From Lactiplantibacillus mudanjiangensis (lineage in GTDB: Bacteria; Bacillota; Bacilli; Lactobacillales; Lactobacillaceae), in NCBI RefSeq assembly GCF_005405385.1, contig NZ_BJDY01000003.1:372001-436000 (forward strand): DNA of 64,000 bases. Reading direction: 5' to 3'. Positions within the stretch are counted from its first letter, which is position 1. Every line of letters starts with the position of its first letter. A model generated the notes under the pieces. It saw nothing but the letters and a program-made list of their open reading frames with translations. It searched no databases and was not told where the DNA came from. The position numbers and the translations under genes are program-made. Below are positions 1 through 64,000 of this stretch, one piece after another.

Positions 1-44
1 CCGGTCATGGCTAGTGATATTCGTTAATGACGGAGGATGCGTAA

Positions 45-839
45 ATGTCGATTCATCAAAATAATTTTTATTCAAATGTGCTAAAACGTCCAACTAACGT
101 GACGGTGATCTTGCCAGAACCGATGACGGCGTCCGGGTCGGTGGCGACTGATTATGTGAGTGGGTCACGTTTATTACCCACGATTTGGTTGTTACACGGT
201 CTCGGTGGTGATGCGACGAGTTGGGTGCGGCGTACGAGTATTGAGTTGCTAGCGACTCAGTATCGTGTTGCGGTGGTGATGCCGGAAACGGATCGTGGCT
301 TCTATACCGATATGGTCGCTGGCCCTAAGTATTGGACGTATTTAACCACGGAACTCATGGCTCGAATGCGATTTATCTTTCCGTTAGCTAGTGAGCGGGC
401 TCAAAACTTTGTGATGGGAAACTCCATGGGCGGGTACGGTGCGTTACGCTGGGCCCTTAATTTTCCGGAAAAATTTGCCGCCGTGGCGGCGTTATCACCA
501 GTGACAGATCTCGCTAAATTTCAACAAGAACAAGCTGCCTTAATGCCCGATTTTGAGTTGGCGTTTTCGCCAGAACAATTGGCAACTGGTCCTGCAAACT
601 TGCCATATTTATTAGCACACTACCAAGCGCCAACGCCCGCGTTACGTGTCTTGATGACCGCGGGTGATGCTGATATTTTGCGTGATATGGACGAACAGTT
701 TCGCCCGCAGTTGGCAGTCAAACTGGGGTCAGACTTTACTTGGCAACAGCAAGCTGGACGTCATGACTGGACACTATGGAATCAACAATTACCAGCAGCG
801 ATGCACTGGTTAATTAAAGGAGGTTGGCGAATTGTCTAA
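45..839 (+). CDS. Alpha/beta-hydrolase esterase (esterase D / tributyrin esterase family)
   Basis: A 264-residue cytosolic serine esterase. The nucleophile elbow GNSMGG places the catalytic serine at residue 127. An HGLGG oxyanion-hole loop lies at 51-55, and late DADIL and GRHDW segments supply the likely Asp and His of the triad. This layout fits the S-formylglutathione hydrolase/tributyrin esterase family, which hydrolyses short acyl esters; the substrate cannot be read from sequence. ATG follows a GGAGG site at about ten bases. The next gene overlaps its end by 8 nt, so the two are probably translationally coupled. Confidence 0.85.
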   Translation: MSIHQNNFYSNVLKRPTNVTVILPEPMTASGSVATDYVSGSRLLPTIWLLHGLGGDATSWVRRTSIELLATQYRVAVVMPETDRGFYTDMVAGPKYWTYLTTELMARMRFIFPLASERAQNFVMGNSMGGYGALRWALNFPEKFAAVAALSPVTDLAKFQQEQAALMPDFELAFSPEQLATGPANLPYLLAHYQAPTPALRVLMTAGDADILRDMDEQFRPQLAVKLGSDFTWQQQAGRHDWTLWNQQLPAAMHWLIKGGWRIV

Positions 840-1203
840 CTTTACACCGAAATTACGTCATTATAATTTATGGAAACAAACCGGGTTAGCCGGTATCCCG
901 CTATTGCTGGCGGTGATTGCTTATCCCGTCTTACCGGCAAAGATTTTTGTGCCGACTTCGATTGCCGGCATGACATCGTGGGGGATTCGGAGCAATATCT
1001 TTATTTATCCATTGTTTTGTTTAGCCCTATGGTTTATGGCCTGGTTATTTATCTTTTTTAATCGACTCTATGAGAAAAACTTGCAGACAACCCGGCAAGC
1101 TTATAAACCGTTAGAAAACTATTATATCTGGGGCAGTTGGGTATTGGATGCTTTAGCAGGATTAATGGTGCTGATTCAAATTTTTGTCACGATCATCCAT
1201 TAA
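832..1203 (+). CDS. Small integral membrane protein, unknown function
   Basis: A 123-residue protein with three strongly hydrophobic stretches (about 18-35, 58-76 and 100-120), so probably three membrane helices. No family was recognised. The start is TTG, chosen because a full AAAGGAGG site (816-823) sits at the right distance. The gene overlaps the end of the esterase gene by 8 nt, which implies co-translation. A factor-independent terminator follows directly. Confidence 0.7.
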   Translation: MSNFTPKLRHYNLWKQTGLAGIPLLLAVIAYPVLPAKIFVPTSIAGMTSWGIRSNIFIYPLFCLALWFMAWLFIFFNRLYEKNLQTTRQAYKPLENYYIWGSWVLDALAGLMVLIQIFVTIIH

Positions 1204-1210
1204 TAAAAGG

Positions 1211-1247
1211 TGACGATGAATGCGGACTTGCGTTCATCGTCATTTTT
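1211..1247 (+). terminator. Intrinsic terminator of the esterase/membrane protein operon
   Basis: A 13-bp stem (1211-1223 with 1230-1242, one G-U pair) with a six-base loop is followed by five T. It ends exactly where the parS-like site begins. Confidence 0.85.
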
Positions 1248-1262
1248 GTTTCACGTGAAACA
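1247..1262. promoter_or_regulatory. parS site (ParB/Spo0J chromosome partition), perfect match
   Basis: The 16-mer TGTTTCACGTGAAACA is the perfect palindromic consensus parS of Bacillus subtilis and relatives. It lies in an intergenic gap between a terminator and the next promoter. ParB binding here would nucleate the origin-proximal partition complex. A second near-perfect copy is at 34067. Confidence 0.9.
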
Positions 1263-1345
1263 TTTAGTGATCGAAAAATTAGCGACCAATGTTTCAATAA
1301 TTGGCGTTATACTAAAATAAAACCAATTCTGAAAGGTTCATATAT

Positions 1346-2233
1346 ATGATCAAAACGGGTACTAAAATTATTACGCTCAATAACGGTTATCATCTCTGGA
1401 CGCGGACAGATGGCACCGGTCCGATTAACTTATTATGCTTACATGGTGGTCCTGGGGGGACACATGAAGTCTTCGAAAATTTTGCGCAGCGGTTGCGAGA
1501 TTATCACGTTCAAGTCAGTTTTTATGATCAACTAGGGTCGTATTTTTCAGAATCGCCAGATTGGACCGATGTGACTAACCGAAAGGCGTACCTGAATATT
1601 GATTACTATGTTGACGAAGTGGAAGCGGTTCGCCAAGCATTGGGGCTAGATCAGTTCTACTTGCTTGGTCAGTCGTGGGGTGGCATTTTAGCCCAGGAAT
1701 ATGCGTTGAAATACGTTCAACATCTCAAAGGTCTAATCCTATCGAGTATGATCGACAACTTACCCGAATACATCACGCATATTAATGACTTGCGGGCGCA
1801 ACAGTTCTCGAAACGGGCTGTGATTTACATGCAAGATGTCGAACGCCGGCAAGCGTTTCGTGAGCCGCGCTATCAAAAGCTCATCATGGAGTTAGGCCAT
1901 CATCACTTACATCGGGCCGATGCGCCACATCCACAACATTTAGTTTCAACCTTGGCAACGGATATTTATCGTTATTTTCAAGGTAATAATGAGTTCGTCA
2001 TGGTCGGGGCGCTAAAAGATTGGGATTTTCGCGCGAAGCTCAGTCAAATTAACGTTCCGACTTACTTAACGGTCGGTGAGAATGATACGATGCCACTGTC
2101 GGCGATTCAACGGATGACGAAGACGCTACCAAATGCCACGATGCACGTCACGCCAGGTGCGGGTCATGGACAAATGCTCGACAATCCACTCGATTATTTT
2201 AAACATCTAGGTGACTTTTTAACACAGGGGTGA
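1346..2233 (+). CDS. Proline iminopeptidase-like alpha/beta hydrolase (S33)
   Basis: A 295-residue cytosolic hydrolase. It shows the HGGPGG oxyanion motif (residues 34-39) typical of prolyl aminopeptidases, the nucleophile elbow GQSWGG near residue 109, and a late GAGHGQ histidine. Lactobacillar PepI enzymes of this family release N-terminal proline from peptides. Other S33 hydrolases share the motifs, so the exact substrate is an inference. ATG follows a GAAAGG site. It is monocistronic: a parS site and promoter-like TATACT (1308-1313) lie upstream, and a bidirectional terminator lies downstream. Confidence 0.8.
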   Translation: MIKTGTKIITLNNGYHLWTRTDGTGPINLLCLHGGPGGTHEVFENFAQRLRDYHVQVSFYDQLGSYFSESPDWTDVTNRKAYLNIDYYVDEVEAVRQALGLDQFYLLGQSWGGILAQEYALKYVQHLKGLILSSMIDNLPEYITHINDLRAQQFSKRAVIYMQDVERRQAFREPRYQKLIMELGHHHLHRADAPHPQHLVSTLATDIYRYFQGNNEFVMVGALKDWDFRAKLSQINVPTYLTVGENDTMPLSAIQRMTKTLPNATMHVTPGAGHGQMLDNPLDYFKHLGDFLTQG

Positions 2234-2237
2234 ACGC

Positions 2238-2273
2238 AAAAGCCGCGCTGCTAAAATTAGCAACGCGGCTTTT
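2238..2273. terminator. Bidirectional terminator
   Basis: AAAAGCCGCG and CGCGGCTTTT arms flank a 16-base loop that can pair further. A-runs and T-runs on both sides let it serve the convergent hydrolase and P-type ATPase genes. Confidence 0.8.
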
Positions 2274-2283
2274 GATTTACCCG

Positions 2284-5022
2284 TTATTCGGTAATGCCAT
2301 TTGGATTAATGAAGCGATTCCGAATGAATTTTCCGATCTCAGTGACGATTAAAACGATAATTCCGGCAATGATTGGAATGCCCCAACCATACCAGAAGTT
2401 GACGTTAGTCGTGTGGAACACGTCTTGCATGAATGGAAGATAGATGATCCCCAATTGTAAGACGATTAGAATCCCGATGATGTAAAACGCCATCTTGTTT
2501 TGGAAGAAGTACTTGGAAATAACGGGATGTTCATTCCGTAAGTTGAACAAGTAAAAGATCTTCCCAAAAATGATGATGTTTAGGGACATGGTACTCCCAA
2601 CGACGTTTGGTAAGCCCATTGCGGTTAACATATCGTAAGCAAAGATCCCTAAACCAGATATCAGCAAGGAAACGTAGACGATTTCAAACGAATCGAGTTT
2701 CGACAGCAGTCCGGCTTTCACATTCCGTGGTCCCCGTGACATAATACCAGCCTCGGGTGGCTCGAAGATAAAGGCGAACTGGATCGTTAATGCTGAAACC
2801 ATATTGATCCAAAGTAACTGTGTTGGGTAGAGCGGCAAATCGTGTCCCATCAAGATACTGATGATGACGACTAAGCCTTCCGCAAAACTAGTTGGCAGTA
2901 AGAAGCGAATCGTTTTGCGAATATTGTCGAAGACGTGACGGCCTTCACGTACCGCGGCCACGATATCGGCAAAGTCATCATCGGCTAACACCATATCGGC
3001 CGATTCTTTAGCAACTTCGGTCCCTTTAATCCCCATAGCAACGCCAATATCAGCTTGTTTTAGGGCGGGAGCATCGTTAACCCCATCACCCGTCATGGAA
3101 ACAACGTGATCATTGGCCTGTTGAGCACGAACGATCCGCAATTTATTAGCGGGGGTTGCACGCGCAAAGACATTGTAATCATCGATCTTGGCCTTTAATT
3201 GATCGTCATCTAAGGCATCAATTTCTGGACCAGTAATGGCTTTCACTTGCGGTGCTAAATTCAGTTTGTTGGCAATCGCCATGGCGGTATCGGGATGGTC
3301 CCCAGTAATCATTTTAACTTGCACACCGGCTTGACGTAGCTCTTGAATCGCGGTAGCCGCTTCTTCACGTGGTGGATCAATGATCCCAACCATCCCGGCT
3401 AAGGTTAACCCACCGATGGCTTTAGCATCAATTTCGGTCATGGTATCAGGAACGGCTTGATAGGCGAGCGCGACAACTCGTAAGCCGTCAGCGGTTAAGT
3501 CATCTAAGCGCGTATCCCATTGCTTTTCATCGGCAGCTTGATCGGTTAAACGTAGTACTGTCGCTGGAGAGCCTTTGACCATTAAGACGCGTTGACCGTC
3601 TAAGTCCGCTAAGCGGGCCGAAAAACGGAATGCTGAATCGAATGGTAACGAATCAACTTCTTGGACTTCGGGATCATGTCCGGTCATCTTCCGATAGAGG
3701 GTGGTTAACGCCCCATCGGTTGGTTCACCGTTTAATTCCCATTTGCCGTTTTCAAAGTGCAATTCGGCATCGGTTGTTTGACCAGCGACATTAATTAGCC
3801 AAGCTAAGTGGTCATCTTGTTGCCAATCAAAGTTTTTGCCTTTGAATTTTAAATTCCCGTCAAAGTTGACGCCACCGTTGTTATCATAACCAACCCCGGT
3901 CACATCATAGTCGTGATCGTGCGTCAGAATTTTAGTGACCGTCATTTCATTTTTGGTTAAGGTCCCGGTTTTATCGGTGTTAACGATATCTACGGCCCCT
4001 AAAGTTTCAACTGCGGGTAATGATTTCACAATGACGTTTTTCTTCGTCATTTGCCGTGTGCCCATCGCTAATACGACAGACGTACTAGCGGGTAACCCTT
4101 CTGGCATTGACCCCACAACCATCGTGATGACGGCGATTAGCAAGGTCGGCAGGCTGTAAGTGTCCATGAAAATCCCTAAGATAAACAGTAAGACTGCAGC
4201 GACCACAATTGCGATCGAGAGCCCGAACCCTAGCGAATTTAAGTTTCGCATCAGTGGGGTTGGCTTAGATTTAACTTCACCAACGGATTGTTGGATATGC
4301 CCAATTTCAGTATCTTCGGCAGTCGCGACGACAATCCCATACCCGGAACCACTAGTTACGGCAGTTGAGGCATAGACCATGTTTCGACGGTCGGCCAAGG
4401 CTAAATCAGTGGCGGTCATAGATTCTTCAATCTTTTCAACGGCGTTGGTTTCACCCGTCAACGTTGATTCTTGAACACCCATGTTATCCGCGCTAATCAA
4501 GCGCATATCGGCTGGTACAGCATCTCCAGCTTCAAGGTTGACTAAATCCCCAACGACGAGATCGCGGGCATCTAGCTCGAGTTTTTGACCGTCACGAATG
4601 ACGAAGTTTTTAGAAATCAGCATTTCCCGAATACGTTCCAACGCATTACCAGCTTGGCGTTCTTGAATATAACCAATGATGGCATTGGCGATGATGACTA
4701 AGCCAATAACGATGGAATCGGAATAGCGTTGCATGAAGAAAGTTAAGACGGCGGCCGCCGCCAAGATGTAGATGATACTATTATTAAACTGCTTGATGAA
4801 CTGAATGAAGCGGGATTGCCGTTTGGTTTCCAGTTCATTACGCCCATCTTGTTGGAGACGGCGAGCGGCTTCGGCTTCACTTAGTCCTTTTTCAGGATCA
4901 GTGTCGAATTGTTTAGCCAAAGTCGGTTCATCAAGCTGCCACAAGTGGGTGGCGTCGGGAGGCATACTGTCTTTATCTGAGGTGTTTTCGGAAGTTACTT
5001 GCTGCGCATCATTATCAATCAT
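2284..5022 (-). CDS. P-type cation-transporting ATPase (P2 type, calcium-pump-like)
   Basis: A 912-residue ion pump. In order: N-terminal cation-ATPase domain, TGET actuator loop (about 189), PEGLP in M4 (about 307), phosphorylation motif DKTGT (Asp about 350), TGDHP and a GDGVNDAPAL hinge, then six C-terminal helices. The family exports cations, classically calcium. The M6 segment reads INMVSALT where SERCA pumps have N-x-x-T-D, so the usual Asp ligand is absent and the ion is uncertain. ATG at 5022 was preferred over an upstream in-frame GTG because AGGAG lies eight bases before it. A leader of more than 100 nt precedes it. Confidence 0.9.
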   Translation of the reverse strand: MIDNDAQQVTSENTSDKDSMPPDATHLWQLDEPTLAKQFDTDPEKGLSEAEAARRLQQDGRNELETKRQSRFIQFIKQFNNSIIYILAAAAVLTFFMQRYSDSIVIGLVIIANAIIGYIQERQAGNALERIREMLISKNFVIRDGQKLELDARDLVVGDLVNLEAGDAVPADMRLISADNMGVQESTLTGETNAVEKIEESMTATDLALADRRNMVYASTAVTSGSGYGIVVATAEDTEIGHIQQSVGEVKSKPTPLMRNLNSLGFGLSIAIVVAAVLLFILGIFMDTYSLPTLLIAVITMVVGSMPEGLPASTSVVLAMGTRQMTKKNVIVKSLPAVETLGAVDIVNTDKTGTLTKNEMTVTKILTHDHDYDVTGVGYDNNGGVNFDGNLKFKGKNFDWQQDDHLAWLINVAGQTTDAELHFENGKWELNGEPTDGALTTLYRKMTGHDPEVQEVDSLPFDSAFRFSARLADLDGQRVLMVKGSPATVLRLTDQAADEKQWDTRLDDLTADGLRVVALAYQAVPDTMTEIDAKAIGGLTLAGMVGIIDPPREEAATAIQELRQAGVQVKMITGDHPDTAMAIANKLNLAPQVKAITGPEIDALDDDQLKAKIDDYNVFARATPANKLRIVRAQQANDHVVSMTGDGVNDAPALKQADIGVAMGIKGTEVAKESADMVLADDDFADIVAAVREGRHVFDNIRKTIRFLLPTSFAEGLVVIISILMGHDLPLYPTQLLWINMVSALTIQFAFIFEPPEAGIMSRGPRNVKAGLLSKLDSFEIVYVSLLISGLGIFAYDMLTAMGLPNVVGSTMSLNIIIFGKIFYLFNLRNEHPVISKYFFQNKMAFYIIGILIVLQLGIIYLPFMQDVFHTTNVNFWYGWGIPIIAGIIVLIVTEIGKFIRNRFINPNGITE

Positions 5023-5180
5023 TAAATCCACTCCTAAATTTCAATTTATCTGTTTGGTTCGGTAAAGTCGCGTCGTTTATTACGAGTTAAGTAGGCCAAT
5101 TTCGCCACATCCTTTCCAGCTTTTTTGTATGATTAACTAATATTATATATGAATATCATTATAGATAGTTACAGAAATGT

Positions 5181-5209
5181 TTGACATTTTCATAACAAAA
5201 AATTACATT
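5181..5209 (+). promoter_or_regulatory. Sigma-A promoter for the GNAT gene
   Basis: TTGACA (5181-5186), a 17-bp spacer and TACATT (5204-5209). A second -10-like TATAAT (5218-5223) lies just downstream without a clear -35. Confidence 0.5.
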
Positions 5210-5273
5210 GGTTGCATTATAATACCAAATTTGCATGGCCTTGTCGCTAGTTGAGACGTATTGGAGGAAATTT

Positions 5274-5756
5274 ATGAATAAAATAAGTTATCGTTGGTCA
5301 AAAGTAACTGACTTACCTGCATTATTTGCGATTGATCAGACCATTTGGAATGCGACTAATACACCCGTACCAATGATCGACACCACGCTTGATGATTATG
5401 TTGATCGGTATCCAGTTGGTAGTCAGTTGGTTGCTGTTCAAGGTAATCAGGTCGTCGGGATGATTTCGTGGAATGCGTTACCGCCATATCCGGCCTTTAA
5501 CCAAACGTGGGACATTGGTATTGGTGTGGCTCAAACCGCCCAGCATCAGGGTATTGGTCAAGGATTAATGACCGCTTTAAAAGCCGCTGCACGTGAACAG
5601 CATATTCACCGGATTCAATTGCAAGTCTTAGGAACCAATTGGTCGGCGCGACAATTTTATGCGCAACAAGGCTTTCAAGTTGAAGGGGTGGCTCGAGAAG
5701 CGTTCTGGTTACAAGGTCAATTTGTGGACGATTATCGATTGGCGTATCTGGTTTAA
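5274..5756 (+). CDS. GNAT-family N-acetyltransferase
   Basis: A 160-residue acetyl-CoA-dependent transferase. The acetyl-CoA pyrophosphate loop is visible as Q-H-Q-G-I-G-Q-G-L, followed by the helix MTALKAAAREQ and the late segment NWSARQFYAQQGF typical of motif B. The acceptor is unknown. ATG 5274 was chosen because GGAGG (5263-5267) precedes it; a longer in-frame reading from 5235 has no ribosome site. It is monocistronic and ends in a terminator. Confidence 0.85.
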   Translation: MNKISYRWSKVTDLPALFAIDQTIWNATNTPVPMIDTTLDDYVDRYPVGSQLVAVQGNQVVGMISWNALPPYPAFNQTWDIGIGVAQTAQHQGIGQGLMTALKAAAREQHIHRIQLQVLGTNWSARQFYAQQGFQVEGVAREAFWLQGQFVDDYRLAYLV

Positions 5757-5793
5757 AAAAACCGAGCTTGGGTTTTATCCCAGACTCGGTTTT
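5757..5793. terminator. Bidirectional terminator (shared TGGGATAAAACCCA-type hairpin)
   Basis: ACCGAG/CTCGGT outer arms with a GGG/CCC inner stem and T-runs on both strands. On the minus strand the core reads TGGGATAAAACCCA, also found in the terminator at 20859. Confidence 0.8.
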
Positions 5794-5796
5794 AAG

Positions 5797-5988
5797 TTAG
5801 TTTTCAATTGGATCTTTCATTAATAGCCATAAAATAAGGTAAATAATCAGGCCGGGAAGTGGCGTAAGTGACAATAGCACATAAATCAAACGGGTTAAGT
5901 TTGCGTTCCAGTCATAATGTTCCGCAATGCCCCCGATAACGCCAGCAATGACGCGATCATTGTTAGAACGATGAATATTAATCTTCAT
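5797..5988 (-). CDS. PspC-domain small membrane protein
   Basis: A 63-residue protein that consists of little more than a PspC domain: SNNDRVIAGVIGGIAEHY followed by one long hydrophobic helix (about 36-57). PspC proteins take part in envelope-stress sensing. A GGAGGAG ribosome site precedes the ATG. The 133-residue membrane protein gene 60 nt upstream runs the same way, so the two probably form one operon. Confidence 0.85.
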   Translation of the reverse strand: MKINIHRSNNDRVIAGVIGGIAEHYDWNANLTRLIYVLLSLTPLPGLIIYLILWLLMKDPIEN

Positions 5989-6048
5989 AGAAAATCTCCT
6001 CCTTACAAGGCTAAGTGTAAGCGCCTAACTAAAAGAAGTCCACTAATA

Positions 6049-6450
6049 TTAACGGTGTCGGCGTAATTCATCAACTAATAGGTTAAAGATGGTTAAGCCC
6101 GCCCCAGCCACGACTAAAATGAGCCAGCTAAAACGCCAATTACTGAATTGCCAACTGACACTTAACCACAATAAAATAATTAATGGCCAATATAGCCAAT
6201 GTGCTAAGCGACTGAGGTAAAGTTCAGGATCGGTTGCCCCACCAAGTTGACGTAACCGTTGATATTGACCACTGTTTTCAAACTCACGAGTGGTAGTCGC
6301 AAAGGCCGCGTATTCGTGAGTGCCTGTGCGAACTAACGTATGATAGCGTTGCGTGAGTTGCTGCGTCAGTTGTCGCCGTAAGCGCCGTTTATAGGCGGAG
6401 CTGGCGACGTGGCTGAGTGAACGGTCAACGTAATGTTTAATGGCTTGCAT
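6049..6450 (-). CDS. Membrane protein of unknown function, upstream of PspC gene
   Basis: A 133-residue protein: a basic, helical N-terminal half followed by two closely spaced membrane helices (about 87-103 and 108-125) and a basic tail. No family was recognised with confidence. ATG at 6450 was chosen because GGAGGG sits seven bases upstream; the longer in-frame TTG start falls inside that ribosome site. It lies upstream of, and probably co-transcribed with, the PspC gene, so an envelope role is a reasonable guess. Confidence 0.7.
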   Translation of the reverse strand: MQAIKHYVDRSLSHVASSAYKRRLRRQLTQQLTQRYHTLVRTGTHEYAAFATTTREFENSGQYQRLRQLGGATDPELYLSRLAHWLYWPLIILLWLSVSWQFSNWRFSWLILVVAGAGLTIFNLLVDELRRHR

Positions 6451-6540
6451 GGGGAATCCCTCCAATTGCTGTATTCGTTTTATCTGATTGTAACGATAAT
6501 TTATTATATAAAAATTAAGCGGGCTTGCCTAGCGATTCGC

Positions 6541-7137
6541 TCAATGATCAGCTGGAAACGGATTAGCGGTTAAGACGGTTGTATAATAGGTAATTTCAGC
6601 CAAGACCTGTTGTAAGCCTTTAGTGTAGCGGGCCTTTTGTGGTGCGTCTGATTTGAAGTCACCGTTGGGTTGTAAATTATCTTGAACGAAGCCAACGGGG
6701 GTTGGTTTTGGTAAAACAAGCATTCCCAATCGCTGTAAGACAGGTACTAAGGCAGCCGCTCCAAATTGACCACCCCGACCGTTGTCGGAATAGCTGACCA
6801 GTTTGACCGGTTTGCGTTGGGTTTCCCAAGCGATATAATCGAGCGCATTTTTTAGACTACCTGGAATTGAGTGATTGTATTCTGGGGTTAAGATCACGTA
6901 ACCATCGGCTGTTGCTAGATCTGTTAACCATTGTTGTTGATTAGTTGGAAGCTGGCGATCAGTATTTGCCATGGGTGGCAAAGCTTCATCAAAAAGTGGC
7001 AGTTGATAGTCAGCTAGATCGAGAAAAGTAAACGTTGTTGTCGGATTAGTCGTGGTTAATTGTTTGAGTTGGTTGAATAGTGCCCGTCCTAATGCTGCTT
7101 GACGGGTACTACCGAGAATAATTGCAATAGTTGTCAT
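6541..7137 (-). CDS. NAD(P)H-dependent FMN reductase (flavodoxin-like fold)
   Basis: A 198-residue flavoprotein. GSTRQAALGRALF at the N-terminus binds the FMN phosphate, and LTPEYNHSIPGSLKNALDY is the hallmark of the NADPH-dependent FMN reductase family (chromate/azo/quinone reductases). It is transcribed divergently from a MarR regulator. Its promoter, TTGCCA, 17 bp, TATAAT on the minus strand (7212-7217 and 7189-7194), is flanked by two MarR-type palindromes, so it is probably MarR-repressed. Many such enzymes protect against quinones or other redox-active compounds. Confidence 0.88.
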   Translation of the reverse strand: MTTIAIILGSTRQAALGRALFNQLKQLTTTNPTTTFTFLDLADYQLPLFDEALPPMANTDRQLPTNQQQWLTDLATADGYVILTPEYNHSIPGSLKNALDYIAWETQRKPVKLVSYSDNGRGGQFGAAALVPVLQRLGMLVLPKPTPVGFVQDNLQPNGDFKSDAPQKARYTKGLQQVLAEITYYTTVLTANPFPADH

Positions 7138-7163
7138 ATGTTTAAGACCTCATTTATTATTTT

Positions 7164-7234
7164 TTGATTCACATGAATACAAAATGGTATTATAGGCGTA
7201 AGAAAATGAAATGGCAAACATTTATTCATGTGAA
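7164..7234. promoter_or_regulatory. Overlapping divergent promoters with two MarR-type operators
   Basis: Operator 1 ATTCACATGAAT (7167-7178) and operator 2 ATTCATGTGAAT (7223-7234) are reverse complements, 56 bp apart. The minus promoter is TTGCCA/TATAAT (17-bp spacer). The plus promoter is TTGATT (7164-7169)/TATTAT (7188-7193, 18-bp spacer). Operator 1 covers the plus spacer and the start of the minus transcript. Operator 2 sits behind the minus -35 and in the plus leader. Confidence 0.75.
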
Positions 7235-7253
7235 TAAAAAGGAGGGCCAATGC

Positions 7254-7724
7254 ATGACTTCGAATATTCAACAACTTATGGCTGAATTAAATGGGTTTAT
7301 TGCCCAAGATGGTGTTAATGATGCTGAGAAACAGTGGGCGCAACAGCAAACAACTGATCCTGACTTGCGACAAGCCTTAAAACAGCTTTCAACAGCCGAT
7401 ATCAAGCTAATTACGCAATTAACGTTAGCGCCAGCAACGCACGCTAAAGACTTACCGATCCCAACGGGGTTGTCGCAAGCCACGGTTTCTCGTGGGTTAA
7501 CGAAACTGGCTAAATTAGCATTAGCAGAAAAATTTCGTAGTTTACAAAATAATAAAGAAGTTTTAGTCCGGCTAACGACTAAGGGGCAAGCGATTGCGCA
7601 GTTGCATACACAGCTAGATGACGCCTTGGCAGCACAAATTACCACAATTGCGGCTGATTATACACCCGCTGAGTTGGCTCGGTTTACAACCTTGATGCGC
7701 CGAATTCGCGAAATCAAGCCCTAA
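7254..7724 (+). CDS. MarR-family transcriptional regulator
   Basis: A 156-residue winged-helix repressor. The recognition helix region is PTGLSQATVSRGLTKLAKL, followed by the wing segment LQNNKEVLVRLTTKGQAI and a C-terminal dimerisation helix. It lies divergent to the FMN reductase gene, with two ATTCA-palindromes in the gap, which points to autoregulation and control of the reductase. ATG 7254 has GGAGGG seven bases upstream; the longer frame from 7164 would start inside the operator and was rejected. Confidence 0.88.
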   Translation: MTSNIQQLMAELNGFIAQDGVNDAEKQWAQQQTTDPDLRQALKQLSTADIKLITQLTLAPATHAKDLPIPTGLSQATVSRGLTKLAKLALAEKFRSLQNNKEVLVRLTTKGQAIAQLHTQLDDALAAQITTIAADYTPAELARFTTLMRRIREIKP

Positions 7725-7725
7725 T

Positions 7726-7752
7726 TTAGCACTCGATGGCATAGAGTGCTAA
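7726..7752. promoter_or_regulatory. CIRCE element (HrcA operator)
   Basis: Perfect CIRCE arms TTAGCACTC (7726-7734) and GAGTGCTAA (7744-7752) with the canonical nine-base spacer. It lies immediately upstream of the Hsp20 promoter. Confidence 0.95.
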
Positions 7753-7756
7753 ATCC

Positions 7757-7784
7757 TTGCATCCCTGAATAAAGGTGTTAAGAT
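7757..7784 (+). promoter_or_regulatory. Promoter of hsp20
   Basis: TTGCAT (7757-7762), 16 bp, TAAGAT (7779-7784). It sits between the CIRCE element and the CtsR box. Confidence 0.5.
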
Positions 7785-7794
7785 ATTAATTGAA

Positions 7795-7811
7795 GGTCAG
7801 GAAAGGTCAAA
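7795..7811. promoter_or_regulatory. CtsR operator
   Basis: Heptad direct repeat GGTCAGG-AAA-GGTCAAA matches the CtsR box (GGTCAAA-N3-GGTCAAA) with two deviations in the first heptad. It is placed just after the predicted transcript start. Confidence 0.85.
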
Positions 7812-7875
7812 CAAATTATTGACCAACCAAACCTTAGATTGAAGCCACTTAATTTTTGAAAGGGGATTGTGAGTT

Positions 7876-8295
7876 ATGGCTAATGAAATGATGAACCGCA
7901 ATGATTTTGGGATGTTTGATCCATTTGCACGGATGGCAGAACAGTTCTGGGCACCGTTTGACAAGACGGCGCAAGTTTTGAAAACAGATATTAGTGAAAC
8001 AGACGATCACTATCAAGTAAAAGTGGATGTGCCAGGTGTTGATAAGCAGGATGTTAAGTTGACTTATCGAGATGGCATGTTGACGATCAAAGTGCAAAAA
8101 GATACTTTTGAAGATCATAGTGATCAAGATCAAAATGTTGTGATGAGCGAACGTCGCTCGGGCACGGTACAACGTCAATATCAATTGCCTAATGTCGCTG
8201 CTGACCAGATTAAAGCCGTTCAAACAGATGGGGTATTGAGTATCACCTTGCCAAAGACTAAGGCGGCTGGCGATAGCCAAATTGAAATTCAATAA
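7876..8295 (+). CDS. hsp20: Small heat-shock protein (Hsp20 / alpha-crystallin family)
   Basis: A 139-residue ATP-independent holdase chaperone. The alpha-crystallin domain starts near residue 34 (LKTDISETDDHYQVKVDVPG) and ends with the consensus GVLSITLPK; an I-x-I-type tail (IEIQ) closes it. The upstream region carries both a perfect CIRCE and a CtsR box, so HrcA and CtsR probably both repress it until heat or protein damage relieves them. Lactobacilli usually carry two or three such genes. ATG follows AAAGGGG. Monocistronic with its own terminator. Confidence 0.95.
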   Translation: MANEMMNRNDFGMFDPFARMAEQFWAPFDKTAQVLKTDISETDDHYQVKVDVPGVDKQDVKLTYRDGMLTIKVQKDTFEDHSDQDQNVVMSERRSGTVQRQYQLPNVAADQIKAVQTDGVLSITLPKTKAAGDSQIEIQ

Positions 8296-8308
8296 TGACG
8301 TTTAATTG

Positions 8309-8344
8309 AAAAAGGACATCAAGCCAGCGCTTGATGTCCTTTTT
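8309..8344. terminator. Terminator of hsp20 (bidirectional)
   Basis: A ten-bp GC-containing stem (8314-8323 with 8330-8339), extended by an A-run/T-run, six-base loop. It also suits the convergent TerC gene. Confidence 0.85.
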
Positions 8345-8374
8345 GTGTTGAACCAAGAATGGGAACTTAGCTAA

Positions 8375-9145
8375 CTATTTGTCTGAATTGTTGGCGGCGG
8401 CTCGCTTATTGGCATCGCGCTTGTCACGCCACCAGTGTAAGGCAATCGTAGCGCCAAATGCGAGAATGACAAAGATACTGAAGAGGGTATTGGAGATTTC
8501 GATATCAATCATCGGTAGGCTTAACGCCAGTTTTAGGGCGATAAAGCCGATTAAGACATAGGCCATAAATAAGAGCTCTGGAATTTTAGCTAATAAGACG
8601 ATCATGGCCTGAGCCACAAAACGCATTGCTAAGATCCCAATCAAACCACCAAGTAAGACGATCACGGGATTATTATCTAACGCCAAAGCGGTTAGAATCG
8701 AGTCGATCGAGAAGACGATATCTAACAAGATGATCGTTGCCACGGTGCCCCAAAATGAACGCACTTTAACTTTTGGTTTTTCACCTTTATTTTTAGTCCG
8801 TTTTTGATGATGTTGTTCGTAGAAGAAGTGAATCGACATGTAAAGCAAATAACCGGCACCGACTGCTTTGACGATCCAGAATTTAATGAGGTAAGCCCCG
8901 AGACCAATGGCAATGAACCGGAAGAGATAGGAGCCCCATAGTCCCCACATCAAGGCGTGATGTTCTTTCTTGGGGTCTTTTAGGGTAGCTGTTTGGGCGG
9001 CCAGGACGACGGCGTTATCGACCGACAGCAGGCATTCCATAATGGCCAGCGTCAAAATGGTCATTAGCCCAGCACTAGTCATGATGGCAGCGTGCCAATC
9101 GCTGGCTTCAAAGAACGGGGTGTAAAGACTGATAAGTTTAGTCAT
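8375..9145 (-). CDS. TerC-family integral membrane protein (YkoY-like)
   Basis: A 256-residue protein with about seven membrane helices. It shows the TerC signatures ECLLSVDNAVVLA near the N-terminus and DIVFSIDSILTALA in the middle, whose acidic residues are thought to bind metal. TerC proteins are linked to tellurite resistance; Bacillus relatives help load exported enzymes with manganese. The C-terminal tail is charged and cytosolic. GGAGA precedes the ATG. I looked for a yybP-ykoY manganese riboswitch upstream and could not see one. Confidence 0.85.
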   Translation of the reverse strand: MTKLISLYTPFFEASDWHAAIMTSAGLMTILTLAIMECLLSVDNAVVLAAQTATLKDPKKEHHALMWGLWGSYLFRFIAIGLGAYLIKFWIVKAVGAGYLLYMSIHFFYEQHHQKRTKNKGEKPKVKVRSFWGTVATIILLDIVFSIDSILTALALDNNPVIVLLGGLIGILAMRFVAQAMIVLLAKIPELLFMAYVLIGFIALKLALSLPMIDIEISNTLFSIFVILAFGATIALHWWRDKRDANKRAAANNSDK

Positions 9146-9707
9146 AAGTTAAGGTCTCCTTAGGGTAGCTGACAATCATATCGAGGAGCATAACGGCTTA
9201 ATCGTTAGCTAATCAAGGTAAACGTCTCGATTTGAATCGTTAAATATTAAATGTTCTGATGTCATGGAAATGAGTGTTACAAATAACGTTGTGATTTAAT
9301 AGATCGTTACCGTAATTCATTTCAATATTAAACGCTTTGTTCGCTATCGTCAATTTACTTTGGGACAGGTACTCAAGGTAAAAATAGAGGTATGAGAGAC
9401 TAATTTAGCTTTAGGTAAGGATATTTGCTAGTTTATTAAAAAGGCAGTCTTCTTTGTCCGTTACGATAAAATAAGGTGAATCCAATAACGTTCTTTGTCC
9501 CAACTATCTTGAAAGATATTTATGAGGTTGGCCAGGTACGGTGGCTGCTAACTGGGTGAAATAAATTCTTAAACTAGAAGCGTGTCTTATGACTATGCAT
9601 TGAGCAGCAACGCGGGCTTTGAAACTAATTAAGTAAGATGGGTAAGCGACTACAACAGCTAAGATATTGAGCTTGACCATAAGTGACTAATCATTTATTA
9701 TTGACTC
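9146..9707. other. Non-coding or decayed stretch at the edge of an accessory island
   Basis: About 560 bases without a convincing gene on either strand. Short readable fragments are broken by stops in all frames. The first 150 bases hold the TerC leader on the minus strand. The remainder looks like eroded sequence that leads into the broken TetR gene; its origin was not recognised. Confidence 0.5.
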
Positions 9708-10208
9708 ATGCGAACAATAGATAAAGCTAAGATCAGAAACCGTCAAGCTGCGGTGTTGGATTTTGTCGATAAGATCGGTATTGCCAATTTTATCACGGCT
9801 AAAGTGGTTAAGACTGCTGGTGTTAGCCCGGCACTCTATGCACCTACTATAAAGACAAAACAGGCATGCTTAGTCGTACCTACGAAAATGTGAAAGTCAA
9901 ACTTCACTCAAGAAATGATATTGATTTCAGCAAAAATTCGGATTTCCTTGAATAAGTATTGCGGCAGCTTCTTCATTACTCAGCTGATACATTTAAGCAA
10001 CCCTTCAAAGAATGTCCAGACCCTTTGGAATAACCCTGAGCAACTAGATGAACATACTTGTACTAATGAGGATAAAGTAGACACAATTACGCCTATAGCA
10101 TTACTGCTCCGTGAACCAAATTCAACTGATCGATTTGATCATAAAGGCAATTCTACCTTGATTGCTATTATTTTTATTTTTAAAAAACTGAACGGTCACT
10201 TATTATAA
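9708..10208 (+). pseudogene. Broken TetR-family regulator
   Basis: The N-terminus (AKIRNRQAAVLDFVDKIG, then TAKVVKTAGVSPALYA) is a TetR helix-turn-helix. A one-base insertion near 9843 shifts the frame: reading on in the next frame restores the expected YYKDKTGMLSRTYENVKVK. That frame meets a TAA at 9953-9955, continues readably, and a second shift near 10020 returns to the first frame, which runs to 10208. It lies directly upstream of an intact short-chain dehydrogenase gene and was probably its regulator. At least two frameshifts and one stop make function unlikely. Confidence 0.75.
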
Positions 10209-10222
10209 AAGGAGAATTTTCT

Positions 10223-11098
10223 ATGCAAAAAACAGTTCTAATTACCGGCGCAACAGATGGTATTGGCAAAGTTACTGCCCTGGCTCTGGCTAAGAAGCAA
10301 TACCACGTTATTATTCACGGTCGCAAAGCTGATAAGGCCGCCATGGTTCAGGCAGAAATAATCAAATTATCTGGTAATCCCAACATTGAAATCGAAATTG
10401 CTGATCTCTTCGATCTTAACGCTGTCCGTAACATGGCTAATCGGTTACTTACCCGACTTGATCACCTTGATGTTTTAATCAACAACGCTGGTGGGTATTT
10501 AGGAAAAGAGCGTCGCATTAATACAGAGGGGCTTGAGCATACGTTGACGCTGAACGTCTTAGCGCCTTTTTTACTAACGCAATTACTTTTACCATTAATT
10601 GCTAAAAGTCTTGCTGGGCGTATCGTTAATACAAGTTCTGGCATGCACCGTCGAGCACCTGAACCAAACTTCGATGATTTTCAGTTTAAGAAGCATTTCG
10701 AAGCATCTAGCGCTTACGCATCAACAAAATTATACGTTATCTGGCTAACTAGGCACTGGGTTAAGGAATTACAAAGTCGCGGTATCAAAAACGTCACAGT
10801 TAATGCTTCTCATCCGGGGGCAGTAGCGACTAACTTTGGCAAGGACGATGATAAAGGATTCCTCCCAAATCTCATCTTTCGAATTGCGCCAATCTTTGAG
10901 AGCACTCCAGAAAAAGGTGCCCAAACAACGATCTTTCTAGCTGATTCCGCCAGTGTTACGACTACTACTGGTCAGTTTTTTAACAACAAGAAAAAACTTG
11001 AAAAGCCGGAAGACAAATACTATACAATAGCTCGTGAACAAGAGCTGTGGGATCGTTGTTTAACACTGGTCAAACCATATATGAATGCCCATGGCTAA
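10223..11098 (+). CDS. Short-chain dehydrogenase/reductase (SDR), retinol-dehydrogenase-like
   Basis: A 291-residue NAD(P)-dependent oxidoreductase. The cofactor loop TGATDGIG is at residues 7-14, NNAGG follows near 87-91, the catalytic Ser is in VNTSSGMH, and the YASTK motif gives the Tyr-Lys pair. The length and the late extension fit the retinol dehydrogenase/WW-oxidoreductase-like branch; the substrate is unknown. AAAGGAGA precedes the ATG. It is the only intact gene in a decayed island: a broken TetR gene precedes it, and a broken ORF overlaps its last 8 nt. Confidence 0.88.
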   Translation: MQKTVLITGATDGIGKVTALALAKKQYHVIIHGRKADKAAMVQAEIIKLSGNPNIEIEIADLFDLNAVRNMANRLLTRLDHLDVLINNAGGYLGKERRINTEGLEHTLTLNVLAPFLLTQLLLPLIAKSLAGRIVNTSSGMHRRAPEPNFDDFQFKKHFEASSAYASTKLYVIWLTRHWVKELQSRGIKNVTVNASHPGAVATNFGKDDDKGFLPNLIFRIAPIFESTPEKGAQTTIFLADSASVTTTTGQFFNNKKKLEKPEDKYYTIAREQELWDRCLTLVKPYMNAHG

Positions 11099-11484
11099 TT
11101 TCTATCGATTACAAAATGAGGCTAACAAGTTTGCAATGCGTCCTTTTGACGCAATAACTACTCCTGAGACTCCGATTATTCGATATTCGCCGCAATGGTA
11201 GCAATGTGAAACTTGGAAGTTAGTTGGAGATGTGGGTAACGTCCTTGCGATTCATAATCTTTACACAGATTTGTTTCTCGCACCGATGGCTGGCAATTAT
11301 CTTACACAACTCGATTTATCACTAAGAAAGGTGACAAGCTGGCGCCTAGTTCAAGCATCTAAAGAAACTGAATTTCACGACATAAAGCTCTGGGTCACCA
11401 GCGTTTCTACCAACAAAAATGACACCTTACGCTAATGCTTTCGAGCAACGTTGGCGACTTCGCGCACAGTATCCTTGGTTCTAA
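11091..11484 (+). pseudogene. Broken ORF with ricin-B/beta-trefoil-like sequence, coupled to the SDR gene
   Basis: The reading starts at an ATG that overlaps the SDR stop by 8 nt (ATGGCTAA), runs 36 codons (FYRLQNEANKFAMRP...), meets an in-frame TAG at 11199-11201, then continues in the same frame to 11435. A one-base shift near 11415 restores a further segment ending QRWRLRAQYPWF at 11484. The recurring pattern YRLQN, W-K-L-V, IHN, SWRLV resembles ricin-type beta-trefoil carbohydrate-binding repeats; this assignment is tentative. The stop plus frameshift indicate a dead gene. Confidence 0.5.
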
Positions 11485-11558
11485 CTCAAAGACCATCTAA
11501 AATATAAAAAATATTTTGTGAGTTCGACATACCCGGTACAGCCACCAGGTATTAATAA

Positions 11559-11884
11559 ATGAGCGTCTCAATATCTATAAAGGCTAACTTAAAACGTCCA
11601 AAAGAAACTCCACTTGAGGAATAATTATTGGAAGATTTTGCCGAACCAGGTCGCCTTAAAAAACTTGCTCTGGTCACCGAAAAAGTTGTTTATCTCGAAT
11701 TCTTCATTGAAAATGGGCGTCTTGCCACTACCATTACTTCCCTTTCTATAGCTGATAAGATGGTGTTATATCAGTATTACTATTCTGAACTGAACGATGT
11801 AGAGATCGGTAGCTGCAACGGTAAAACTAGTCAGGGAGTGAAAGAGCATTGGCGCGGATCAAGAAAGCATGCGAAAAGATATAA
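11559..11884 (+). pseudogene. Broken sigma-70 region-4/HTH-like ORF
   Basis: Starting at ATG 11559 (MSVSISIKANLKRPKETPLEE), an in-frame TAA falls at 11622-11624. The frame then continues (LLEDFAEPGRLKKLAL..., YYYSELNDVEIGSCNGKTSQGVKE). A one-base shift near 11845 gives ALARIKKACEKI and a stop at 11882. The LNDVEIG...GKTSQGVKE...ARIKKA pattern resembles the helix-turn-helix of sigma-70 region 4 as seen in small sigma-like proteins of mobile elements. The assignment is tentative; the disruption is clear if that reading is correct. Confidence 0.45.
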
Positions 11885-12071
11885 AAAGCCAAGAAAATCT
11901 GATGAAAACATATTTCCAACAAATAAAATCACTAAAGTAACGATAGTCTTACTCGTTTGGATTGGCATCTAAGTAGCACATGGCACCTTCATTTTATGTT
12001 TTATTTGTCAGTCGCTACGCTGCGAAAGGAGAGTTAGCATAAGATTCCGCAAGTTAAGCATTCAATAATAT

Positions 12072-12087
12072 TATTTCCCGGGAAATA
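12072..12087. promoter_or_regulatory. 16-bp perfect palindrome upstream of MFS gene
   Basis: TATTTCCCGGGAAATA is a perfect palindrome about 90 bases before the MFS start codon and 30 bases upstream of a TTGACA (12120-12125). It is a plausible operator for an unidentified regulator. Confidence 0.4.
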
Positions 12088-12176
12088 TGTCGAAATAGCC
12101 GAAAAGTGTGTTAAGCTAGTTGACATGACAATAACTTATTTTAAGTTAGTTGATCTTAGATTTGGAGATGACAATC

Positions 12177-13409
12177 ATGGATGACGCGGAGCGTGAGCGC
12201 GGACCATGGCATCGCAATTTAATCGTGCTTTGGTTTTGTACGTTTGTCGCGGGGATGGCGTTTAGTGAAATTATGCCATTCTTATCATTATTTGTTAGTC
12301 AGTTAGGTGATTTTAGTAAACAACAGGTCACGTTTTATAGTGGGTTAGCTTATGCCGCCGACTATGCCATTTCGGCGATTTCAGCGCCGTTATGGGGCAT
12401 TATTGCGGATAAAAAGGGTCGTAAGATCATGTTATTGCGCGCCTCATTAGGAATGGCCGTGGCCATGGGACTCATGGGATTCGTGACCAACGTTTGGCAA
12501 TTAGTTGCTTTGCGCGCCTTACAAGGGGTTTTTGCGGGCTTTATTTCTAATGCCCAAGCATTGGTTGCTTCGCAAACACCACGGAAGTATAGTGGTCGCG
12601 CCTTAAGTACTTTAATTACAGGTGCGGTTAGTGGGAACTTGTTTGGTCCGGTTATCGGTGGGATCTTAGCCCAGTTATTCTCGATTCGAAACACGTTCTT
12701 TATTACGGCTGGTTTACTGGTAGGGGCCTTCTTGTTGAGTTTGTTCTTTGTTCAAGAACACTTCAAGCCAGTGGAACATCACCGCGAACCAGGGGCGAGT
12801 CGCAATCCGTTAGCGGCGTTCCCAAATCCGACCTTAATTATCGTGATGCTATGTTCAACGATGATTGTGCAGCTAGGTAATGCGTCAATTGCGCCGATTA
12901 TTAGTTTGTACGTCCAAGAATTGATGCATCACACTGGCCCAATCACCGTGATTGCTGGGATTATCGCGGCTTTGCCCGGGGTGTCCAACATTTTAGCGGC
13001 ACCACGATTAGGGCGTTATGGGGATGAACATGGCTCTGGAAAAGTGCTTTTATTTGGATATATCTTTGCCGTTGTCATGTATTTCCCACAAGGTGTCGTT
13101 TCAGGGGTCATTACGTTAGGTATTTTGCGGTTTGCGATCGGAATTTCAGATGGAGCCTTGTTCCCTGAAATTCAGACGTTGATTACCAAGAATACGCCAG
13201 TCCATTTAACCTCGACTGTCTTTAGTTATAATCAGTCGTTTCAAGCGATTGGGAATATGCTAGGCGCGATGATTGGTGGGATGATCGCCGGGGCCTTCAA
13301 TTATAATGCCGTCTTTATTTTTACGGCCATGATGCTATTAGTTAACTTAGGGTTAATTTTGTGGCTGGTTCCTGGCATTTGGAAGAACAACCGTAGTATG
13401 GCGGAATAG
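12177..13409 (+). CDS. MFS multidrug exporter (DHA1, PmrA/MdtG-like)
   Basis: A 410-residue, 12-helix transporter. Motif A between helices 2 and 3 reads GIIADKKGRKIMLL, and the two-domain symmetry with a central loop (about 195-220) is clear. Such proteins export drugs or metabolites by proton antiport; the substrate is unknown. ATG 12177 has GGAGA eight bases upstream; in-frame TTG 12150 and ATG 12168 are poorly placed. It stands alone, with a palindrome upstream and a terminator downstream. Confidence 0.85.
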   Translation: MDDAERERGPWHRNLIVLWFCTFVAGMAFSEIMPFLSLFVSQLGDFSKQQVTFYSGLAYAADYAISAISAPLWGIIADKKGRKIMLLRASLGMAVAMGLMGFVTNVWQLVALRALQGVFAGFISNAQALVASQTPRKYSGRALSTLITGAVSGNLFGPVIGGILAQLFSIRNTFFITAGLLVGAFLLSLFFVQEHFKPVEHHREPGASRNPLAAFPNPTLIIVMLCSTMIVQLGNASIAPIISLYVQELMHHTGPITVIAGIIAALPGVSNILAAPRLGRYGDEHGSGKVLLFGYIFAVVMYFPQGVVSGVITLGILRFAIGISDGALFPEIQTLITKNTPVHLTSTVFSYNQSFQAIGNMLGAMIGGMIAGAFNYNAVFIFTAMMLLVNLGLILWLVPGIWKNNRSMAE

Positions 13410-13416
13410 TTAGTTT

Positions 13417-13452
13417 AGTGATTAATGTCAACCTGGCATTGATCACTTTTTA
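13417..13452 (+). terminator. Terminator of MFS gene
   Basis: AGTGATTAATG (13417-13427) pairs with CATTGATCACT (13437-13447) through one G-U pair, followed by TTTTTA. Confidence 0.75.
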
Positions 13453-13465
13453 TTTAGTCAAATAG

Positions 13466-13513
13466 TTGCAATTTTTGAATAGCGCGTCTATCCTTAGTTC
13501 TATGGATATCGAA
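13466..13513 (+). promoter_or_regulatory. arsR promoter with operator over the start codon
   Basis: TTGCAA (13466-13471), 17 bp, TATCCT (13489-13494). The predicted transcript start (about 13501) coincides with the ATG at 13502. The operator-like repeat TTCTAT-GGAT-ATCGAA (13498-13513) covers that start. Confidence 0.6.
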
Positions 13514-13798
13514 TTAAATCAAGTCGCGGCGGATCAGCAACGAGTTGCTATTTTTAAAGCGTTAGCTGAACCTAATCGCCTTCGGATTATCCGTGTGCTT
13601 TATCATGAACACCGTGAAATGACCTGCAGTGAAGTGGGGGCGCAATTACAAATTAGCAAGTCCACGGTCTCGTATCATTTTAAAGCGTTACGGTTGGTCG
13701 GATTAACGAATACTCGTCAAGTCGCGCAAACCAAATATTTGTCGTTACAATTAGCCACGTTTGACCGTTACTTACCAGGGTTCTTAGCAACCCTGTAA
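13502..13798 (+). CDS. ArsR/SmtB-family winged-helix regulator
   Basis: A 98-residue repressor: FKALAEPNRLRIIRVLYHEH starts the winged helix, and QLQISKSTVSYHFKALRLVGL is the recognition helix. There is no Cys-rich metal box like ELCVCDL; CSEV holds the only cysteine, so the ligand may not be a metal. No ribosome site precedes ATG 13502, and the -10 box is seven bases upstream, which fits a leaderless mRNA. The operator half-sites recur in front of the downstream MFS gene, its probable target. Confidence 0.8.
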   Translation: MDIELNQVAADQQRVAIFKALAEPNRLRIIRVLYHEHREMTCSEVGAQLQISKSTVSYHFKALRLVGLTNTRQVAQTKYLSLQLATFDRYLPGFLATL

Positions 13799-13813
13799 TT
13801 TTTGAACTACTAG

Positions 13814-13829
13814 TTCGATGGCTATCGAA
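13814..13829. promoter_or_regulatory. Second ArsR-type operator
   Basis: TTCGAT-GGCT-ATCGAA, perfect six-base arms, between arsR and the MFS gene. It differs by one arm base from the copy that spans the arsR start (13498-13513). Confidence 0.6.
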
Positions 13830-13853
13830 TCAAGAGAGAAAGAAGCTTAACTA

Positions 13854-15041
13854 ATGATGACCAAGACACATGCACACAGTCGCTACTTAACGCTTGGGAT
13901 GATCTTGGTGGCCGCCAATATGCGGTTACCGATTACGATGATGCCGGGATTAATTAGTAGCTTAAAACATACCCTCGGCTTGCCGAGTTCAATGGCCGGT
14001 CTGTTAACGACAATTCCTTTGTTAACTTTTGCGGTAATGTCACCTTTGATTGCTTACTGGGGTCGCCGTTTTGGGAACGAGTGGACGATTTATGGCTTAC
14101 TCGTGATTTTAGCTATTGGGAGTTATTTACGCCTATTGCCAGCCATTGGGTTACTACTTTTTGGCACATTACTGGTTGGCATTGGCGTTGATGGTGGCAA
14201 TGTCTTAATTCCCGCCATCATTAAAGATAATTTTCCAACGAAGATTGGGATTGCAACTAGTGAATATACCGTTTCGATGTTATTGGTTGGGGCGATTGGA
14301 ACCGGCGTTTCGGGTGTCTTAGCCGCGCATTGGTCACTGCCGATCGTGATGGCTGTCTTATCAGTTTTGAGTGTGATTAACTTGATCGTTTGGGTACCTA
14401 ATTTAGCTTATAATCATCGTGAGGGACAACCTGTGCATCAGGATAAAACGACTGAAAACACGGTTAATGTTTGGCATTTGCCGGTAGCTTGGCTGGTGAC
14501 TGCGTTCTTTGGTCTTCAGGCTTTAGTCTACTATTCCATGTTAACGTGGTTACCAACAATTTTAGTCGCCCATGGGTTTACGGCTATCGCGGCGGGAAAT
14601 TTAGTGACCGTTATGCAATTAGGTGGGTTGCCATTAGCGTTTTTAGTGCCGATTACGGCAGAGAAACGCTATGGTGTGCCAGTGATGGTGGCGACGGTTG
14701 GGATTGGCTTTATTGGTGGCATTGCGGGGATATTATTGCCCGGGTTATCTTTAGGCGTCGCGACCTTTCTATGCCTAATTTTAGGGTTTGGCTCAGGGGC
14801 GGCATTTAATCTAGCCGTGGTATTCTTTACCCAAAAGACCAATAATGGCTTTGATACCGCTGCGCTATCTGGCATGGCGCAATCAGCCGGTTACTTATTG
14901 GCTGCAGTGGGACCGGTTTTGTTTGGCTGGTTAGGGAGTCATTTGGGCTGGACCTTGGTCATTTGTTTGGCGGTGATTTTATCAGTGCTGTTAACCTTAA
15001 CCGGTGTGATCATTAATCGTCACGACAGTATCTATGAATAA
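13854..15041 (+). CDS. MFS transporter, CynX/NimT (cyanate permease-like) family
   Basis: A 395-residue, 12-helix permease. The first helix and loop (AANMRLPITMMPGLISSLKHTLGLPSS) match the CynX/NimT family signature, in which R-x-P-I-T is conserved. Members move cyanate, nitroimidazoles or unknown small molecules; naming a substrate would be guessing. A second start three bases later is possible. It follows the arsR gene by 55 nt with a matching operator between them, so induction through ArsR is likely. Confidence 0.82.
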   Translation: MMTKTHAHSRYLTLGMILVAANMRLPITMMPGLISSLKHTLGLPSSMAGLLTTIPLLTFAVMSPLIAYWGRRFGNEWTIYGLLVILAIGSYLRLLPAIGLLLFGTLLVGIGVDGGNVLIPAIIKDNFPTKIGIATSEYTVSMLLVGAIGTGVSGVLAAHWSLPIVMAVLSVLSVINLIVWVPNLAYNHREGQPVHQDKTTENTVNVWHLPVAWLVTAFFGLQALVYYSMLTWLPTILVAHGFTAIAAGNLVTVMQLGGLPLAFLVPITAEKRYGVPVMVATVGIGFIGGIAGILLPGLSLGVATFLCLILGFGSGAAFNLAVVFFTQKTNNGFDTAALSGMAQSAGYLLAAVGPVLFGWLGSHLGWTLVICLAVILSVLLTLTGVIINRHDSIYE

Positions 15042-15052
15042 GTTTGACTAGC

Positions 15053-15098
15053 AAAAAATGAGCTCGATCAAGTCGTAACGGCTGATCGAGCTCATTTT
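15053..15098. terminator. Strong bidirectional terminator
   Basis: A stem of sixteen bp (AAAATGAGCTCGATCA with TGATCGAGCTCATTTT) and a 12-base loop. It serves the convergent MFS and PTS IIC genes. Confidence 0.88.
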
Positions 15099-15100
15099 AG

Positions 15101-16348
15101 TTATTCAGTTTCAGTAGGTGTTGATTGTTCGGAAGCTAGCATTTGTTTTTCGGCAACTTTGAAGAATGGATAGTAGGCCGCGCCGGCAATGAGTAATTCG
15201 GCCGCTGACCAAACCGCTGCTCGCCAATCCCAACCAGTCGCCATTAATGGGCCAATGATTGGAGGCATCGTCCAAGGCACCATGGCCACGGGTGCTGAGA
15301 TCCAGCCGAGCGTAATGAATAGGTAGGAAAGGGTGGCTAAGACCAATGGCACGACGATAAATGGAATCATCGTAATGGCATTCATGACAATTGGAAAACC
15401 GAAGATAACAGGTTCGTTAATTTCAAAGAGGGCACTTGGAAAGGCCACTTTACCTAAATCTCGATAAGTGCGACTCTTCGAGAAGAGCATTAACGCAACT
15501 AATGTAATGGTAGCCCCGGTCCCACCAACGTTAACGTAAAGGCTAGAGAACCCAGCGGCGGTCACGTATGGTAGTGGTTGATGATGTGCTAAGGCGGTCC
15601 CGTTGGCTGCTAAGAATTGCAAGAAGATTGGATCGGCAATCCCTTCGAGCGTCATGTCGCCATGAATCCCACAGACCCAAAGTAAACTAACCAGCAACGT
15701 GTAAACTAGAATCCCTGGTAAGGTGTTCATTGCAAACAATAGTGGATGGAAGATTGTTTGAACGACTTGATTGATGTCGACGTGTAGTGGCATCCGTACG
15801 AACCAGAACAATAATAGAATGACGAAGCCTGGGAAGAGGGCAACGAAGGAATTTGAAACGGCGTCTGGCACCCCAGCTGGTAATTTGATGACAATGTTTC
15901 GTTTAACAAAGAAGTTAAAAATTGAAACGGCAATAAACGCGGTAATAATAGCTGTAAACAAACCGGATGAAGCGAAATTGTCGGTATTCAATTTAAACTT
16001 ATTGTCGAATGAACTAATCACAAAGGCCATAGTGGCTAACCCGGCCCCCGATAACGGGTCGATCTCTAAGGCTTTGGATAATTCATAACCAATCCCAATA
16101 ACTGCTAGTAGCGAAATAATCCCAAATGACCCGTTGACCGCGACCCCAATCATATCCATATAGGGTGCAATAAATGTCGTCCACGCTTTGATCGGAATGT
16201 TCCCGATGATTAAGAAGACACTCCCACTAATGATGGCGGGTAAGGTCAAAACTAATCCATTCCGGACCGAAACGAGGTATTTATTATTCCCGACTCTGGC
16301 CATCGGGGGCATTAAGGTATTTTGAAGCCAATCCATAAATTTGTGCAT
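15101..16348 (-). CDS. PTS cellobiose/diacetylchitobiose-type EIIC permease
   Basis: A 415-residue membrane permease of the lactose/cellobiose PTS superfamily (about ten helices). The family region GIHGDMTLEG is followed by the substrate-site motif FEINEPVIFGFPIVMN near residue 295. It moves a beta-glucoside-like sugar while EIIB phosphorylates it; no EIIB or EIIA lies beside it, so it must borrow partners. A one-mismatch cre lies about 55 bases before the start codon, so CcpA control is likely. Confidence 0.85.
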   Translation of the reverse strand: MHKFMDWLQNTLMPPMARVGNNKYLVSVRNGLVLTLPAIISGSVFLIIGNIPIKAWTTFIAPYMDMIGVAVNGSFGIISLLAVIGIGYELSKALEIDPLSGAGLATMAFVISSFDNKFKLNTDNFASSGLFTAIITAFIAVSIFNFFVKRNIVIKLPAGVPDAVSNSFVALFPGFVILLLFWFVRMPLHVDINQVVQTIFHPLLFAMNTLPGILVYTLLVSLLWVCGIHGDMTLEGIADPIFLQFLAANGTALAHHQPLPYVTAAGFSSLYVNVGGTGATITLVALMLFSKSRTYRDLGKVAFPSALFEINEPVIFGFPIVMNAITMIPFIVVPLVLATLSYLFITLGWISAPVAMVPWTMPPIIGPLMATGWDWRAAVWSAAELLIAGAAYYPFFKVAEKQMLASEQSTPTETE

Positions 16349-16402
16349 ATCATAACTCCTCCTTGGTTTTGATAGGCCTAGAATAGGCTTTATGGCGCAC
16401 TT

Positions 16403-16416
16403 TGTAAACCCTTACA
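16403..16416 (-). promoter_or_regulatory. cre site (CcpA) before PTS IIC
   Basis: On the minus strand TGTAAGGGTTTACA fits TGWAANCGNTNWCA with one mismatch. It is placed in the leader of the IIC gene. Confidence 0.6.
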
Positions 16417-16564
16417 AAACGTGATATGACTATACTTATTGTTCGATACGACCAACCGATACCCTCAAATGCTATTTGTACCAACAAATTATGGGCTAGA
16501 CCAGATTATGAGAATTCGCTTAAAAAAGGTGCGAAAAAATTTTTGGATTCTTCAAACTAAATTA

Positions 16565-16594
16565 AAAACGCTTGAGCAATTGCCCAAGCGTTTT
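16565..16594 (-). terminator. Terminator of the gntR-IIC-DUF3284 operon
   Basis: AAAACGCTTG/CAAGCGTTTT ten-bp stem with a ten-base loop and T-rich tail on the minus strand. It lies 147 bases past the DUF3284 stop, beyond a structured element. Confidence 0.75.
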
Positions 16595-16624
16595 AGGTGA
16601 TACGACTTGATCTTATTTGTTGAA

Positions 16625-16738
16625 ACGTGCGCTCACAACCTGCGCCTTCCGCTTAGCTACGAAACACGACGGATTGAAACTCACAATCAGCCGTGTTTCT
16701 AGGCTATGCTCAGTCACAACCCGGCTGTGAGCCCACTC
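16625..16738. repeat. Structured intergenic element (divergent relative of the 182-nt repeats)
   Basis: An outer stem pairs GCTCACAACC (about 16631) with GGCTGTGAGC (about 16723), best as G-U-tolerant pairing on the minus strand. An inner long hairpin has arms GAAACACG and CGTGTTTC. The overall plan (outer stem holding CTCACA/TGTGAGC, inner stem with GTGTTTC) and the end CACTCT...TTAT recall the repeats at 38792 and 40367. Like them it lies between a last stop codon and a terminator. Relatedness is by eye only. Confidence 0.5.
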
Positions 16739-16740
16739 TA

Positions 16741-17160
16741 CTAATTATAATAACTAGCAGCCATTTGACGCATCATTTTCTTAAAGCGGCGTTTTCGGAA
16801 CCAACCAAGTAAGGCAGCACCAATCCGGTTATTCGCCTGGGTGCGAGCGTCTTTACCGAGCATCGTTTCCGCATAAGTGAGTTGGGTTTCATGATCAGCG
16901 TTTTTGATGAACTGGTAATCGACACCGTAATGATCACGGGGCGTTTCGAGTTCATAAGCGTAACGTTGGCCAGGTTCGGCGTGGGTGATCGTTAGATGAC
17001 CTTCCATGCCGTTAGCCCACTTTTTGGTGTAACGGTAGCCGGCTAAGCCTTGCTTAGGGGCTGGTTTCCCAGTTTGTTGTTGAATATCGACACGAGCTGA
17101 GCCAATCAATTGCTGGTAAAGATAATCTACAGGTGCATTTAAGGTTAAGCTAATCTGCAT
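16741..17160 (-). CDS. DUF3284-domain protein of PTS operon
   Basis: A 139-residue protein that matches DUF3284 as remembered: MQISLTLNAPVDYLYQQL, then IQQQTGK and a GYRYTKKW segment. DUF3284 proteins occur almost only next to beta-glucoside PTS genes in lactobacilli; the biochemical role is unknown, and the fold looks like a START/polyketide-cyclase type domain. ATG 17160 has AAGGAG upstream; a longer frame from 17217 has none. It overlaps the 62-residue membrane gene by 11 nt. Confidence 0.75.
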   Translation of the reverse strand: MQISLTLNAPVDYLYQQLIGSARVDIQQQTGKPAPKQGLAGYRYTKKWANGMEGHLTITHAEPGQRYAYELETPRDHYGVDYQFIKNADHETQLTYAETMLGKDARTQANNRIGAALLGWFRKRRFKKMMRQMAASYYN

Positions 17161-17338
17161 GTTTTTGGCTCCTTTCCAAGTGGACAACGCGCCGATAGAC
17201 CCCAAAGAGCGCAGCACAGCCCACTAATCCTAATCCGAGCGTGACCCACTGACCAGTGGTGCCCGCCAACGGACTCAAAACGACGGCTAATAAGGTAAGG
17301 TTCATCCCGATAAGTAAACTCTGCTTTAAGGTTTTCAT
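17150..17338 (-). CDS. Small two-helix membrane protein
   Basis: A 62-residue protein with two hydrophobic helices (about 7-25 and 31-47) and a charged tail (RRVVHLERSQKHAD). It lies 7 nt after the PTS IIC gene and overlaps the DUF3284 gene by 11 nt, so it belongs to the operon. Function is unknown; an accessory role for the permease is possible. Confidence 0.6.
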   Translation of the reverse strand: MKTLKQSLLIGMNLTLLAVVLSPLAGTTGQWVTLGLGLVGCAALFGVYRRVVHLERSQKHAD

Positions 17339-17345
17339 ACGTTAA

Positions 17346-18710
17346 TTAAGCTCCAATCGAATCTGGTTTAATCTTGTTTGCGGCTTTAACAAATGGAATG
17401 TAAATCGCAAAGGCAATTAAGCCGTTGACAACTTGCAAGACAACTGAACGCCAGTCCATTGTGGCAACTAAGGCATTCATGATAGGTGGCATTGACCAAA
17501 CAATGTTGTTGGTAATTGGTGAAACTAAGCCGGCAGAAATTGCACCGTAGGCAATAGAAACGGTTACAACTGGTGCTAAAATAAATGGAATAAAGTAAAT
17601 TGGATCTAAGACGATTGGTAACCCAAACATAACAGGTTCGTTGATGTTGAAGAAGCCAGGTCCAATAGCTAATTTGGCCACTGAACGTTGATCGTCTCGT
17701 TTACTGAACATTAAAATGGCAATTAATAAGAGTAATGTTGAACCGGCACCACCGATCCAAGCATATAAGTCAAAACAGTTCCGAGTCCAAAGATATGGTA
17801 AAGCCTTGTGTGCTTGGAAAGCATTGACGTTGGCTAATTGAGCAGTCAACCAAATCCCATCCAAGATTGGGGCTAAGACGTTGGAACCGTGAATCCCAAA
17901 GAACCAGAAAACTTGAACTAAGAGGGTCATCAATAAGACGGCGCCATAACCTTGGCTCATGCTTAAAAGTGGTTCTTGGATCACTTTAGCGATCCATTCG
18001 ATAACGGTCGTTTGACCAAAGTTGCTGACAAGCCAGTTGATAATCCCAACAACGTAGAAGGCAGCGGCGGCTGGAATAACCCCGGTGAAGGCGTTTGCAA
18101 CAGCCGGTGGCACTGAGTCAGGCATTTTAATCGTAATGTGTTTCTTCATTAAGAAAATATAGCAAGTGCTGGCAATGGCGCCTAAAATCATGACGGTAAA
18201 GAACCCGTAGGAACCAAAGTAAGTATTAAAGTTAAAATAACCCCAAGCAGTGACTTTTTTGCCAGCCACAGCCATGCCTGAATCCGTTAAGATTTTAGTA
18301 GCGCCGGCACTGAGGCTTTTCGTCAAGGTGCCAGTGAAGCTTTGTGGCAAGCTCATGATGAACGTCCCTAAAGTGACGATCCCACCAGTGACTGGTTCAA
18401 CTTTGTATTGAATTGCTAATTGGTAGCCAAAAGTGAATGAGAAGATTAACCCTAAGATGGCTAACGTCCCGGTCCAAACCATGGCATTGATCCCAATCAG
18501 CCATTGCATTGAGTTAACAAAGCCCATCCAACCAAATTTTGTTGGAATATCGCGGACTAAGGCATTTAAAACCGTGGCAATTGACCCAGCCATCATGGCT
18601 GGCATCATTGCAATAAAGGCGTCCCGTAATGCGACTAACCAACGAACGGCGCCGATTTTAGCGGCGACTGGTACTAAGTGTTTATTGAGCCATTCAATAA
18701 ATGAATTCAT
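17346..18710 (-). CDS. PTS cellobiose-type EIIC permease
   Basis: A 454-residue permease of the lactose/cellobiose PTS group. It is longer than the 15101 gene because of an insert near residues 125-165 (LTKSLSAGATKILTDSG...). Family landmarks are FFGIHGSNVLAPI and FNINEPVMFGLPIV. It follows a GntR gene 63 nt upstream and precedes a small membrane protein and DUF3284. No EIIA, EIIB or glycosidase is adjacent, so the sugar is unknown. Confidence 0.87.
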   Translation of the reverse strand: MNSFIEWLNKHLVPVAAKIGAVRWLVALRDAFIAMMPAMMAGSIATVLNALVRDIPTKFGWMGFVNSMQWLIGINAMVWTGTLAILGLIFSFTFGYQLAIQYKVEPVTGGIVTLGTFIMSLPQSFTGTLTKSLSAGATKILTDSGMAVAGKKVTAWGYFNFNTYFGSYGFFTVMILGAIASTCYIFLMKKHITIKMPDSVPPAVANAFTGVIPAAAAFYVVGIINWLVSNFGQTTVIEWIAKVIQEPLLSMSQGYGAVLLMTLLVQVFWFFGIHGSNVLAPILDGIWLTAQLANVNAFQAHKALPYLWTRNCFDLYAWIGGAGSTLLLLIAILMFSKRDDQRSVAKLAIGPGFFNINEPVMFGLPIVLDPIYFIPFILAPVVTVSIAYGAISAGLVSPITNNIVWSMPPIMNALVATMDWRSVVLQVVNGLIAFAIYIPFVKAANKIKPDSIGA

Positions 18711-18742
18711 GATACCCTCACTCCTAATGATTTAAATTCGTT

Positions 18743-18766
18743 GTCGATCAATTTCCCCTGATCGAC
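18743..18766 (-). other. Hairpin between gntR and PTS IIC
   Basis: Perfect eight-bp arms GTCGATCA/TGATCGAC with an eight-base loop. No T-run follows on the minus strand, so it is more likely an mRNA processing or stability element, or an operator, than a terminator. Confidence 0.4.
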
Positions 18767-18773
18767 TCCCGTA

Positions 18774-19484
18774 CTAGTTTTGTAGGTCGATGTTTTCCGT
18801 GTGGTAATACAGTTCTAAATCTGGATAAACGAAGTAGGTTTGTGAAAAGTTAAAAACACTTCCGTTAGCCAAATAGTTAATGCCGTCTAAACACAACGTT
18901 TTATCACCGACCGGTTCATTCATCAACTGCGCCCGCGTCGCAGTCAAGCGAACTTGATGCACGTAGTTTTCCGTTGTACTCCCGTAAATATCATAAGCTT
19001 CCCGTAAAAAAGCGAAGATTGAATGCTTAACCCCATCTTCGGATAAAAATGGCACGATTGCTTTCGGGAAATAAGATTCTTCCAAACTATATAAACGATC
19101 TTTGAGGTAACGTAATCGGATAACGCGATGTAACTCGGTGCTAACTTCAATATTGCCTTGGTTGGCCAGTCTTTCATCGGCTAAGATCTTATCAAAAGTG
19201 ACAATCTTTGACGTTAGTGGTCCCCCTTCGACCATGGCGGCTTGATCGAAACCAATGGATAAGTTCAGAATCGTCCCGGAGTTTTCGGGTTGCTTAATAA
19301 TAAAGTACCCACTACCTTGGACGCGCCGAAGTAGGCCATGGCGAAAGACGACATCGATCGCTTTGCGAATTGTACTGCGACTGGCATCAAATCGGACCAT
19401 TAATGCTTTTTCGGTCGGTAGCTTGGTCACGTATTCGTCTGCCATTATTGATTTAATAATCGCTTGCGCAATTGTATGATACAT
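18774..19484 (-). CDS. GntR-family (HutC/UTRA) regulator
   Basis: A 236-residue regulator: an N-terminal winged helix (LPTEKALMVRFDASRSTIRKAIDVVFRHGLL) followed by a UTRA ligand-binding domain (about 70-236). It is the first gene of the operon with PTS IIC, so it probably senses the incoming sugar phosphate. ATG 19484 has AGGAGGTG upstream and was chosen over a longer in-frame reading that starts at 19520. Confidence 0.85.
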   Translation of the reverse strand: MYHTIAQAIIKSIMADEYVTKLPTEKALMVRFDASRSTIRKAIDVVFRHGLLRRVQGSGYFIIKQPENSGTILNLSIGFDQAAMVEGGPLTSKIVTFDKILADERLANQGNIEVSTELHRVIRLRYLKDRLYSLEESYFPKAIVPFLSEDGVKHSIFAFLREAYDIYGSTTENYVHQVRLTATRAQLMNEPVGDKTLCLDGINYLANGSVFNFSQTYFVYPDLELYYHTENIDLQN

Positions 19485-19539
19485 GTTCACACCTCCTAAC
19501 TTTTCAAAATTGGTACGCACCTATAAAATTTGTGGCCAC

Positions 19540-19575
19540 CATTAGGATAGCATAATTTTTATGAAAGCGCTTCAA
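19540..19575 (-). promoter_or_regulatory. gntR operon promoter with cre-like site
   Basis: On the minus strand TTGAAG, 17 bp, TGCTAT. The cre-like TTGAAGCGCTTTCAT overlaps the -35, so CcpA repression is plausible; two bases deviate from the cre consensus. Confidence 0.45.
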
Positions 19576-19737
19576 GATAACGAAATTTATACCAAAGAAT
19601 TTATAAGTTAATACAAGGCCGGCCGGCTGGGGTTATGAAGAAGTCGACCGGTTAAAATCGGGCGAGAAAGTTGTCATTTAGCTGTTTAAACTGATTACCT
19701 CAGTGAGTTTTTAGCATTTTTTGACGATTTTAGCTTG

Positions 19738-19756
19738 CCTTCGAGCAACTCGAAGG
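19738..19756. other. Perfect hairpin upstream of the 37-residue ORF
   Basis: CCTTCGAG-CAA-CTCGAAGG, eight-bp stem with a three-base loop, 45 bases before the small ORF. It could be an operator or a leader hairpin. The preceding stretch from 19521 holds the gntR promoter and a GC-rich GGCCGGCCGGC patch of no known role. Confidence 0.35.
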
Positions 19757-19800
19757 TCGTAAACTAACGCTATTGATTTTAAAACAAGGGGGCCATTGAA

Positions 19801-19914
19801 ATGGCAATTTTACAAATTTTAGCAGTCGTACTCGTGGCAACAGGACTCTTAACACTAGTTGGCGACCCAACTCAATCACGGGTTAAGCATCCGAAGCGCG
19901 GATCAAATGTTTGA
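19801..19914 (+). CDS. 37-residue single-helix membrane peptide
   Basis: ATG 19801 follows an AAGGGGG ribosome site. The product is one hydrophobic helix (about residues 3-21, ILQILAVVLVATGLLTLV) and a basic tail containing KHPKRG, which predicts a single-pass membrane peptide with the tail in the cytosol. No family was recognised. It lies alone, with a perfect hairpin upstream and an aldo/keto reductase gene 64 nt downstream in the same direction. Confidence 0.5.
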   Translation: MAILQILAVVLVATGLLTLVGDPTQSRVKHPKRGSNV

Positions 19915-19978
19915 CCGGACCTAGTGGTTTAGGCTTACACTAATCATGTAAATTTGAAATGAATTAAGGAGTGATTAG

Positions 19979-20851
19979 ATGGCAACGATTAATGCGGCGA
20001 ATGCCGGGACGTATGCTTTTGATGAGAACTTTAAGGTAAATCGTTTGGGCTATGGGACGATGCAATTAACGGGTCCTGGGACTTGGGGCCCTTACGCTGA
20101 TCCGGCTAATGGGGTTAAAGTGATCCAAAAGGCATTGGACTATGGAGTGAACTTCTTTGATACGGCCGATTCTTATGGCCCATGGTTTGCGGATCGTTAC
20201 TTAGCTGCTGGACTAAAAGATGCGGCCAATCGCAATCAAATTTTTATTTCTGATAAAGTGGGTCAAACGCGGCAAGGGCCTAACATTTGGACGCCGCATG
20301 GTGAACCACATTATTTGCGGCAACAAGTGGAAGTATCGATGATGACGTTAGGAATCGATCACGAAGACTTGGTCTTTTTGCATCGAATTGATGATCATTT
20401 TTCAATTGAGGACCAAGTAGGGGAACTCAAACAACTACAAACTGAAGGTAAGATTAAGCACATCGGATTGAGCCAAGTGTCGGTTGAACAAATCAAGGCG
20501 GCGCAAAAGGTGGCTAACATCGATGCGATTGAGAATCTATATAACGTGGCTAACCACCAAGATGATGATGTGTTGGACTACGCTGCTGATCAAGGGATGG
20601 CGTTCTTGCCATGGTTCCCATTAGCTACTGGCAAACTAGCTGAAGCAGGTGGTGCGCTGAGTGCGATGGCGCAAAAGTATCAAGTCAGTCCAGCTCAAAT
20701 TGCGTTAGCTTGGTTACTCAAACGGTCACCAAATGTGTTACCAATTCCTGGTACTAGTTCGGTTGATCATTTGGCAGATAACGTTGCGGCGGCCAATGTC
20801 CAACTCTCAACGGCTGATTTTAATGAACTCAGTCAATTGAGTGCTAAATAA
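19979..20851 (+). CDS. Aldo/keto reductase
   Basis: A 290-residue NAD(P)H-dependent reductase with a TIM-barrel fold. The catalytic set is visible: Asp and Tyr in FFDTADSYGP, Lys in FISDKVGQ and His in LVFLHRIDD. The C-terminal cofactor region IPGTSSVDHLADNVAA is typical. The substrate is unknown; close relatives reduce small aldehydes and ketones. AAGGAG precedes the ATG, and it ends in its own terminator. Confidence 0.9.
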   Translation: MATINAANAGTYAFDENFKVNRLGYGTMQLTGPGTWGPYADPANGVKVIQKALDYGVNFFDTADSYGPWFADRYLAAGLKDAANRNQIFISDKVGQTRQGPNIWTPHGEPHYLRQQVEVSMMTLGIDHEDLVFLHRIDDHFSIEDQVGELKQLQTEGKIKHIGLSQVSVEQIKAAQKVANIDAIENLYNVANHQDDDVLDYAADQGMAFLPWFPLATGKLAEAGGALSAMAQKYQVSPAQIALAWLLKRSPNVLPIPGTSSVDHLADNVAAANVQLSTADFNELSQLSAK

Positions 20852-20858
20852 ACTGATG

Positions 20859-20891
20859 AACGAGTTTGGGATAAAACCCAGATTCGTTTTT
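20859..20891 (+). terminator. Terminator of aldo/keto reductase gene
   Basis: AACGAGTTTGGG pairs with CCCAGATTCGTT through G-U pairs, loop ATAAAA, then five T. It shares the 14-base core TGGGATAAAACCCA with the terminator at 5757 on the opposite strand. Confidence 0.8.
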
Positions 20892-20966
20892 AATTTGATT
20901 TGGCATTTGGTGGCAATTTCACGTAAAATAGATAACTATCGAATTGAGAAAGAGGATTGAGTGTCT

Positions 20967-21422
20967 ATGAGTACCCGAATTAAGAGTGACAACCCAACCG
21001 TTTATTTAGCCGGCCCTTGGTTTACGGAAGGCCAGCCTGAACGGTTAGCGAAGATTGAACAATTGATGGACGAGTTGAAAATGACGTACTATAGTCCTCG
21101 ACTAGATGGGATTGACTTAACGCCAGACGCCACCGATGCCGATCGGAACGCGGTTTTTGCGGATAATGTTGACCATTTAAAAGCGGCTAAGTTAGTTGTT
21201 GCCGTGATTGATGGTTTTGATACCGGCACTATCTGGGAAACCGGGACGGCCTATGGCTTGGATATTCCAGTCGCTTATTACTTGGAAACTTTGGGTGATG
21301 GGACATTTAACGTGATGCTAGCTAAATCAGGCAAGGCCACGATTCAAAATATGGCTGACTTAAAGACCTTCTTACAAGATCCCACGAGTGATGACTTCCA
21401 ATATACGGGCGCGATTCGCTAA
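20967..21422 (+). CDS. Nucleoside 2-deoxyribosyltransferase
   Basis: A 151-residue enzyme that swaps bases on 2'-deoxyribonucleosides for purine and pyrimidine salvage. It shows VYLAGPWF at the N-terminus, VAVIDGFDTGTIWETGTAYGL with the catalytic Glu in the E-T-G-T-A-Y-G motif, and family-typical size. ATG 20967 was preferred over GTG 20961 because GAGGA is better spaced. It is monocistronic and ends at a strong terminator. Confidence 0.9.
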   Translation: MSTRIKSDNPTVYLAGPWFTEGQPERLAKIEQLMDELKMTYYSPRLDGIDLTPDATDADRNAVFADNVDHLKAAKLVVAVIDGFDTGTIWETGTAYGLDIPVAYYLETLGDGTFNVMLAKSGKATIQNMADLKTFLQDPTSDDFQYTGAIR

Positions 21423-21466
21423 AAAAATAAACGGTTAGCCACAATGGGCTAGCCGTTTATTTTTTT
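21422..21466. terminator. Bidirectional terminator
   Basis: AAACGGTTAGCC pairs with GGCTAGCCGTTT (one G-U) with long A- and T-runs outside. It serves the deoxyribosyltransferase gene and the convergent YczE-like gene. Confidence 0.85.
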
Positions 21467-22131
21467 ACTTTGAAATTATGCACAAGCTTAGGAAAAACGA
21501 GACGATCAGCTGTTGCGATCAAAATGCCGTTCATCAAGAAAGAGTAAAATGTCCCGACATTCACAGCCAAGACTTGATGGGTGATGGTGAACGTGATAAT
21601 CATGATGATGATTGGTGGCACAAAGTCAATCAACTGTGAGGCCGTGGCGTTACCTTTCAAATACATAAATCGCAAGATATTGGTCGTATCATCGTTAGGA
21701 TGCATGAAGATGTTGGCTCGTTGATAAATGGAGATTGCGACACAAAAAGTTGAGACGCCGACCATCGACAAAATCATGCGAATAACCCAAGGTAGTTGCG
21801 ACACGCCTAGCATGGTGAAGCCAGCCGTAAATAGATCGACAAAATAGCTAAAACAAAGGACGAACAAGACTTCCCCAATAAATCGTGGAAGATCCAGTCG
21901 GCGAATGAGCAATTGATTGGTAATGGCATTGACTAGACCGATCAAAAAGAGCAGTAAGCCGACATCTAACCCAAAGGCCGCGTGCATATTTACGGCCGAA
22001 GCGGTCCAGATACCACTACCAAAGTTTGAGGTGATCGATAAGGCGTTTCCACAAGCATTGAGTACTAAACTAAAAATTAAGGCGGCAATTCGAGCGATCA
22101 TTGAATTGCCTGATTGCGTTGGTGTTGACAA
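21457..22131 (-). CDS. YczE/YyaS/YitT-family integral membrane protein
   Basis: A 224-residue membrane protein with about six helices. The early segment (LVLNACGNALSITSNFGSG, then W-x-A) matches the YczE-like family, whose role is unknown. The start is TTG 22131, chosen because an AGGGGG site lies upstream; ATG 22101 lacks a site. Its last bases lie within the shared terminator. Confidence 0.72.
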   Translation of the reverse strand: MSTPTQSGNSMIARIAALIFSLVLNACGNALSITSNFGSGIWTASAVNMHAAFGLDVGLLLFLIGLVNAITNQLLIRRLDLPRFIGEVLFVLCFSYFVDLFTAGFTMLGVSQLPWVIRMILSMVGVSTFCVAISIYQRANIFMHPNDDTTNILRFMYLKGNATASQLIDFVPPIIIMIITFTITHQVLAVNVGTFYSFLMNGILIATADRLVFPKLVHNFKVKK

Positions 22132-22282
22132 AAAAATAGCCCCCTATAAATGATTCGGAGGCTATCATAACGCGCCAGTCTTAGTAAAATCAATGCTAAA
22201 ACCGGCATTTTAGCTAAATTAATTAACAAAGTGCTAAGTTGTTTAAAGGGGTTTTAAGCTTCGGGGTAATCGAAGGTCTTTG

Positions 22283-23104
22283 CTAGCCATGCGCTCTGTT
22301 TTCGTTTAAGTTGAAGAAGTCTTGAAGGAAAACGGCAATTCCGTCTTGATCGTTAGCTAGGGTGACATCAGTGGCAGCTTGTTTGAGTGCAAGGTTGGCG
22401 TTACCCATGGCGACGCTATGATCGGCCAACTTAAACATACCAAGATCGTCTAAAGTACTGCCGAAAACAATGGTGTGTGCTCGATCGATGCCAGTGACCC
22501 GTTGAATCGCGGCTAAAGCAGTGGCCCGGTCAATATGAGCGGGGACAACTTCTAAATGGTGATCAGCACTAGTTAGATTCAAGTTTGTCAGATCAACTAA
22601 AAGTTGACGGACTAAAGCAAGGTTCGTTGGTTCACCGTAAACAATTGCGTTGGTGATGTGATCACCTAGGTTGGTTAAAAATTCGGGTCCAATCAACGGC
22701 ATTGTACTGAGTTCCGCCGGTAAGTTCATATGAGCTTGCGTCGCGGCAGCTTCGTAAGGTACTTTGTCACCGGTGTAATAGATACGATTGGTTTCAAAGA
22801 AGTAGACACGACAATGGTTACTCAAGGTGATTTGGTAAATCGTTTTGAGTTGTTTGTTGGTTAAATGTGCGTTGACCAAGTTGTTGCCTTGTTCGTAAGT
22901 TGCACCATCTGCGGCAATGACTTTAACCGCTGGATCAATATTATTAGCGGCTTGACGGGCTAATGGTAACATCCGGCCACTAACGAGATAGACCTGATGT
23001 CCTTGGGCGATGACTTGTTTGAGCGTTTGGTGCGTGTTGGGTGTCAGCATGGTATGGTTGACCATCAAGGCGCCATCGACATCCGAACAAATTAAATATG
23101 TCAT
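22283..23104 (-). CDS. Cof-type HAD-IIB hydrolase (sugar phosphatase-like)
   Basis: A 273-residue phosphatase of the HAD-IIB branch. Motif I reads SDVDGAL, with the nucleophile and acid Asp pair intact but Ala in place of the usual Thr. VSGR, motif II, occurs near residue 40. The late GSTLDDLGMFKLADHSVAMGNA gives motifs III-IV. Family members dephosphorylate sugar phosphates or FMN-like cofactors; the substrate is unknown. Confidence 0.85.
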   Translation of the reverse strand: MTYLICSDVDGALMVNHTMLTPNTHQTLKQVIAQGHQVYLVSGRMLPLARQAANNIDPAVKVIAADGATYEQGNNLVNAHLTNKQLKTIYQITLSNHCRVYFFETNRIYYTGDKVPYEAAATQAHMNLPAELSTMPLIGPEFLTNLGDHITNAIVYGEPTNLALVRQLLVDLTNLNLTSADHHLEVVPAHIDRATALAAIQRVTGIDRAHTIVFGSTLDDLGMFKLADHSVAMGNANLALKQAATDVTLANDQDGIAVFLQDFFNLNENRAHG

Positions 23105-23172
23105 TAAACTGGCCTCCTAAGATAAATCTATTATACGCGTCTTTGCCGTGCGAGCGCACTTTTTAGACATAT

Positions 23173-23198
23173 TTCGTTGGTAAAAATTAATCAACGAA
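23173..23198. promoter_or_regulatory. Inverted repeat between HAD and oleate hydratase genes
   Basis: TTCGTTG (23173-23179) and CAACGAA (23192-23198), perfect seven-base arms with a 12-base spacer. It is an operator candidate for either divergent gene. Confidence 0.35.
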
Positions 23199-23241
23199 TA
23201 AGTCGATATTATGAAAATTGTTAGTTGATTTCAGTTCAAAC

Positions 23242-23288
23242 TAGACAATCAGTATCCAAGTTGTATAATATATCTGTAAGCGTTAACA
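23242..23288 (+). promoter_or_regulatory. Oleate hydratase promoter with a perfect cre
   Basis: TAGACA (23242-23247), 16 bp, TATAAT (23264-23269). TGTAAGCGTTAACA (23275-23288) matches the cre consensus TGWAANCGNTNWCA at every position and lies on the transcript start, so CcpA would block initiation. Confidence 0.75.
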
Positions 23289-23314
23289 AATCCTAATTTT
23301 TGGGGGCGTTATTT

Positions 23315-25009
23315 ATGGTTAAAAGTAAAGCAATTATGATTGGTGCTGGGCTATCTAATATGGCCGCAGCGGTATATTTGATTCAAGATGGGCATTGGGA
23401 CGGTAAGGATATTACCTTCTATGGTGTCGATATGCATGGGGCTAATGATGGTGGATCAACCACGGACTTTAGCAACGAGTATTGGAACAAGAATCACCCA
23501 ATGGAAAACACGACCGGTTATGTCGCTCGTGGTGGTCGGATGTTAAACTATCGGACCTACGTTGATTTAATGGACTTGCTTGATCGGATTCCATCCGTGA
23601 CTGAACCTGGGATGACTGCAGCCGAAGATACCCGTGATTTTGATGCCAAGCATCGGACCTTTGATAAAGCACGGTTATTGCAAGGTGGTAAAGGCATTAT
23701 TAATGCCAGCAAGATGGGCTTTAATAACAAAGACCGCGCCTTAATGACCAAGTTAATTATGATGCCTGATAGTGAAGAAGAGAAGCTCGACAATGTTACG
23801 ATTGCCGAATACTTCGCTGACGATCCGCACATGTTCCAGACCAACTTCTGGTACATGTGGGAAACCACATTCGCGTTCCGGACACAAAGCTCCGCACAAG
23901 AACTACGGCGTTACATGCATCAAATGATTTATGAATTTACGCAAATTGAACATTTGGTTGGGGTTAACCGGACCCGTTACAACCAATTTGAAAGTATGAT
24001 TGAACCATTGATCAAGTACTTACAAGGTCAAAATGTGACCTTCATTAGTAACAAGATCGTGGAAGATTGGAAATTTAAAGACACGGCGATGCAAGATGAA
24101 ATCACCGTTACTGGTTTAGTTGTCAAAGATGTTGACACTGGTGAAGTTGAAAATGTCGAAGTCGATGATGATACCGGTGTGATCTTTACCAATGGGTCAA
24201 TTACTGATTCGGCAACCATGGGTGATTACAATACCCCCGCACCTGAAAATATGGAATATGGGGTTAGTGCTTCACTTTGGAAGAAAGCCACGGAACGGTT
24301 CTATAACTTAGGGACACCAGATAAGTTCTTTGACGATCGGAATGCCAGTGAATGGGTCAGCTTCACGTTGACGACCAAGGATCATTTATTCTTAAATGAA
24401 ATTGTTCGGATTACCACTCAAGAACCCGGCAATGCCTTGAATTCCTTCTTATCAACGACGCCAATTACGCCATTGAATCAAAAGGATATCAATATGTCGA
24501 TTGTGGTTCATCATCAACCACATTTCACCACTCAAAATCCTAATGAAACCGTGCTTTGGGGCTACTTCCTCTATCCACGGCGTAAGGGTGAATTCATCCA
24601 CAAACCATATATTGAAATGACTGGGAAAGAAATGGCCCAAGAACTGATTGGTCAATTATCAAAGGTTGATCCAGGTCCTGGTAATATCAAGGATAAAGAA
24701 AAGGAAATTCTTGATAGCATTATCAACAATATTCCAGTTTACATGCCATACGCATCAGCCTTGTTCAACAACCGGGCCAAGAGCGATCGGCCAGAAGTCT
24801 TACCAAAGCATTCCACCAACTTAGCCTTCACTGGTGAATTTGCGGAACAACCTTATCAGATGATCTTCACGGAACAAAGTGCGGTTCGTTCTGGTGAGAT
24901 TGCAGCTTATCACTTTGCCGGTGTCCCAATGGATAACTTAGTTAAGACACCACGTTATGACAAGGATCCAAAGACCTTGTTGAAAGCTACTAAGAAGTTA
25001 TTTGAATAA
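23315..25009 (+). CDS. ohyA: Oleate hydratase (myosin-cross-reactive antigen family)
   Basis: A 564-residue FAD enzyme that adds water across cis-9 double bonds of fatty acids, for example oleate to 10-hydroxystearate. IGAGLSNMAAAVYL binds FAD. The family landmarks YVARGGRMLNYRTYVDLMDLLDRIPS, FAFRTQSSAQELRRYMHQ and TGEFAEQP are all present, and the length equals that of known lactobacillar enzymes. ATG 23315 follows GGGGG. A cre overlaps the promoter start. In lactobacilli the activity is linked to detoxification of free unsaturated fatty acids. Confidence 0.95.
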   Translation: MVKSKAIMIGAGLSNMAAAVYLIQDGHWDGKDITFYGVDMHGANDGGSTTDFSNEYWNKNHPMENTTGYVARGGRMLNYRTYVDLMDLLDRIPSVTEPGMTAAEDTRDFDAKHRTFDKARLLQGGKGIINASKMGFNNKDRALMTKLIMMPDSEEEKLDNVTIAEYFADDPHMFQTNFWYMWETTFAFRTQSSAQELRRYMHQMIYEFTQIEHLVGVNRTRYNQFESMIEPLIKYLQGQNVTFISNKIVEDWKFKDTAMQDEITVTGLVVKDVDTGEVENVEVDDDTGVIFTNGSITDSATMGDYNTPAPENMEYGVSASLWKKATERFYNLGTPDKFFDDRNASEWVSFTLTTKDHLFLNEIVRITTQEPGNALNSFLSTTPITPLNQKDINMSIVVHHQPHFTTQNPNETVLWGYFLYPRRKGEFIHKPYIEMTGKEMAQELIGQLSKVDPGPGNIKDKEKEILDSIINNIPVYMPYASALFNNRAKSDRPEVLPKHSTNLAFTGEFAEQPYQMIFTEQSAVRSGEIAAYHFAGVPMDNLVKTPRYDKDPKTLLKATKKLFE

Positions 25010-25020
25010 AATGTACGAAC

Positions 25021-25060
25021 AAAAGCATCGTCAATCGAATGAGATTGACGATGCTTTTTT
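25021..25060. terminator. Terminator of oleate hydratase gene
   Basis: AAAAGCATCGTCAATC pairs perfectly with GATTGACGATGCTTTT, six-base loop, followed by TT. It could also stop the convergent secreted-protein gene. Confidence 0.88.
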
Positions 25061-25084
25061 AATTGGTATTAATGGGATAACTAG

Positions 25085-25822
25085 CTATTTATCAGCTAAA
25101 GCCCCTTTAGTCATTTCACTGGCTTTGACCCAACCAGCGTATTGACCGGCGCCATTCTTTAAATGCAAGTAGGTGACGGTTTTAGCGCCCTTTTTGCCAG
25201 TGGTTAATTCGATCTTCTTAGTACTGATGTAGGTCTTCTTTGTTGAAAGCTTCGTCTTAGATTTTTCGACGGTTGCTTTAGCCCGATCAGCGGCGAAGGT
25301 GATCTTGTACTTGTCTCCGGCTTTGGTAGCGTGATAGGCCGTCTTCTTAGTCGAAGTGGCTTTCTTCAACGTATACGTTGTTCCTTTAGCCTTAGTCGTG
25401 ATCTTAGCCTTGTAGGTTGATGCCCCTTTGGTTAATTGGCTGGCTTTAACCCAGCCAGCGTACTTGCCTTCGTTGTTCTTTAAATGCAAGTAGGTGACGG
25501 TTTTGGCACCTTTTTTACCAGTGGTTAATTCGATCTTCTTGGCACTGGTATAGGTTTTTTTAGTGGAAAGTTTAGTTTTAGACTTTTCAACGGTCGCTTT
25601 AGCCCGGTCAGCGGCAAACAAGATCTTATACTTGTCACCAGTTTTCTTGGCATGATAAGCCGTCTTCTTAGTAGAGATGGCTTTCTTCAACGTATAAGTG
25701 GTCGAGGTGGCTTTCTTAGCAGTAGCCGCGTTGGCCACCAAAGTGGTGCTTGCCGATAATGGTGCAACGGCCAATGGTAAAGCTAATGCTGCGGTTGCGA
25801 ATAAGACATTAAGTTTTTTCAT
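25085..25822 (-). CDS. Secreted protein with two SH3-like repeats
   Basis: A 245-residue exported protein. Residues 1-33 form a signal peptide (MKKLNVLFATAALALPLAVA, then ...ANA-AT). The mature part is two near-identical 93-residue units (42-134 and 149-241), each starting TYTLKKA and ending YAGWVKAS-x-x-TKG. The GW-like ending and high Lys content suggest SH3-type cell-wall attachment. No LPxTG is present. AGGGGG precedes ATG 25822; a longer frame from 25882 lacks a site. Confidence 0.78.
   Translation of the reverse strand: MKKLNVLFATAALALPLAVAPLSASTTLVANAATAKKATSTTYTLKKAISTKKTAYHAKKTGDKYKILFAADRAKATVEKSKTKLSTKKTYTSAKKIELTTGKKGAKTVTYLHLKNNEGKYAGWVKASQLTKGASTYKAKITTKAKGTTYTLKKATSTKKTAYHATKAGDKYKITFAADRAKATVEKSKTKLSTKKTYISTKKIELTTGKKGAKTVTYLHLKNGAGQYAGWVKASEMTKGALADK
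25100..25699 (-). repeat. Intragenic tandem duplication (period 321 nt)
   Basis: Units at 25421-25699 and 25100-25378 encode the two SH3-like domains. Nucleotide identity is high by eye, mostly silent differences, so the duplication is recent or maintained by recombination. Confidence 0.75.
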
Positions 25823-26047
25823 AAATAAAATCCCCCTTAAATGTAGATATACCTTTTCGTTGAAACAAATACAGTTTAGCACCTTAATTTTATCAAGACA
25901 ATCATTTCATTGAATAAACTGCCTATTGAAACGGAGATTGTGAGTTAAAGAAATTAGGATAATTAACAATAAGTTGGGGGCGCTTTTGATTGACAATGCG
26001 TAAAAATATATAAACTTACGATTAGCAGTGGTGTACAAGCGGAAGCA

Positions 26048-26066
26048 TTATCGACCTTGTCGATAA
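26048..26066. promoter_or_regulatory. Hairpin/operator upstream of the 505-residue gene
   Basis: TTATCGAC-CTT-GTCGATAA perfect eight-bp arms, followed by TATGCTATGCTATGAGAG, which could include a -10 box. Confidence 0.4.
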
Positions 26067-26117
26067 CGGTTTTATGCTATGCTATGAGAGCTAGTTTTAA
26101 ATGAAAGGAGGGGTTGG

Positions 26118-27635
26118 ATGCCAAAGCCAACAACCTTAATTACCCCTGCTGAAAATCGATTTTTTCGATTAAGTGAACATGCTCGGCGACAAACCACGTT
26201 AAATCAAATTAGCCGATTATTAAATGAGCACGTCACTGTTAAGGCAGATAGTGACTTTTTACCATCAACGGTACGAAACCTGATCGTTCATGACCATGGC
26301 GACTGGTTGAGTGCGTGTAGCCAAGAATGGCAATTGTTAGCTAGTTTGCCTTATGTCGTCAATCAGAGTGCTGACCGCCAAGCGTGGCATCACTGTGAAC
26401 TGTGTCATAAGCCAGTGCGATATGAATATCATGTTCAAAACAAACAGAATCATCGCGAATTAATTGTGGGTTCGGAATGTGTGAAGAAGTTTATGAACGC
26501 GGAAACGCGCTTCTTGATGGTGATCACCACGGAGGACAACTTTTATGCGGTGGCTCAGTATCAACGACTAACGGCAAAAGCGCCAACGGTTCCGAACATT
26601 ATGTTTACGAAGCCGTTATTGCCACAATTACCAAGTCAGTGGCAACCACAAGTGCGTGAGGTCCAAACCCACACGCAGACGACAGTGACGACCTACTTGC
26701 GTCGACGTACGAGCCAATTGCCATTAACCGAACTCAAACCAAGTTTAACGACCTACGATCAACTAGTGGATCGCGAAAAGCAAACCATTGCGGATTGCAT
26801 CGCAGCAACTAAAGCCCAAGTGGAACAGGCGCATGAGCAGGCGCAACAAGCGGCTCAAACTGCCGCAGTAACGGCAGAACACGCGTTGCGCACGAGTGCG
26901 ACCTATCGACGTTACTTGAGTCAATTGGCACATGTCATTGTACGACGACCTGATCGCCAAGTGGCTCGTGATGAATTCAGCAAACTGAACGCCCCACAAA
27001 CTGGTCGGGCGTTACTGAATGCGTATCAATTTGGCATTATTGTCGCCGAATACGCGCAGACTGGTCAAATTCAAGTGCGCCGATTAGCGATGCTAAAACG
27101 CGACTTTGTGGCTGATTTGAATCAGATGACCCAAACGTTAGATCAACAGCAGACGACGCGATTTTATGATGATGTCTTCAATAGTTGCTGGGGTTGGGAC
27201 TATCATCAAACCAGCACGCAATTGGCCGATTGGCAACGCTTGTTAGGCACTCGTTGGGCCAGGCAACTCAACTTGACTGATTTTCAAGCCCTAGCAGCGT
27301 TGACATCGGTTGAGGCGATTCAACAATGGTTGTCGCAACATGCCGCTAAAGCTTTGGCGGCAGCATTAAATAAGCGTTTAGCCGCGCAACCAGAATTCAC
27401 GCCAGTTCCACGCACACGCTTGACGCGACGGGAACTGCGGACATTTTGTGATCGTGAGTTAGCGGCCAGTGTGACGGCGGCGGCTTTAACGGCGACGTTT
27501 GATCGGTATTATCAACTCAAACCTAGCCAACAAGCACTGTATCATGAAACGTTGACTTACTATTATGTCGCCAAGCAAAGTGATGCTGATCACCAGGCGG
27601 CTTTGACACAACTACAATGGTTATTAAAAGGTTAA
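26118..27635 (+). CDS. Lineage-specific 505-residue protein with a CxxC...GSEC motif
   Basis: No known family was recognised. Residues 91-125 hold HHCELCHKP and GSECVKKF; Cys 93, 96 and 121 plus nearby His could form a zinc site. A Gln/Ala-rich coiled coil spans about 225-260, and the C-terminal half is helical and basic. No signal peptide or membrane segment is present, so it is cytosolic, possibly nucleic-acid-binding. The start follows GGAGGGG. The end overlaps the convergent LysR gene by 12 nt. Confidence 0.7.
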   Translation: MPKPTTLITPAENRFFRLSEHARRQTTLNQISRLLNEHVTVKADSDFLPSTVRNLIVHDHGDWLSACSQEWQLLASLPYVVNQSADRQAWHHCELCHKPVRYEYHVQNKQNHRELIVGSECVKKFMNAETRFLMVITTEDNFYAVAQYQRLTAKAPTVPNIMFTKPLLPQLPSQWQPQVREVQTHTQTTVTTYLRRRTSQLPLTELKPSLTTYDQLVDREKQTIADCIAATKAQVEQAHEQAQQAAQTAAVTAEHALRTSATYRRYLSQLAHVIVRRPDRQVARDEFSKLNAPQTGRALLNAYQFGIIVAEYAQTGQIQVRRLAMLKRDFVADLNQMTQTLDQQQTTRFYDDVFNSCWGWDYHQTSTQLADWQRLLGTRWARQLNLTDFQALAALTSVEAIQQWLSQHAAKALAAALNKRLAAQPEFTPVPRTRLTRRELRTFCDRELAASVTAAALTATFDRYYQLKPSQQALYHETLTYYYVAKQSDADHQAALTQLQWLLKG

Positions 27636-28511
27636 ATGTAAGTATTTCTGCAATGCCGGGTTTTGATTATCGGCCCGCCACAATTCGATTAACTGGTAGT
27701 TTTGATTGGCGCCAGCTAACGGGACTAACTTGATCTGTTGGCGTGGATTTAACAAAGGATCATAAATGTCGGCTGGATAAAACGCCACGGCTTGATCTAA
27801 GGCGACTAACAGCTCCATTTGTTCCACACTAGTAACGCGTTGAATCTGATCAGGAGCTAGATCGGGATTGCGTTGACTAAAGCTTTGCTGTAAGTAGGCC
27901 GAGTTTTCAGCACTATAATAAAGAATTTTAGTATCCGCTAAGTCGCGTGCCGCAATGGTGGGCTGTTGACTGAGCGGATTTTGTGCACTCAAGCCTAAAA
28001 CCATTTGTCGTTTGGCGACGGTCTTGATGTTGAGTTGGTTGTCAGGAATGAGGGCTTGTGGCCCATAACTAATGATGAACGCCAAATCGAGTTCACCATT
28101 TAAAACACTCTGATGAAGATGTTCAATACTGGCTTGGCGAAAGATCAAGTTAATGGCTGGATGAGCGTGCTTGAACGTTTGAAACCGGTCTTGCATAAGC
28201 TGGCTTTCAAAAATGGAGAAGTAACCAATACTTAAGACCTCTTGGGTGTCACGACTTAATGTTTGAATCTCGCGTAATGCTTCACTGAATTGATTAGTCA
28301 TCGTTTGACTAGCCGTATAGAAAAAATGACCGGCCTGCGTTAGGGTAATCCGGTTCGCCTGACGTTTGAATAGTGCAACACCTAATGCCATCTCTAGTGT
28401 ACCGATCTTTTTAGAAACCGCGCGTTGAGAAAGTAAATGGTGTTCAGCGACCTTTTTAAAACTACCGGACTCAACAACTTCTAAAAAGAGTTGGATTAAG
28501 TCAATGTTCAT
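27624..28511 (-). CDS. LysR-family regulator of the adjacent flavoenzyme
   Basis: A 295-residue regulator. The N-terminal helix-turn-helix (FLEVVESGSFKKVAEHHLLSQRAVSKKIGTLE) is followed by a substrate-binding domain from about residue 90. It is divergent from the fumarate-reductase-like gene at 28641, the usual LysR-target arrangement, with an inverted repeat in the gap. The same arrangement recurs 3 kb on at 31093. GGAGGTAC precedes the ATG. Confidence 0.88.
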   Translation of the reverse strand: MNIDLIQLFLEVVESGSFKKVAEHHLLSQRAVSKKIGTLEMALGVALFKRQANRITLTQAGHFFYTASQTMTNQFSEALREIQTLSRDTQEVLSIGYFSIFESQLMQDRFQTFKHAHPAINLIFRQASIEHLHQSVLNGELDLAFIISYGPQALIPDNQLNIKTVAKRQMVLGLSAQNPLSQQPTIAARDLADTKILYYSAENSAYLQQSFSQRNPDLAPDQIQRVTSVEQMELLVALDQAVAFYPADIYDPLLNPRQQIKLVPLAGANQNYQLIELWRADNQNPALQKYLHLTF

Positions 28512-28527
28512 ACAGTACCTCCGATTT

Positions 28528-28549
28528 AGGCGAACGTTTAACTTCGCCT
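28528..28549. promoter_or_regulatory. Inverted repeat in the LysR/flavoenzyme gap
   Basis: AGGCGAA-N8-TTCGCCT, perfect seven-base arms, just upstream of the LysR ribosome site. It is a candidate autoregulatory site. Confidence 0.45.
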
Positions 28550-28640
28550 CTAGAAGTATTTTACCGGTTTCAAAAATAAATGACAGGGTTACAATGATCT
28601 TGAGAAAATAATCACAAAATAGAAAGCGACGTGATTGGGT

Positions 28641-31037
28641 ATGAAATTTATCGGATTAGTTGGCACTAATGCCAGCAAATCGTACAATCGTCAATTGTTA
28701 CAGTTTATGCAACGCCATTTTAAAACCGAAGCGACTATTGAAGTTCGTGAAATTAAAGATTTACCTTTATTCAATGAAGATGCTCTCAGTAATCCACCAG
28801 CCAGCGTTTTGGATTTAAATGACGCGATTAAAGCGGCCGATGGGGTCATTTTAGCAACACCGGAATACGATCATGCGATTCCAGCAGCGTTAAAGAGTGT
28901 GATTGAATGGTTATCATGTGTCGATCACCCATTCCAAAATAAGCCGATCATGATTGTCGGTGCATCTTTGGGCGCTCAAGGGACGTCACGAGCCCAGATT
29001 CAATTGCGTGAAACGTTAGATGCGCCTGGAATTGGCGGTTACGTCTTACCGGGTAACGAATTTCTATTGAGTCACGCGACGACCGCTTTCGATGACAATG
29101 GGTGGTTGAAGGATACCAAGACGGTGGCCTTTTTGGAAGAATGTTTCGCGCATTTTTCAGCTTATACTGACATGATCAATGCTAAGTTTTCACCTAAAAC
29201 AACCAGTACCTCACAACTTAAGTGGAGTGCCAGTTACGATGTGATCGTCTTAGGATTTGGCGCCGCTGGGGCTAGTGCTGCGCGGTTTGCCGCCGATAAT
29301 CATGCCAAGACCTTGCTTGTTGATGCGGCACCAAACGGTCACGAAGGTGGCAATGTGCGTTATGCCGGACAAGTCGTGGCGACAGGGACTGATTATGACC
29401 AACTATTAGCTTATTATCGTGCGATGCTTGGCACGACCAAGTTGGACGAAGATTTATTACAGACGTATGTTCATGGCATGGTCAACATGCGTGATTACTT
29501 CAAGGATTATTTGGATGTTAAGGAACCGGTTAGTTATAACGATACCTATAAATATGGGCCTAAGACTGGGCCTTCGGATGCGTTGGCGCCAGAATATCCA
29601 GAACTACCAGGGGCTAAGGCATTTGATTTGACCTTGGTTCACGAAGGCTTCTTTGATGCGGCGCTTTGGAAGAACTTACGGCAACACGTTTTGGATCGTT
29701 CTGATCAGATCGATGTTTGGCTAGATTCACCTGCTGAAAAATTGATTCAAGATCCAGAAACGAAGGCCATTCTAGGGGTTCAAATCAAACGGCATGGTGT
29801 TAGTGTAAATATTCGTGCTCGTAACGGGGTCGTCATGAGTATGGGTGGTTTTGAAACCAATAATCAGTATATCCAAGACTACCTAGGTGCGCCACATCTG
29901 GCCCCAATTGGCAGTTTATATAACCGTGGTGACGGGATTCGGATGGCTGAAGAAGTTGGCGCCGACTTGTGGCACATGCACAGCTACGAAGGCTTAGGCA
30001 TCCTCGCTGGGATGACTTTTGCACCGAAACCGGGTGAACGCGGCAAGTTAATCTTGGCCCCATGGCCTGACTTATATACCGGATCAATCTTAGTTGCCGG
30101 TGATGATGGCAGTCGTTACTTCCGTGAAGACGAACCAAATCGGCATGGTCGGTTATATGATCATGGCACTTGGCGGATTCCAACGGCGCAAGATCATGCT
30201 TACTTAATCTTTGACCAAGCGCAATATGAGCAATTTAAAGCGGCTGATAATCCCGATGATAGCTTCTTAGATCAATTGGTTAAGGCTGATACCTTGGCTG
30301 ATTTGGCTGCAGCAACCGATTTGCAACCAACTATCTTAATGAAGACAGTTCAAGATTTCAATCAATTTGCTGAAAATGGTGAAGACTTTAGTCAACATCG
30401 GGCACCAGAAACGATGCGGGCATTTGATGATGGTCCATACTACGCGGCACGCCTAGAAGCGGGGATGTTAAATACGCAAGGTGGGCCACGTCGCAATGCT
30501 AAAGCCGAAATCTTGGATGTCCATGCGCAACCCATTCCACATCTTTATGGTGCAGGTGAATTGGGCGGCGCTAATGCCAATCAATATGCCGGTGGGAGCA
30601 ACTTAGCCGAATGCTTGATCTTTGGGAAGATTGCCGGTGAAAATGCCGCACAACAAACCCCATTGGCTGCAACAGCACCTGTTGATGGCCCGGCTGAAGC
30701 GACCGTTGATCTTGGTGGCAATGATGTTGTTGAAGCTGATGCTTTAGCTAACATTACGGTGGGTCCTAATCAATATTTAGGGGTTAGTGAAGCCGGAATT
30801 GGTGGTCAAGTGGTTGTGCGGATCACGTATACCGATGCAACATTACAAAATGTTGAAATTGTTCAACAGAGTGAAAGCGAAGATGTTGGTCAAGCGGCGG
30901 TTGAGCAATTACCAGCAGCCATGGTTCAAGCGAATAGCGCTGATGTCGACAGTATTTCAGGTGCTTCCGCTTCTAGTCGCGCCATTAAGAGTGCGGTTAA
31001 GAATGCGTTGAGTAAAGTTAAAACGACGGTTCAATAA
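28641..31037 (+). CDS. Three-domain NAD(P)H-dependent enoate reductase (FMN_red, FAD_binding_2, FMN_bind)
   Basis: A 798-residue soluble flavoenzyme. Residues 1-185 form an NADPH-dependent FMN reductase domain (TPEYDHAIPAALKSVIEW). About 198-670 is a fumarate-reductase-type FAD domain (YDVIVLGFGAAGASAARFAA; late YGAGELGG). The last 95 residues form an FMN_bind domain with SISGASASS, where the Ser-Gly-Ala motif can carry covalent FMN. So electrons could pass from NAD(P)H through two flavins to a substrate double bond. Where fumarate reductases have NRLGGN, this has NQYAGGSN, which argues against fumarate. No signal peptide. L. plantarum hydroxycinnamate reductase is built on related domains. 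Confidence 0.85.
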   Translation: MKFIGLVGTNASKSYNRQLLQFMQRHFKTEATIEVREIKDLPLFNEDALSNPPASVLDLNDAIKAADGVILATPEYDHAIPAALKSVIEWLSCVDHPFQNKPIMIVGASLGAQGTSRAQIQLRETLDAPGIGGYVLPGNEFLLSHATTAFDDNGWLKDTKTVAFLEECFAHFSAYTDMINAKFSPKTTSTSQLKWSASYDVIVLGFGAAGASAARFAADNHAKTLLVDAAPNGHEGGNVRYAGQVVATGTDYDQLLAYYRAMLGTTKLDEDLLQTYVHGMVNMRDYFKDYLDVKEPVSYNDTYKYGPKTGPSDALAPEYPELPGAKAFDLTLVHEGFFDAALWKNLRQHVLDRSDQIDVWLDSPAEKLIQDPETKAILGVQIKRHGVSVNIRARNGVVMSMGGFETNNQYIQDYLGAPHLAPIGSLYNRGDGIRMAEEVGADLWHMHSYEGLGILAGMTFAPKPGERGKLILAPWPDLYTGSILVAGDDGSRYFREDEPNRHGRLYDHGTWRIPTAQDHAYLIFDQAQYEQFKAADNPDDSFLDQLVKADTLADLAAATDLQPTILMKTVQDFNQFAENGEDFSQHRAPETMRAFDDGPYYAARLEAGMLNTQGGPRRNAKAEILDVHAQPIPHLYGAGELGGANANQYAGGSNLAECLIFGKIAGENAAQQTPLAATAPVDGPAEATVDLGGNDVVEADALANITVGPNQYLGVSEAGIGGQVVVRITYTDATLQNVEIVQQSESEDVGQAAVEQLPAAMVQANSADVDSISGASASSRAIKSAVKNALSKVKTTVQ

Positions 31038-31048
31038 AAAAGCGTGTG

Positions 31049-31093
31049 AAAGTAGCGGCACTCTGGTTTTAACCGGGGTGCCGCTACTTTTTT
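31049..31093. terminator. Bidirectional terminator
   Basis: A 13-bp stem AAAGTAGCGGCAC/GTGCCGCTACTTT with an inner CTGGTT/AACCGG pairing, A- and T-runs outside. It separates two convergent genes. Confidence 0.88.
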
Positions 31094-31986
31094 CATAGTA
31101 ATGGTAATAGCTTCGTCATCGTCAACTGCACTAATTGTGTTAAAACCGCACTGTGATGGTGGGCTGGATACGTGATACCCATATCCAGGGCCACTTGATT
31201 GGTTGGAATGGGATAAATTCGAATTTGATCAGGATGGTTTTTTAGCGCTGTTTTGGAGGTGTCCCAACCGGTGACCATGCTCCCTAGTTGCGCGGTTGCC
31301 AATGCCAGAGCAATGCGTGAGTCTGGCACTTCTAGACGATTAATGACGGTAATGCCATTGTCTTGGAAGTAATGATCAACGACTTCTTGAAAACGTGATG
31401 GGGCGGCGATACGAATAAACGGTTGATTCGTAAGGGCAGCTAATGGTTGTTCAGCTTGTGGCTGAATGTCACTATTGGCGGGAACAACCAGGGCCAGTTT
31501 TAGGCGGCCAAGTGGTTGAAAAGCAAGTCGATGGTCATAGATCGCTTTACCGATAAACACATCGATTTTCCCCGTGGGTAATCGTTGCTCGGCCTCACTC
31601 GTGGTCAGTTCTTGAATATTGAGATGCAACTGTGGAAATTGGGCATATAACGCCGGTAAAATCTCTGGCAACCAAAGGGCGGCTAACGGCTGATTAATGG
31701 CCAAAGTTAAGGAACCAGCAGCATGGTTCGTTAGTTGTTTGAGTTCTTGTTGCATTGCGGTTTGAAGCTGATGCTGGGCTTGTAAATAGGTTAAAACGCG
31801 TTGGCCAGCATAAGTGAGGGTGAGCGGTTGATGATCACGAGTCACTAAAACCACGTTCAGCTCATTTTCAGCGCGGCGGACGGTTTGACTAATATAAGGT
31901 TGAGTGACGAATAAACTTTGTGCGGCTTTAGTCATGTTGCCAGTAGTGGCAATCGCGGCTAAGAAGTCACCGAGTCGTTGATCCAT
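31093..31986 (-). CDS. LysR-family regulator of the second flavoenzyme
   Basis: A 297-residue regulator: AAIATTGNMTKAAQSLFVTQPYISQTVRRAE is the helix-turn-helix and the rest is the effector domain. It is divergent from the flavoenzyme gene at 32158, with a perfect 16-bp AT-rich palindrome between them. Sequence similarity to the LysR at 27624 is only general, so the second module is not a simple copy of the first. Confidence 0.88.
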   Translation of the reverse strand: MDQRLGDFLAAIATTGNMTKAAQSLFVTQPYISQTVRRAENELNVVLVTRDHQPLTLTYAGQRVLTYLQAQHQLQTAMQQELKQLTNHAAGSLTLAINQPLAALWLPEILPALYAQFPQLHLNIQELTTSEAEQRLPTGKIDVFIGKAIYDHRLAFQPLGRLKLALVVPANSDIQPQAEQPLAALTNQPFIRIAAPSRFQEVVDHYFQDNGITVINRLEVPDSRIALALATAQLGSMVTGWDTSKTALKNHPDQIRIYPIPTNQVALDMGITYPAHHHSAVLTQLVQLTMTKLLPLL

Positions 31987-32033
31987 GGTTAAGGCTCCTT
32001 AATAACTCACGTTAATTTGTGGCGGTTTAATTA

Positions 32034-32049
32034 ATAATAAATTTATTAT
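32034..32049. promoter_or_regulatory. 16-bp palindrome in the second LysR/flavoenzyme gap
   Basis: ATAATAAATTTATTAT is perfectly self-complementary. It contains the T-N11-A spacing expected of LysR sites and lies between the divergent starts. Confidence 0.55.
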
Positions 32050-32157
32050 CATCATACCAGTCGAAAGTAATTTTACAACCTTGGTAAGCGATTGCATAAT
32101 AGAGGCGACCCTTTGATTGTGATTCTTAACACAATTAATTTAAGGAGGATGATACAG

Positions 32158-33999
32158 ATGGTTGATGTTGAAAAGATTAAATGGGACGCCACTTATGACA
32201 CAGTGGTTTTAGGCTTTGGTGGTGCCGGGGCAACCGCCGCACGGTTTGCTGCTGATGCAGGAGCTAAAGTTTTACTAACTGATGTCGCGCCAAATGGTCA
32301 TGAAGGTGGGAATACCCGTTATTCCGCGCAATTAATCGGGACTGGTGATAACTTTGATGAACTAAAAACGTATTATCAAAATTTAACAGCGCCGATGCAA
32401 TTGGATGAAACCATGGTGAATACTTATGTTAAAGGCATGGCAAATATGCGGCAATATGTCCGCGATTATTTGGATGTTGAGCCATTCAGTTTTAAAAAGA
32501 ATTTTGATTTGGACTCAACTGATGTCAATATTAAGGATGCGATTTTTGAATATCCAGAGTATGATGGCGTGAAAAGTTATGACTTTACGACTGTCCACGG
32601 CGGGTTCTTCGATGCGGCATTGTGGAAGATTTTACGGCAAAAGGTCGTTGATCGATCCGACAAGATCGATGTCTGGTTGGAAGCACCAGCTAAACATCTT
32701 ATTCAAGATCCGATTACTAAAGCGGTAGTCGGTGTGCAAATTGAGCGTCATGAAAAACGGGTCAATGTCCGGGCCTTAAATGGCGTTGTCATGGCGATGG
32801 GTGGTTTTGAAAACAACCCTGAACAAGTTCAAGACTACTTAGGTGCTGCACGCTTAGCGCCATTAGGGACGCTCTATAATCGTGGTGACGGGATTCGGAT
32901 GGCTGAAGAAGTCGGGGCTGATTTGTGGCACATGCAGAACTATGAAGCGCTAGGGATGTTACATGGCTTAGCCTTTGATGTACCCGCCGGTGAACGGGCC
33001 CGTTTGATTGTCAATGCTTGGCCAGAACTGTCACACGGCAGCATTATCACAGTTGGTGATGACGGCAGCCGGTATTTCAAAGAAGACGAACAAAATCGTC
33101 ATGGTCATATTTACGATCATGGGACTTGGCGAGTACCTCGGACGAATGTCCATCCTTATCTGGTGTTTGATCAGGCCCAATTGGATCGCTTCAATCAAGC
33201 TGAAAACTTGCCATATGCGGATTTTCTAAAGACGTTGCTAAAGGCAGACACCTTAGCTGATTTAGCCACTCAAATGGGTGCTGATGGGGAGATCTTAACG
33301 CAAACAATCACTGATTTTAATACGTTTGCTGCTCAAGGACGTGATTATGCTTATGGTCGTCAAGCCGATAGTATGACAGCCTTTGGTGATGGACCATATT
33401 ATGCGGCTGCATTAACGCATGATATCTTGAATACCCAAGGTGGTCCTCGGCGTAATGCCCAAGCTGAAATTCTCGATAGTGATCAACGGCCAATCCCACA
33501 CTTGTATGGTGCCGGTGAACTCGGTGGGATTTGTGCGAACCAATATCAGGGTGGTGGTAACTTAGCCGAATGCTTGATCTTTGGGAAGATTGCTGGTGAA
33601 AATGCGGCTAAACCTAAGGCCGATTCACCACAAGCCATGGTCAATGACGCGACCACCTCGGCCAGTCAAAAAACAACGACTTTAGGTGGCGATAATTTAG
33701 CTGCCGCAGACGATTTAAGCACGATTGAGCTTGGGTCTAATCAATATTTAGGAACTAGTGCCAATGGCATTGGTGGTCAAATTGTGGTACGAATCACCTA
33801 TGCTAATGACAAGCTACAACAAGTTGAGGTTGTCCGGCAAAGTGAAAGTGCCGATGTCGGTCAAGCAGCGTTAGATGAATTGCCAGCTCAGATGGTACAA
33901 GCTAATAGTGCCGATGTTGATGTGGTTTCTGGCGCCTCGACCACGAGTCGAGCATTGAAGTCAGCCGTTCAAGATGCGCTTAGTAAGGTGACTGCTTAA
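32158..33999 (+). CDS. Fumarate-reductase-like flavoenzyme (FAD_binding_2 plus FMN_bind)
   Basis: A 613-residue paralogue of the C-terminal two-thirds of the 28641 product; long blocks are nearly identical (YDHGTW, ILNTQGGPRRNA, HLYGAGELGG). It begins directly at the FAD domain (DTVVLGFGGAGATAARFAA) and ends with FMN_bind (VVSGASTTSRALK), lacking the FMN-reductase domain, so it needs an outside electron donor. The substrate loop is NQYQGGGN, not the fumarate-type NRLGGN. ATG 32158 follows AAGGAGGA; the 22 codons of in-frame reading upstream lack a site. Confidence 0.87.
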   Translation: MVDVEKIKWDATYDTVVLGFGGAGATAARFAADAGAKVLLTDVAPNGHEGGNTRYSAQLIGTGDNFDELKTYYQNLTAPMQLDETMVNTYVKGMANMRQYVRDYLDVEPFSFKKNFDLDSTDVNIKDAIFEYPEYDGVKSYDFTTVHGGFFDAALWKILRQKVVDRSDKIDVWLEAPAKHLIQDPITKAVVGVQIERHEKRVNVRALNGVVMAMGGFENNPEQVQDYLGAARLAPLGTLYNRGDGIRMAEEVGADLWHMQNYEALGMLHGLAFDVPAGERARLIVNAWPELSHGSIITVGDDGSRYFKEDEQNRHGHIYDHGTWRVPRTNVHPYLVFDQAQLDRFNQAENLPYADFLKTLLKADTLADLATQMGADGEILTQTITDFNTFAAQGRDYAYGRQADSMTAFGDGPYYAAALTHDILNTQGGPRRNAQAEILDSDQRPIPHLYGAGELGGICANQYQGGGNLAECLIFGKIAGENAAKPKADSPQAMVNDATTSASQKTTTLGGDNLAAADDLSTIELGSNQYLGTSANGIGGQIVVRITYANDKLQQVEVVRQSESADVGQAALDELPAQMVQANSADVDVVSGASTTSRALKSAVQDALSKVTA

Positions 34000-34010
34000 T
34001 TGTGAACGTA

Positions 34011-34050
34011 AAAAGAACCACCCGCAAAATTAATTGCGGGTGGTTCTTTT
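34011..34050. terminator. Bidirectional terminator
   Basis: A perfect 17-bp stem (34011-34027 with 34034-34050), six-base loop, A/T-runs both ways. It serves the flavoenzyme gene and the convergent PTS operon. Confidence 0.9.
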
Positions 34051-34066
34051 GTCCTATGTGTCAAAA

Positions 34067-34082
34067 TGTTTCACGTGAAACT
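34067..34082. promoter_or_regulatory. parS-like site, second copy
   Basis: TGTTTCACGTGAAACT matches the parS consensus at 15 of 16 positions. It lies in the gap after the terminator and just before the PTS IIB stop codon (34086). Confidence 0.85.
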
Positions 34083-34085
34083 TAA

Positions 34086-34412
34086 CTAAGCGTCACCTAA
34101 CATTTTTTCAGCAGTCTTTAAGACGTTTTCACCATTCATCATGCCATAATCGCTCATGTTAATGATGTCCATTGGAATACCGACTTTATCGGTCTTCTTC
34201 TTAACATCGTTAGCCATGTAACGAATTTGTGGTCCGAGTAACAAAACGTCTGGTTTTTCATCAGAAGCTAATTGATGGTCGATGTCAGCTGAAGAAGTGG
34301 CGAAGATCTTGTAATCAACACCGTCGGCTTTAGCGGCAGCTTGCATCTTTGAAACGAGTAGTGAGGTTGACATGCCGGCTGAACAAGCCAACATAATAAT
34401 TTTTTCAGCCAT
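34086..34412 (-). CDS. PTS lactose/cellobiose-type EIIB
   Basis: A 108-residue cytosolic phosphotransfer protein. The phosphorylatable Cys is in IMLACSAGMSTSLLV at the N-terminus, and DVLLLGPQIRYM is the second family landmark. It passes phosphate from EIIA to the sugar carried by the adjacent EIIC. ATG 34412 was chosen over TTG 34418. It is last in the operon GH1-IIC-IIB; no EIIA is present locally. Confidence 0.92.
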   Translation of the reverse strand: MAEKIIMLACSAGMSTSLLVSKMQAAAKADGVDYKIFATSSADIDHQLASDEKPDVLLLGPQIRYMANDVKKKTDKVGIPMDIINMSDYGMMNGENVLKTAEKMLGDA

Positions 34413-34447
34413 AATCAATTCATCCTTTCAAACAAAACGAGTAACTA

Positions 34448-35926
34448 TTAAGCTTTTTCAGCAGCAGCATTTCCAGCAGCGGCTTCGGCAGCAGCTTTAG
34501 CATCTTCTTGGCCCTTCAAGATCCGGTCATACTTCTTAGCAAATGGGAAGTAGATTGCAGTTGACATAACCAAGGTAAGTGTTTGCCAGATTGCCATCTT
34601 CCAACCACCAATAAGGAAACCAGAGATAATCGCTGGTGTCGTCCAAGGCGCAGCAACCCCGTTCAATGGTGGGATAATTCCGAAGTAGATAACCAAGTAG
34701 GTTGATAAGGCAACCAAAACAGGGGTTAAGAAGAATGGAATTGCCAAGAATGGGTTCATAACTAATGGCAAACCGAACAAGAATGGTTCGTTAATGTTAA
34801 ACAAAGCAGGGACTAATTCAATCTTCCCAATAGTCTTCAATTGGACAGAACGCGCGGCGAAGACCGTAAAGATAACTAACCCAATGGTAATCCCAGAACC
34901 AGTTAAGTTAATGAAGTTGTTGTAGAATTCGTTGGTAACAATGTGGGCACCTTGAGCAACAGTCAATTTGCCTGCTTTATATAAAGCGGCGTTATCGGCA
35001 GTGTTAGGAATTAATAACCCACTGGTGATGGCACCCATGATTAACCCACCATGGACCCCAAAGAACCAGAAGAATGGAACTAAGAATGCGATAACTAAGG
35101 CACCACCAAGTGAATCAGATAATCCTTGCAATGGTGTTTGTAACATTGTATAGATTAATTGCAATAAGTCGGTGTTACCAAAGGCACTGAAAGCAGCGTA
35201 AAGTAACATTGAAACGGTGATAATAACCCCAGCAGGGATCATAGCGGTAAATTGACCAGCAACACTAGCTGGGACTTGTTCTGGTAAAGTAATCTTCCAA
35301 CCGGCACGGATCATTGCAGAATATGCCCAACCAACTAAGATACCAATAATGATCGCAGCAACCATCCCTTGACCACCAAGCCAAGTTAAGTTGATAACGC
35401 CGCTAACAGGAGTGGTTAGGAATCCTTGCAATGCTTTTGGTAATTTGTCGATGTTTTGACTAACGGCAGTCCCTGACATCACAACATTGCCGGCAGCATT
35501 GGTGATCCCGGTACCAGCTTTGCCCATCGCACCAGCTAATGGGCTGGCGATGTTAAGCGTTTGCAAAAGTAAGAAAGTGGCTAATGAAGTTAACCCAGCA
35601 GGGAGGGCTTCATAACCTTCGTTGCGGACGTACACATAAGCAATCCCAACCGCGGCCCAAACTGACATAATCGCGAACGTAGCGGTGTAAGCTTGGTTAA
35701 AGAATGCTGACCAACCAGAAGCTTTTAAGATCGCGGCAAGCGCTGGAATTGGGATATTTGACAAAATCAAGAATACGGAACCGATAATGATAAATGGTAA
35801 GGCGTAAACCATCCCATCTTGTAAGGCTTTGACCGGTTTCGTGTTAACGAATTTCATGACCGGTGGCAAAATTTTATCGTTAATGAATTTACTAAAAGCA
35901 CTGTTACTGCTATTGCTATTTTCCAT
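34448..35926 (-). CDS. PTS cellobiose-type EIIC permease
   Basis: A 492-residue permease with about ten helices. FGVHGGLIMGAI and FNINEPFLFGLPLVMNP are the lactose/cellobiose IIC landmarks. An extra loop near 130-165 and an Ala-rich tail (AKAAAEAAAGNAAAEKA) add length. Its ATG overlaps the GH1 stop by one base (TAATG), so the genes are translationally coupled; the pairing with a 6-phospho-beta-glucosidase says the substrate is a beta-glucoside. Confidence 0.92.
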   Translation of the reverse strand: MENSNSSNSAFSKFINDKILPPVMKFVNTKPVKALQDGMVYALPFIIIGSVFLILSNIPIPALAAILKASGWSAFFNQAYTATFAIMSVWAAVGIAYVYVRNEGYEALPAGLTSLATFLLLQTLNIASPLAGAMGKAGTGITNAAGNVVMSGTAVSQNIDKLPKALQGFLTTPVSGVINLTWLGGQGMVAAIIIGILVGWAYSAMIRAGWKITLPEQVPASVAGQFTAMIPAGVIITVSMLLYAAFSAFGNTDLLQLIYTMLQTPLQGLSDSLGGALVIAFLVPFFWFFGVHGGLIMGAITSGLLIPNTADNAALYKAGKLTVAQGAHIVTNEFYNNFINLTGSGITIGLVIFTVFAARSVQLKTIGKIELVPALFNINEPFLFGLPLVMNPFLAIPFFLTPVLVALSTYLVIYFGIIPPLNGVAAPWTTPAIISGFLIGGWKMAIWQTLTLVMSTAIYFPFAKKYDRILKGQEDAKAAAEAAAGNAAAEKA

Positions 35927-37308
35927 TACAATTCATCTCCATTTTTTGCTAAAACTGACTTAAGCCAGTAATAGGACTTCTTTGGGACACGTTGCATGTC
36001 CTTTAAATCATGGTTACTGCGATTGACATAGACGACCCCGTAACGTTTTTCAATGTCGGCGTGTGAACTTGGGATATCAATGAGCCCCCAGCCCAAGTAA
36101 CCCAAGACTTTTGCACCGTCTAAAAACATCGCGTCTTTCATCGCTGAGATGTGTTCTTCATGATATTGGATGCGCAAGTCATCTTCAATCATATTTTGAC
36201 CATCCCAATGTTCTTCCAAGCCGATCCCATTTTCAATTGGGAAGACTGGAACCTCATAGCGGTTGTACAGATCAGTGATCATATTACGGAATCCAAGTGG
36301 ATCAATCGTCCAGCCCCACTTGTTGGCTTTAAGGAAGCGGTTTGACTCCATGCCATAATCCAAATAATGATTAGGTGCCGTTCCCGCAGGAACCTTATCG
36401 GCATTGATCGTCGTTGTACGATAATAGCTGAATGCTAAGAAGTCTGCGTGCATGTTCGCAATAATATCATCATCGCCAGCCTGATGGTCATAATCAATAT
36501 CGTTGTTCTTGATATAGGTTAGAACTTCATGGGCGTAATGACCGTGAACAAACGCATCGTTCAAATTATTATTTAAAAATTGATCTAATTGTCGAGCGGC
36601 GAAAACATCATTTGGTTTAGACGTGGCTGGGTAGACTGGTGTGTAGGCAATCATCCCACCGAATTTCACATCATCGTAGTCGGCATGAACAAATGCATCA
36701 AGTTGTGCGTGAGCCAACATGGTATGATGGAAAATGGTGTAGAGATCGTTTAGTGACCGGTCGCCATGGTCATAACCTGAAATGTTGAAAACTTCATTCG
36801 TAAAATACAAATTGTGTTCGTTGAACGTGATCCAATATTTGACCCGATCAGCGAAGTGTTCAATCATCTTTTTCCCAAAACGGACAAATGCATCAACAGT
36901 ATGTCGTGACATGAATCCGTTTTCTTTTTGGGCTAGCGCTAATGGCATATCGAAATGGTACAAGCAGATCATTGGCGTAATCCCACGTTTGAGCATCCCA
37001 TCAACTAAGCGGTCGTAAAAGTCGATCCCAGCTTGGTTGAAGTCACCATCGCCATCGGGAACCACTCGTGACCAAGAGATTTGAATTCGATACATGTTCA
37101 TGTGCATCGATTGCATTAAGTCTAAATCCTCGTCATAGCGGTGATATTCATCAATGGCATCATGCCAATCCGCAGTGTGCTCAGTGGCTGGGCGCACATC
37201 ATAAACTGATTTGCCCTTACCATCAATATTCCAGGCGCCTTCAGTTTGCATACTCGAAACTGAGTTACCCCAGAAAAAATCTTTGGGCATTCTACGTGAA
37301 AGGTCCAT
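35926..37308 (-). CDS. 6-phospho-beta-glucosidase (GH1)
   Basis: A 460-residue cytosolic glycosidase. The acid/base Glu lies in YWITFNEHN (about 164) and the nucleophile in PIENGIG (about 359). VPKKSYYWLK near the end carries the Ser-Lys-Tyr set that binds the 6-phosphate. Residues after the acid/base Glu read HN rather than the usual P-x. It cleaves the phosphorylated beta-glucoside brought in by the IIC/IIB pair. ATG 37308 follows GGAGGA; a longer frame from 37329 lacks a site. A cre-like site lies upstream. Confidence 0.93.
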   Translation of the reverse strand: MDLSRRMPKDFFWGNSVSSMQTEGAWNIDGKGKSVYDVRPATEHTADWHDAIDEYHRYDEDLDLMQSMHMNMYRIQISWSRVVPDGDGDFNQAGIDFYDRLVDGMLKRGITPMICLYHFDMPLALAQKENGFMSRHTVDAFVRFGKKMIEHFADRVKYWITFNEHNLYFTNEVFNISGYDHGDRSLNDLYTIFHHTMLAHAQLDAFVHADYDDVKFGGMIAYTPVYPATSKPNDVFAARQLDQFLNNNLNDAFVHGHYAHEVLTYIKNNDIDYDHQAGDDDIIANMHADFLAFSYYRTTTINADKVPAGTAPNHYLDYGMESNRFLKANKWGWTIDPLGFRNMITDLYNRYEVPVFPIENGIGLEEHWDGQNMIEDDLRIQYHEEHISAMKDAMFLDGAKVLGYLGWGLIDIPSSHADIEKRYGVVYVNRSNHDLKDMQRVPKKSYYWLKSVLAKNGDEL

Positions 37309-37336
37309 AATTTCCTCCAATCTAATCATGTTTTTC

Positions 37337-37350
37337 AGGAAGCGCTTTCC
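37337..37350 (-). promoter_or_regulatory. cre-like site of the beta-glucoside operon
   Basis: GGAAAGCGCTTCCT on the minus strand, centred on the AGCGCT core typical of cre, with three deviations at the outer positions. It lies about 30 bases before the GH1 start codon. Confidence 0.5.
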
Positions 37351-37482
37351 TTAACACCTTTGTAGTATAAACTCAATCGGTATTAAAAACAATCCTTTTG
37401 ATTAAATTTGTATAGTCTTTTAGATAATTCAAAATATAAATTCAGTTATATCAAGGGTTTTGAACGATCCTAAAATGCAAAA

Positions 37483-37517
37483 AAATTAGTACCAACCGGA
37501 TTGGTTGGTACTAATTT
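37483..37517 (-). terminator. Terminator of the 88-residue gene
   Basis: A perfect 15-bp stem AAATTAGTACCAACC/GGTTGGTACTAATTT with a five-base loop; on the minus strand it is followed by a T-run. Confidence 0.8.
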
Positions 37518-37555
37518 AACCAGTAAATCATTAGTGGTCTTAGTTTTTAGGCCGG

Positions 37556-37822
37556 TTATTTTTGGCTTTTATGAGCTAAATAATAAGCGCCCCATTCAGC
37601 CAATTGACCTTTGGAAATAGCTTTGGCATACCCTGTTTCCAATAACTTTTCAAAGGTTGCCGTGAACTGTTTGGTCGTTTCTTGAGCCAAAATACGGGCT
37701 TCTTCTTGATTAGAGACTTTGGAAAAATCAACGTTAATTTCTGGTTTGAAATTAGCTAGGGTTTTGATCGCTGCTGAATAAATAACGGCATCTTGATCGA
37801 GCTTTAGCGAATGGACTTCCAT
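37556..37822 (-). CDS. Hypothetical 88-residue cytosolic protein
   Basis: A short helical protein without membrane segments, ending LAEWGAYYLAHKSQK. No family was recognised. ATG 37822 has GAGGTG six bases upstream; the longer in-frame GTG lies in that site. It is divergent from the GntR gene at 38000 and is followed by its own terminator, so it is transcribed separately from the beta-glucoside operon. Confidence 0.65.
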   Translation of the reverse strand: MEVHSLKLDQDAVIYSAAIKTLANFKPEINVDFSKVSNQEEARILAQETTKQFTATFEKLLETGYAKAISKGQLAEWGAYYLAHKSQK

Positions 37823-37999
37823 GCTTTTCACCTCATTAAATGATCGAATTGTAGGTTTATTATACCGACTTCGTGATCGTTGGGAAAATAATCAGTTTTG
37901 AAATGAAATTAAACATTCATTTAAAAAGTATATACAAATTATTCACTTTGTTAACGAAATGGGTTAAACTATGTGACAAGATGTTATTGAGGAAAGAAT

Positions 38000-38725
38000 G
38001 TGAGAAAATTGGCTTACAAATACGAGGCCATCGCCGACAGTTTACGTCAAGATATCAAGTCGGGGAAATATGCGCCCGGTGAATTAATGCCGGATCAAAA
38101 CAAATTAGCCGCGACTTTCGATACAACGCGGATTACGATTCATAAAGCCATTCAGCTATTGATTATTGAAGGGATGGTTTATTCTAAACGTGGTGCGGGG
38201 ACGTTTGTACGTAAAGATTTTGGCATCACTGAAGATCATCAAGAGACATTGATGGACAAACCACTAGGGACAACGCGGACCAATGCTGGAAAGAAAGTTA
38301 CGAGTAAAGTGTTGGAATTACAAGCACGCCTACCAACGACTCGTGAAGCTGAACAATTAATGATTGACGACATGGACCCGGTCTATGTTATTCGGCGAAC
38401 CCGGTATGTGGACGGGAAAGTCTGGGCTTATGAACATACGATTATGCCAACCAGCATTGTGACGTTGACGAAGAGTGTACTGATGGGGTCGATTTATGGC
38501 TACTTGGAAAAAGAACGAGGGATGTCGATTGCCGGTTCTCATCGAATTATTTCGGCGGCCAAAGCCAATGATGAAGATATTGAAGGCTTAGGCTCTCAAG
38601 TAGGTGACCCAGTTTTGGTCATTAACCAAGTCAGTTACACAGATGACGGGCAACCATTCGAAATCTCAGAAGCACATTTACCATACGCGACTAGTACGGT
38701 CGTGGCCGATATTCAAATCCATTAA
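38000..38725 (+). CDS. GntR-family (HutC/UTRA) regulator
   Basis: A 241-residue regulator with a winged helix (LMPDQNKLAATFDTTRITIHKAIQLLIIEGM, then SKRGAGTFV) and a UTRA domain from about residue 90. Close to the beta-glucoside PTS operon, it is the likely regulator of that operon, as with BglR/YydK-type proteins; this is inferred from position. The start is GTG with GAGGAAAG upstream. A 182-nt structured repeat follows in its 3' region. Confidence 0.85.
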   Translation: MRKLAYKYEAIADSLRQDIKSGKYAPGELMPDQNKLAATFDTTRITIHKAIQLLIIEGMVYSKRGAGTFVRKDFGITEDHQETLMDKPLGTTRTNAGKKVTSKVLELQARLPTTREAEQLMIDDMDPVYVIRRTRYVDGKVWAYEHTIMPTSIVTLTKSVLMGSIYGYLEKERGMSIAGSHRIISAAKANDEDIEGLGSQVGDPVLVINQVSYTDDGQPFEISEAHLPYATSTVVADIQIH

Positions 38726-38791
38726 TTAAAGGTGAAATGACAACTGTCGTTAATGTAGCAAGTGTTTGTTCAACGATCAAAAGTCCTCACT

Positions 38792-38973
38792 CTTGCCACC
38801 TGCCGTTCGCCCACATTGAGCCGGAACGCTGTGGGCGGACCGGTTCAGCCAAAAAGCGGTCTGAACCGTCGTTTTGAACCACAAAAATCGTGTTTCAAAA
38901 ACGCCAGGCTCTAAGCGATAAATCGCTAAAAGCCTCCCACGGCTGGGCTCAATGTGAACTCACTCTCGGTTAT
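38792..38973 (+). repeat. 182-nt structured repeat, copy 1
   Basis: It differs from copy 2 (40367-40548) at about ten of 182 positions. Folding features: outer stem CACATTGAGCC with GGCTCAATGTG; local stem CGCCCACA/TGTGGGCG; stem CGGTTCAG/CTGAACCG; a CGTTTTGAA.../...TTCAAAA stem; and a stem around AGCGAT-AA-ATCGCT. Same orientation as copy 2. It lies between the gntR stop and the terminator at 39071. Confidence 0.85.
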
Positions 38974-39070
38974 AATGATGATGAGATTGAGTTGTATTCA
39001 CAATACAGCCGGCTGAATCACTGGCTGACGTAGGTGACTCCTGTTAATGTACTAACTAATTATGATAGTC

Positions 39071-39106
39071 AAACGACAACTGAGCGTTGCTTGGTTGTCG
39101 TTTTAG
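39071..39106 (+). terminator. Terminator after gntR and repeat copy 1
   Basis: AAACGACAAC pairs with GTTGTCGTTT, 13-base loop, then TTAGTTT. It lies before the PadR gene and supports a PadR start downstream of 39106. Confidence 0.6.
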
Positions 39107-39176
39107 TTTGCTTTTAAATTGGTGGAGGTTCATAATTTTAATTAAAGTAAACGGTTTCTTTGAAGGGATGAGCGAA

Positions 39177-39518
39177 ATGGCAGCGGGATTATATCAACGA
39201 TTAATTGACAAGTATGTACCGTTAACCGAAGCGACGTTTTTAACTTTGGTGAGTGTGGCACAACCGATACGAAATATGGATATCCCAACTAAAATTGCGA
39301 CATTGACGAATCATCAGCTACAAATTGGTTTGGGAACGTTGTATACAACTTTACATATGTTGACGCAAGATTATCTGATTAAAGATCAAATAACCGCTGA
39401 TGATCAGCATATTTATGAATTAACCGGGAGTGGACTCGCGGTGCTAGCGGCGGAACGAGATCGTTTGGGGCTACTGAACCAGATTATCAATCAGCTCGAC
39501 TTACCAACTGACGACTAG
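39177..39518 (+). CDS. PadR-family regulator
   Basis: A 113-residue winged-helix repressor: LTEATFLTLVSVAQPIRNMDI opens the domain, GLGTLYTTLHMLTQDYLIKD is the recognition helix and wing, and a short C-terminal helix ends it. ATG 39177 has GAAGGG nine bases upstream; ATG 39168 abuts that site. It lies 25 nt before a DUF2812 gene. PadR-DUF2812 pairs are common in Firmicutes, where the regulator is thought to control its partner. Confidence 0.82.
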   Translation: MAAGLYQRLIDKYVPLTEATFLTLVSVAQPIRNMDIPTKIATLTNHQLQIGLGTLYTTLHMLTQDYLIKDQITADDQHIYELTGSGLAVLAAERDRLGLLNQIINQLDLPTDD

Positions 39519-39543
39519 GGATCGTATTTTTGGGGGTGTTTTA

Positions 39544-40332
39544 ATGCAACGTTATCGAAATGTGATTAAGGGGTCAGCGGCCGAACTAAACTGGCTGAAT
39601 GCGATGGTCAAAAAGGGGTGGTTGTTAGCTGACGTGCATGGGTCACGGTATGACTTTACACCGACAACGACCAACTACCGTCTTTTTACGGAATATGTCC
39701 CAGTTGATGTGGAAACCACGGCTACAACCAATGCCGTATTTACGGTTTTAGCTACGGCCACGTTAAAGCAACCGGCCATTAAAGTACTTTATACTGGGAC
39801 GACCGATCCGAAGCTTTTAGCTGGAATTGGTACGGTAACAAAAGATGATCCACTGCAACTTAAAGTTGCGCTAGGCTTACGGAACCATCTTTGGAATTTA
39901 GTTAATGTGTGGACGCTCGGATGGGTCGTGGCATTCACCGTGATGCTCATGGTGTTAGTCGGCATCCAAGCGCCAGGATGGGCTTTTGAAGTGGGTCCCA
40001 TCATTTGGCTTATTGGCGTGGTGCTCGGAATCAGTCAGATTGTGCCGATTCATCGGCAAGTGCGGCAATTACGTCGTCAATTACAAGATTATGACGATGC
40101 TTGGCGCCCAACTTGGCATATCTTTTTATACAAAATGCCCGCAGCCCCCGATTTAACGCCGATTGAAGATCTGGGTGCTTGGCGTTTGGTTGGACAAGAC
40201 CATCATGGCACGTATTGGTATGATCTACAGACAATGGGCAATGAAGCCACGATTCGTGAGGCGTTACAGCCATTATTGCCACCACATACGGAAATACGTA
40301 TTTTGAGTAATCTAGGATTATGGCCACTTTAA
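39544..40332 (+). CDS. DUF2812-domain membrane protein
   Basis: A 262-residue protein. The N-terminal part (AAELNWLNAMVKKGWLLADV, then YDFTP...YRLFTEYV) fits DUF2812; two membrane helices follow (about 122-140 and 147-163), and the C-terminal 90 residues are cytosolic. Function is unknown; the genes travel with PadR regulators. GGGGG precedes ATG 39544. The two genes are bracketed by the 182-nt repeats as a cassette. Confidence 0.8.
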   Translation: MQRYRNVIKGSAAELNWLNAMVKKGWLLADVHGSRYDFTPTTTNYRLFTEYVPVDVETTATTNAVFTVLATATLKQPAIKVLYTGTTDPKLLAGIGTVTKDDPLQLKVALGLRNHLWNLVNVWTLGWVVAFTVMLMVLVGIQAPGWAFEVGPIIWLIGVVLGISQIVPIHRQVRQLRRQLQDYDDAWRPTWHIFLYKMPAAPDLTPIEDLGAWRLVGQDHHGTYWYDLQTMGNEATIREALQPLLPPHTEIRILSNLGLWPL

Positions 40333-40366
40333 ACAACTAAAGGTTGAAAGTTACTTTTTAGAAATA

Positions 40367-40548
40367 CTTGCCACCTGCCGTTCGCCCACATTGAGCCGGA
40401 ACGCTGTGGGCGGCCCGGTTCAGCCAAAAAGCGGTCTGAACCGTCGTTTTGAACCACCAACCCCGTGTTTCAAAAGCGCCAGTCTCTAAGCGATAAATCG
40501 CTAAGAGACTCCCACGGCTGGGCTCAATGTGAGCTCACTCTCGGTTAT
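40367..40548 (+). repeat. 182-nt structured repeat, copy 2
   Basis: Direct repeat of 38792-38973. Four of the roughly ten differences fall in one seven-base hairpin loop. In the AGCGAT/ATCGCT stem, GGCTC...AAGCC of copy 1 becomes GTCTC...GAGAC here, a G-C to T-A compensatory pair. It lies between the DUF2812 stop and the terminator at 40624. Confidence 0.85.
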
Positions 40549-40623
40549 GTTAGTGATCTGAAACTAATTTAGCATGACTTAAACCAATACTAGTAAGGTT
40601 CCTAATCGTAAAGAAATAATATC

Positions 40624-40664
40624 ACGTGCTCGGTGAGCAGAATCACTGTCAGCACGTTTTTTTT
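40624..40664 (+). terminator. Terminator after repeat copy 2
   Basis: ACGTGCT/AGCACGT outer stem with inner CGGTGA/TCACTG and a run of eight T. It could end the padR-DUF2812 transcript or a separate repeat RNA. Confidence 0.8.
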
Positions 40665-40974
40665 ATGGACGATTTTACAAACACGTGCTAGGCTGGTAAT
40701 GATGAGATCATCGAGTTTGATTTATACAATATATAAAAATATTCATATTTACATGACACCTCGGATAGATAGTAGTATTATATTTAAAGGCCAAAGCTGG
40801 GATGTGTGATTTACCCCTTTTGCTTGCCTAAATAAAAATATCTATAAATAATACTATGAATGTTTTGGTATTCGTCATACTTATTTCATAAAATCAGTAT
40901 AGATTAGAAACTAAGTTCAATTGGTATAGGGTGCTGCCGCATCGATTGGACATAAAATTATCGAGGTGATTTTG
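40665..40974. other. AT-rich intergenic gap
   Basis: About 310 bases with no gene. It contains low-complexity AT stretches and several weak -10-like boxes before the AP2-domain gene; nothing specific was recognised. Confidence 0.5.
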
Positions 40975-41466
40975 ATGCGACTAAAAGATTTAACAGGAGA
41001 GACATTTAGCCGATTGACCGTCATTAAACGAGCTAAGAGTGCCCCTAATGGGAATGCCCGTTGGTTGTGTCAATGTTCATGTGGTCGGCAGGTCGTTGTG
41101 GATAGCTATCGCTTACGCAAAGGCATTACCAAGAGTTGCGGATGTTTACGTGCTGATGTCAGCCGGAAAAATATTTTTGAAAATCCCCAAACACGAAAAA
41201 ATATGGGCCGCAGTGACAACTTACCGTTGTATCAAGGAACGTCCGTTGATCGTTTGAAGCCGAATAGTCGGAATCGAAGCGGGGTCATTGGCGTGTCTTT
41301 TGATCGTTGTTCACAAAAATGGGTCGCGCGTTTAATGTATCGTGGACGCTTAGTGTTGAACCAACAATTTGCGGATATGGATGATGCCATTATGGCGCGC
41401 AAACAAGCTGAGGAACGCTATGTGGTCCCAGTCTTAGAAGAATATGCTAAAACCAGCATGGAATAA
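40975..41466 (+). CDS. Zinc-ribbon plus AP2-domain protein, phage/homing-endonuclease-like
   Basis: A 163-residue protein. The N-terminal part (LTGETFSRLTVIKRA, then WLCQCSCG and KSCGCL) is a four-Cys zinc ribbon. Residues from about 97 (NRSGVIGVSFDRCSQKWVARLMYRG, then AIMARKQAEERY) form an AP2/integrase-type DNA-binding domain. The same pair occurs in phage and homing-endonuclease-associated proteins, but no HNH nuclease core is visible, so DNA binding is likely and cleavage is not supported. ATG 40975 follows GAGGTGA. No phage genes adjoin it. Confidence 0.78.
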   Translation: MRLKDLTGETFSRLTVIKRAKSAPNGNARWLCQCSCGRQVVVDSYRLRKGITKSCGCLRADVSRKNIFENPQTRKNMGRSDNLPLYQGTSVDRLKPNSRNRSGVIGVSFDRCSQKWVARLMYRGRLVLNQQFADMDDAIMARKQAEERYVVPVLEEYAKTSME

Positions 41467-41487
41467 AACACGTACATAACGAGTTTG

Positions 41488-41520
41488 ATCGACCTAGTTT
41501 GAAGCTAGGTCGATTTTTTT
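41488..41520 (+). terminator. Terminator of the AP2-domain gene
   Basis: ATCGACCTAG/CTAGGTCGAT ten-bp stem, seven-base loop, seven T. Confidence 0.88.
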
Positions 41521-41564
41521 GGATGAATTTGACTGAAGTGACCCAAATTTTTCCGGGAATAGCG

Positions 41565-41685
41565 TATAATTAAAAATGGTAATTACCGTTGAGTAATTAC
41601 GTTGACAATAAGGTGTGAGACTGTCTCAGATTATTTTATTGTCCTCAACGTGAGTGCTGGTCAAGCTGATCAGTGCTATTTTTTT
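41565..41685 (+). ncRNA. Candidate small RNA or attenuated leader upstream of the ABC operon
   Basis: TATAAT (41565-41570) is followed by two GTAATTAC palindromes (41579-41586 and 41593-41600). Then a bulged stem GTTG-ACAATAA with TTATTGT-CCT-CAAC (41601-41649) encloses TGAGA-CTG-TCTCA. A terminator AGTGCTGGTCA/TGATCAGTGCT (41653-41677) with a T-run follows. The -35 is weak. It sits between the AP2 terminator and the ABC promoter, so it may be a free RNA of about 110 nt. Confidence 0.45.
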
Positions 41686-41744
41686 GCCCTTTTTTAGGGG
41701 GAATTTGGTTTGGAAGGGAACTATCCAATCAAGTGCGTTAAATA

Positions 41745-41773
41745 TTGACTCACGAGTCAATCTGGCTTATGAT
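41745..41773 (+). promoter_or_regulatory. ABC operon promoter with TetR-type operator
   Basis: TTGACT (41745-41750), 17 bp, TATGAT (41768-41773). The palindrome TTGACTC-AC-GAGTCAA (41745-41760) covers the -35. The operon's third gene encodes a TetR protein, the likely ligand. A further TTAGCGA-TGA-TCGCTAA hairpin (41784-41800) precedes the ribosome site. Confidence 0.7.
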
Positions 41774-41814
41774 AACGTCAAAATTAGCGATGATCGCTAA
41801 AGGGGGCGTTCGAT

Positions 41815-42729
41815 ATGACGCAAGCCACACCAGTTTTAAAAATTTCACATTTACAAAAACGCTTCGGTAAGTTTAACGCATTGACAGATATTGATTTTGC
41901 GATTTATCCGGGCGAGGTTTTTGGCTTTATTGGCCCCAACGGTGCCGGTAAGTCGACAACGATTCGAATTTTACTGGGCTTATTGAAGGCCAATGGTGGT
42001 ACTGCGACCATTTTTGGTCAAGATGTTTGGCAACACAGTGTCGCGATTCATCAGCGGTTGGCCTATGTGCCTGGTGACGTCAACTTGTGGCCTAACTTGA
42101 GTGGTGGCGAAATTATCGACTTGTTGCTGAAGTTGAATGGTGATCAACATACGGCTAAAACCGATGCCTTGATCAAAGCATTTAGTTTAGATCCACGGAA
42201 AAAAGCGCGGACTTATTCAAAGGGCAATCGGCAAAAAGTGGCGTTAATAGCGGCCTTTTCAACTGATGCCGACTTTTATATATTTGATGAGCCAACATCT
42301 GGGTTGGACCCATTGAATGAACAATTGTTCCAAACGCAAGTGTTACAGCTTAAACAGGCCGGTAAAAGTGTTTTGTTATCTAGTCATATTTTGTCGGAAG
42401 TTGAAAAAATGTGTGATCGGATCGGGATTATTCGCGAAGGGACGATTGTGGAAACCGGGACGTTAGCGGATATGCGGCACTTAACGCGGACCACGATTGA
42501 CGTGCAGACGGTCCAATCGTTGGCTCATGTGGCCGAATTGCCGGGTGTCCACGGGTTGACGGTTAAAGCCGGTCAAAATCATGTCAGTTTTGCAGTGGAT
42601 GCCGATCAATTGACGGCGGTGATGCAATATTTGAGTGCGCAACAGTTAGTTGCAATCACTAGTACGCCGCCGACGTTAGAGGATTTGTTCATGCGTTACT
42701 ATACAGCGGCAACACCGGATCGGAAGTGA
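41815..42729 (+). CDS. ABC transporter ATP-binding protein (exporter)
   Basis: A 304-residue ATPase. Walker A GPNGAGKS is at residues 40-47, the signature is the degenerate YSKGNRQK, and Walker B reads FYIFDEPTSGLD, followed by the H-loop SSH. The last 80 residues form the extra domain of drug-type ATPases. GGGGG precedes the ATG. It overlaps the permease gene by 4 nt, and the operon also encodes a TetR regulator. Confidence 0.92.
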   Translation: MTQATPVLKISHLQKRFGKFNALTDIDFAIYPGEVFGFIGPNGAGKSTTIRILLGLLKANGGTATIFGQDVWQHSVAIHQRLAYVPGDVNLWPNLSGGEIIDLLLKLNGDQHTAKTDALIKAFSLDPRKKARTYSKGNRQKVALIAAFSTDADFYIFDEPTSGLDPLNEQLFQTQVLQLKQAGKSVLLSSHILSEVEKMCDRIGIIREGTIVETGTLADMRHLTRTTIDVQTVQSLAHVAELPGVHGLTVKAGQNHVSFAVDADQLTAVMQYLSAQQLVAITSTPPTLEDLFMRYYTAATPDRK

Positions 42730-44351
42730 GTCCAATGCTTAAATCACTAGTAGCACGCACCGGGATATTATGTCGACTTAATTTAAAACGGGATGGCCTA
42801 AAGTTACTGATTTGGATGGTAGGTTTAGCAGGGCTGTTTACCGCAATTGCGGCTAAATTTGAAGGCATCTATGGAACGCAAACGGCGCTTAATACCATTG
42901 CAAAAACGTTGAAAACACCGGCCATGGTTTCGTTATTTGGTGAATTTACAGCCAAAATGCCCTACACAACTGCCACGATTTTTGCGACCGAGATGGTTGT
43001 TTTTATGGCAATCATGATGATCATTATGAATATTATGATTGCAGTCGCGGCGACACGTGGCGAAGAAGACACTGGCGTACTAGAGTTAGTTCGTGCCCAC
43101 ACGGTTGGCCGCTTAGCACCGCTATTGGCAACGGCTATTGAATTGACTAGTCTTAACTTTATTATCGGCTTGTTGTTTGGTGCGGGCCTACAACTGGCCC
43201 AACTGCCGGGAGCAAATACTACTGGTAATTGGTTAATTGGGATGGGGTTAGCTGCCAGTGGTTGGTTATTCGGCATGTTAACGTTGTGTTTAGCACAGAT
43301 TGCAACGACAGCTAGTGAGACCACGATGTTAAGCTATGCAATTTTTGGTGGTTCCTATGTTGCCCGAATGGTGACTGATGTTCAGCATCCTAAGCTGACT
43401 TGGTGGGTGCCCTTTGGCTGGATTGAAAAGCTAGACGCCTATCAAACGAATCGGTGGTTACCCGTTGTTTGCATGTTGTTATTAGGCTTAGGTTGCTTAA
43501 TTGGGGCCGCTTTAATGAGTTATCAACGTGATTTGGGGGCCGGATTAATCGCACCCAAGCAAGGTCGTTTACGAGCATCGGCAAGTTTGATGGGACCAAC
43601 GACCTTGTTACTGCGACAATTGCGAGGAACGTTGAGTGCATGGGTCATTGGGAGTGCCGTATTGGGGGCGGCCTATGGCTCGATCTTTAATACGATTGGT
43701 GACCTGGCTAAGAGTAATCCGATGATTAAGCAATTATTGGGGACGTCAGCGTTAGTCGCGGCCAACCGGCTAATCGTGAAACAATTTATTGCCGTATTGG
43801 CGATTGTTTTAGTGGTGGTGGCGTTGATTCCGGCCATTCAAATCATGTTAAAGTTAGTCAGTGATGAACAAAAGGGAATTTTGCATCAGCTATATGCTAC
43901 GGCAACTTCACGTTGGCATGTTTGGGCCAGTTATACTGGTGTGGCTGTCGTGACAGCTGGAATTGTCTTGTTAGCCGGTGTGGGTGGCATGTATGCAGCT
44001 GGTCACGCGGTCATGACAACGCCGGTTGTGTGGACGACTTATCGTCAGGTCTGGTTGGCCTATTTGCCAGCGATGTTGGTGATGGTTGCTGCGGCCAGTG
44101 TGTTAGTAGGCTGGGTACCAAAATGGCGTTATTTAGCTTGGGGCTGGACTTTTTATGGTTTTTTGTCGCTATATTTAGGCCGATTGATTGATCTACCAAA
44201 ATGGGCCCGGCAGTTAACGCCACTAGGGTTTGTTAATCAGGTCCCTGTGCATGCCTTAGATTGGTCAACGAACTGGTGGTGCCTTGGACTGACGGTCTTG
44301 TTATTAGGCCTAGCAAGTTGGGGCTATCGGCGTCGTGATTTGGCACAATAG
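42726..44351 (+). CDS. ABC-2-type permease (antibiotic exporter-like, TnrB3 family)
   Basis: A 541-residue membrane protein with about twelve helices in two similar halves (split near residue 285), as in the permeases annotated as polyketide antibiotic exporters. GTG 42726 overlaps the ATPase stop (GTGA) and fits coupled translation; ATG 42735 is the alternative. With the ATPase and the TetR regulator it forms a drug-export operon; the substrate is unknown. Confidence 0.85.
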   Translation: MSPMLKSLVARTGILCRLNLKRDGLKLLIWMVGLAGLFTAIAAKFEGIYGTQTALNTIAKTLKTPAMVSLFGEFTAKMPYTTATIFATEMVVFMAIMMIIMNIMIAVAATRGEEDTGVLELVRAHTVGRLAPLLATAIELTSLNFIIGLLFGAGLQLAQLPGANTTGNWLIGMGLAASGWLFGMLTLCLAQIATTASETTMLSYAIFGGSYVARMVTDVQHPKLTWWVPFGWIEKLDAYQTNRWLPVVCMLLLGLGCLIGAALMSYQRDLGAGLIAPKQGRLRASASLMGPTTLLLRQLRGTLSAWVIGSAVLGAAYGSIFNTIGDLAKSNPMIKQLLGTSALVAANRLIVKQFIAVLAIVLVVVALIPAIQIMLKLVSDEQKGILHQLYATATSRWHVWASYTGVAVVTAGIVLLAGVGGMYAAGHAVMTTPVVWTTYRQVWLAYLPAMLVMVAAASVLVGWVPKWRYLAWGWTFYGFLSLYLGRLIDLPKWARQLTPLGFVNQVPVHALDWSTNWWCLGLTVLLLGLASWGYRRRDLAQ

Positions 44352-44373
44352 CGTATTGGAGAGGAAGAGACAG

Positions 44374-45018
44374 ATGGCGGTAACCGTATTAAAGGATCCT
44401 AAAAAGGTGACGCGCATGCTTAAGGCCGCCACGCAGGTGTTTGCGGACGATGGATATCAACGGGCCAAGACGGATCAAATCGCAATCAAAGCCCAAGTCT
44501 CAAAAGGCTTGATTTTTCACTACTATGGCAGTAAAGCGGGGTTATATTTGGCTGTGGTTAAAGCGGCGATGGCAACAATTACGGCTAATGTTAGCCAACA
44601 AGCGTTGGCCGTGCCTCCAGATTTAGTGACGCTAGTGGTGCAAAGTACGCAAGCCAAAGCGGCTTTTGGGCAACAGTATCCAAATGAGTTTGCAGTGATG
44701 ATGCAAGCTTATGGTGATGCCAAAAAGTTACCCGGACCGATTCAAAACCAGCTAATGACGATGTATCAGCAAGCGGTTCAAGGACTGCGTCAACAGTTTG
44801 ATCAGGTCTTAGATCAGATGTCGTTACGACCTGATGTGGATCGTGAGTTAGTTCTTAACCTAGTTGTTGGGGTTTACAATCAATTGTTCGCGGAGTTTCA
44901 AGCCGAACAGTCGCAACATGCGGGCATGAAGACGATGTCGGATGCTGATTGGATTGTGAAACGAGCACGGGCCTATATGGAAATTTTACAGAGTGGTTTT
45001 GTAAAATCACTGACATAA
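44374..45018 (+). CDS. TetR-family regulator of the ABC exporter
   Basis: A 214-residue regulator: QIAIKAQVSKGLIFHYYGSK is the helix-turn-helix, and the rest is the helical ligand domain. ATG 44374 follows GAGGAAG 22 nt after the permease stop. A 16-bp palindrome at the operon promoter suggests autorepression released by the exported compound. Confidence 0.9.
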   Translation: MAVTVLKDPKKVTRMLKAATQVFADDGYQRAKTDQIAIKAQVSKGLIFHYYGSKAGLYLAVVKAAMATITANVSQQALAVPPDLVTLVVQSTQAKAAFGQQYPNEFAVMMQAYGDAKKLPGPIQNQLMTMYQQAVQGLRQQFDQVLDQMSLRPDVDRELVLNLVVGVYNQLFAEFQAEQSQHAGMKTMSDADWIVKRARAYMEILQSGFVKSLT

Positions 45019-45030
45019 TTCGAAATGACT

Positions 45031-45060
45031 GGCTTAGGAGCCGATTCCTAAGCCATTTTT
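45031..45060 (+). terminator. Terminator of the ABC/TetR operon
   Basis: GGCTTAGGA/TCCTAAGCC nine-bp stem, six-base loop, ATTTTT tail. Confidence 0.85.
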
Positions 45061-45160
45061 AGTGGAATTGATAACCTGTGGCTATTGATTTAATGCCTAG
45101 CCGTCATTAGACAGGGGCGCGGCGAGTGCTAGAATCAAAGTTGTAAAGATGATTGTGAAA

Positions 45161-45222
45161 AAATATTCAAATATTTATCATTAACCTCGGTACCTGCATC
45201 AGTTGCATGGTATCATTGATAA
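45161..45222. promoter_or_regulatory. Large dyad upstream of MFS gene
   Basis: AAATATT-CA-AATATTT (45161-45176) overlaps a nested dyad: TTATCA (45175-45180) with TGATAA (45217-45222), enclosing GGTACC-TGCA-TCAGT-TGCA-TGGTATC. It is about 100 bases before the start codon. It looks like an operator for an unlinked regulator. Confidence 0.45.
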
Positions 45223-45318
45223 CCGTAGACTATGATTTAGCTATTATTTGATTTTGTAAGCGGTTCAAATTGATTGGCTGGTGATAAGTATCACGTTGAG
45301 AGCGAAAGGGTGACCGTC

Positions 45319-46539
45319 ATGGAATTCAAAGCAAAGCGGGTCGGAACAATGAAGCAGAAACAATATTTACCATTGGCCTTAGGCATTTATATCAATTATG
45401 CCATTTTAGGAATGGCGACCATTGTGGTTTCGCAATATGGAACGCAATTTCAAGCGCTGTGGCACACTGATCTAAAAGGGATCTCAACGGTTATTGCGAT
45501 GATTGGGATCGGTCGATTGATCACGATCCTAGTCGCCGGGTATCTTTCTGATCGTTTGGGTCGTAAAGGGACGATGCTCATTGGGATGGTTGCACAGATC
45601 ATCTTCTTGTTAGGACTATTCTTTAGTACGAATTTGATCAGTGCCTGTGTTGCGGCGCTATTTATGGGGGCGACGAATTCTTTTGGAGATACAGCCAGCT
45701 ATCCGGCCTTAACCGATGCGTTTCAAGACCAAGCTGCTAGCATGAATTCATTGGTTAAAGCCGCCATGTCGTTGGCCCAATTTGTCTTGCCATTTATCGT
45801 CGCGGCCGAACCAAGTTCTAAGTTTACGTTGCTAGCGATGGTATTGATTATGGTCTTTGATATCGTGTTGATTGCGATGGCGGCTTTTGCACCGCAACCA
45901 GTCATTACTAAGGCTACCAAGGCTACGACGACAACTGTTGCCACGCCAACTGATGGTCCCCGGCCATCGATGCTTATTGACGGGAGCTTGTTAATTTTAA
46001 TCGGCTTTACGTTGTCCTTCACGTTTTATATCTTTTCACAATATGCGCCAAACTTTGGGAGTGCCGTGGTTAAATTAGGAGCGAATAATGCGAAATCGTT
46101 AATCTCATGGTATGCCAGTGCCTCGTTGATCTCAGTTTTCATTACGTCATCATTGGTGACGAAAGTAAAACCGATTAAATTGATTTTTGTTTATACGTTA
46201 GTGTCTTTCTTAGCATTATTGCAAATGGTTTTAGTCCCAAGTGCAGCTGGTGCGCGGTTAACCGCCATTGCGATTGGGTTCTTCGCTGCTGGGGGTATCT
46301 GGCAATTAGGATTGACGTTACTCAGTCAATATTTCCCAGCTCAAAAGGGGAAAGTAACGGGGTACTATAGTTTTGCAACGGCATTAACGTTCTTTGTTGG
46401 GCCGTTAGTTTCAAGCTTTATCATTAATGACACGGCAGTTAGTGTCTTACATGTTTTCCAAATTGATACTGCGGTCACTTTATTAAGTCTACTTATTGTG
46501 ATTATCCTAATGATTCGGAATCGGCGTTTTCAAATTTAA
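45319..46539 (+). CDS. MFS transporter
   Basis: A 406-residue, 12-helix permease. Motif A reads GYLSDRLGRKGTM after helix 2, and a hydrophilic Thr/Pro-rich loop (about 190-215) separates the halves. The substrate is unknown. ATG 45319 has AAAGGG eight bases upstream; a reading that starts at 45274 and ATG 45349 are alternatives. It stands alone with a large dyad upstream. Confidence 0.82.
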   Translation: MEFKAKRVGTMKQKQYLPLALGIYINYAILGMATIVVSQYGTQFQALWHTDLKGISTVIAMIGIGRLITILVAGYLSDRLGRKGTMLIGMVAQIIFLLGLFFSTNLISACVAALFMGATNSFGDTASYPALTDAFQDQAASMNSLVKAAMSLAQFVLPFIVAAEPSSKFTLLAMVLIMVFDIVLIAMAAFAPQPVITKATKATTTTVATPTDGPRPSMLIDGSLLILIGFTLSFTFYIFSQYAPNFGSAVVKLGANNAKSLISWYASASLISVFITSSLVTKVKPIKLIFVYTLVSFLALLQMVLVPSAAGARLTAIAIGFFAAGGIWQLGLTLLSQYFPAQKGKVTGYYSFATALTFFVGPLVSSFIINDTAVSVLHVFQIDTAVTLLSLLIVIILMIRNRRFQI

Positions 46540-46549
46540 AACACAGCTA

Positions 46550-46586
46550 AACGGGCTAGCTATCAAGGCTAACTCGTTTTTTGTTA
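46550..46586 (+). terminator. Terminator of MFS gene
   Basis: AACGGGCTAGC pairs imperfectly with GGCTAACTCGTT, then TTTTT. Confidence 0.65.
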
Positions 46587-46656
46587 GTTCTATTCTTAAT
46601 GAATTGTGGTAAATTAGAGATATCTTTATAAGCAGACGAAAAAGAGGATACCATTT

Positions 46657-48258
46657 ATGGAAAAAAATTTAACCGCCGACCAAAAGGCGATGGTCAAACA
46701 GTTGACCGCTTTCGCTGAACAGCATTTAGCGCCTTTGGATCATCAGATTGATCAAACAGGCGAGTTTTCGCAAGCCGCCTATGACTTGCTTATCCAGCAA
46801 AATATACCGCAATTAGGGCTGGCTAAGCCATATGGTGCGGGGCTAAGTACCAAGTCACGAGCTTTAGTTCTATCAATTATTGCTCGGGCATCTGCCAGCT
46901 TAGCGGTTGTGCTAGAAGGGTTATGGAAAGCTGCTGAGCAAATTGATCATTACGGTACCCCGGAACAAAAAAAACAGTATTTAACGCGTGGTCATGACCA
47001 ATTGATGGGGTTTGCAATTACGGAGCCTAGTGGTGGGAGTTTGCGTGGTGTGCAGACACTTGCGGCTAAAACCGAGACTGGTTGGACCTTAAATGGTGAA
47101 AAGGCTTTTGTGACTAATGGTGGTCAAGCCGGCACTTATGTTGTGTTAACACGTGAAGAAAATGGTGAGTTTGCCACGTTTATTATTGATGCCGATATGC
47201 CTGGGGTGACGATCACGGCTAAACAAACCACCATGGGCTTGCGCGGCGTTTCAGTTGCGGGTATCCATATGCAAGATGTGCAGGTGACGGCGGCGAATAT
47301 GCTTGGTCGTCCGGGACAAGGTTTAGATATTGCTCGCCGCAACCAAGCAATTGCGCGAATCTTTATGGGCGCGATTGCAGCTGGTGTGATGGAACATGCG
47401 CTCGATTGTGTCAAGATGTATGCGGCTAAACGTGAAGTTGTGGATGGTACTTTGAATACCATTCCAGCTGTTCAAACTAAAGTTGCTCAGATGACGATCC
47501 AAAAACGCGCCGGCGAATTATTGGCGTTTGATGCGGCCGACCAAGTTGATCAGCATGTCGATTTTGAAGCAGCAGCCACGATGGCTAAGTTGTATGGTGG
47601 GCAACATGGTTTTGATGTGACCAACCAAGCGATTCAAATTGTTGGTGGGTTAGCTTATACGCATGAATTTCCACTGGAACAATTACTGCGTGATGTTCGG
47701 GCTTTAGACTTAGCCGAAGGTTCTGCTGAATGGCTGTTGCAAGATTTAGGGGCTATCGAACTTGGCGTTGCTGATCATCAAAATACGGTCGACAATCGAC
47801 CAGTGCCAATGGCCAAACGAATTGCGGTTTCAGATTTGCATCGGATCGTCAAACAACTTCATTTAACTGAAGATGTCCCCGTTAATGTGGGTAATGTTAA
47901 AACGGCTAAGCGGATTATTGCGCTAGGTCGTGGGGCACTTGATCCAGCCGTGGTATTACAGGCCCAACAATTAGCGAAGTGGATTGGCGCAACGATTGCG
48001 GTCACCCGACCATTAACGACCCTAGAACAATTTAGTGTTGATCAACAGATTGGACTTAGCGGGGCAACGGTCACACCAGAAGTGATCATTACGATTGGTA
48101 TTTCTGGTGCGGATCAATTTGTGATCGGCATGGTTGGTGCTGAACATATTGTGGCAGTTAACCAAGACGAAACGGCGCCAATTTTTAAGGTGGCACAACA
48201 TGCGTTTGTTGGTCAGGCAATTGACTTTTTAACAGGGATGTTATCGGCGTTGAACTAG
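46657..48258 (+). CDS. Acyl-CoA dehydrogenase fused to an ETF-alpha FAD domain
   Basis: A 533-residue fusion. Residues 1-about 370 are an acyl-CoA dehydrogenase: ITEPSGGSLRG (121-131) is the FAD loop, and LAEGSAEW gives the catalytic Glu at about 354. Residues about 415-533 match the C-terminal FAD domain of electron-transfer flavoprotein alpha: ALGRGALDP, QIGLSGATVTP (464-474), GISGAD (481-486) and VNQDETAPIF (501-510). No ETF-beta or other beta-oxidation gene lies nearby, so the ETF domain may pass electrons within the protein. Direction (oxidation or acyl-CoA reduction) is unknown. Confidence 0.85.
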   Translation: MEKNLTADQKAMVKQLTAFAEQHLAPLDHQIDQTGEFSQAAYDLLIQQNIPQLGLAKPYGAGLSTKSRALVLSIIARASASLAVVLEGLWKAAEQIDHYGTPEQKKQYLTRGHDQLMGFAITEPSGGSLRGVQTLAAKTETGWTLNGEKAFVTNGGQAGTYVVLTREENGEFATFIIDADMPGVTITAKQTTMGLRGVSVAGIHMQDVQVTAANMLGRPGQGLDIARRNQAIARIFMGAIAAGVMEHALDCVKMYAAKREVVDGTLNTIPAVQTKVAQMTIQKRAGELLAFDAADQVDQHVDFEAAATMAKLYGGQHGFDVTNQAIQIVGGLAYTHEFPLEQLLRDVRALDLAEGSAEWLLQDLGAIELGVADHQNTVDNRPVPMAKRIAVSDLHRIVKQLHLTEDVPVNVGNVKTAKRIIALGRGALDPAVVLQAQQLAKWIGATIAVTRPLTTLEQFSVDQQIGLSGATVTPEVIITIGISGADQFVIGMVGAEHIVAVNQDETAPIFKVAQHAFVGQAIDFLTGMLSALN

Positions 48259-48357
48259 TTATTAGCATCGTGTATTTTCTGATATGATTAATTTGATTGT
48301 ATAAAACAATTGGCTTGAATATACGGGGATTGATCAAAGAGGAAATGGTGATTGATA

Positions 48358-50061
48358 ATGAAATCAGGACTACGATCCAAACCCTGGCTAATCGGTGGCA
48401 TCCTTATTGTGGTATTGGCGATTGTTGGTGGTAGTGTTTACTGGCAACAATCGCGGGCCACGCCCGTTAAAGATGTGGCGCGGCATGCCAATCAAGTGGA
48501 AAAACAAGGTGGATTATCCACGGCCACGATAAAGAAGCGACTTCAACCCACGTTATCGACAACAGGAATTAAGTCAACGCAAGCATTAACGAAAACCTAC
48601 ACGCAACAACTTGAATCCCTTTCAGCGGGTGCGGCCGCTAAAGTGATCACCAATCCGTATCAGACTAGCCCATTATCGGCATTGATCTTGGTGAAGACCA
48701 AAGCAGCAACGCAAGTGACGACCGAAGTTGTGGGTGATTCCAAGGCAACGACGATCACTCATACGATTAAAGGATATCAGACGAGTCATCAGATTGGGGT
48801 ACTTGGTTTGTATGCGGGTCGGACCAATCAAGTTAAGGTGACCTATACAACTAAGGCCGGTAAAAAGACGACCAAGACTTATGCTATTAAAACGGCCAAG
48901 GCACCAGCCGAGATTGGCACTAACACGCTTAAAACCAGTACGCCTAGCAAAATGTCGTTAGGCACTGGCAATACGAAGCTCACATTTGCGGTTAGTAGCC
49001 AAGGCCTAACTTATGGTCTGGACGCCCAGGGACAAATTCGCTGGTATGCGACGAATAAAATTTCACATGTCTTTAAGACCCTAAAAAATGGGCACTTGTT
49101 GATTTTAACTAAAAAAACAACTAGTGATTCGAAATATAATGCGTTACGGATTACCGATTACTATGGTCGGGTCTATAAGCAATATGACTTTAGTGGAGTG
49201 TTCCCAACTAAAGCGGACCCGAAAAAGACCGCCGTTAATACGGTGATTCACCATGATGTCATCGAAATGCCGAATGGCGACTTCTTGTTAACGGTTGATG
49301 ATGGTAGTGCGAAGTATGTGGAAGACACGATGATTCAAATTGATCACCAGACTGGTAAGATTAAAAAGGTGATTGATTTGAAACGGGTCTTGTTCAAGAG
49401 TGCCTATACGAAGTACGATGCGACTAGTCGCTCAGATGGTAAATTAGATTGGTTCCATCAAAATTCTATGGCTTACGATCAGAAGCATAACTTATTGTTA
49501 GTTTCTGGTCGAAACCAGTCGATGATTTTAGGCTTAAATTATCGGACTGGAAAGCTTAAATGGATCTTAGGGGCGGATCAAAAGATTCCCGCTAGTTATC
49601 AAAAATACTTGATCAAGCCAGCTAAAGGCACTCATTTCCAATATAACGGTGGTCAACATGCCATCAATATTGTTGGTGAAAGTGACAGTGGCAATGTGTT
49701 GCAACTGGAATATTACGACAATAATGTCGCGGTCACACGTGGTGATCTGACAACGTCTAAGCAATATTCTATTGGTACTGAAGTGCGTTTGAATCAAAAG
49801 CAAAAGACGGTTAAAACCACGTGGTCATACGGCAAGTCACGTGGAACTAAGAACTTTACCAATATTGTTGGGAGTAGCTATCAAGTTGGTCAAGGGAATA
49901 CGTTGATAGGTTTTGGCTATGCCGATAGTGGTAAGCGTAGTGAATTTGTTGAAGTTAACCGCAAGACCAATCAGGTGGTCTTTGATGTGAACCGGACCAA
50001 CTTTAGTGCGGGAGATTGGTCATATCGGGCTGAACGGTTATCGTTATATCCAACTTATTAA
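48358..50061 (+). CDS. Membrane-anchored arylsulfotransferase (ASST family)
   Basis: A 567-residue protein with an N-terminal membrane anchor (about residues 8-29) and an extracytoplasmic body. After an immunoglobulin-like N-terminal part, the beta-propeller shows NTVIHHDVIEMPNGDFL, DWFHQNSMAYD and VSGRNQSMILGLNYRTGKLKWILG, typical of aryl-sulfate sulfotransferases, which move sulfate between phenols without PAPS. The His residues in HHD and FHQN fit active-site positions. ATG 48358 was used; TTG 48352 is possible. A terminator follows. Confidence 0.82.
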   Translation: MKSGLRSKPWLIGGILIVVLAIVGGSVYWQQSRATPVKDVARHANQVEKQGGLSTATIKKRLQPTLSTTGIKSTQALTKTYTQQLESLSAGAAAKVITNPYQTSPLSALILVKTKAATQVTTEVVGDSKATTITHTIKGYQTSHQIGVLGLYAGRTNQVKVTYTTKAGKKTTKTYAIKTAKAPAEIGTNTLKTSTPSKMSLGTGNTKLTFAVSSQGLTYGLDAQGQIRWYATNKISHVFKTLKNGHLLILTKKTTSDSKYNALRITDYYGRVYKQYDFSGVFPTKADPKKTAVNTVIHHDVIEMPNGDFLLTVDDGSAKYVEDTMIQIDHQTGKIKKVIDLKRVLFKSAYTKYDATSRSDGKLDWFHQNSMAYDQKHNLLLVSGRNQSMILGLNYRTGKLKWILGADQKIPASYQKYLIKPAKGTHFQYNGGQHAINIVGESDSGNVLQLEYYDNNVAVTRGDLTTSKQYSIGTEVRLNQKQKTVKTTWSYGKSRGTKNFTNIVGSSYQVGQGNTLIGFGYADSGKRSEFVEVNRKTNQVVFDVNRTNFSAGDWSYRAERLSLYPTY

Positions 50062-50068
50062 TTTTATG

Positions 50069-50097
50069 AACGTCATCATTTAGTTGATGGCGTTTTT
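50069..50097 (+). terminator. Terminator of the arylsulfotransferase gene
   Basis: AACGTCATCA/TGATGGCGTT with a six-base loop, then TTTT. Confidence 0.8.
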
Positions 50098-50101
50098 TGT
50101 A

Positions 50102-50695
50102 TTAAAAATAGCGTAAATAGCGCCAGGCGATGTTGGGTTCCACTAATGGAATATCAGCAGCTAAATTAGCGGCCACAAGTTGAGTTAATAGTTCAGTGGG
50201 TGCTTGGGTTTGGAGGTGTTCGAGAATTAGGACAAAGACTTCAAAGTCAGCGTGTGTCTGGGTTGTGAGTGGTCGACTAACGCTGATTTCTTCGGCCAAG
50301 TAAGTGAGCAAGTTATCGTGGATAATTCGGTCCAGTGGACTAGGATCAGTCAATACAACTTTGTTCAAGCAGTGGTGGATTTGTTTCAAATAAGTAGCGA
50401 TTGGATGAAATTGGCTGTTTGTGGTTAATTTATAGGTCATGCCAGTTGAACTAATTGCTAAGCAATCGATGGTATTGGCATTGAGTGACCAGTGTGCAAG
50501 ACACGCAGATAGTTGTTGGGATAATGACGGTGCTGGATCGGTGACAATGGCGTTACGTGAGGCTTTTAGTGATTGATCAGGTTGCGAAGCAGGCCAATTT
50601 TTTAGCCACGCTGCTAAGACGGCTGCAAATGGTGCCCGGTAAAGCTGAGATTCGTTTGGTGTTAAGACAATAGTCAGTGGCTCAGTCATAGTCAT
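50102..50695 (-). CDS. Hypothetical 197-residue cytosolic protein, paired with FolT-like gene
   Basis: No family was recognised. The protein is soluble and helical, without signal or membrane segments, and ends NIAWRYLRYF. ATG 50695 has AAGGAGC upstream; a much longer in-frame reading overlaps the preceding gene and lacks a site. It begins 12 nt after the ECF S-component gene stop, so the two are co-transcribed; a role with the imported vitamin is an inference. Confidence 0.65.
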   Translation of the reverse strand: MTMTEPLTIVLTPNESQLYRAPFAAVLAAWLKNWPASQPDQSLKASRNAIVTDPAPSLSQQLSACLAHWSLNANTIDCLAISSTGMTYKLTTNSQFHPIATYLKQIHHCLNKVVLTDPSPLDRIIHDNLLTYLAEEISVSRPLTTQTHADFEVFVLILEHLQTQAPTELLTQLVAANLAADIPLVEPNIAWRYLRYF

Positions 50696-50706
50696 GTTAA
50701 GCTCCT

Positions 50707-51222
50707 TTAAGATGATAAACGGGTCGTGAGATGATTGAGTAGTGGGAGCTTGAAGAGCGCACTGAGACTCACGGTGTAGATTAACATGGTGATGATTTCT
50801 TGAATGAGTCGAGTGGTGAATAGAATTGGCCAAGGGGTTTGATATAACCAATGTAGCCATAGACTATTGAGACCAAGATTCAGCACAAAAGTGACAATGA
50901 AGGTTGCCAGCATAATTCGCGGTAAAGTTGGTCGTTGATGAAAGGCATAGCCGAAAACGAGACCGGTTAAGAAGGCTGTTAGAATGAAGCCCGGGAAGAA
51001 AGTGAATTTAGGAAAGAGGAGCATGCCTAGTAAGTAAGCTAATGCGGTACTTCCAGCGGTTATTAGCGGTGAGAATAAACGGGCGGTTACGGCGACAATA
51101 ATAAAAGCAAACGCGATTTTAGTCGTTAGAAATTGAATAGATAATAAGCTACCTAAAATAAGTTGCATGGCAGTTAAACTACCCAAGATAGTTATCGTTT
51201 TGGCGGAAGTAGTGGTGGTCAT
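50707..51222 (-). CDS. ECF transporter S component, FolT-like (folate family)
   Basis: A 171-residue membrane protein with six helices. FPKFTFFPGFILTAFLTGLVFGYAF is typical of folate-family S components (FolT), which capture the vitamin and use the shared EcfAA'T module encoded elsewhere. AAGGAG precedes the ATG. I looked for a tetrahydrofolate riboswitch upstream and did not find one, so folate specificity rests on the protein alone. Confidence 0.75.
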   Translation of the reverse strand: MTTTTSAKTITILGSLTAMQLILGSLLSIQFLTTKIAFAFIIVAVTARLFSPLITAGSTALAYLLGMLLFPKFTFFPGFILTAFLTGLVFGYAFHQRPTLPRIMLATFIVTFVLNLGLNSLWLHWLYQTPWPILFTTRLIQEIITMLIYTVSLSALFKLPLLNHLTTRLSS

Positions 51223-51461
51223 GACATCATGCTCCTTTAGTTGTTGTAATCGCAGTATAACGATGATTGTTCCAGAAAACTAGAGGGGTAATGGGTCGTG
51301 AAACGTTGACATAACAATATTTATGAGCTTGAAGCATAAATGATGATTTGATCTTAGCAGGTAAATTATTTTAGATTTAAGAAACATAAATGGTAAATAT
51401 AAAAAAGAAAATATTCCGAATTCGATGTTATGCGCGCTAGAAGTCTTGAATTATTTTTAAC

Positions 51462-51490
51462 TTGGATTTGCAAACGCTTTATTTTACACT
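51462..51490 (+). promoter_or_regulatory. levR promoter with internal cre
   Basis: TTGGAT (51462-51467), 17 bp, TACACT (51485-51490). The spacer holds the cre-like TGCAAACGCTTTAT (51469-51482, two deviations), so CcpA would block polymerase. The gap 51223-51461 shows nothing else. Confidence 0.6.
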
Positions 51491-51524
51491 GAGAGAGATA
51501 GTTTGAAAGAGGAGGTTGGTGAGA

Positions 51525-54254
51525 ATGCTAACTAATCGCGAAAGGGTCATCCAGTTGCTATTGACCACAAGTCAAGATTTAGCACCGAATACTTTGGGGG
51601 TTTCCGCACAATTTATTTCAAAGAAATTAGCGATTCAACGTAGTACGGTTAGTTTATATTTAAATGAATTAGTTCGTAATGGGGAAGCGTTAAAAACGAG
51701 CACTCGGCCAGTCTATTTTATTGCTCAGTCAGTTTATGAAGCCAATCCACAACGGTTTATTCATTTGAATGAGCACTTAGAGCAGCAGAAAACTGCGCAA
51801 ACGGCCAAGGTGGATCCGTTTAAGCAGTTAATCGGGGCGGAATCTAGTTTAAAGAACGTTGTTAATCAGATCAAATCAGCGGTTATTTATCCGCCTAACG
51901 GGATGTCTTGCCTATTAGTGGGAGATTCGGGGGTCGGTAAAAGTTATTTGGCGCAATTAGCGTATGAGTTTGCTAAACGTGAAGGTTTTGTTACAGGCAA
52001 ATTCACTGTACTTAATTGTGCAGAATATGCGGATAATCCAGAATTATTATCGAGTATTTTATTTGGTCACGTAAAAGGTGCTTTTACCGGTGCCGAGGCC
52101 ACGCGTGAAGGCTTACTAGCAACTGCTAAGGATGGTTACTTATTTCTTGATGAAGTGCATCGTTTAGCGCCAGAAAGTCAGGAAAAGTTATTCCAGTATA
52201 TGGATAAGGGGACTTATCGGCCGGTTGGTGAAACGAAAGCGGTCTATGAATCCAATGCTCGGCTGATCTTTGCCACAACCGAAAAACAGAATATTGATTT
52301 CTTGCAAACCTTTTTGCGACGAATTCCAATGGTGATTCAAATTCCTAGCTTTCATCATCGGACCAAACAAGAAAAATTAGATCTGATTGCAAATTTGTTT
52401 TTGAACGAAGCGCACGTTATGCATCGAAATATCAAGATTAGTGCTGCTGTGGCAGCCTTATTAGTGAACGCAGAATTGCCAGGAAATGTTGGTAAGTTAC
52501 AAAGTATTGTAAAGCTAACTTGTGCTGAATCACTACTAAAGCAACGAGATACCACGACTAGTTTGTTAATCAAAGTGGCTGATTTACCTTTAGATTTTAT
52601 GACTAATAAGTCACAACCAAGCGTTACTGGTAATCCAATCTTGATTAATTATCATGATTCTGAAATCAAAGAGGTTGCCATTAAAGAACGGACCAAGCTG
52701 TTTGAATTTGCTACCGAGATCATCGAGATTACCCAGCAAGTGGGTAGTGATGATGTTAGTCGGCAACAGTATTTTGAAGTGACTGCCAGAATTGCCAATA
52801 AAATCGCTGATTTTGTGTCGTTTGATTTACGTCGTCATCGTGATGGGTCCATTTTAGAATTCTTAGAGACCACCATTAAGGGTATTTTGGGCAATTTCTA
52901 TTTGGACTTTGGGATTAATCGGTTTAATAGCAATTCACATTTGCTAGCATTGATTGTTTTATTCTTAAATGATTTTGAAGATGACCGTCAAGTCGCCGAT
53001 TTAACGACAACCCTTGTTCAATTGCAGCAACAATTTGGTCGTCGGTATAATTTGAGTACACAGTTGGTCCAAGCGATTGCGGTGCAATTAAATCTGCAAA
53101 ATCCAGAGTTATATACGCTGTTTATTTTTAACTTTATCTTTGCACAGCAAGAGCAATTAATTCCAATTAAAACGAATGCTGTTATTGTGACTCACGGTTA
53201 TTCGACTGCTTCTAGTATTGCGACCACTGTCAATCGGTTGTTGAACGGTTCGGTATACGAAGGCGTTGATATGCCGTTAGATGCAAGCATCAGTGAGGTG
53301 GTTAGTGAGTTAAAACGGTATTTTAGAACGATTAACACCGAAAGTGACTTATTACTGCTAGTGGATATGGGGTCATTAACACAATTGGCGGCGATGTTGG
53401 AGCCACATTATGATGGCAAAATTGCCATGATGACCAATGTTTCAACAGCGATGGCCTTAGTCATTGGCCAAGATATTTTGAAGAATCAGCTAACTACGGA
53501 TCGACTAAAGAAAATTGCCGTACAACAGCAACCACAAACCAAAGTCGTGATACCGGTTCAAAAAGCAAAGGTTATTTTAACAACGTGTATTACTGGTATT
53601 GGGGCGGCCAAGTATTTACAACGAATTGTCACTGATAGTACGAATGGTAGTATTAAAATTGTGACTAAAGATTTTTATCAGTTAAAACAAAATGGTTTGC
53701 AAGATCCGATTTTTGACCAATATAACGTTAAGTTAATTATTGGCACTGATGATCCCAACGTCAAAGAAATACCTTATTTGTCAGTTGAAGAGTTAATTAA
53801 CCCAGAAGTGGGAAATCGCATTTTCTTAAATGCCTTTCCTGATATGTTTAGTCAGCAGCAATTAACTAAGATGAATCAAGCCATGGTCCGGGCGTTTACT
53901 TTAGATAATATTGCGGCTAATTTAGCAGTTTTAGATCCACAAATAACCGTGGGGCAAGTTGAGCAAACTGTTTTAATTTTAGAACGCAGTTTAGGACGAA
54001 AAATGGATGTTTATTTGCGAATCAGCTTGTACATGCATCTATGTTTCATGGTTGAGCGGATTGTTCAACGAGAGCCCAATCTGGATTACCACCAGGTGCA
54101 ACAGTTCCAAAAAACACATCAACACTTTATTCAAATCACTACAGATGCGCTTAGTGATATACAACACTATTATAAAATTACCATTCCGGTTTCGGAAATT
54201 GGGTTTATCTATGATATCTTGAACAGCCGTTTAGACTTGGCTAACCTTGATTAG
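51525..54254 (+). CDS. levR: LevR-type sigma-54 activator with PRD and PTS-like domains
   Basis: A 909-residue activator. In order: N-terminal helix-turn-helix (1-65); AAA+ domain with Walker A GDSGVGKS (133-140), the sigma-54 contact loop GAFTGA (185-190) and Walker B GYLFLDEVH (204-212); PRD1; an EIIA-man-like domain (AVIVTHGYSTAS); an EIIB-like segment (VILTTCITGIG); and PRD2. PTS phosphorylation of its His/Cys sites should set activity. The next gene has a -24/-12 promoter. ATG 51525 follows GGAGGT. Confidence 0.93.
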   Translation: MLTNRERVIQLLLTTSQDLAPNTLGVSAQFISKKLAIQRSTVSLYLNELVRNGEALKTSTRPVYFIAQSVYEANPQRFIHLNEHLEQQKTAQTAKVDPFKQLIGAESSLKNVVNQIKSAVIYPPNGMSCLLVGDSGVGKSYLAQLAYEFAKREGFVTGKFTVLNCAEYADNPELLSSILFGHVKGAFTGAEATREGLLATAKDGYLFLDEVHRLAPESQEKLFQYMDKGTYRPVGETKAVYESNARLIFATTEKQNIDFLQTFLRRIPMVIQIPSFHHRTKQEKLDLIANLFLNEAHVMHRNIKISAAVAALLVNAELPGNVGKLQSIVKLTCAESLLKQRDTTTSLLIKVADLPLDFMTNKSQPSVTGNPILINYHDSEIKEVAIKERTKLFEFATEIIEITQQVGSDDVSRQQYFEVTARIANKIADFVSFDLRRHRDGSILEFLETTIKGILGNFYLDFGINRFNSNSHLLALIVLFLNDFEDDRQVADLTTTLVQLQQQFGRRYNLSTQLVQAIAVQLNLQNPELYTLFIFNFIFAQQEQLIPIKTNAVIVTHGYSTASSIATTVNRLLNGSVYEGVDMPLDASISEVVSELKRYFRTINTESDLLLLVDMGSLTQLAAMLEPHYDGKIAMMTNVSTAMALVIGQDILKNQLTTDRLKKIAVQQQPQTKVVIPVQKAKVILTTCITGIGAAKYLQRIVTDSTNGSIKIVTKDFYQLKQNGLQDPIFDQYNVKLIIGTDDPNVKEIPYLSVEELINPEVGNRIFLNAFPDMFSQQQLTKMNQAMVRAFTLDNIAANLAVLDPQITVGQVEQTVLILERSLGRKMDVYLRISLYMHLCFMVERIVQREPNLDYHQVQQFQKTHQHFIQITTDALSDIQHYYKITIPVSEIGFIYDILNSRLDLANLD

Positions 54255-54280
54255 TTCAGTCTCAACGAGTGTGTCAGCTA

Positions 54281-54305
54281 ACTGTTTAATGGTGTGCTAA
54301 ACAGT
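54281..54305. promoter_or_regulatory. Inverted repeat just upstream of the -24 box
   Basis: ACTGTTTA (54281-54288) and TAAACAGT (54298-54305), perfect arms, nine-base spacer. It is a candidate LevR binding site, although activator sites are usually further upstream. No T-run follows, so it is not a good terminator. Confidence 0.45.
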
Positions 54306-54307
54306 AG

Positions 54308-54324
54308 TTGGCACACTTTTTGCA
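54308..54324 (+). promoter_or_regulatory. Sigma-54 (-24/-12) promoter of the mannose-family PTS operon
   Basis: TTGGCAC-ACTTT-TTGCA matches the sigma-54 consensus TTGGCAC-N5-TTGCW exactly; GG and GC are ten bases apart. The transcript should start near 54335. Confidence 0.93.
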
Positions 54325-54351
54325 TGTATATAAATGAAAGGACGTGGAAGT

Positions 54352-54867
54352 TTGACAACTGAAACAGCAAACGTCGTGGTACGAGTTGATAATCGGTTAA
54401 TTCATGGTCAAATTGCGGTGACTTGGAAGCAGGCACTTGAATTCGATGCAGTGGTGGTACCCGATGATCAATTGGTTAACGACCAACTCAATAAAACCAT
54501 TATGAATATGGCCCTACAATCGGCCAATTTAACAGGTTATTTTGTAAGCGTTAGCAACGGCGCAAAAATGATTGCCAGATTAAAACGTGAACATATTAGT
54601 CTCTTAGGAAAGCCTTTTCGAATTTTTGTCGTTTGTCGGACACCAGCAGCAGTTAGAGCATTAGTTGAGGCTGGCACCGAGGCTGAGACAGTCACTCTAT
54701 GGAATATGTTTAAGCAGCCTGGCAAACAAAAAATCGCTGGGACAGTTTACATGGACCAGGCCGATCTAGATGATGCCGCAGTGATTAAACAACACGTTCC
54801 GGATACAAGTATTCAAGGAAGTCCCTATGCGAAGAAAATAGAGATTCCAACCACATTAGAGGAGTGA
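54352..54867 (+). CDS. PTS mannose-family EIIB (first copy)
   Basis: A 171-residue cytosolic phosphotransfer protein. VVVRVDNRLIHGQIAVTW carries the phosphorylatable His of the mannose/sorbose EIIB family. An ATG at 54334 lies at or before the predicted transcript start, so the real start is taken as TTG 54352, which has AAAGGA nine bases upstream. It is first in the operon IIB-IIB-IIC-IID-IIA. Confidence 0.88.
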   Translation: MTTETANVVVRVDNRLIHGQIAVTWKQALEFDAVVVPDDQLVNDQLNKTIMNMALQSANLTGYFVSVSNGAKMIARLKREHISLLGKPFRIFVVCRTPAAVRALVEAGTEAETVTLWNMFKQPGKQKIAGTVYMDQADLDDAAVIKQHVPDTSIQGSPYAKKIEIPTTLEE

Positions 54868-54874
54868 GTAAGTT

Positions 54875-55366
54875 ATGACAGTAGTTTTAGGCAGAATCGA
54901 TCAACGGTTAATTCACGGGATTGTGGTCAATCAATGGGCTGCAGAAACACAAGCTAAACGCTATATGGTGGTGGATGATGAAGTCAGTCAAAATGAAGAT
55001 TTAAAGGCAAGTATGCGACTCAGCAAGCCTACCGGTACGGGGATGTCGATTATCAACACCGAAAAAGCAATTCACAATTTTCAGAATGGTAATTATGATG
55101 CCCAACGAGTTTTTCTCATCGCTAAGGAACCAAGTACAATGCTTAAATTGATGGATGCGGGTGTTGAGATTCCAAAACTAGATATTGGGATTGTTTTTGC
55201 AGAAGATGGTCGAACCTTAATTAGCAAATTTGTTTCTTTAAATGCACAAGAAGTTGCAGACTTAAAGACGATTGAACAACGGGGCGTGCCAGTAGATATT
55301 AAGTACGTGCCAACAGATATACCAGAATCATTTGATAAAGCAATTACTGGGAAAACGTTTAATTAA
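54875..55366 (+). CDS. PTS mannose-family EIIB (second copy)
   Basis: A 163-residue EIIB with the active-site segment LGRIDQRLIHGIVVNQW. It is clearly distinct in sequence from the first EIIB seven bases upstream, so this is an old duplication or two EIIBs with different roles, not a recent copy. Both keep the His. GGAGTGAG precedes the ATG. Confidence 0.9.
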   Translation: MTVVLGRIDQRLIHGIVVNQWAAETQAKRYMVVDDEVSQNEDLKASMRLSKPTGTGMSIINTEKAIHNFQNGNYDAQRVFLIAKEPSTMLKLMDAGVEIPKLDIGIVFAEDGRTLISKFVSLNAQEVADLKTIEQRGVPVDIKYVPTDIPESFDKAITGKTFN

Positions 55367-55385
55367 AAGAAAGTAGGTTAATGCA

Positions 55386-56192
55386 ATGCCTGATATTGTC
55401 CAAAATATTTTAATTTTGATTTTAGCCTCCTATGCGACTTTAGATAATCAAGGAATTACGATTATTAATTATTGGCCTGTAACCGTTGGGTTAATTGCTG
55501 GTCTGATTATGGGAGATATGCACACCGCTATGGTTATTGCTGGGACCTTCCAATTGATGTCATTGGGGGTCGCTGGTTTAGGTGGCGCGTCAGTTCCCGA
55601 TTATGGGCTAGCGACGATTGTTGGTTCATTCTTGGCTATTCGGACTGGTTCTGGGATTGCCACGGCGGTTGCCGTTGGTTTACCAGTTGGATTATTAGCG
55701 ATTCAATTTGATGTCATTATTAAACTTGCTAACAACTTTATTGCCCACAAAGCTCAAGCTTATGCGCATCAAAAAGAATTTGATAAGATGCGGATGATTA
55801 ATTGGCTTGGACCGTTCTTCTTTGCACTGAAGAATTTTATTCCAATGATTGTTGTCGTCACCGTTGGCCCTACTGCAGTTAAAGCTATTTTAAGTATTAT
55901 TCCACAATGGATTATGAACGGATTAACGATTGCTGGCGGTATGTTACCAGTTGTTGGGTTAGGGATGTTGATGCATTATATGCCAACAAAGAAGTACGTG
56001 TCATACATTATTGTTGGGTTCGTCTTTGCGGCCTATTTGAAAGTTCCTGTATTTGGGGTAGCGCTACTTGGTTTAGCCGCTGCAATTGTGATTTTCCAAC
56101 AGGGGATGAAAACAGCCAATGCTAAGAAGGCCCAAGTGGACGCGATGACCGTTACAAATGATCAACCACAAGGAGACGATTACGATGAGTAA
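55386..56192 (+). CDS. PTS mannose-family EIIC
   Basis: A 268-residue membrane component with about seven helices. GLIAGLIMGDMHTAMVIAGTFQLMSLG is the family's substrate-channel region. With EIID it forms the sugar path of mannose/fructose/sorbose-type systems. Its last 8 nt overlap the EIID gene. Confidence 0.92.
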   Translation: MPDIVQNILILILASYATLDNQGITIINYWPVTVGLIAGLIMGDMHTAMVIAGTFQLMSLGVAGLGGASVPDYGLATIVGSFLAIRTGSGIATAVAVGLPVGLLAIQFDVIIKLANNFIAHKAQAYAHQKEFDKMRMINWLGPFFFALKNFIPMIVVVTVGPTAVKAILSIIPQWIMNGLTIAGGMLPVVGLGMLMHYMPTKKYVSYIIVGFVFAAYLKVPVFGVALLGLAAAIVIFQQGMKTANAKKAQVDAMTVTNDQPQGDDYDE

Positions 56193-57018
56193 AGAAGTTG
56201 TGAAGACGGATCAACCAACTAAATTAACCAAGCGTGAACGACATAGTGCGATTTTAAGATATATGACGATGGGCGTTAACAATTTCAATTACGAAACGCA
56301 ACAAGGACCATCTGTTGTTTGGGCGTTCTCAAAAGTTTTACGTAAGATCTATCCTAAAGATGATGAATATGTTGAAGCTTTAGATAATCATTTTAAATAT
56401 TTTAATACGACAACTGTCATGGCAAACATCATTCTAGGTGCGACCTTAGCCATGGAAGAAAAAGATGGGATCAAGTCTAAAGATGCGGTGCAATCATTAA
56501 AGACATCTTTAATGGGGCCATTTGCTGGTATCGGCGATACATTAATTTGGGTTTTGTTGCCAACAATTATGGGGTCAATTGCAGGTTATATGGCGTTGCA
56601 AGGTAATCCAACTGGAGCGATTGCATGGATCTTAGTCGACATTGTCCTGTTCTGGTTGCGGTTAAAGCTTTTTGATTTAGGTTATGATTCTGGGGTTAAG
56701 TTAGTAACGACCTTGGGTGATCGGCTGTCAGTCTTTACCGAAGCTAGTTCGGTGATGGGGTTAACTGTCGTAGGTGCTTTAGTAGCGACCGCAGTTAAGG
56801 TTCAAACGCCATTGACCTTTATGACTGGGAAAGTTAAATTGGCCATGCAAACTGGCGTGTTAGATAAGATCATGCCGGCACTCTTGCCAGCTGCTGTTGC
56901 TTATTTAGTCTACCGGTTATTAGGTAGCAAGAAATGGACGCCAACACGAGTCATCGTTTTACTGTTAGTGCTTTCTTTGTTGGGTGCATTCACCGGTATT
57001 TTAGGCGTTGCGAATTAA
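56185..57018 (+). CDS. PTS mannose-family EIID
   Basis: A 277-residue membrane component. LRYMTMGVNNFNYETQQGPSVVWAF at the N-terminus and SLMGPFAGIGDTLIW are EIID signatures. ATG 56185 has AAGGAGA upstream and overlaps the EIIC stop; a longer in-frame reading from 56158 lacks a site. Confidence 0.93.
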   Translation: MSKEVVKTDQPTKLTKRERHSAILRYMTMGVNNFNYETQQGPSVVWAFSKVLRKIYPKDDEYVEALDNHFKYFNTTTVMANIILGATLAMEEKDGIKSKDAVQSLKTSLMGPFAGIGDTLIWVLLPTIMGSIAGYMALQGNPTGAIAWILVDIVLFWLRLKLFDLGYDSGVKLVTTLGDRLSVFTEASSVMGLTVVGALVATAVKVQTPLTFMTGKVKLAMQTGVLDKIMPALLPAAVAYLVYRLLGSKKWTPTRVIVLLLVLSLLGAFTGILGVAN

Positions 57019-57023
57019 AAAGG

Positions 57024-57046
57024 GAGGCCGCCATTGAGACGGCCTC
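57024..57046 (+). terminator. Weak hairpin between EIID and EIIA genes
   Basis: GAGGCCG/CGGCCTC seven-bp stem, nine-base loop, followed only by TTTAGTT. It is probably a partial terminator or processing site that lowers expression of the downstream genes. Confidence 0.55.
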
Positions 57047-57084
57047 TTTAGTTCAAATGGGATAGTTGAAAGGAATTGATTAAG

Positions 57085-57501
57085 ATGAAAAGACAGATTG
57101 TCATCGCTTCACATGGAAAGCTCGCTGCTGGAATGGCCCATACATTAGCCTTTATTAGTGGCGAACACGATAATATTCAGATCATGACAGCTTATACAGA
57201 TAATCAACCGATTGAAGAACAAGTGACTAAGATTATGACTAGTTTTAGTACCGAAGATGAAGTCTTAATTTTTACGGATTTATTAGCTGGCAGTGTTAAT
57301 CAGAAGTTTTTCCCTTACCATACTCGTGAACATACTCATCTTTTTACGGGAATGAATTTGCCGTTAATTATGGCATTGGTGATGGAGCCTGACCAAAATT
57401 ATTTAACAACGGACCGAATTCATACATTAGTGCAGGAGGCAAAAGATCAACTGGCTTACGTTAATGATATTAGTGTCGAGGCAGATGATGATGATGAATA
57501 A
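57085..57501 (+). CDS. PTS mannose-family EIIA
   Basis: A 138-residue cytosolic EIIA. IVIASHGKLAAGM carries the phosphorylatable His10 that receives phosphate from HPr. EVLIFTDLLAGSVNQ is the second landmark. ATG 57085 has AAAGGA eleven bases upstream. Its acidic tail (EADDDDE) is encoded by the GATGATGAT run that also supplies the next gene's start codons. Confidence 0.9.
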   Translation: MKRQIVIASHGKLAAGMAHTLAFISGEHDNIQIMTAYTDNQPIEEQVTKIMTSFSTEDEVLIFTDLLAGSVNQKFFPYHTREHTHLFTGMNLPLIMALVMEPDQNYLTTDRIHTLVQEAKDQLAYVNDISVEADDDDE

Positions 57502-59188
57502 TCAACGTGATTGGTGGAAAAAAGCCGTTGTTTATCAAGTTTATCCAAAGAGTTTTCAAGATAGTAACGGTGATGGCATCGGTGATCTAAATGGGATCAC
57601 GCAGAAGTTAGCGTATATTAAATCGTTAGGGGCCGATGTTGTTTGGCTAAATCCAATTTACCAATCGCCGCATGTGGATAATGGTTATGATATTGCCGAT
57701 TATTATCAAATTGATGCTGATTTAGGGTCAATGGCTGATTTTGATCGGCTATTGACGACAGCACATCAACTTGGGTTGAAACTCATTTTGGATTTGGTGG
57801 TTAATCATACGTCCGATCAACATCGCTGGTTTCAAGAAGCCAAATCATCACGAGATAATCCGTATCATGATTATTATATCTGGCAAGATGCGGTTTCAGG
57901 TCAAGTGCCGAATAACTGGGGCTCTAGTTTTGGGGGCTCTACTTGGGAATATGTCCCAGCGGTGGATCAGTACTATTTACATCTATTCGCCAAAGAACAA
58001 CCTGATTTGAATTGGCGCAATCCTCAAGTCAGACAAGCCGTTTATGACATCATGCGATTTTGGTTAGATAAAGGTATTGATGGCTTCCGGATGGATGTCA
58101 TTAATTTGATTTCTAAAGTGGCCGGCTTCCCAGATGGTCCGATTATTCAAAATAAACAATATGGTGACTATTATGTTGGGACAGCAAACGGTCCCCATGT
58201 GCATGAATATTTACAAGAAATGAATGAACAAGTATTATCGCATTACTCAGTGATGACAGTCGGCGAAACGCCACATACCGGTGTTCAAGATGCGGTGCCT
58301 TATGTCGATGCGCGCCGACATGAATTGGATATGGTTTTTCATTTTGATCATATGCATTTAGATTACGGTAAGTATGGTAAATTTTCGACGAACCGGTTTA
58401 AGCTCACAGATTTAAAACGGGTTTTATCTGAGTGGCAAACTACGATTGCCGAACATCAAGGGTGGAATAGTTTGTATTGGAGTAATCATGATCAGGCCAG
58501 GGCCGTTTCAAGGTTCGGTAATGATAGCGTCTATCGTGTTGCCTCTGCAAAAATGTTGGGGACGCTACTGCATATGCTGCAAGGAACCCCTTATATTTAT
58601 GAGGGTGAAGAAATCGGTATGACGAATGTCAATTATCGAGATATTCAATCCTATGATGATATTGAAACGCAAGATGTTTTTAAACGATTGACACAAATTG
58701 AAAATTTACCGGTTCAAAAAGTGATGGAGATGATTCATTGCAAGTCACGTGATAATGCTCGGACACCGATGCAATGGAATCGCAGCACTAATGCTGGTTT
58801 TTCTATCAAACAGCCGTGGCTTAAAGTTAATCCTAATTATACGGTGGTGAATGTGGCGACAGCACAAGCCGATCCACAATCTATTTGGTATTACTATCAA
58901 CGGTTAATTAAATTACGTCACCAGTATGACATTGTGACCACTGGAACATATCAATTATTAGATCCAGACAATCCGCTTGTTTTTGCGTACACACGAACGA
59001 CGGCGACTCAGCAGTTGCTGGTTGTATGTAGTTTTGCGACGCACATTAGTGATTGGGCGATTCCAGTGTCACTACAGTCAAAAAAATGGCAGCCATTGAT
59101 TGATAATTATCCGATAGTGGCTGATAATGAAACCGCTAACTTAACGTTGCAGCCGTATGAAGCAAAAGTCTTTTTACGGGCACTTTAA
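57488..59188 (+). CDS. GH13 alpha-glucosidase (oligo-1,6-glucosidase-like)
   Basis: A 566-residue cytosolic glycosidase. Conserved regions: DLVVNHTSDQH, the nucleophile Asp in GFRMDVIN, the acid/base Glu in VGETPH, the transition-state Asp in SNHDQARAVSRFG, and QPDLNW, typical of the oligo-1,6-glucosidase subfamily. Four in-frame ATG codons occur at 57485-57496; GAGG spacing favours 57488 or 57491. It overlaps the EIIA gene by 14 nt. It releases glucose from alpha-linked, usually unphosphorylated, oligosaccharides. Confidence 0.9.
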   Translation: MMMNNQRDWWKKAVVYQVYPKSFQDSNGDGIGDLNGITQKLAYIKSLGADVVWLNPIYQSPHVDNGYDIADYYQIDADLGSMADFDRLLTTAHQLGLKLILDLVVNHTSDQHRWFQEAKSSRDNPYHDYYIWQDAVSGQVPNNWGSSFGGSTWEYVPAVDQYYLHLFAKEQPDLNWRNPQVRQAVYDIMRFWLDKGIDGFRMDVINLISKVAGFPDGPIIQNKQYGDYYVGTANGPHVHEYLQEMNEQVLSHYSVMTVGETPHTGVQDAVPYVDARRHELDMVFHFDHMHLDYGKYGKFSTNRFKLTDLKRVLSEWQTTIAEHQGWNSLYWSNHDQARAVSRFGNDSVYRVASAKMLGTLLHMLQGTPYIYEGEEIGMTNVNYRDIQSYDDIETQDVFKRLTQIENLPVQKVMEMIHCKSRDNARTPMQWNRSTNAGFSIKQPWLKVNPNYTVVNVATAQADPQSIWYYYQRLIKLRHQYDIVTTGTYQLLDPDNPLVFAYTRTTATQQLLVVCSFATHISDWAIPVSLQSKKWQPLIDNYPIVADNETANLTLQPYEAKVFLRAL

Positions 59189-59201
59189 TGGAGGAACTGA
59201 C

Positions 59202-61439
59202 ATGCAAGTCAATGAAAATGTGATTCAAGATCAACATGTTCGATTTACTGTTTTAACTGAAAAATTATTACGGATTGAATATTCTGAAACGGGAGTTTTT
59301 GAAGATCGTTTAACTCAAGCTGTTCAAAATCGAGATTTTCCTAAGCCAGACTTAACCGTTTATCAGCAAACACATGGACATCAATTGGAGATTAAAACGG
59401 CGGGCTTTCATTTGTATTATGAAGGCGGTCCGTTAGATGCTGGCAGCTTGTTTATTGATGCTGCTTCAAATTATGGGACGCATTATAGCCGTTGGTATTT
59501 TGGTGAAACGAACGAAAAGAATCTCAAAGGCACCGCGCGGACACTTGATCGGGCGGATGGTGCGATTCCGTTAGCGGAAGGTTTGATGTCTAAAGATGGA
59601 TTTAGCGTCTTGGATGATTCGGACTCATTTATCTTAGATGGTGAAACGGTGGTTGCACGTGATCAACCAGAAATGGATTACTATTACTTTGCTTACGGTC
59701 GTGATTATCGCGCGACGTTGCGAGCGTACTATCAATTGACCGGCTTACCACCATTGGTACCGCGTTATGCACTGGGTAATTGGTGGAGTCGCTTCTATCC
59801 TTACACGCAAACAGAATACTTAAAATTGATGCAACGTTTTGATGAACAGCAAGTGCCGATTGCGGTAACGGTCTTTGATATGAATTGGCATACGACTGAT
59901 ATTCCCGCGAAGTATGGGAGTGGTTGGACCGGTTATACGTGGAATAAGGATTACTTCCCTGATCCTGCTAAGATGATGAGTCAGTTGCATCAACAAGGTC
60001 GAAAGGTCACGTTAAACGTGCATCCAGCATCAGGAATTCGCCCAAGTGAGGCTTGTTATCCAACCGTTGCTAAACAATTAAACCTTGATACAGCCAATGA
60101 ACAACCGGCATTATTTGATTTACAAAATGCGGCATTCAAAAAAGCTTATACAGACGTTCATCATCAATTGGAGCAACAAGGTGTTGATTTCTGGTGGATT
60201 GATTGGCAACAAGGCGGTGCTCGTGGCCGCAGTAAGATCGATCCATTATGGTTACTGAACATTGCTCATTATGCCGATAATGAACGTCAACATCCAGGTG
60301 AAGGCTTGATCTTGTCACGATATGCCGGTCCGGGTAGTCATCGTTATCCGATTGGTTTTTCGGGTGATACCGTTGCCTCATGGGCTTCACTACAATTTCA
60401 GCCATACTTTACCGCCACGGCCAGCAACATTGGTTACACTTGGTGGAGTCATGATATTGGCGGTCATATGCGGGGGACTTATGATGGTGAATTGGCCTTA
60501 CGCTGGTTGCAATTAGGCGTCTTTAGTCCTATTTTACGGCTGCACAGTTCGAATAATATCTTTATGGGGAAAGAACCCTGGAATTATGATCAAACGATTG
60601 CGCCCGTTATGGTGAACTTTTTACAATTACGAAGTCAACTCGTCCCATATTTAGACAGTGCCAACGACCAAACTCATACAAATGGGGTGCCGTTGGTACA
60701 GCCAATGTATTATGGCTATCCAGACGAAAAAACGGCGTATGACGTGCCTAATGAATTTCAATTTGGCCCATCAATGGTCGTTGCGCCAATTACCACGCCA
60801 GCAGATGCCACGGCTAATCTAGGTAGCACTAAAGTCTGGTTACCAGCTGGAACGTGGTATGATTTCTTCACTGGGTTACGTTATCAAGGTGATCGGGTCT
60901 TCAACGCTTATCGGGAAAAAGCCACTTATCCAGTCTTTGTTAAGGCCGGTGGGATAGTACCATTGAATCCAGATTATATGGCGCCAATTGATCAATTGCC
61001 AACCAAACTCGTTATCAAAGTCTTCACGGGGACTGACGGAACGTATACATTAGTTGAACATCATGGTGATCAATTGGCGAAGACCGAATTCAGTTGGGAT
61101 GAACAGCATCAACAATTTAGCTGGCACGTTGTCGCTGGAGCGGACTTAATTCCTGAGGACCGCCACTATCAAGTTGTGCTTGTTGGGGCAGTCGCCAAAG
61201 TCGCTAGTCAAACGGCCACTCAGATCACGTATACCCAGTATCAAAGCGTTGATCAGACGACGTTAGTCACGCAACTTGTTAAGCAACGATTGCAATTCGC
61301 TAAGTTAGATTTTGAAACGAAGGCAGCAATTTGGCAGGCTTATCACGAAACGACCGATACGACGAAAGTGGTCAGTTATTTATCAACCGTTACTGATCCT
61401 GCGATTAAAGGCATGCTGATGGAATTATTGATGCGTTAG
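59202..61439 (+). CDS. GH31 alpha-glucosidase/alpha-xylosidase family enzyme
   Basis: A 745-residue (alpha/beta)8 glycosidase. The nucleophile region reads GVDFWWIDWQQGG, with Asp retained but WQQG in place of the usual MNE; the acid/base is in IGFSGDTVASW; and YTWWSHDIGGH is a family landmark. It has no signal peptide, so it is cytosolic. ATG 59202 follows GGAGGA. With the GH13 enzyme it suggests use of an alpha-glucan-derived oligosaccharide. The C-terminal 80 residues are helical and extra to the core. Confidence 0.88.
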   Translation: MQVNENVIQDQHVRFTVLTEKLLRIEYSETGVFEDRLTQAVQNRDFPKPDLTVYQQTHGHQLEIKTAGFHLYYEGGPLDAGSLFIDAASNYGTHYSRWYFGETNEKNLKGTARTLDRADGAIPLAEGLMSKDGFSVLDDSDSFILDGETVVARDQPEMDYYYFAYGRDYRATLRAYYQLTGLPPLVPRYALGNWWSRFYPYTQTEYLKLMQRFDEQQVPIAVTVFDMNWHTTDIPAKYGSGWTGYTWNKDYFPDPAKMMSQLHQQGRKVTLNVHPASGIRPSEACYPTVAKQLNLDTANEQPALFDLQNAAFKKAYTDVHHQLEQQGVDFWWIDWQQGGARGRSKIDPLWLLNIAHYADNERQHPGEGLILSRYAGPGSHRYPIGFSGDTVASWASLQFQPYFTATASNIGYTWWSHDIGGHMRGTYDGELALRWLQLGVFSPILRLHSSNNIFMGKEPWNYDQTIAPVMVNFLQLRSQLVPYLDSANDQTHTNGVPLVQPMYYGYPDEKTAYDVPNEFQFGPSMVVAPITTPADATANLGSTKVWLPAGTWYDFFTGLRYQGDRVFNAYREKATYPVFVKAGGIVPLNPDYMAPIDQLPTKLVIKVFTGTDGTYTLVEHHGDQLAKTEFSWDEQHQQFSWHVVAGADLIPEDRHYQVVLVGAVAKVASQTATQITYTQYQSVDQTTLVTQLVKQRLQFAKLDFETKAAIWQAYHETTDTTKVVSYLSTVTDPAIKGMLMELLMR

Positions 61440-61446
61440 GAAAATT

Positions 61447-61478
61447 AGAATTGGCCGATTATGGCTGATTCTTTTTTT
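61447..61478 (+). terminator. Terminator of the PTS/glucosidase operon
   Basis: AGAATTGGCC/GGCTGATTCT ten-bp stem with G-U pairs, six-base loop, seven T. Confidence 0.75.
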
Positions 61479-61490
61479 GTGCAATTTTCC

Positions 61491-61528
61491 TGCAACCGAT
61501 TGCACTAGCTTCGTAAAACGCTTACAAT
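61491..61528 (+). promoter_or_regulatory. lacI promoter with LacI-type operator and cre
   Basis: TTGCAC (61500-61505), 17 bp, TACAAT (61523-61528). The operator TGCAACCGATTGCA (61491-61504) overlaps the -35. GTAAAACGCTTACA (61513-61526) in the spacer fits cre at 12 of 14 positions. Autorepression plus CcpA control is likely. Confidence 0.7.
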
Positions 61529-61562
61529 GTAGCTATGAAAATGAAACAATGGAGGTAATCAT

Positions 61563-62570
61563 ATGGCGACGATTAAAGATGTAGCTAAGCTCGCTAAAGT
61601 CTCGCCCTCGACCGCATCCCGGGCCATGCACGATAATCCAGCAATTACGCAAAAAACGAAGGCACGTGTCTGGAAAGCCATGCAAACGTTGCACTATGCA
61701 CCAGATTTTAATGCACAGAGTCTTGCCAATAAGCGTAGTAATGCAATTGGTGTGATTCTACCAGTTGATCATCATGAAATTTTTACCAATCCGTTCTTTT
61801 TAAAGGTCTTACGGGGTATTAGTGAGGCTTGTTACCAAGCCCAAGCGATGGTTAATTTGGCGACGGGGTCATCCCAAGCAGAATTACTGAATAGTATCGA
61901 TATTATGGTGACTCAAGGGATGATTCGTCGGTTTATCGTCCTGTATTCTGAAAAAGATGATCCAATTTTAACGAAGCTACGGCAGTTAGATGCGCAATAT
62001 GTCATGATTGGTAAACCTTACCAATTAGTGAATGAAACACCGTATGTCGATAACGATAATATTTTAGCAGGGTCGGATGCGGCGCAATTTTTAGTCGATC
62101 ATGGTCATAAAAATATTTGTTTCGTCTATAATGATTTAAAGAAGATGGTTCAAAATGATCGCATGCTAGGATATCAACGGGTCATGATGGACAATCAATT
62201 GTTGATTAATTCGTTTGAGTTACCAGCACAAGAATATCCAGGTGGTCGGCAACTGGTGATCCAATATTTGACGCAACATCCTGAAATTACAGCATTTATC
62301 ACGGTTGATGATATGTTAGGGTTACGAATTCAACAAGTCTTAAAATCATCAACGATGGTGGCAGATCGTGAAGCGTCAATTATTGGTTTTAATAATTCGG
62401 TCTTTTCAGAAGCTGCCCATCCCGCCTTAACGTCAGTTGAAATTTTTCCACGTCGCTTGGGGCATGAAGCGGCTAAGATTGCGGTTGGACTTCAAAGCGA
62501 TGATCATCTATCAACGAAATTGATTGTCCCACATCAGATTATTGAACGCCATTCAGTGGCAACGGTATAA
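61563..62570 (+). CDS. LacI-family regulator (MalR-like), first of two
   Basis: A 335-residue repressor. TIKDVAKLAKVSPSTASRAMHDNPAIT is the LacI helix-turn-helix and hinge, followed by a periplasmic-binding-type effector domain (IGVILPVDHHEIFTNPFF). MalR-type proteins control maltose or oligoglucoside genes, which fits the GH13/GH31 neighbours. GGAGG precedes the ATG. A LacI-type operator overlaps its own promoter. Confidence 0.9.
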   Translation: MATIKDVAKLAKVSPSTASRAMHDNPAITQKTKARVWKAMQTLHYAPDFNAQSLANKRSNAIGVILPVDHHEIFTNPFFLKVLRGISEACYQAQAMVNLATGSSQAELLNSIDIMVTQGMIRRFIVLYSEKDDPILTKLRQLDAQYVMIGKPYQLVNETPYVDNDNILAGSDAAQFLVDHGHKNICFVYNDLKKMVQNDRMLGYQRVMMDNQLLINSFELPAQEYPGGRQLVIQYLTQHPEITAFITVDDMLGLRIQQVLKSSTMVADREASIIGFNNSVFSEAAHPALTSVEIFPRRLGHEAAKIAVGLQSDDHLSTKLIVPHQIIERHSVATV

Positions 62571-62594
62571 CATAGTTAACTTGGGGGTGTAAGG

Positions 62595-63557
62595 GTGACA
62601 ACATTAACAGATGTAGCCAAACGGGCTAATGTGTCTAAAATGACTGTCTCACGGGTGATTAATCATCCAGAACAAGTTCGTGATGAGTTAAAACAAAGTG
62701 TTTTTACGGCGATGCATGAATTGAATTATCGTCCCAATGTGGCGGCAAAAGCATTAGTGAATAATCGGACCCAAATTATTAAGTTATTTATTTTAGAAGA
62801 TATGGATACCACGGAGCCTTACTATATGAATCTGTTGGCAGGGATCTCTAAGGAACTAGGTAAGGAGCAATACTCGTTACAATTAGTGACGAATCATAGC
62901 TTTGATATTGGCGGTTGTGATGGGTATATTGTGACGGGAATGCGACATACAGATTTTGAATGGGTGCAACGGTTGACTCGACCAGTCGTCTTATTCGGGG
63001 AAAATCGCTTGGAGCTTGACTATTGCGATACTAATAATACGTTGGGAACGCAAATGGCAACTGAATATGCACTCAAACAAGGCTATACCAACATTGAATT
63101 TATTGGCATTAACGTTAAGGAGCCTTTTGAATACTCTCGTGAGGCGGGTTACTTAATGAGTATGCAAAATCATCAATTACCGACGACGATTCATCGTTTT
63201 AGCAATCATAGCCACCTGGCAATGGAATATATTGAAGCTAACTGGTCGGATCTGAAGGCCAATACGTGTTACGTATGTGCTAGTGATCGGTTAGCTTTCG
63301 GTATTGAAAAAGGATTGACGATTTTTAATGCCCGAGTTCCAGCTGATTTTGGTATTATCGGATTTGACGGTGTCTTCTTAAATCAAGTGGCAACGCCAAA
63401 GCTCACGACGGTACAACAACCGATTTTTGAGTTAGGGGTCCGTTGTGCGCGGATGTTATTAACTAAGATTGAAAAAGATGGTCAATCACAAGGAATTGAA
63501 CAATTATTGCCGACATTGTCGATTGCGGGGTCGACTCGTAATGACCAGGGAGATTAA
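62595..63557 (+). CDS. LacI-family regulator, second of two
   Basis: A 320-residue repressor with TLTDVAKRANVSKMTVSRVINHPEQV as DNA-binding helices and a shorter effector domain. It starts with GTG, preceded by GGGGG, 24 nt after the first lacI gene and probably co-transcribed. The two proteins are well diverged. A LacI-type operator lies at the last promoter of the window, facing a gene further right, a possible target. Confidence 0.88.
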   Translation: MTTLTDVAKRANVSKMTVSRVINHPEQVRDELKQSVFTAMHELNYRPNVAAKALVNNRTQIIKLFILEDMDTTEPYYMNLLAGISKELGKEQYSLQLVTNHSFDIGGCDGYIVTGMRHTDFEWVQRLTRPVVLFGENRLELDYCDTNNTLGTQMATEYALKQGYTNIEFIGINVKEPFEYSREAGYLMSMQNHQLPTTIHRFSNHSHLAMEYIEANWSDLKANTCYVCASDRLAFGIEKGLTIFNARVPADFGIIGFDGVFLNQVATPKLTTVQQPIFELGVRCARMLLTKIEKDGQSQGIEQLLPTLSIAGSTRNDQGD

Positions 63558-63570
63558 AATTAACGGGGTA

Positions 63571-63596
63571 AGGGCGTTTATGAGAACGCCTTTTTT
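63571..63596 (+). terminator. Terminator of the lacI pair
   Basis: GGCGTT (63573-63578) pairs with AACGCC (63585-63590), six-base loop, six T. Confidence 0.75.
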
Positions 63597-63614
63597 GTGC
63601 TGAATTGCCAAACT

Positions 63615-63648
63615 AAAAGAGATTCTTTACCAAATGAAATCTCTTTTT
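63615..63648. terminator. Second terminator-like hairpin
   Basis: AAAAGAGATT/AATCTCTTTT ten-bp stem with a 13-base loop; T-rich on both strands. Confidence 0.55.
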
Positions 63649-63683
63649 CCATAGAAAGGCTGGACGAAATAATAATCTATTGC

Positions 63684-63721
63684 TGTTAATATCTATGAGC
63701 AATGCGAAGTTGATATTAACA
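63684..63721. repeat. Ten-bp inverted repeat
   Basis: TGTTAATATC (63684-63693) and GATATTAACA (63712-63721), perfect arms with an 18-base spacer. Role unknown. Confidence 0.45.
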
Positions 63722-63784
63722 TTGATATTCTACAAAGACTGTTATTTTCAATAAGTCCATTCTGGGAATATCAATCAATAACTA

Positions 63785-63840
63785 AGTATTTTAGTACCAT
63801 AGTACCTTGGTACTAAAATATCATAGTACTAAAGTACTGT
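63785..63840. repeat. 8-bp-periodic GTAC array
   Basis: GTAC occurs at 63794, 63802, 63810, 63826 and 63834, all in one 8-bp register, with a degenerate unit at 63818 and AAGTATTT before. Within it TATTTTAGTACC and GGTACTAAAATA form a perfect 12-bp dyad (63787-63820). It resembles iteron or centromere arrays bound by partition or replication proteins. Confidence 0.6.
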
Positions 63841-63936
63841 TTCATCAAAGGATTGAGTGGTAGTTGCTAATATGTTTTTGCCTTAGTCATAATTTGGATG
63901 TCTTCTATGTCCGGGATACTTTATTTTCAAAAACAA

Positions 63937-63986
63937 TTGATATCAGCCTGATTTTTTATACATAAACAAAACTGTTACCGTTAACA
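63937..63986 (+). promoter_or_regulatory. Promoter with LacI-type operator for a gene beyond the window
   Basis: TTGATA (63937-63942), 16 bp, TACATA (63959-63964). TGTTACCGTTAACA (63973-63986) is a LacI-type palindrome at the predicted transcript start. No start codon falls before the window ends. Confidence 0.55.
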
Positions 63987-64000
63987 CGCCAGACCCCCTT

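Follow-up and report, generated by a model that had tools for sequence, protein, structure and literature searches.

Two 182-nt direct repeats bracket a PadR-DUF2812 gene pair in the stretch of Lactiplantibacillus mudanjiangensis DNA analysed here (64,000 nt of contig NZ_BJDY01000003.1, hereafter the window), and they are very probably independent, degraded copies of a ~545-bp non-autonomous transposon (MITE), which was probably moved in trans by an ISPepr1-type transposase. The complete element consists of a 17-bp terminal inverted repeat, arm A, a diverged inverted arm B and the other inverted repeat; the 182 nt that the first-pass annotation had taken for the whole element are one of its arms. 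Each arm holds a module made of a closing stem (P2) and three hairpins (H1, H2 and H3). Conservation of this module, accompanied by strong compensatory change, extends over the genus and eight further genera of the Lactobacillaceae.

Results

The two copies in the window and their neighbours

Both repeats are 182 nt long and differ at exactly 10 core positions (48, 92, 95, 96, 97, 110, 117, 139, 142 and 167), with an ungapped similarity in direct orientation that covers 191 nt at 93% identity. As first described, the differences follow the structure: four of the ten (92, 95, 96 and 97) make up part of the 7-nt loop of a single hairpin (H2), 117 G>T and 142 C>A form a compensatory change, and 139 A>G mends a mismatch. 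The 11-bp outer stem (P1) is likewise present, with core positions 21-31 pairing with 155-165. The element extends past the 182 nt in both copies (in copy B to at least 40559; Table 1), as located with an nhmmer profile built from 21 full-length MITEs. No target duplication was seen at the window copies. By eye, the right-hand remnant of copy B runs on to ~40610.

Table 1. Positions of the features in the window and of the related insertion sequences in other genomes of the genus
Feature	Position	Strand	Basis
GntR-UTRA regulator gene, copy A close behind its stop codon	38000..38725	+	Pfam GntR, UTRA
MITE copy A, degraded: left end decayed, arm A, arm B mostly deleted, short right-end remnant	38724..39062	+	nhmmer 38741-39011, E 4.9e-78, envelope 38724-39011; right-end remnant 39005-39039, E 2.7e-6, envelope to 39062
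Copy A 182-nt repeat (arm A)	38792..38973	+	structure-model match 38827-38944, 140 bits
Copy A outer stem P1, 5' arm, pairs with 38946-38956	38812..38822	+	fold, pair counts
Copy A closing stem P2, 5' arm, pairs with 38936-38943	38828..38835	+	fold, pair counts
Copy A hairpin H1, conserved apical motif AGCC-A..-CGGTCT	38841..38868	+	pair counts, cross-species comparison
Copy A hairpin H2, holds the four-difference loop	38872..38900	+	fold, pair counts, cross-species comparison
Copy A hairpin H3, GGCTC/AAGCC versus GTCTC/GAGAC	38906..38935	+	fold, pair counts, cross-species comparison
Copy A outer stem P1, 3' arm	38946..38956	+	fold, pair counts
PadR-like regulator gene, between the copies, outside the element	39180..39518	+	Pfam PadR, 25.7 bits, cut-off 27
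DUF2812-like gene, between the copies, outside the element	39544..40332	+	weak Pfam DUF2812, 18.8 bits, cut-off 27.8
MITE copy B: left inverted repeat intact, deletion, arm A; arm B lost	40337..40565	+	nhmmer 40337-40559, E 2.7e-73, envelope to 40565
Copy B left terminal inverted repeat CTAAAGGTTGAAAGTTA	40337..40353	+	exact match G000:C3:412337-412353
Copy B 182-nt repeat (arm A)	40367..40548	+	structure-model match 40402-40519, 141.5 bits
IS with MITE-type ends	locus L143, 1193-2757
IS with MITE-type ends	locus L142, 1337-2895
IS with MITE-type ends	locus L144, 1173-2739

The direct orientation, equal length and 93% identity of the repeats favour the idea that they flank the PadR-DUF2812 genes and move them as a cassette. 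This is contradicted by the neighbourhood: the gene order GntR-PadR-DUF2812-HNH-like-ABC is the same in L. daowaiensis and L. songbeiensis, without repeats at the orthologous sites, so that the bracketing is a coincidence. The GntR-UTRA regulator is 85% identical in L. daowaiensis, the PadR-like gene is syntenic in two relatives, and DUF2812-like genes were matched in all 21 genomes of the genus. Moreover, close pairs of modules in this genome lie below chance (2 pairs within 1600 bp versus 11.3 expected at random), and each window copy has its own remnants of the element outside the 182 nt. A mobile cassette flanked by direct repeats was therefore rejected as next to impossible, the genes being present and the repeats absent in the two relatives.

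Ends and insertion sites of the complete element

Arm B is homologous to arm A in the opposite orientation; the complete element holds the module twice, inverted. Among 93 copies examined in this genome, 41 keep both terminal inverted repeats and 52 are without one or both recognisable ends. The span between the ends is 319-581 bp and contains no transposase gene. Perfect duplications of 7-9 bp flank 24 of the 41 two-ended copies (8 bp in 12, 7 bp in 10 and 9 bp in 2), as compared with 4 of 1640 mispaired flanks; duplications with one mismatch were found at a further 8 of 41 versus 18 of 1640, and 9 of 41 have no 7-9 bp duplication at up to one mismatch. The duplications are 78% A+T. Complete copies mostly lie between AT-rich direct repeats of 7-9 bp, at the 3' ends of genes and often adjoining T-runs: 43 of the 93 copies are in convergent, 38 in tandem and 8 in divergent gene contexts, with 4 unclassified, and a T5 on the left or an A5 on the right adjoins 19 and 15, respectively, of the 41 two-ended copies, as opposed to 3 for A5 on the left and 4 for T5 on the right. 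An ORF of at least 120 aa is overlapped by just one of the 93 copies, which upholds the earlier remark that selection is not on protein. With ends common to an autonomous IS, a target duplication, no transposase and a high copy number, the element qualifies as a MITE.

A probable IS4-family partner

The 17-bp ends of the MITE also bracket, with 0-3 mismatches, a ~1.56-kb IS of the IS4 family (1559-1567 bp) in three other genomes of the genus. The NCBIfam scan took in the transposases of loci L143 and L144 and gave them 481.6 and 460.3 bits against the IS4 model NF049925 (cut-off 250), with the IS701 models under their cut-offs. The L143 transposase holds YGRRWQIECYFKVAK, which agrees with the YREK spacing. 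The IS is flanked by duplications of 7 bp at L144, 7-8 bp at L142 and only 5 bp at L143. In one of the three genomes (G012) the N-terminus differs from the other two, as if frameshifted, and at another transposase copy (L148) no end was seen with up to three mismatches. An intact transposase was not found in the assembly of the L. mudanjiangensis genome itself, which holds a remnant only. Mobilisation of the MITE in trans by an IS4-type transposase is likely, given that in three other genomes of the genus transposase genes of the IS4 family lie between these ends.

In the published table of IS4-family subgroups, ISPepr1 members are 1500-1600 bp long, generate 7-8 bp duplications and have ends of the form YT-AA-YTT---A (PMC2266710). 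Both the length of the IS and the MITE duplications, mostly of 7-8 bp in AT-rich targets, resemble this subgroup, and the ends common to the IS and the MITE (CTAAAGGTTGAAAG) fit the pattern at every specified position except number 7, which is G here and Y in the table. The subgroup was assigned by table and not by tree. The MITE differs from the subgroup in carrying no transposase.

Copy number and spread

As predicted, there are further copies in the same genome, in the genus and in the family. In the 3.29-Mb genome a 30-bp core pattern is found 66 + 75 times when up to three mismatches are allowed, which far exceeds chance (reversed control 0), and the structure model matches at least 150 module copies. 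The module was matched in 12 of 21 genomes of the genus, and in 21 of 151 Lactobacillaceae genomes belonging to 9 of 40 genera. Sites of the inverted repeat were also found in 12 of the 21 genomes of the genus; three of these have one site each, and reversed controls gave 0 or 1.

Module and ends do not always travel together. In other species, 6 of 13 end-bearing loci given to the structure model contain the module; conversely, of 27 loci fetched by module match from other species of the genus, only 4 carry the two ends within 500 bp, five mismatches being allowed. One genome (G005) has 137 module matches although no end was seen there with one mismatch or none, and the IS of G012 occurs without the module. 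Among loci from other genera, 5 of 96 have an end at up to three mismatches, four of them in G168 (genus g5), where five loci have end pairs 511-604 bp apart around the module, with 2-4 mismatches per end. Most module copies read outside the L. mudanjiangensis genome are without IS4-type ends.

An order-wide search, run with stricter filters and 14 candidates per genome, was positive in 2 of 246 genomes, both of Lactobacillaceae; the evidence for absence beyond the family is weak, because this search missed G034, which had been positive in the family searches. Phage and plasmid collections, from which the records of the window itself were possibly left out, gave no match. No partner gene beside the modules was evident in an all-against-all comparison of 961 ORFs (loci L141-L163 left out): the largest cluster comprises 10 loci, and the top clusters resemble ordinary gene families, for the most part of paralogues. 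Rfam gave no match at the gathering score in the window and, when six other loci were searched with E up to 1, nothing but a tRNA and a sub-threshold 23S-methyl match, neither of them on the module. The open-access literature searched showed no description of the element.

Structure and covariation of the module

Covariation in the alignments is strong, as the first-pass annotation had anticipated from two copies. In a MAFFT alignment of 89 copies from this genome, unfitted to structure, we counted 123 double-change cells versus 38.9 after shuffling (0/500), and in other species of the genus 477 versus 124. Within the genus, 44 distinct sequences were compared, and 37 of the 40 pairs show changes in both partners; two sets from other genera give 35 and 39 of 40. 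Alignments A3, A4 and A5 were fitted to model R1 and are biased towards its structure, while A1 was not; RNAalifold on the gappy alignment gave a poor structure of 21 pairs, and the fold of copy B was used instead, so that pair percentages lean to copy B. The H1 tip GCC..CGGTC is present in 44 of 44 genus sequences although the H1 stem varies; outside the genus some of the rows lack H1, and the tip motif was found there in 35 of 59 and 14 of 36.

In RNA helices, G-U pairs are as a rule far commoner than A-C. In H1-H3 the order is reversed, with 24 G-T versus 40 A-C cells in the genus set (1229 Watson-Crick cells), and 17 versus 43 (1512 Watson-Crick) and 16 versus 30 (828) in the other two. 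P2 has the opposite bias in the same three sets (32 to 6, 74 to 3 and 41 to 8). The strand signal of P2 points to the + strand and that of H1-H3, weakly, to the other.

Outside the L. mudanjiangensis genome the outer stem is often specific to the copy and sometimes terminator-like. Complementarity of the flanks in G063, where T-runs accompany the stem, is 20.5 within a copy versus 5.5 between copies; the corresponding values are 15.7 and 8.3 in G035, 16.0 and 9.2 in G151, 12.5 and 8.0 in G072, 13.1 and 7.2 in G144, and 9.8 and 5.8 in G040.

Discussion

In this study we have traced a pair of structured repeats to a MITE with IS4-type ends. According to the proposed scheme, an ISPepr1-type transposase would have acted in trans on the MITE ends, one copy landing behind gntR and another behind the DUF2812 gene, and both would have decayed after landing.

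The module itself is, in our reading, probably a structured unit of old age. IS4-type MITEs would carry it in two or more genera, while elsewhere it occurs without recognisable ends, and it would be maintained because its palindromes have a role, be it in DNA, as duplex or as hairpin, or as hairpins on either strand that are compatible with termination. The earlier reading was selection on RNA or DNA structure; that the differences follow the structure has held up, and neither RNA strand is consistently favoured by the pair types. The module might be a structured RNA, such as a regulatory leader, a terminator or a small RNA, under RNA-level selection on one strand, with the MITE merely as its carrier. 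The pairs changing on both sides within and beyond the genus and the constant H1 tip on a varying stem are what one would expect of such an RNA, the outer stem resembles an intrinsic terminator (stem and T-run) in G063 and some g5 relatives, and the window copies may be transcribed, since both lie, by eye, between a stop codon and a terminator-like hairpin. However, Rfam gave nothing on the element in the sequences searched, the inner stems are nearly pure Watson-Crick with G-T fewer than A-C in all three sets, and P2 and, weakly, H1-H3 point to opposite strands; selection on one RNA strand is therefore not the simplest reading of these stems, and we regard it as doubtful. A process of palindrome copying without selected function, i.e. 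hairpin-templated repair or template switching between the arms, would agree with roughly strand-symmetric and nearly mismatch-free stems, with outer stems that are copy-specific and yet complementary inside one genome, and with an element that is itself an inverted pair of arms. It leaves unexplained why the H1 tip is invariant in the genus beside drifting stems and why the module is retained across nine genera, and palindrome correction is not general, because at one P1 pair (alignment columns 25-171) a mismatch persists in 30 of the 89 copies from this genome. We regard this explanation as equally doubtful.

The copy-specific outer stems could also be old terminators, if the module inserts into the loops of intrinsic-terminator hairpins across the Lactobacillaceae. 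The within-copy complementarity listed above speaks for this, but G093 copies have one common outer stem (15.0 versus 15.0), G034 and G107 show little within-copy flank complementarity, some g5 copies carry IS4-type ends instead, and the related copies L199 and L277 differ in the outer stem by compensated substitutions, which fit the gradual evolution of a functional terminator. An empty terminator for one G063 copy was not found in 12 genomes of its genus, and insertion into terminators seems to us unlikely. Finally, a DNA module spread over the family could be a genetic element in its own right, with hairpins read as DNA by some protein, sitting in or beside terminators and switching carriers; its stems would drift but stay strictly Watson-Crick, its GCC..CGGTC tip would be almost invariant wherever H1 is present, and it would ride in duplicate, its two copies inverted between IS4-type ends, in two or more genera and do without such ends elsewhere. 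This we put forward as speculation of low probability.

REP and REPIN elements are inverted pairs of palindromic units dispersed between genes, and REPs are tied to a transposase of another type, the Y1 (RAYT) enzymes. The MITE described here shares the scattered inverted pairs, but REPs are 20-40 bp (PMC3733652), whereas the present units are ~90-190 nt and have IS4-type ends in two genera. Like the prokaryotic MITEs covered in a review, one example of which has 7-9 bp duplications, it is short, non-coding, intergenic, foldable and bounded by inverted repeats (PMC10969869); unlike them, it has an interior that, by eye, does not resemble the IS beyond the ends and consists of an inverted pair of covarying modules found also in genera and genomes where the IS is unseen, with at least 150 module copies in one genome. 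By description, bcr1 of the Bacillus cereus group is similarly high-copy, intergenic, structured, MITE-like and often located in UTRs (PMC3446304, PMC2267715), the difference being that here an IS with matching ends was identified and covariation was counted in nine genera. One stem-loop survey includes a single L. johnsonii family, Lac-1 (PMC2267715).

As a MITE the element is ordinary in kind, and the module is its interesting part. Covariation and direct repeats around genes prove by themselves neither a riboswitch nor a mobile cassette, which calls for caution with similar loci. A MITE interior with covariation of structured-RNA grade in nine genera is unusual, and at least 150 copies of a structured module in a 3.3-Mb genome constitute a heavy load, concentrated at the 3' ends of genes, in a food-associated genus. 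With hundreds of natural variants at hand one can ask what keeps palindromes in place, be it selection, a role in termination or hairpin-templated repair, which is ordinarily difficult to test.

Results

The window repeats are copies of an abundant mobile element

The first-pass annotation had described two 182-nt structured repeats around the PadR-DUF2812 genes, and its coordinates, the equal lengths, the ten differing positions and the types of difference were all correct; ungapped similarity of the two copies continues beyond the repeat (93% over 191 nt). In the predicted fold, an 11-bp outer stem (P1) surrounds a closing stem (P2), which in turn encloses three hairpins (H1-H3); folding energies are -71.0 and -78.5 kcal/mol on the plus strand and -83.5 and -86.5 kcal/mol on the minus strand. 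By eye, copy A lies between the gntR stop codon and a terminator-like hairpin, and copy B between the DUF2812 stop codon and another such hairpin.

Further copies exist. In the assembly containing the window (G000; 3,289,607 bases, 13 contigs), BLAST with the repeat returned 41 matches (from the best 40 of 216 first-look candidates), a 30-bp core pattern allowing up to three mismatches had 66 forward and 75 reverse occurrences (reversed control: 0), and a covariance model of the module, i.e. P2 with H1-H3, gave at least 150 matches; the 149 places listed from these comprise 64 on the plus and 85 on the minus strand.

The 120 G000 loci used (60 chosen by search, 60 by place) and the window yielded 128 BLAST hits (108 long) and, after dropping duplicates and hits close to locus ends, 93 copies. 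Coverage between copies revealed a longer unit with the ends CTAAAGGTTGAAAG...CTTTCAACCTTTAG. Both ends are kept, at up to five mismatches each, in 41 of the 93 copies; these are 319-581 bp long (29 of them 514-556 bp). Perfect 7-9 bp flanking repeats accompany 24 of the 41 (8 bp in 12, 7 bp in ten, 9 bp in two) and one-mismatch repeats eight more, as compared with 4/1640 and 18/1640, respectively, for mispaired flanks. The 8 bp to the left of two-ended elements are 78% A+T. Ends, flanking repeats and AT-rich flank form the signature of DDE-type transposition. The two halves of the full-length element are related, the second being a diverged copy of the first in inverted orientation, which gives the layout end, arm A (the 182-nt repeat), inverted arm B, end. 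The window repeats are two old copies of a miniature, non-autonomous transposon (MITE), in itself an ordinary type of element present in large number.

The 93 copies lie between convergent (43), tandem (38) or divergent (8) genes, with four unclassed, and only one overlaps an ORF of at least 120 aa; by the same rule the window's own intergenic gaps are 7 convergent, 18 tandem and 8 divergent. Within 35 bp to the left of full copies, T-runs of five occur in 19/41 and A-runs in three; to the right, A-runs occur in 15/41 and T-runs in four. Shifted 50 bp outward, the left-side counts become 1 T-run and 13 A-runs, and at 100 bp none of the four counts leaves the range 2-5. The runs are distributed as expected for insertion beside terminators.

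No support for a PadR-DUF2812 cassette moved by the repeats

The annotation had also proposed that the repeats could excise or move the enclosed genes, which our data contradict. Gene order (GntR, PadR, DUF2812, HNH-like, ABC) is identical in L. daowaiensis and, apart from an extra gene before ABC, in L. songbeiensis, and neither orthologous site had a significant match to the repeat. DUF2812-like genes occur in all 21 Lactiplantibacillus genomes, and with synteny preserved repeat-free in two relatives we rejected the cassette as a candidate mobile unit. Module neighbours no more than 1600 bp apart number two pairs in G000, below the 11.3 +/- 3.1 of random placement; the bracketing is therefore no more than chance. 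Nearby, both relatives encode a protein with 97.6% identity to a 166-aa window protein that has a weak AP2-domain hit; the other proteins compared there are 46-94% identical (one PTS piece: 97%). By eye, the leader DNA of the 166-aa protein seems conserved as well.

A probable IS4-type partner in the genus

The 17-bp end (up to one mismatch) is found in 12/21 genus genomes, at a single site in three of them; reversed controls matched at most once per strand. In other genomes of the genus, the same ends enclose transposase genes (L142, L143 and L144). Domain scans, which covered L143 and L144, assigned both to the NCBIfam IS4 family (481.6 and 460.3 bits; cut-off 250), with Pfam DDE_5 and DDE_Tnp_1 also matching; the L142 transposase differs from these at its N-terminus, as if frameshifted. 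Target duplications are 7 bp (L144), 7-8 bp (L142) and only 5 bp (L143). PMC2266710 gives the ISPepr1 subgroup of IS4 as 1500-1600 bp long, with ends YT-AA-YTT---A, duplications of 7-8 bp and AT-rich targets; the IS agrees with this description except at position 7 of the end.

The transposase has matches in 7/21 genomes, several as fragments, and for one further copy (L148) a search for matching ends found none. A search of G000 detected only a remnant of about 347 aligned bases, so no intact transposase source was found in this assembly. In G004, four contigs break off some 60 bases away from an IS4-type end, as would happen if the assembly had been interrupted by near-identical copies of the IS.

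Locations of the features discussed
Feature	Location	Genome	Remarks
Repeat, copy A	window 38792-38973	G000	
Repeat, copy B	window 40367-40548	G000	
166-aa protein	window 40966-41466	G000	
IS4-type IS	L143 1193-2757	G004	transposase 451 aa
IS4-type IS	L144 1173-2739	G001	transposase 457 aa
IS4-type IS	L142 1337-2895	G012	460-codon open frame, listed ORF 440 aa
IS4-type IS remnant, internally deleted	L147 1340-1724 (G000:C2, about 537758-538142)	G000	aligned 1340-1488 and 1529-1724
IS4-type end near contig end	L135 1-77 (G004:C20), further contig starts	G004	
Module between IS4-type ends	L278, L282, L284, L288, L290	G168	ends 511-604 bp apart

The module covaries across genera

The covariation suggested by the two window copies is borne out. 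An alignment of 89 G000 copies, made without reference to structure, has 96.2% of its cells (base-pair entries across aligned rows) paired, and both-side changes fill 123 cells, versus 38.9 +/- 4.2 when shuffled and 10-20 when slid. Model R1 (40 sequences, 118 positions, 40 pairs) finds the module in 12/21 genus genomes and not in the other nine, with 150 candidates scored in each. Because the following three cross-species alignments were fitted to R1, they lean toward its structure. In 44 distinct matches (the genus set: 40 loci of other species, all 11 other positive genomes), 37/40 pairs change on both sides, in 477 cells versus 124.3 +/- 9.8 shuffled and 46-106 slid (score 0.671 versus 0.164). 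Six other genera, represented by nine genomes and 59 distinct matches, give 35/40 pairs and 453 versus 133.3 cells, and 36 matches from ten genomes, which bring in two further genera, give 39/40 pairs and 363 versus 93.4. In the genus set three pairs show no variation, and all lie at the H1 tip, whose motif GCC..CGGTC is present in 44/44 genus rows; it is rarer outside (35/59 and 14/36), a drop explained by absent or altered H1 hairpins.

An RNA acting from one strand is expected to tolerate G-U far more than A-C. In H1-H3, G-T and A-C fill 24 and 40 cells in the genus set, 17 and 43, and 16 and 30, in the sets from other genera, and 38 and 69 among G000 copies; P2 shows the opposite (32 to 6, 74 to 3 and 41 to 8). 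Pairing in the inner stems is almost entirely Watson-Crick, and no strand is consistently preferred. DNA palindromes, RNA from both strands or a correction process fit them better than one RNA strand, although, as cells are not independent events, these counts are an argument and not proof.

Carriers and outer stems beyond Lactiplantibacillus

At E <= 1e-4, 21/151 Lactobacillaceae genomes in 9/40 genera match the module, three of them from the genus itself; a deeper search of ten gave 2-26 matches each, and inverted module pairs recur outside the genus. The IS4-type end (up to three mismatches) is present in 5/96 other-genus loci, four of them in G168, from genus g5. Among the ten g5 loci checked, 5/7 in G168 have end pairs around the core with 2-4 mismatches per end, so the module rides in an IS4-type MITE in a second genus as well. 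By contrast, only 4/27 module loci from the remaining species of the home genus have both ends within 500 bp, though R1 recognised the module in 6/13 loci fetched by the end. G005 (L165, L177, L189) has 137 module matches but lacks an IS4-type end even with one mismatch allowed, which suggests a different or decayed carrier in this species. In four g25 genomes (L247, L250, L254, L257) the module lies near the same polyprenyl-synthase-like gene; one copy thus seems inherited or retained over species.

Outside the genus the outer stem often differs from copy to copy while staying complementary to itself, with within-copy versus between-copy scores of 20.5 and 5.5 (G063), 15.7 and 8.3 (G035), 16.0 and 9.2 (G151), 12.5 and 8.0 (G072) and 13.1 and 7.2 (G144), but 15.0 and 15.0 (G093), 8.8 and 5.9 (G034) and 8.0 and 6.7 (G107). 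In G063 and some relatives it leads into a T-run, resembling an intrinsic terminator, and differences between related copies are compensated changes. Here the module may have jumped into terminators or may have evolved alongside them.

Discussion

Rfam searches of the window and six other loci gave no match to the module, and searches of an open-access library showed no description of it. It is this module, structured, strongly covarying and spread over nine genera, that lifts the finding above the routine.
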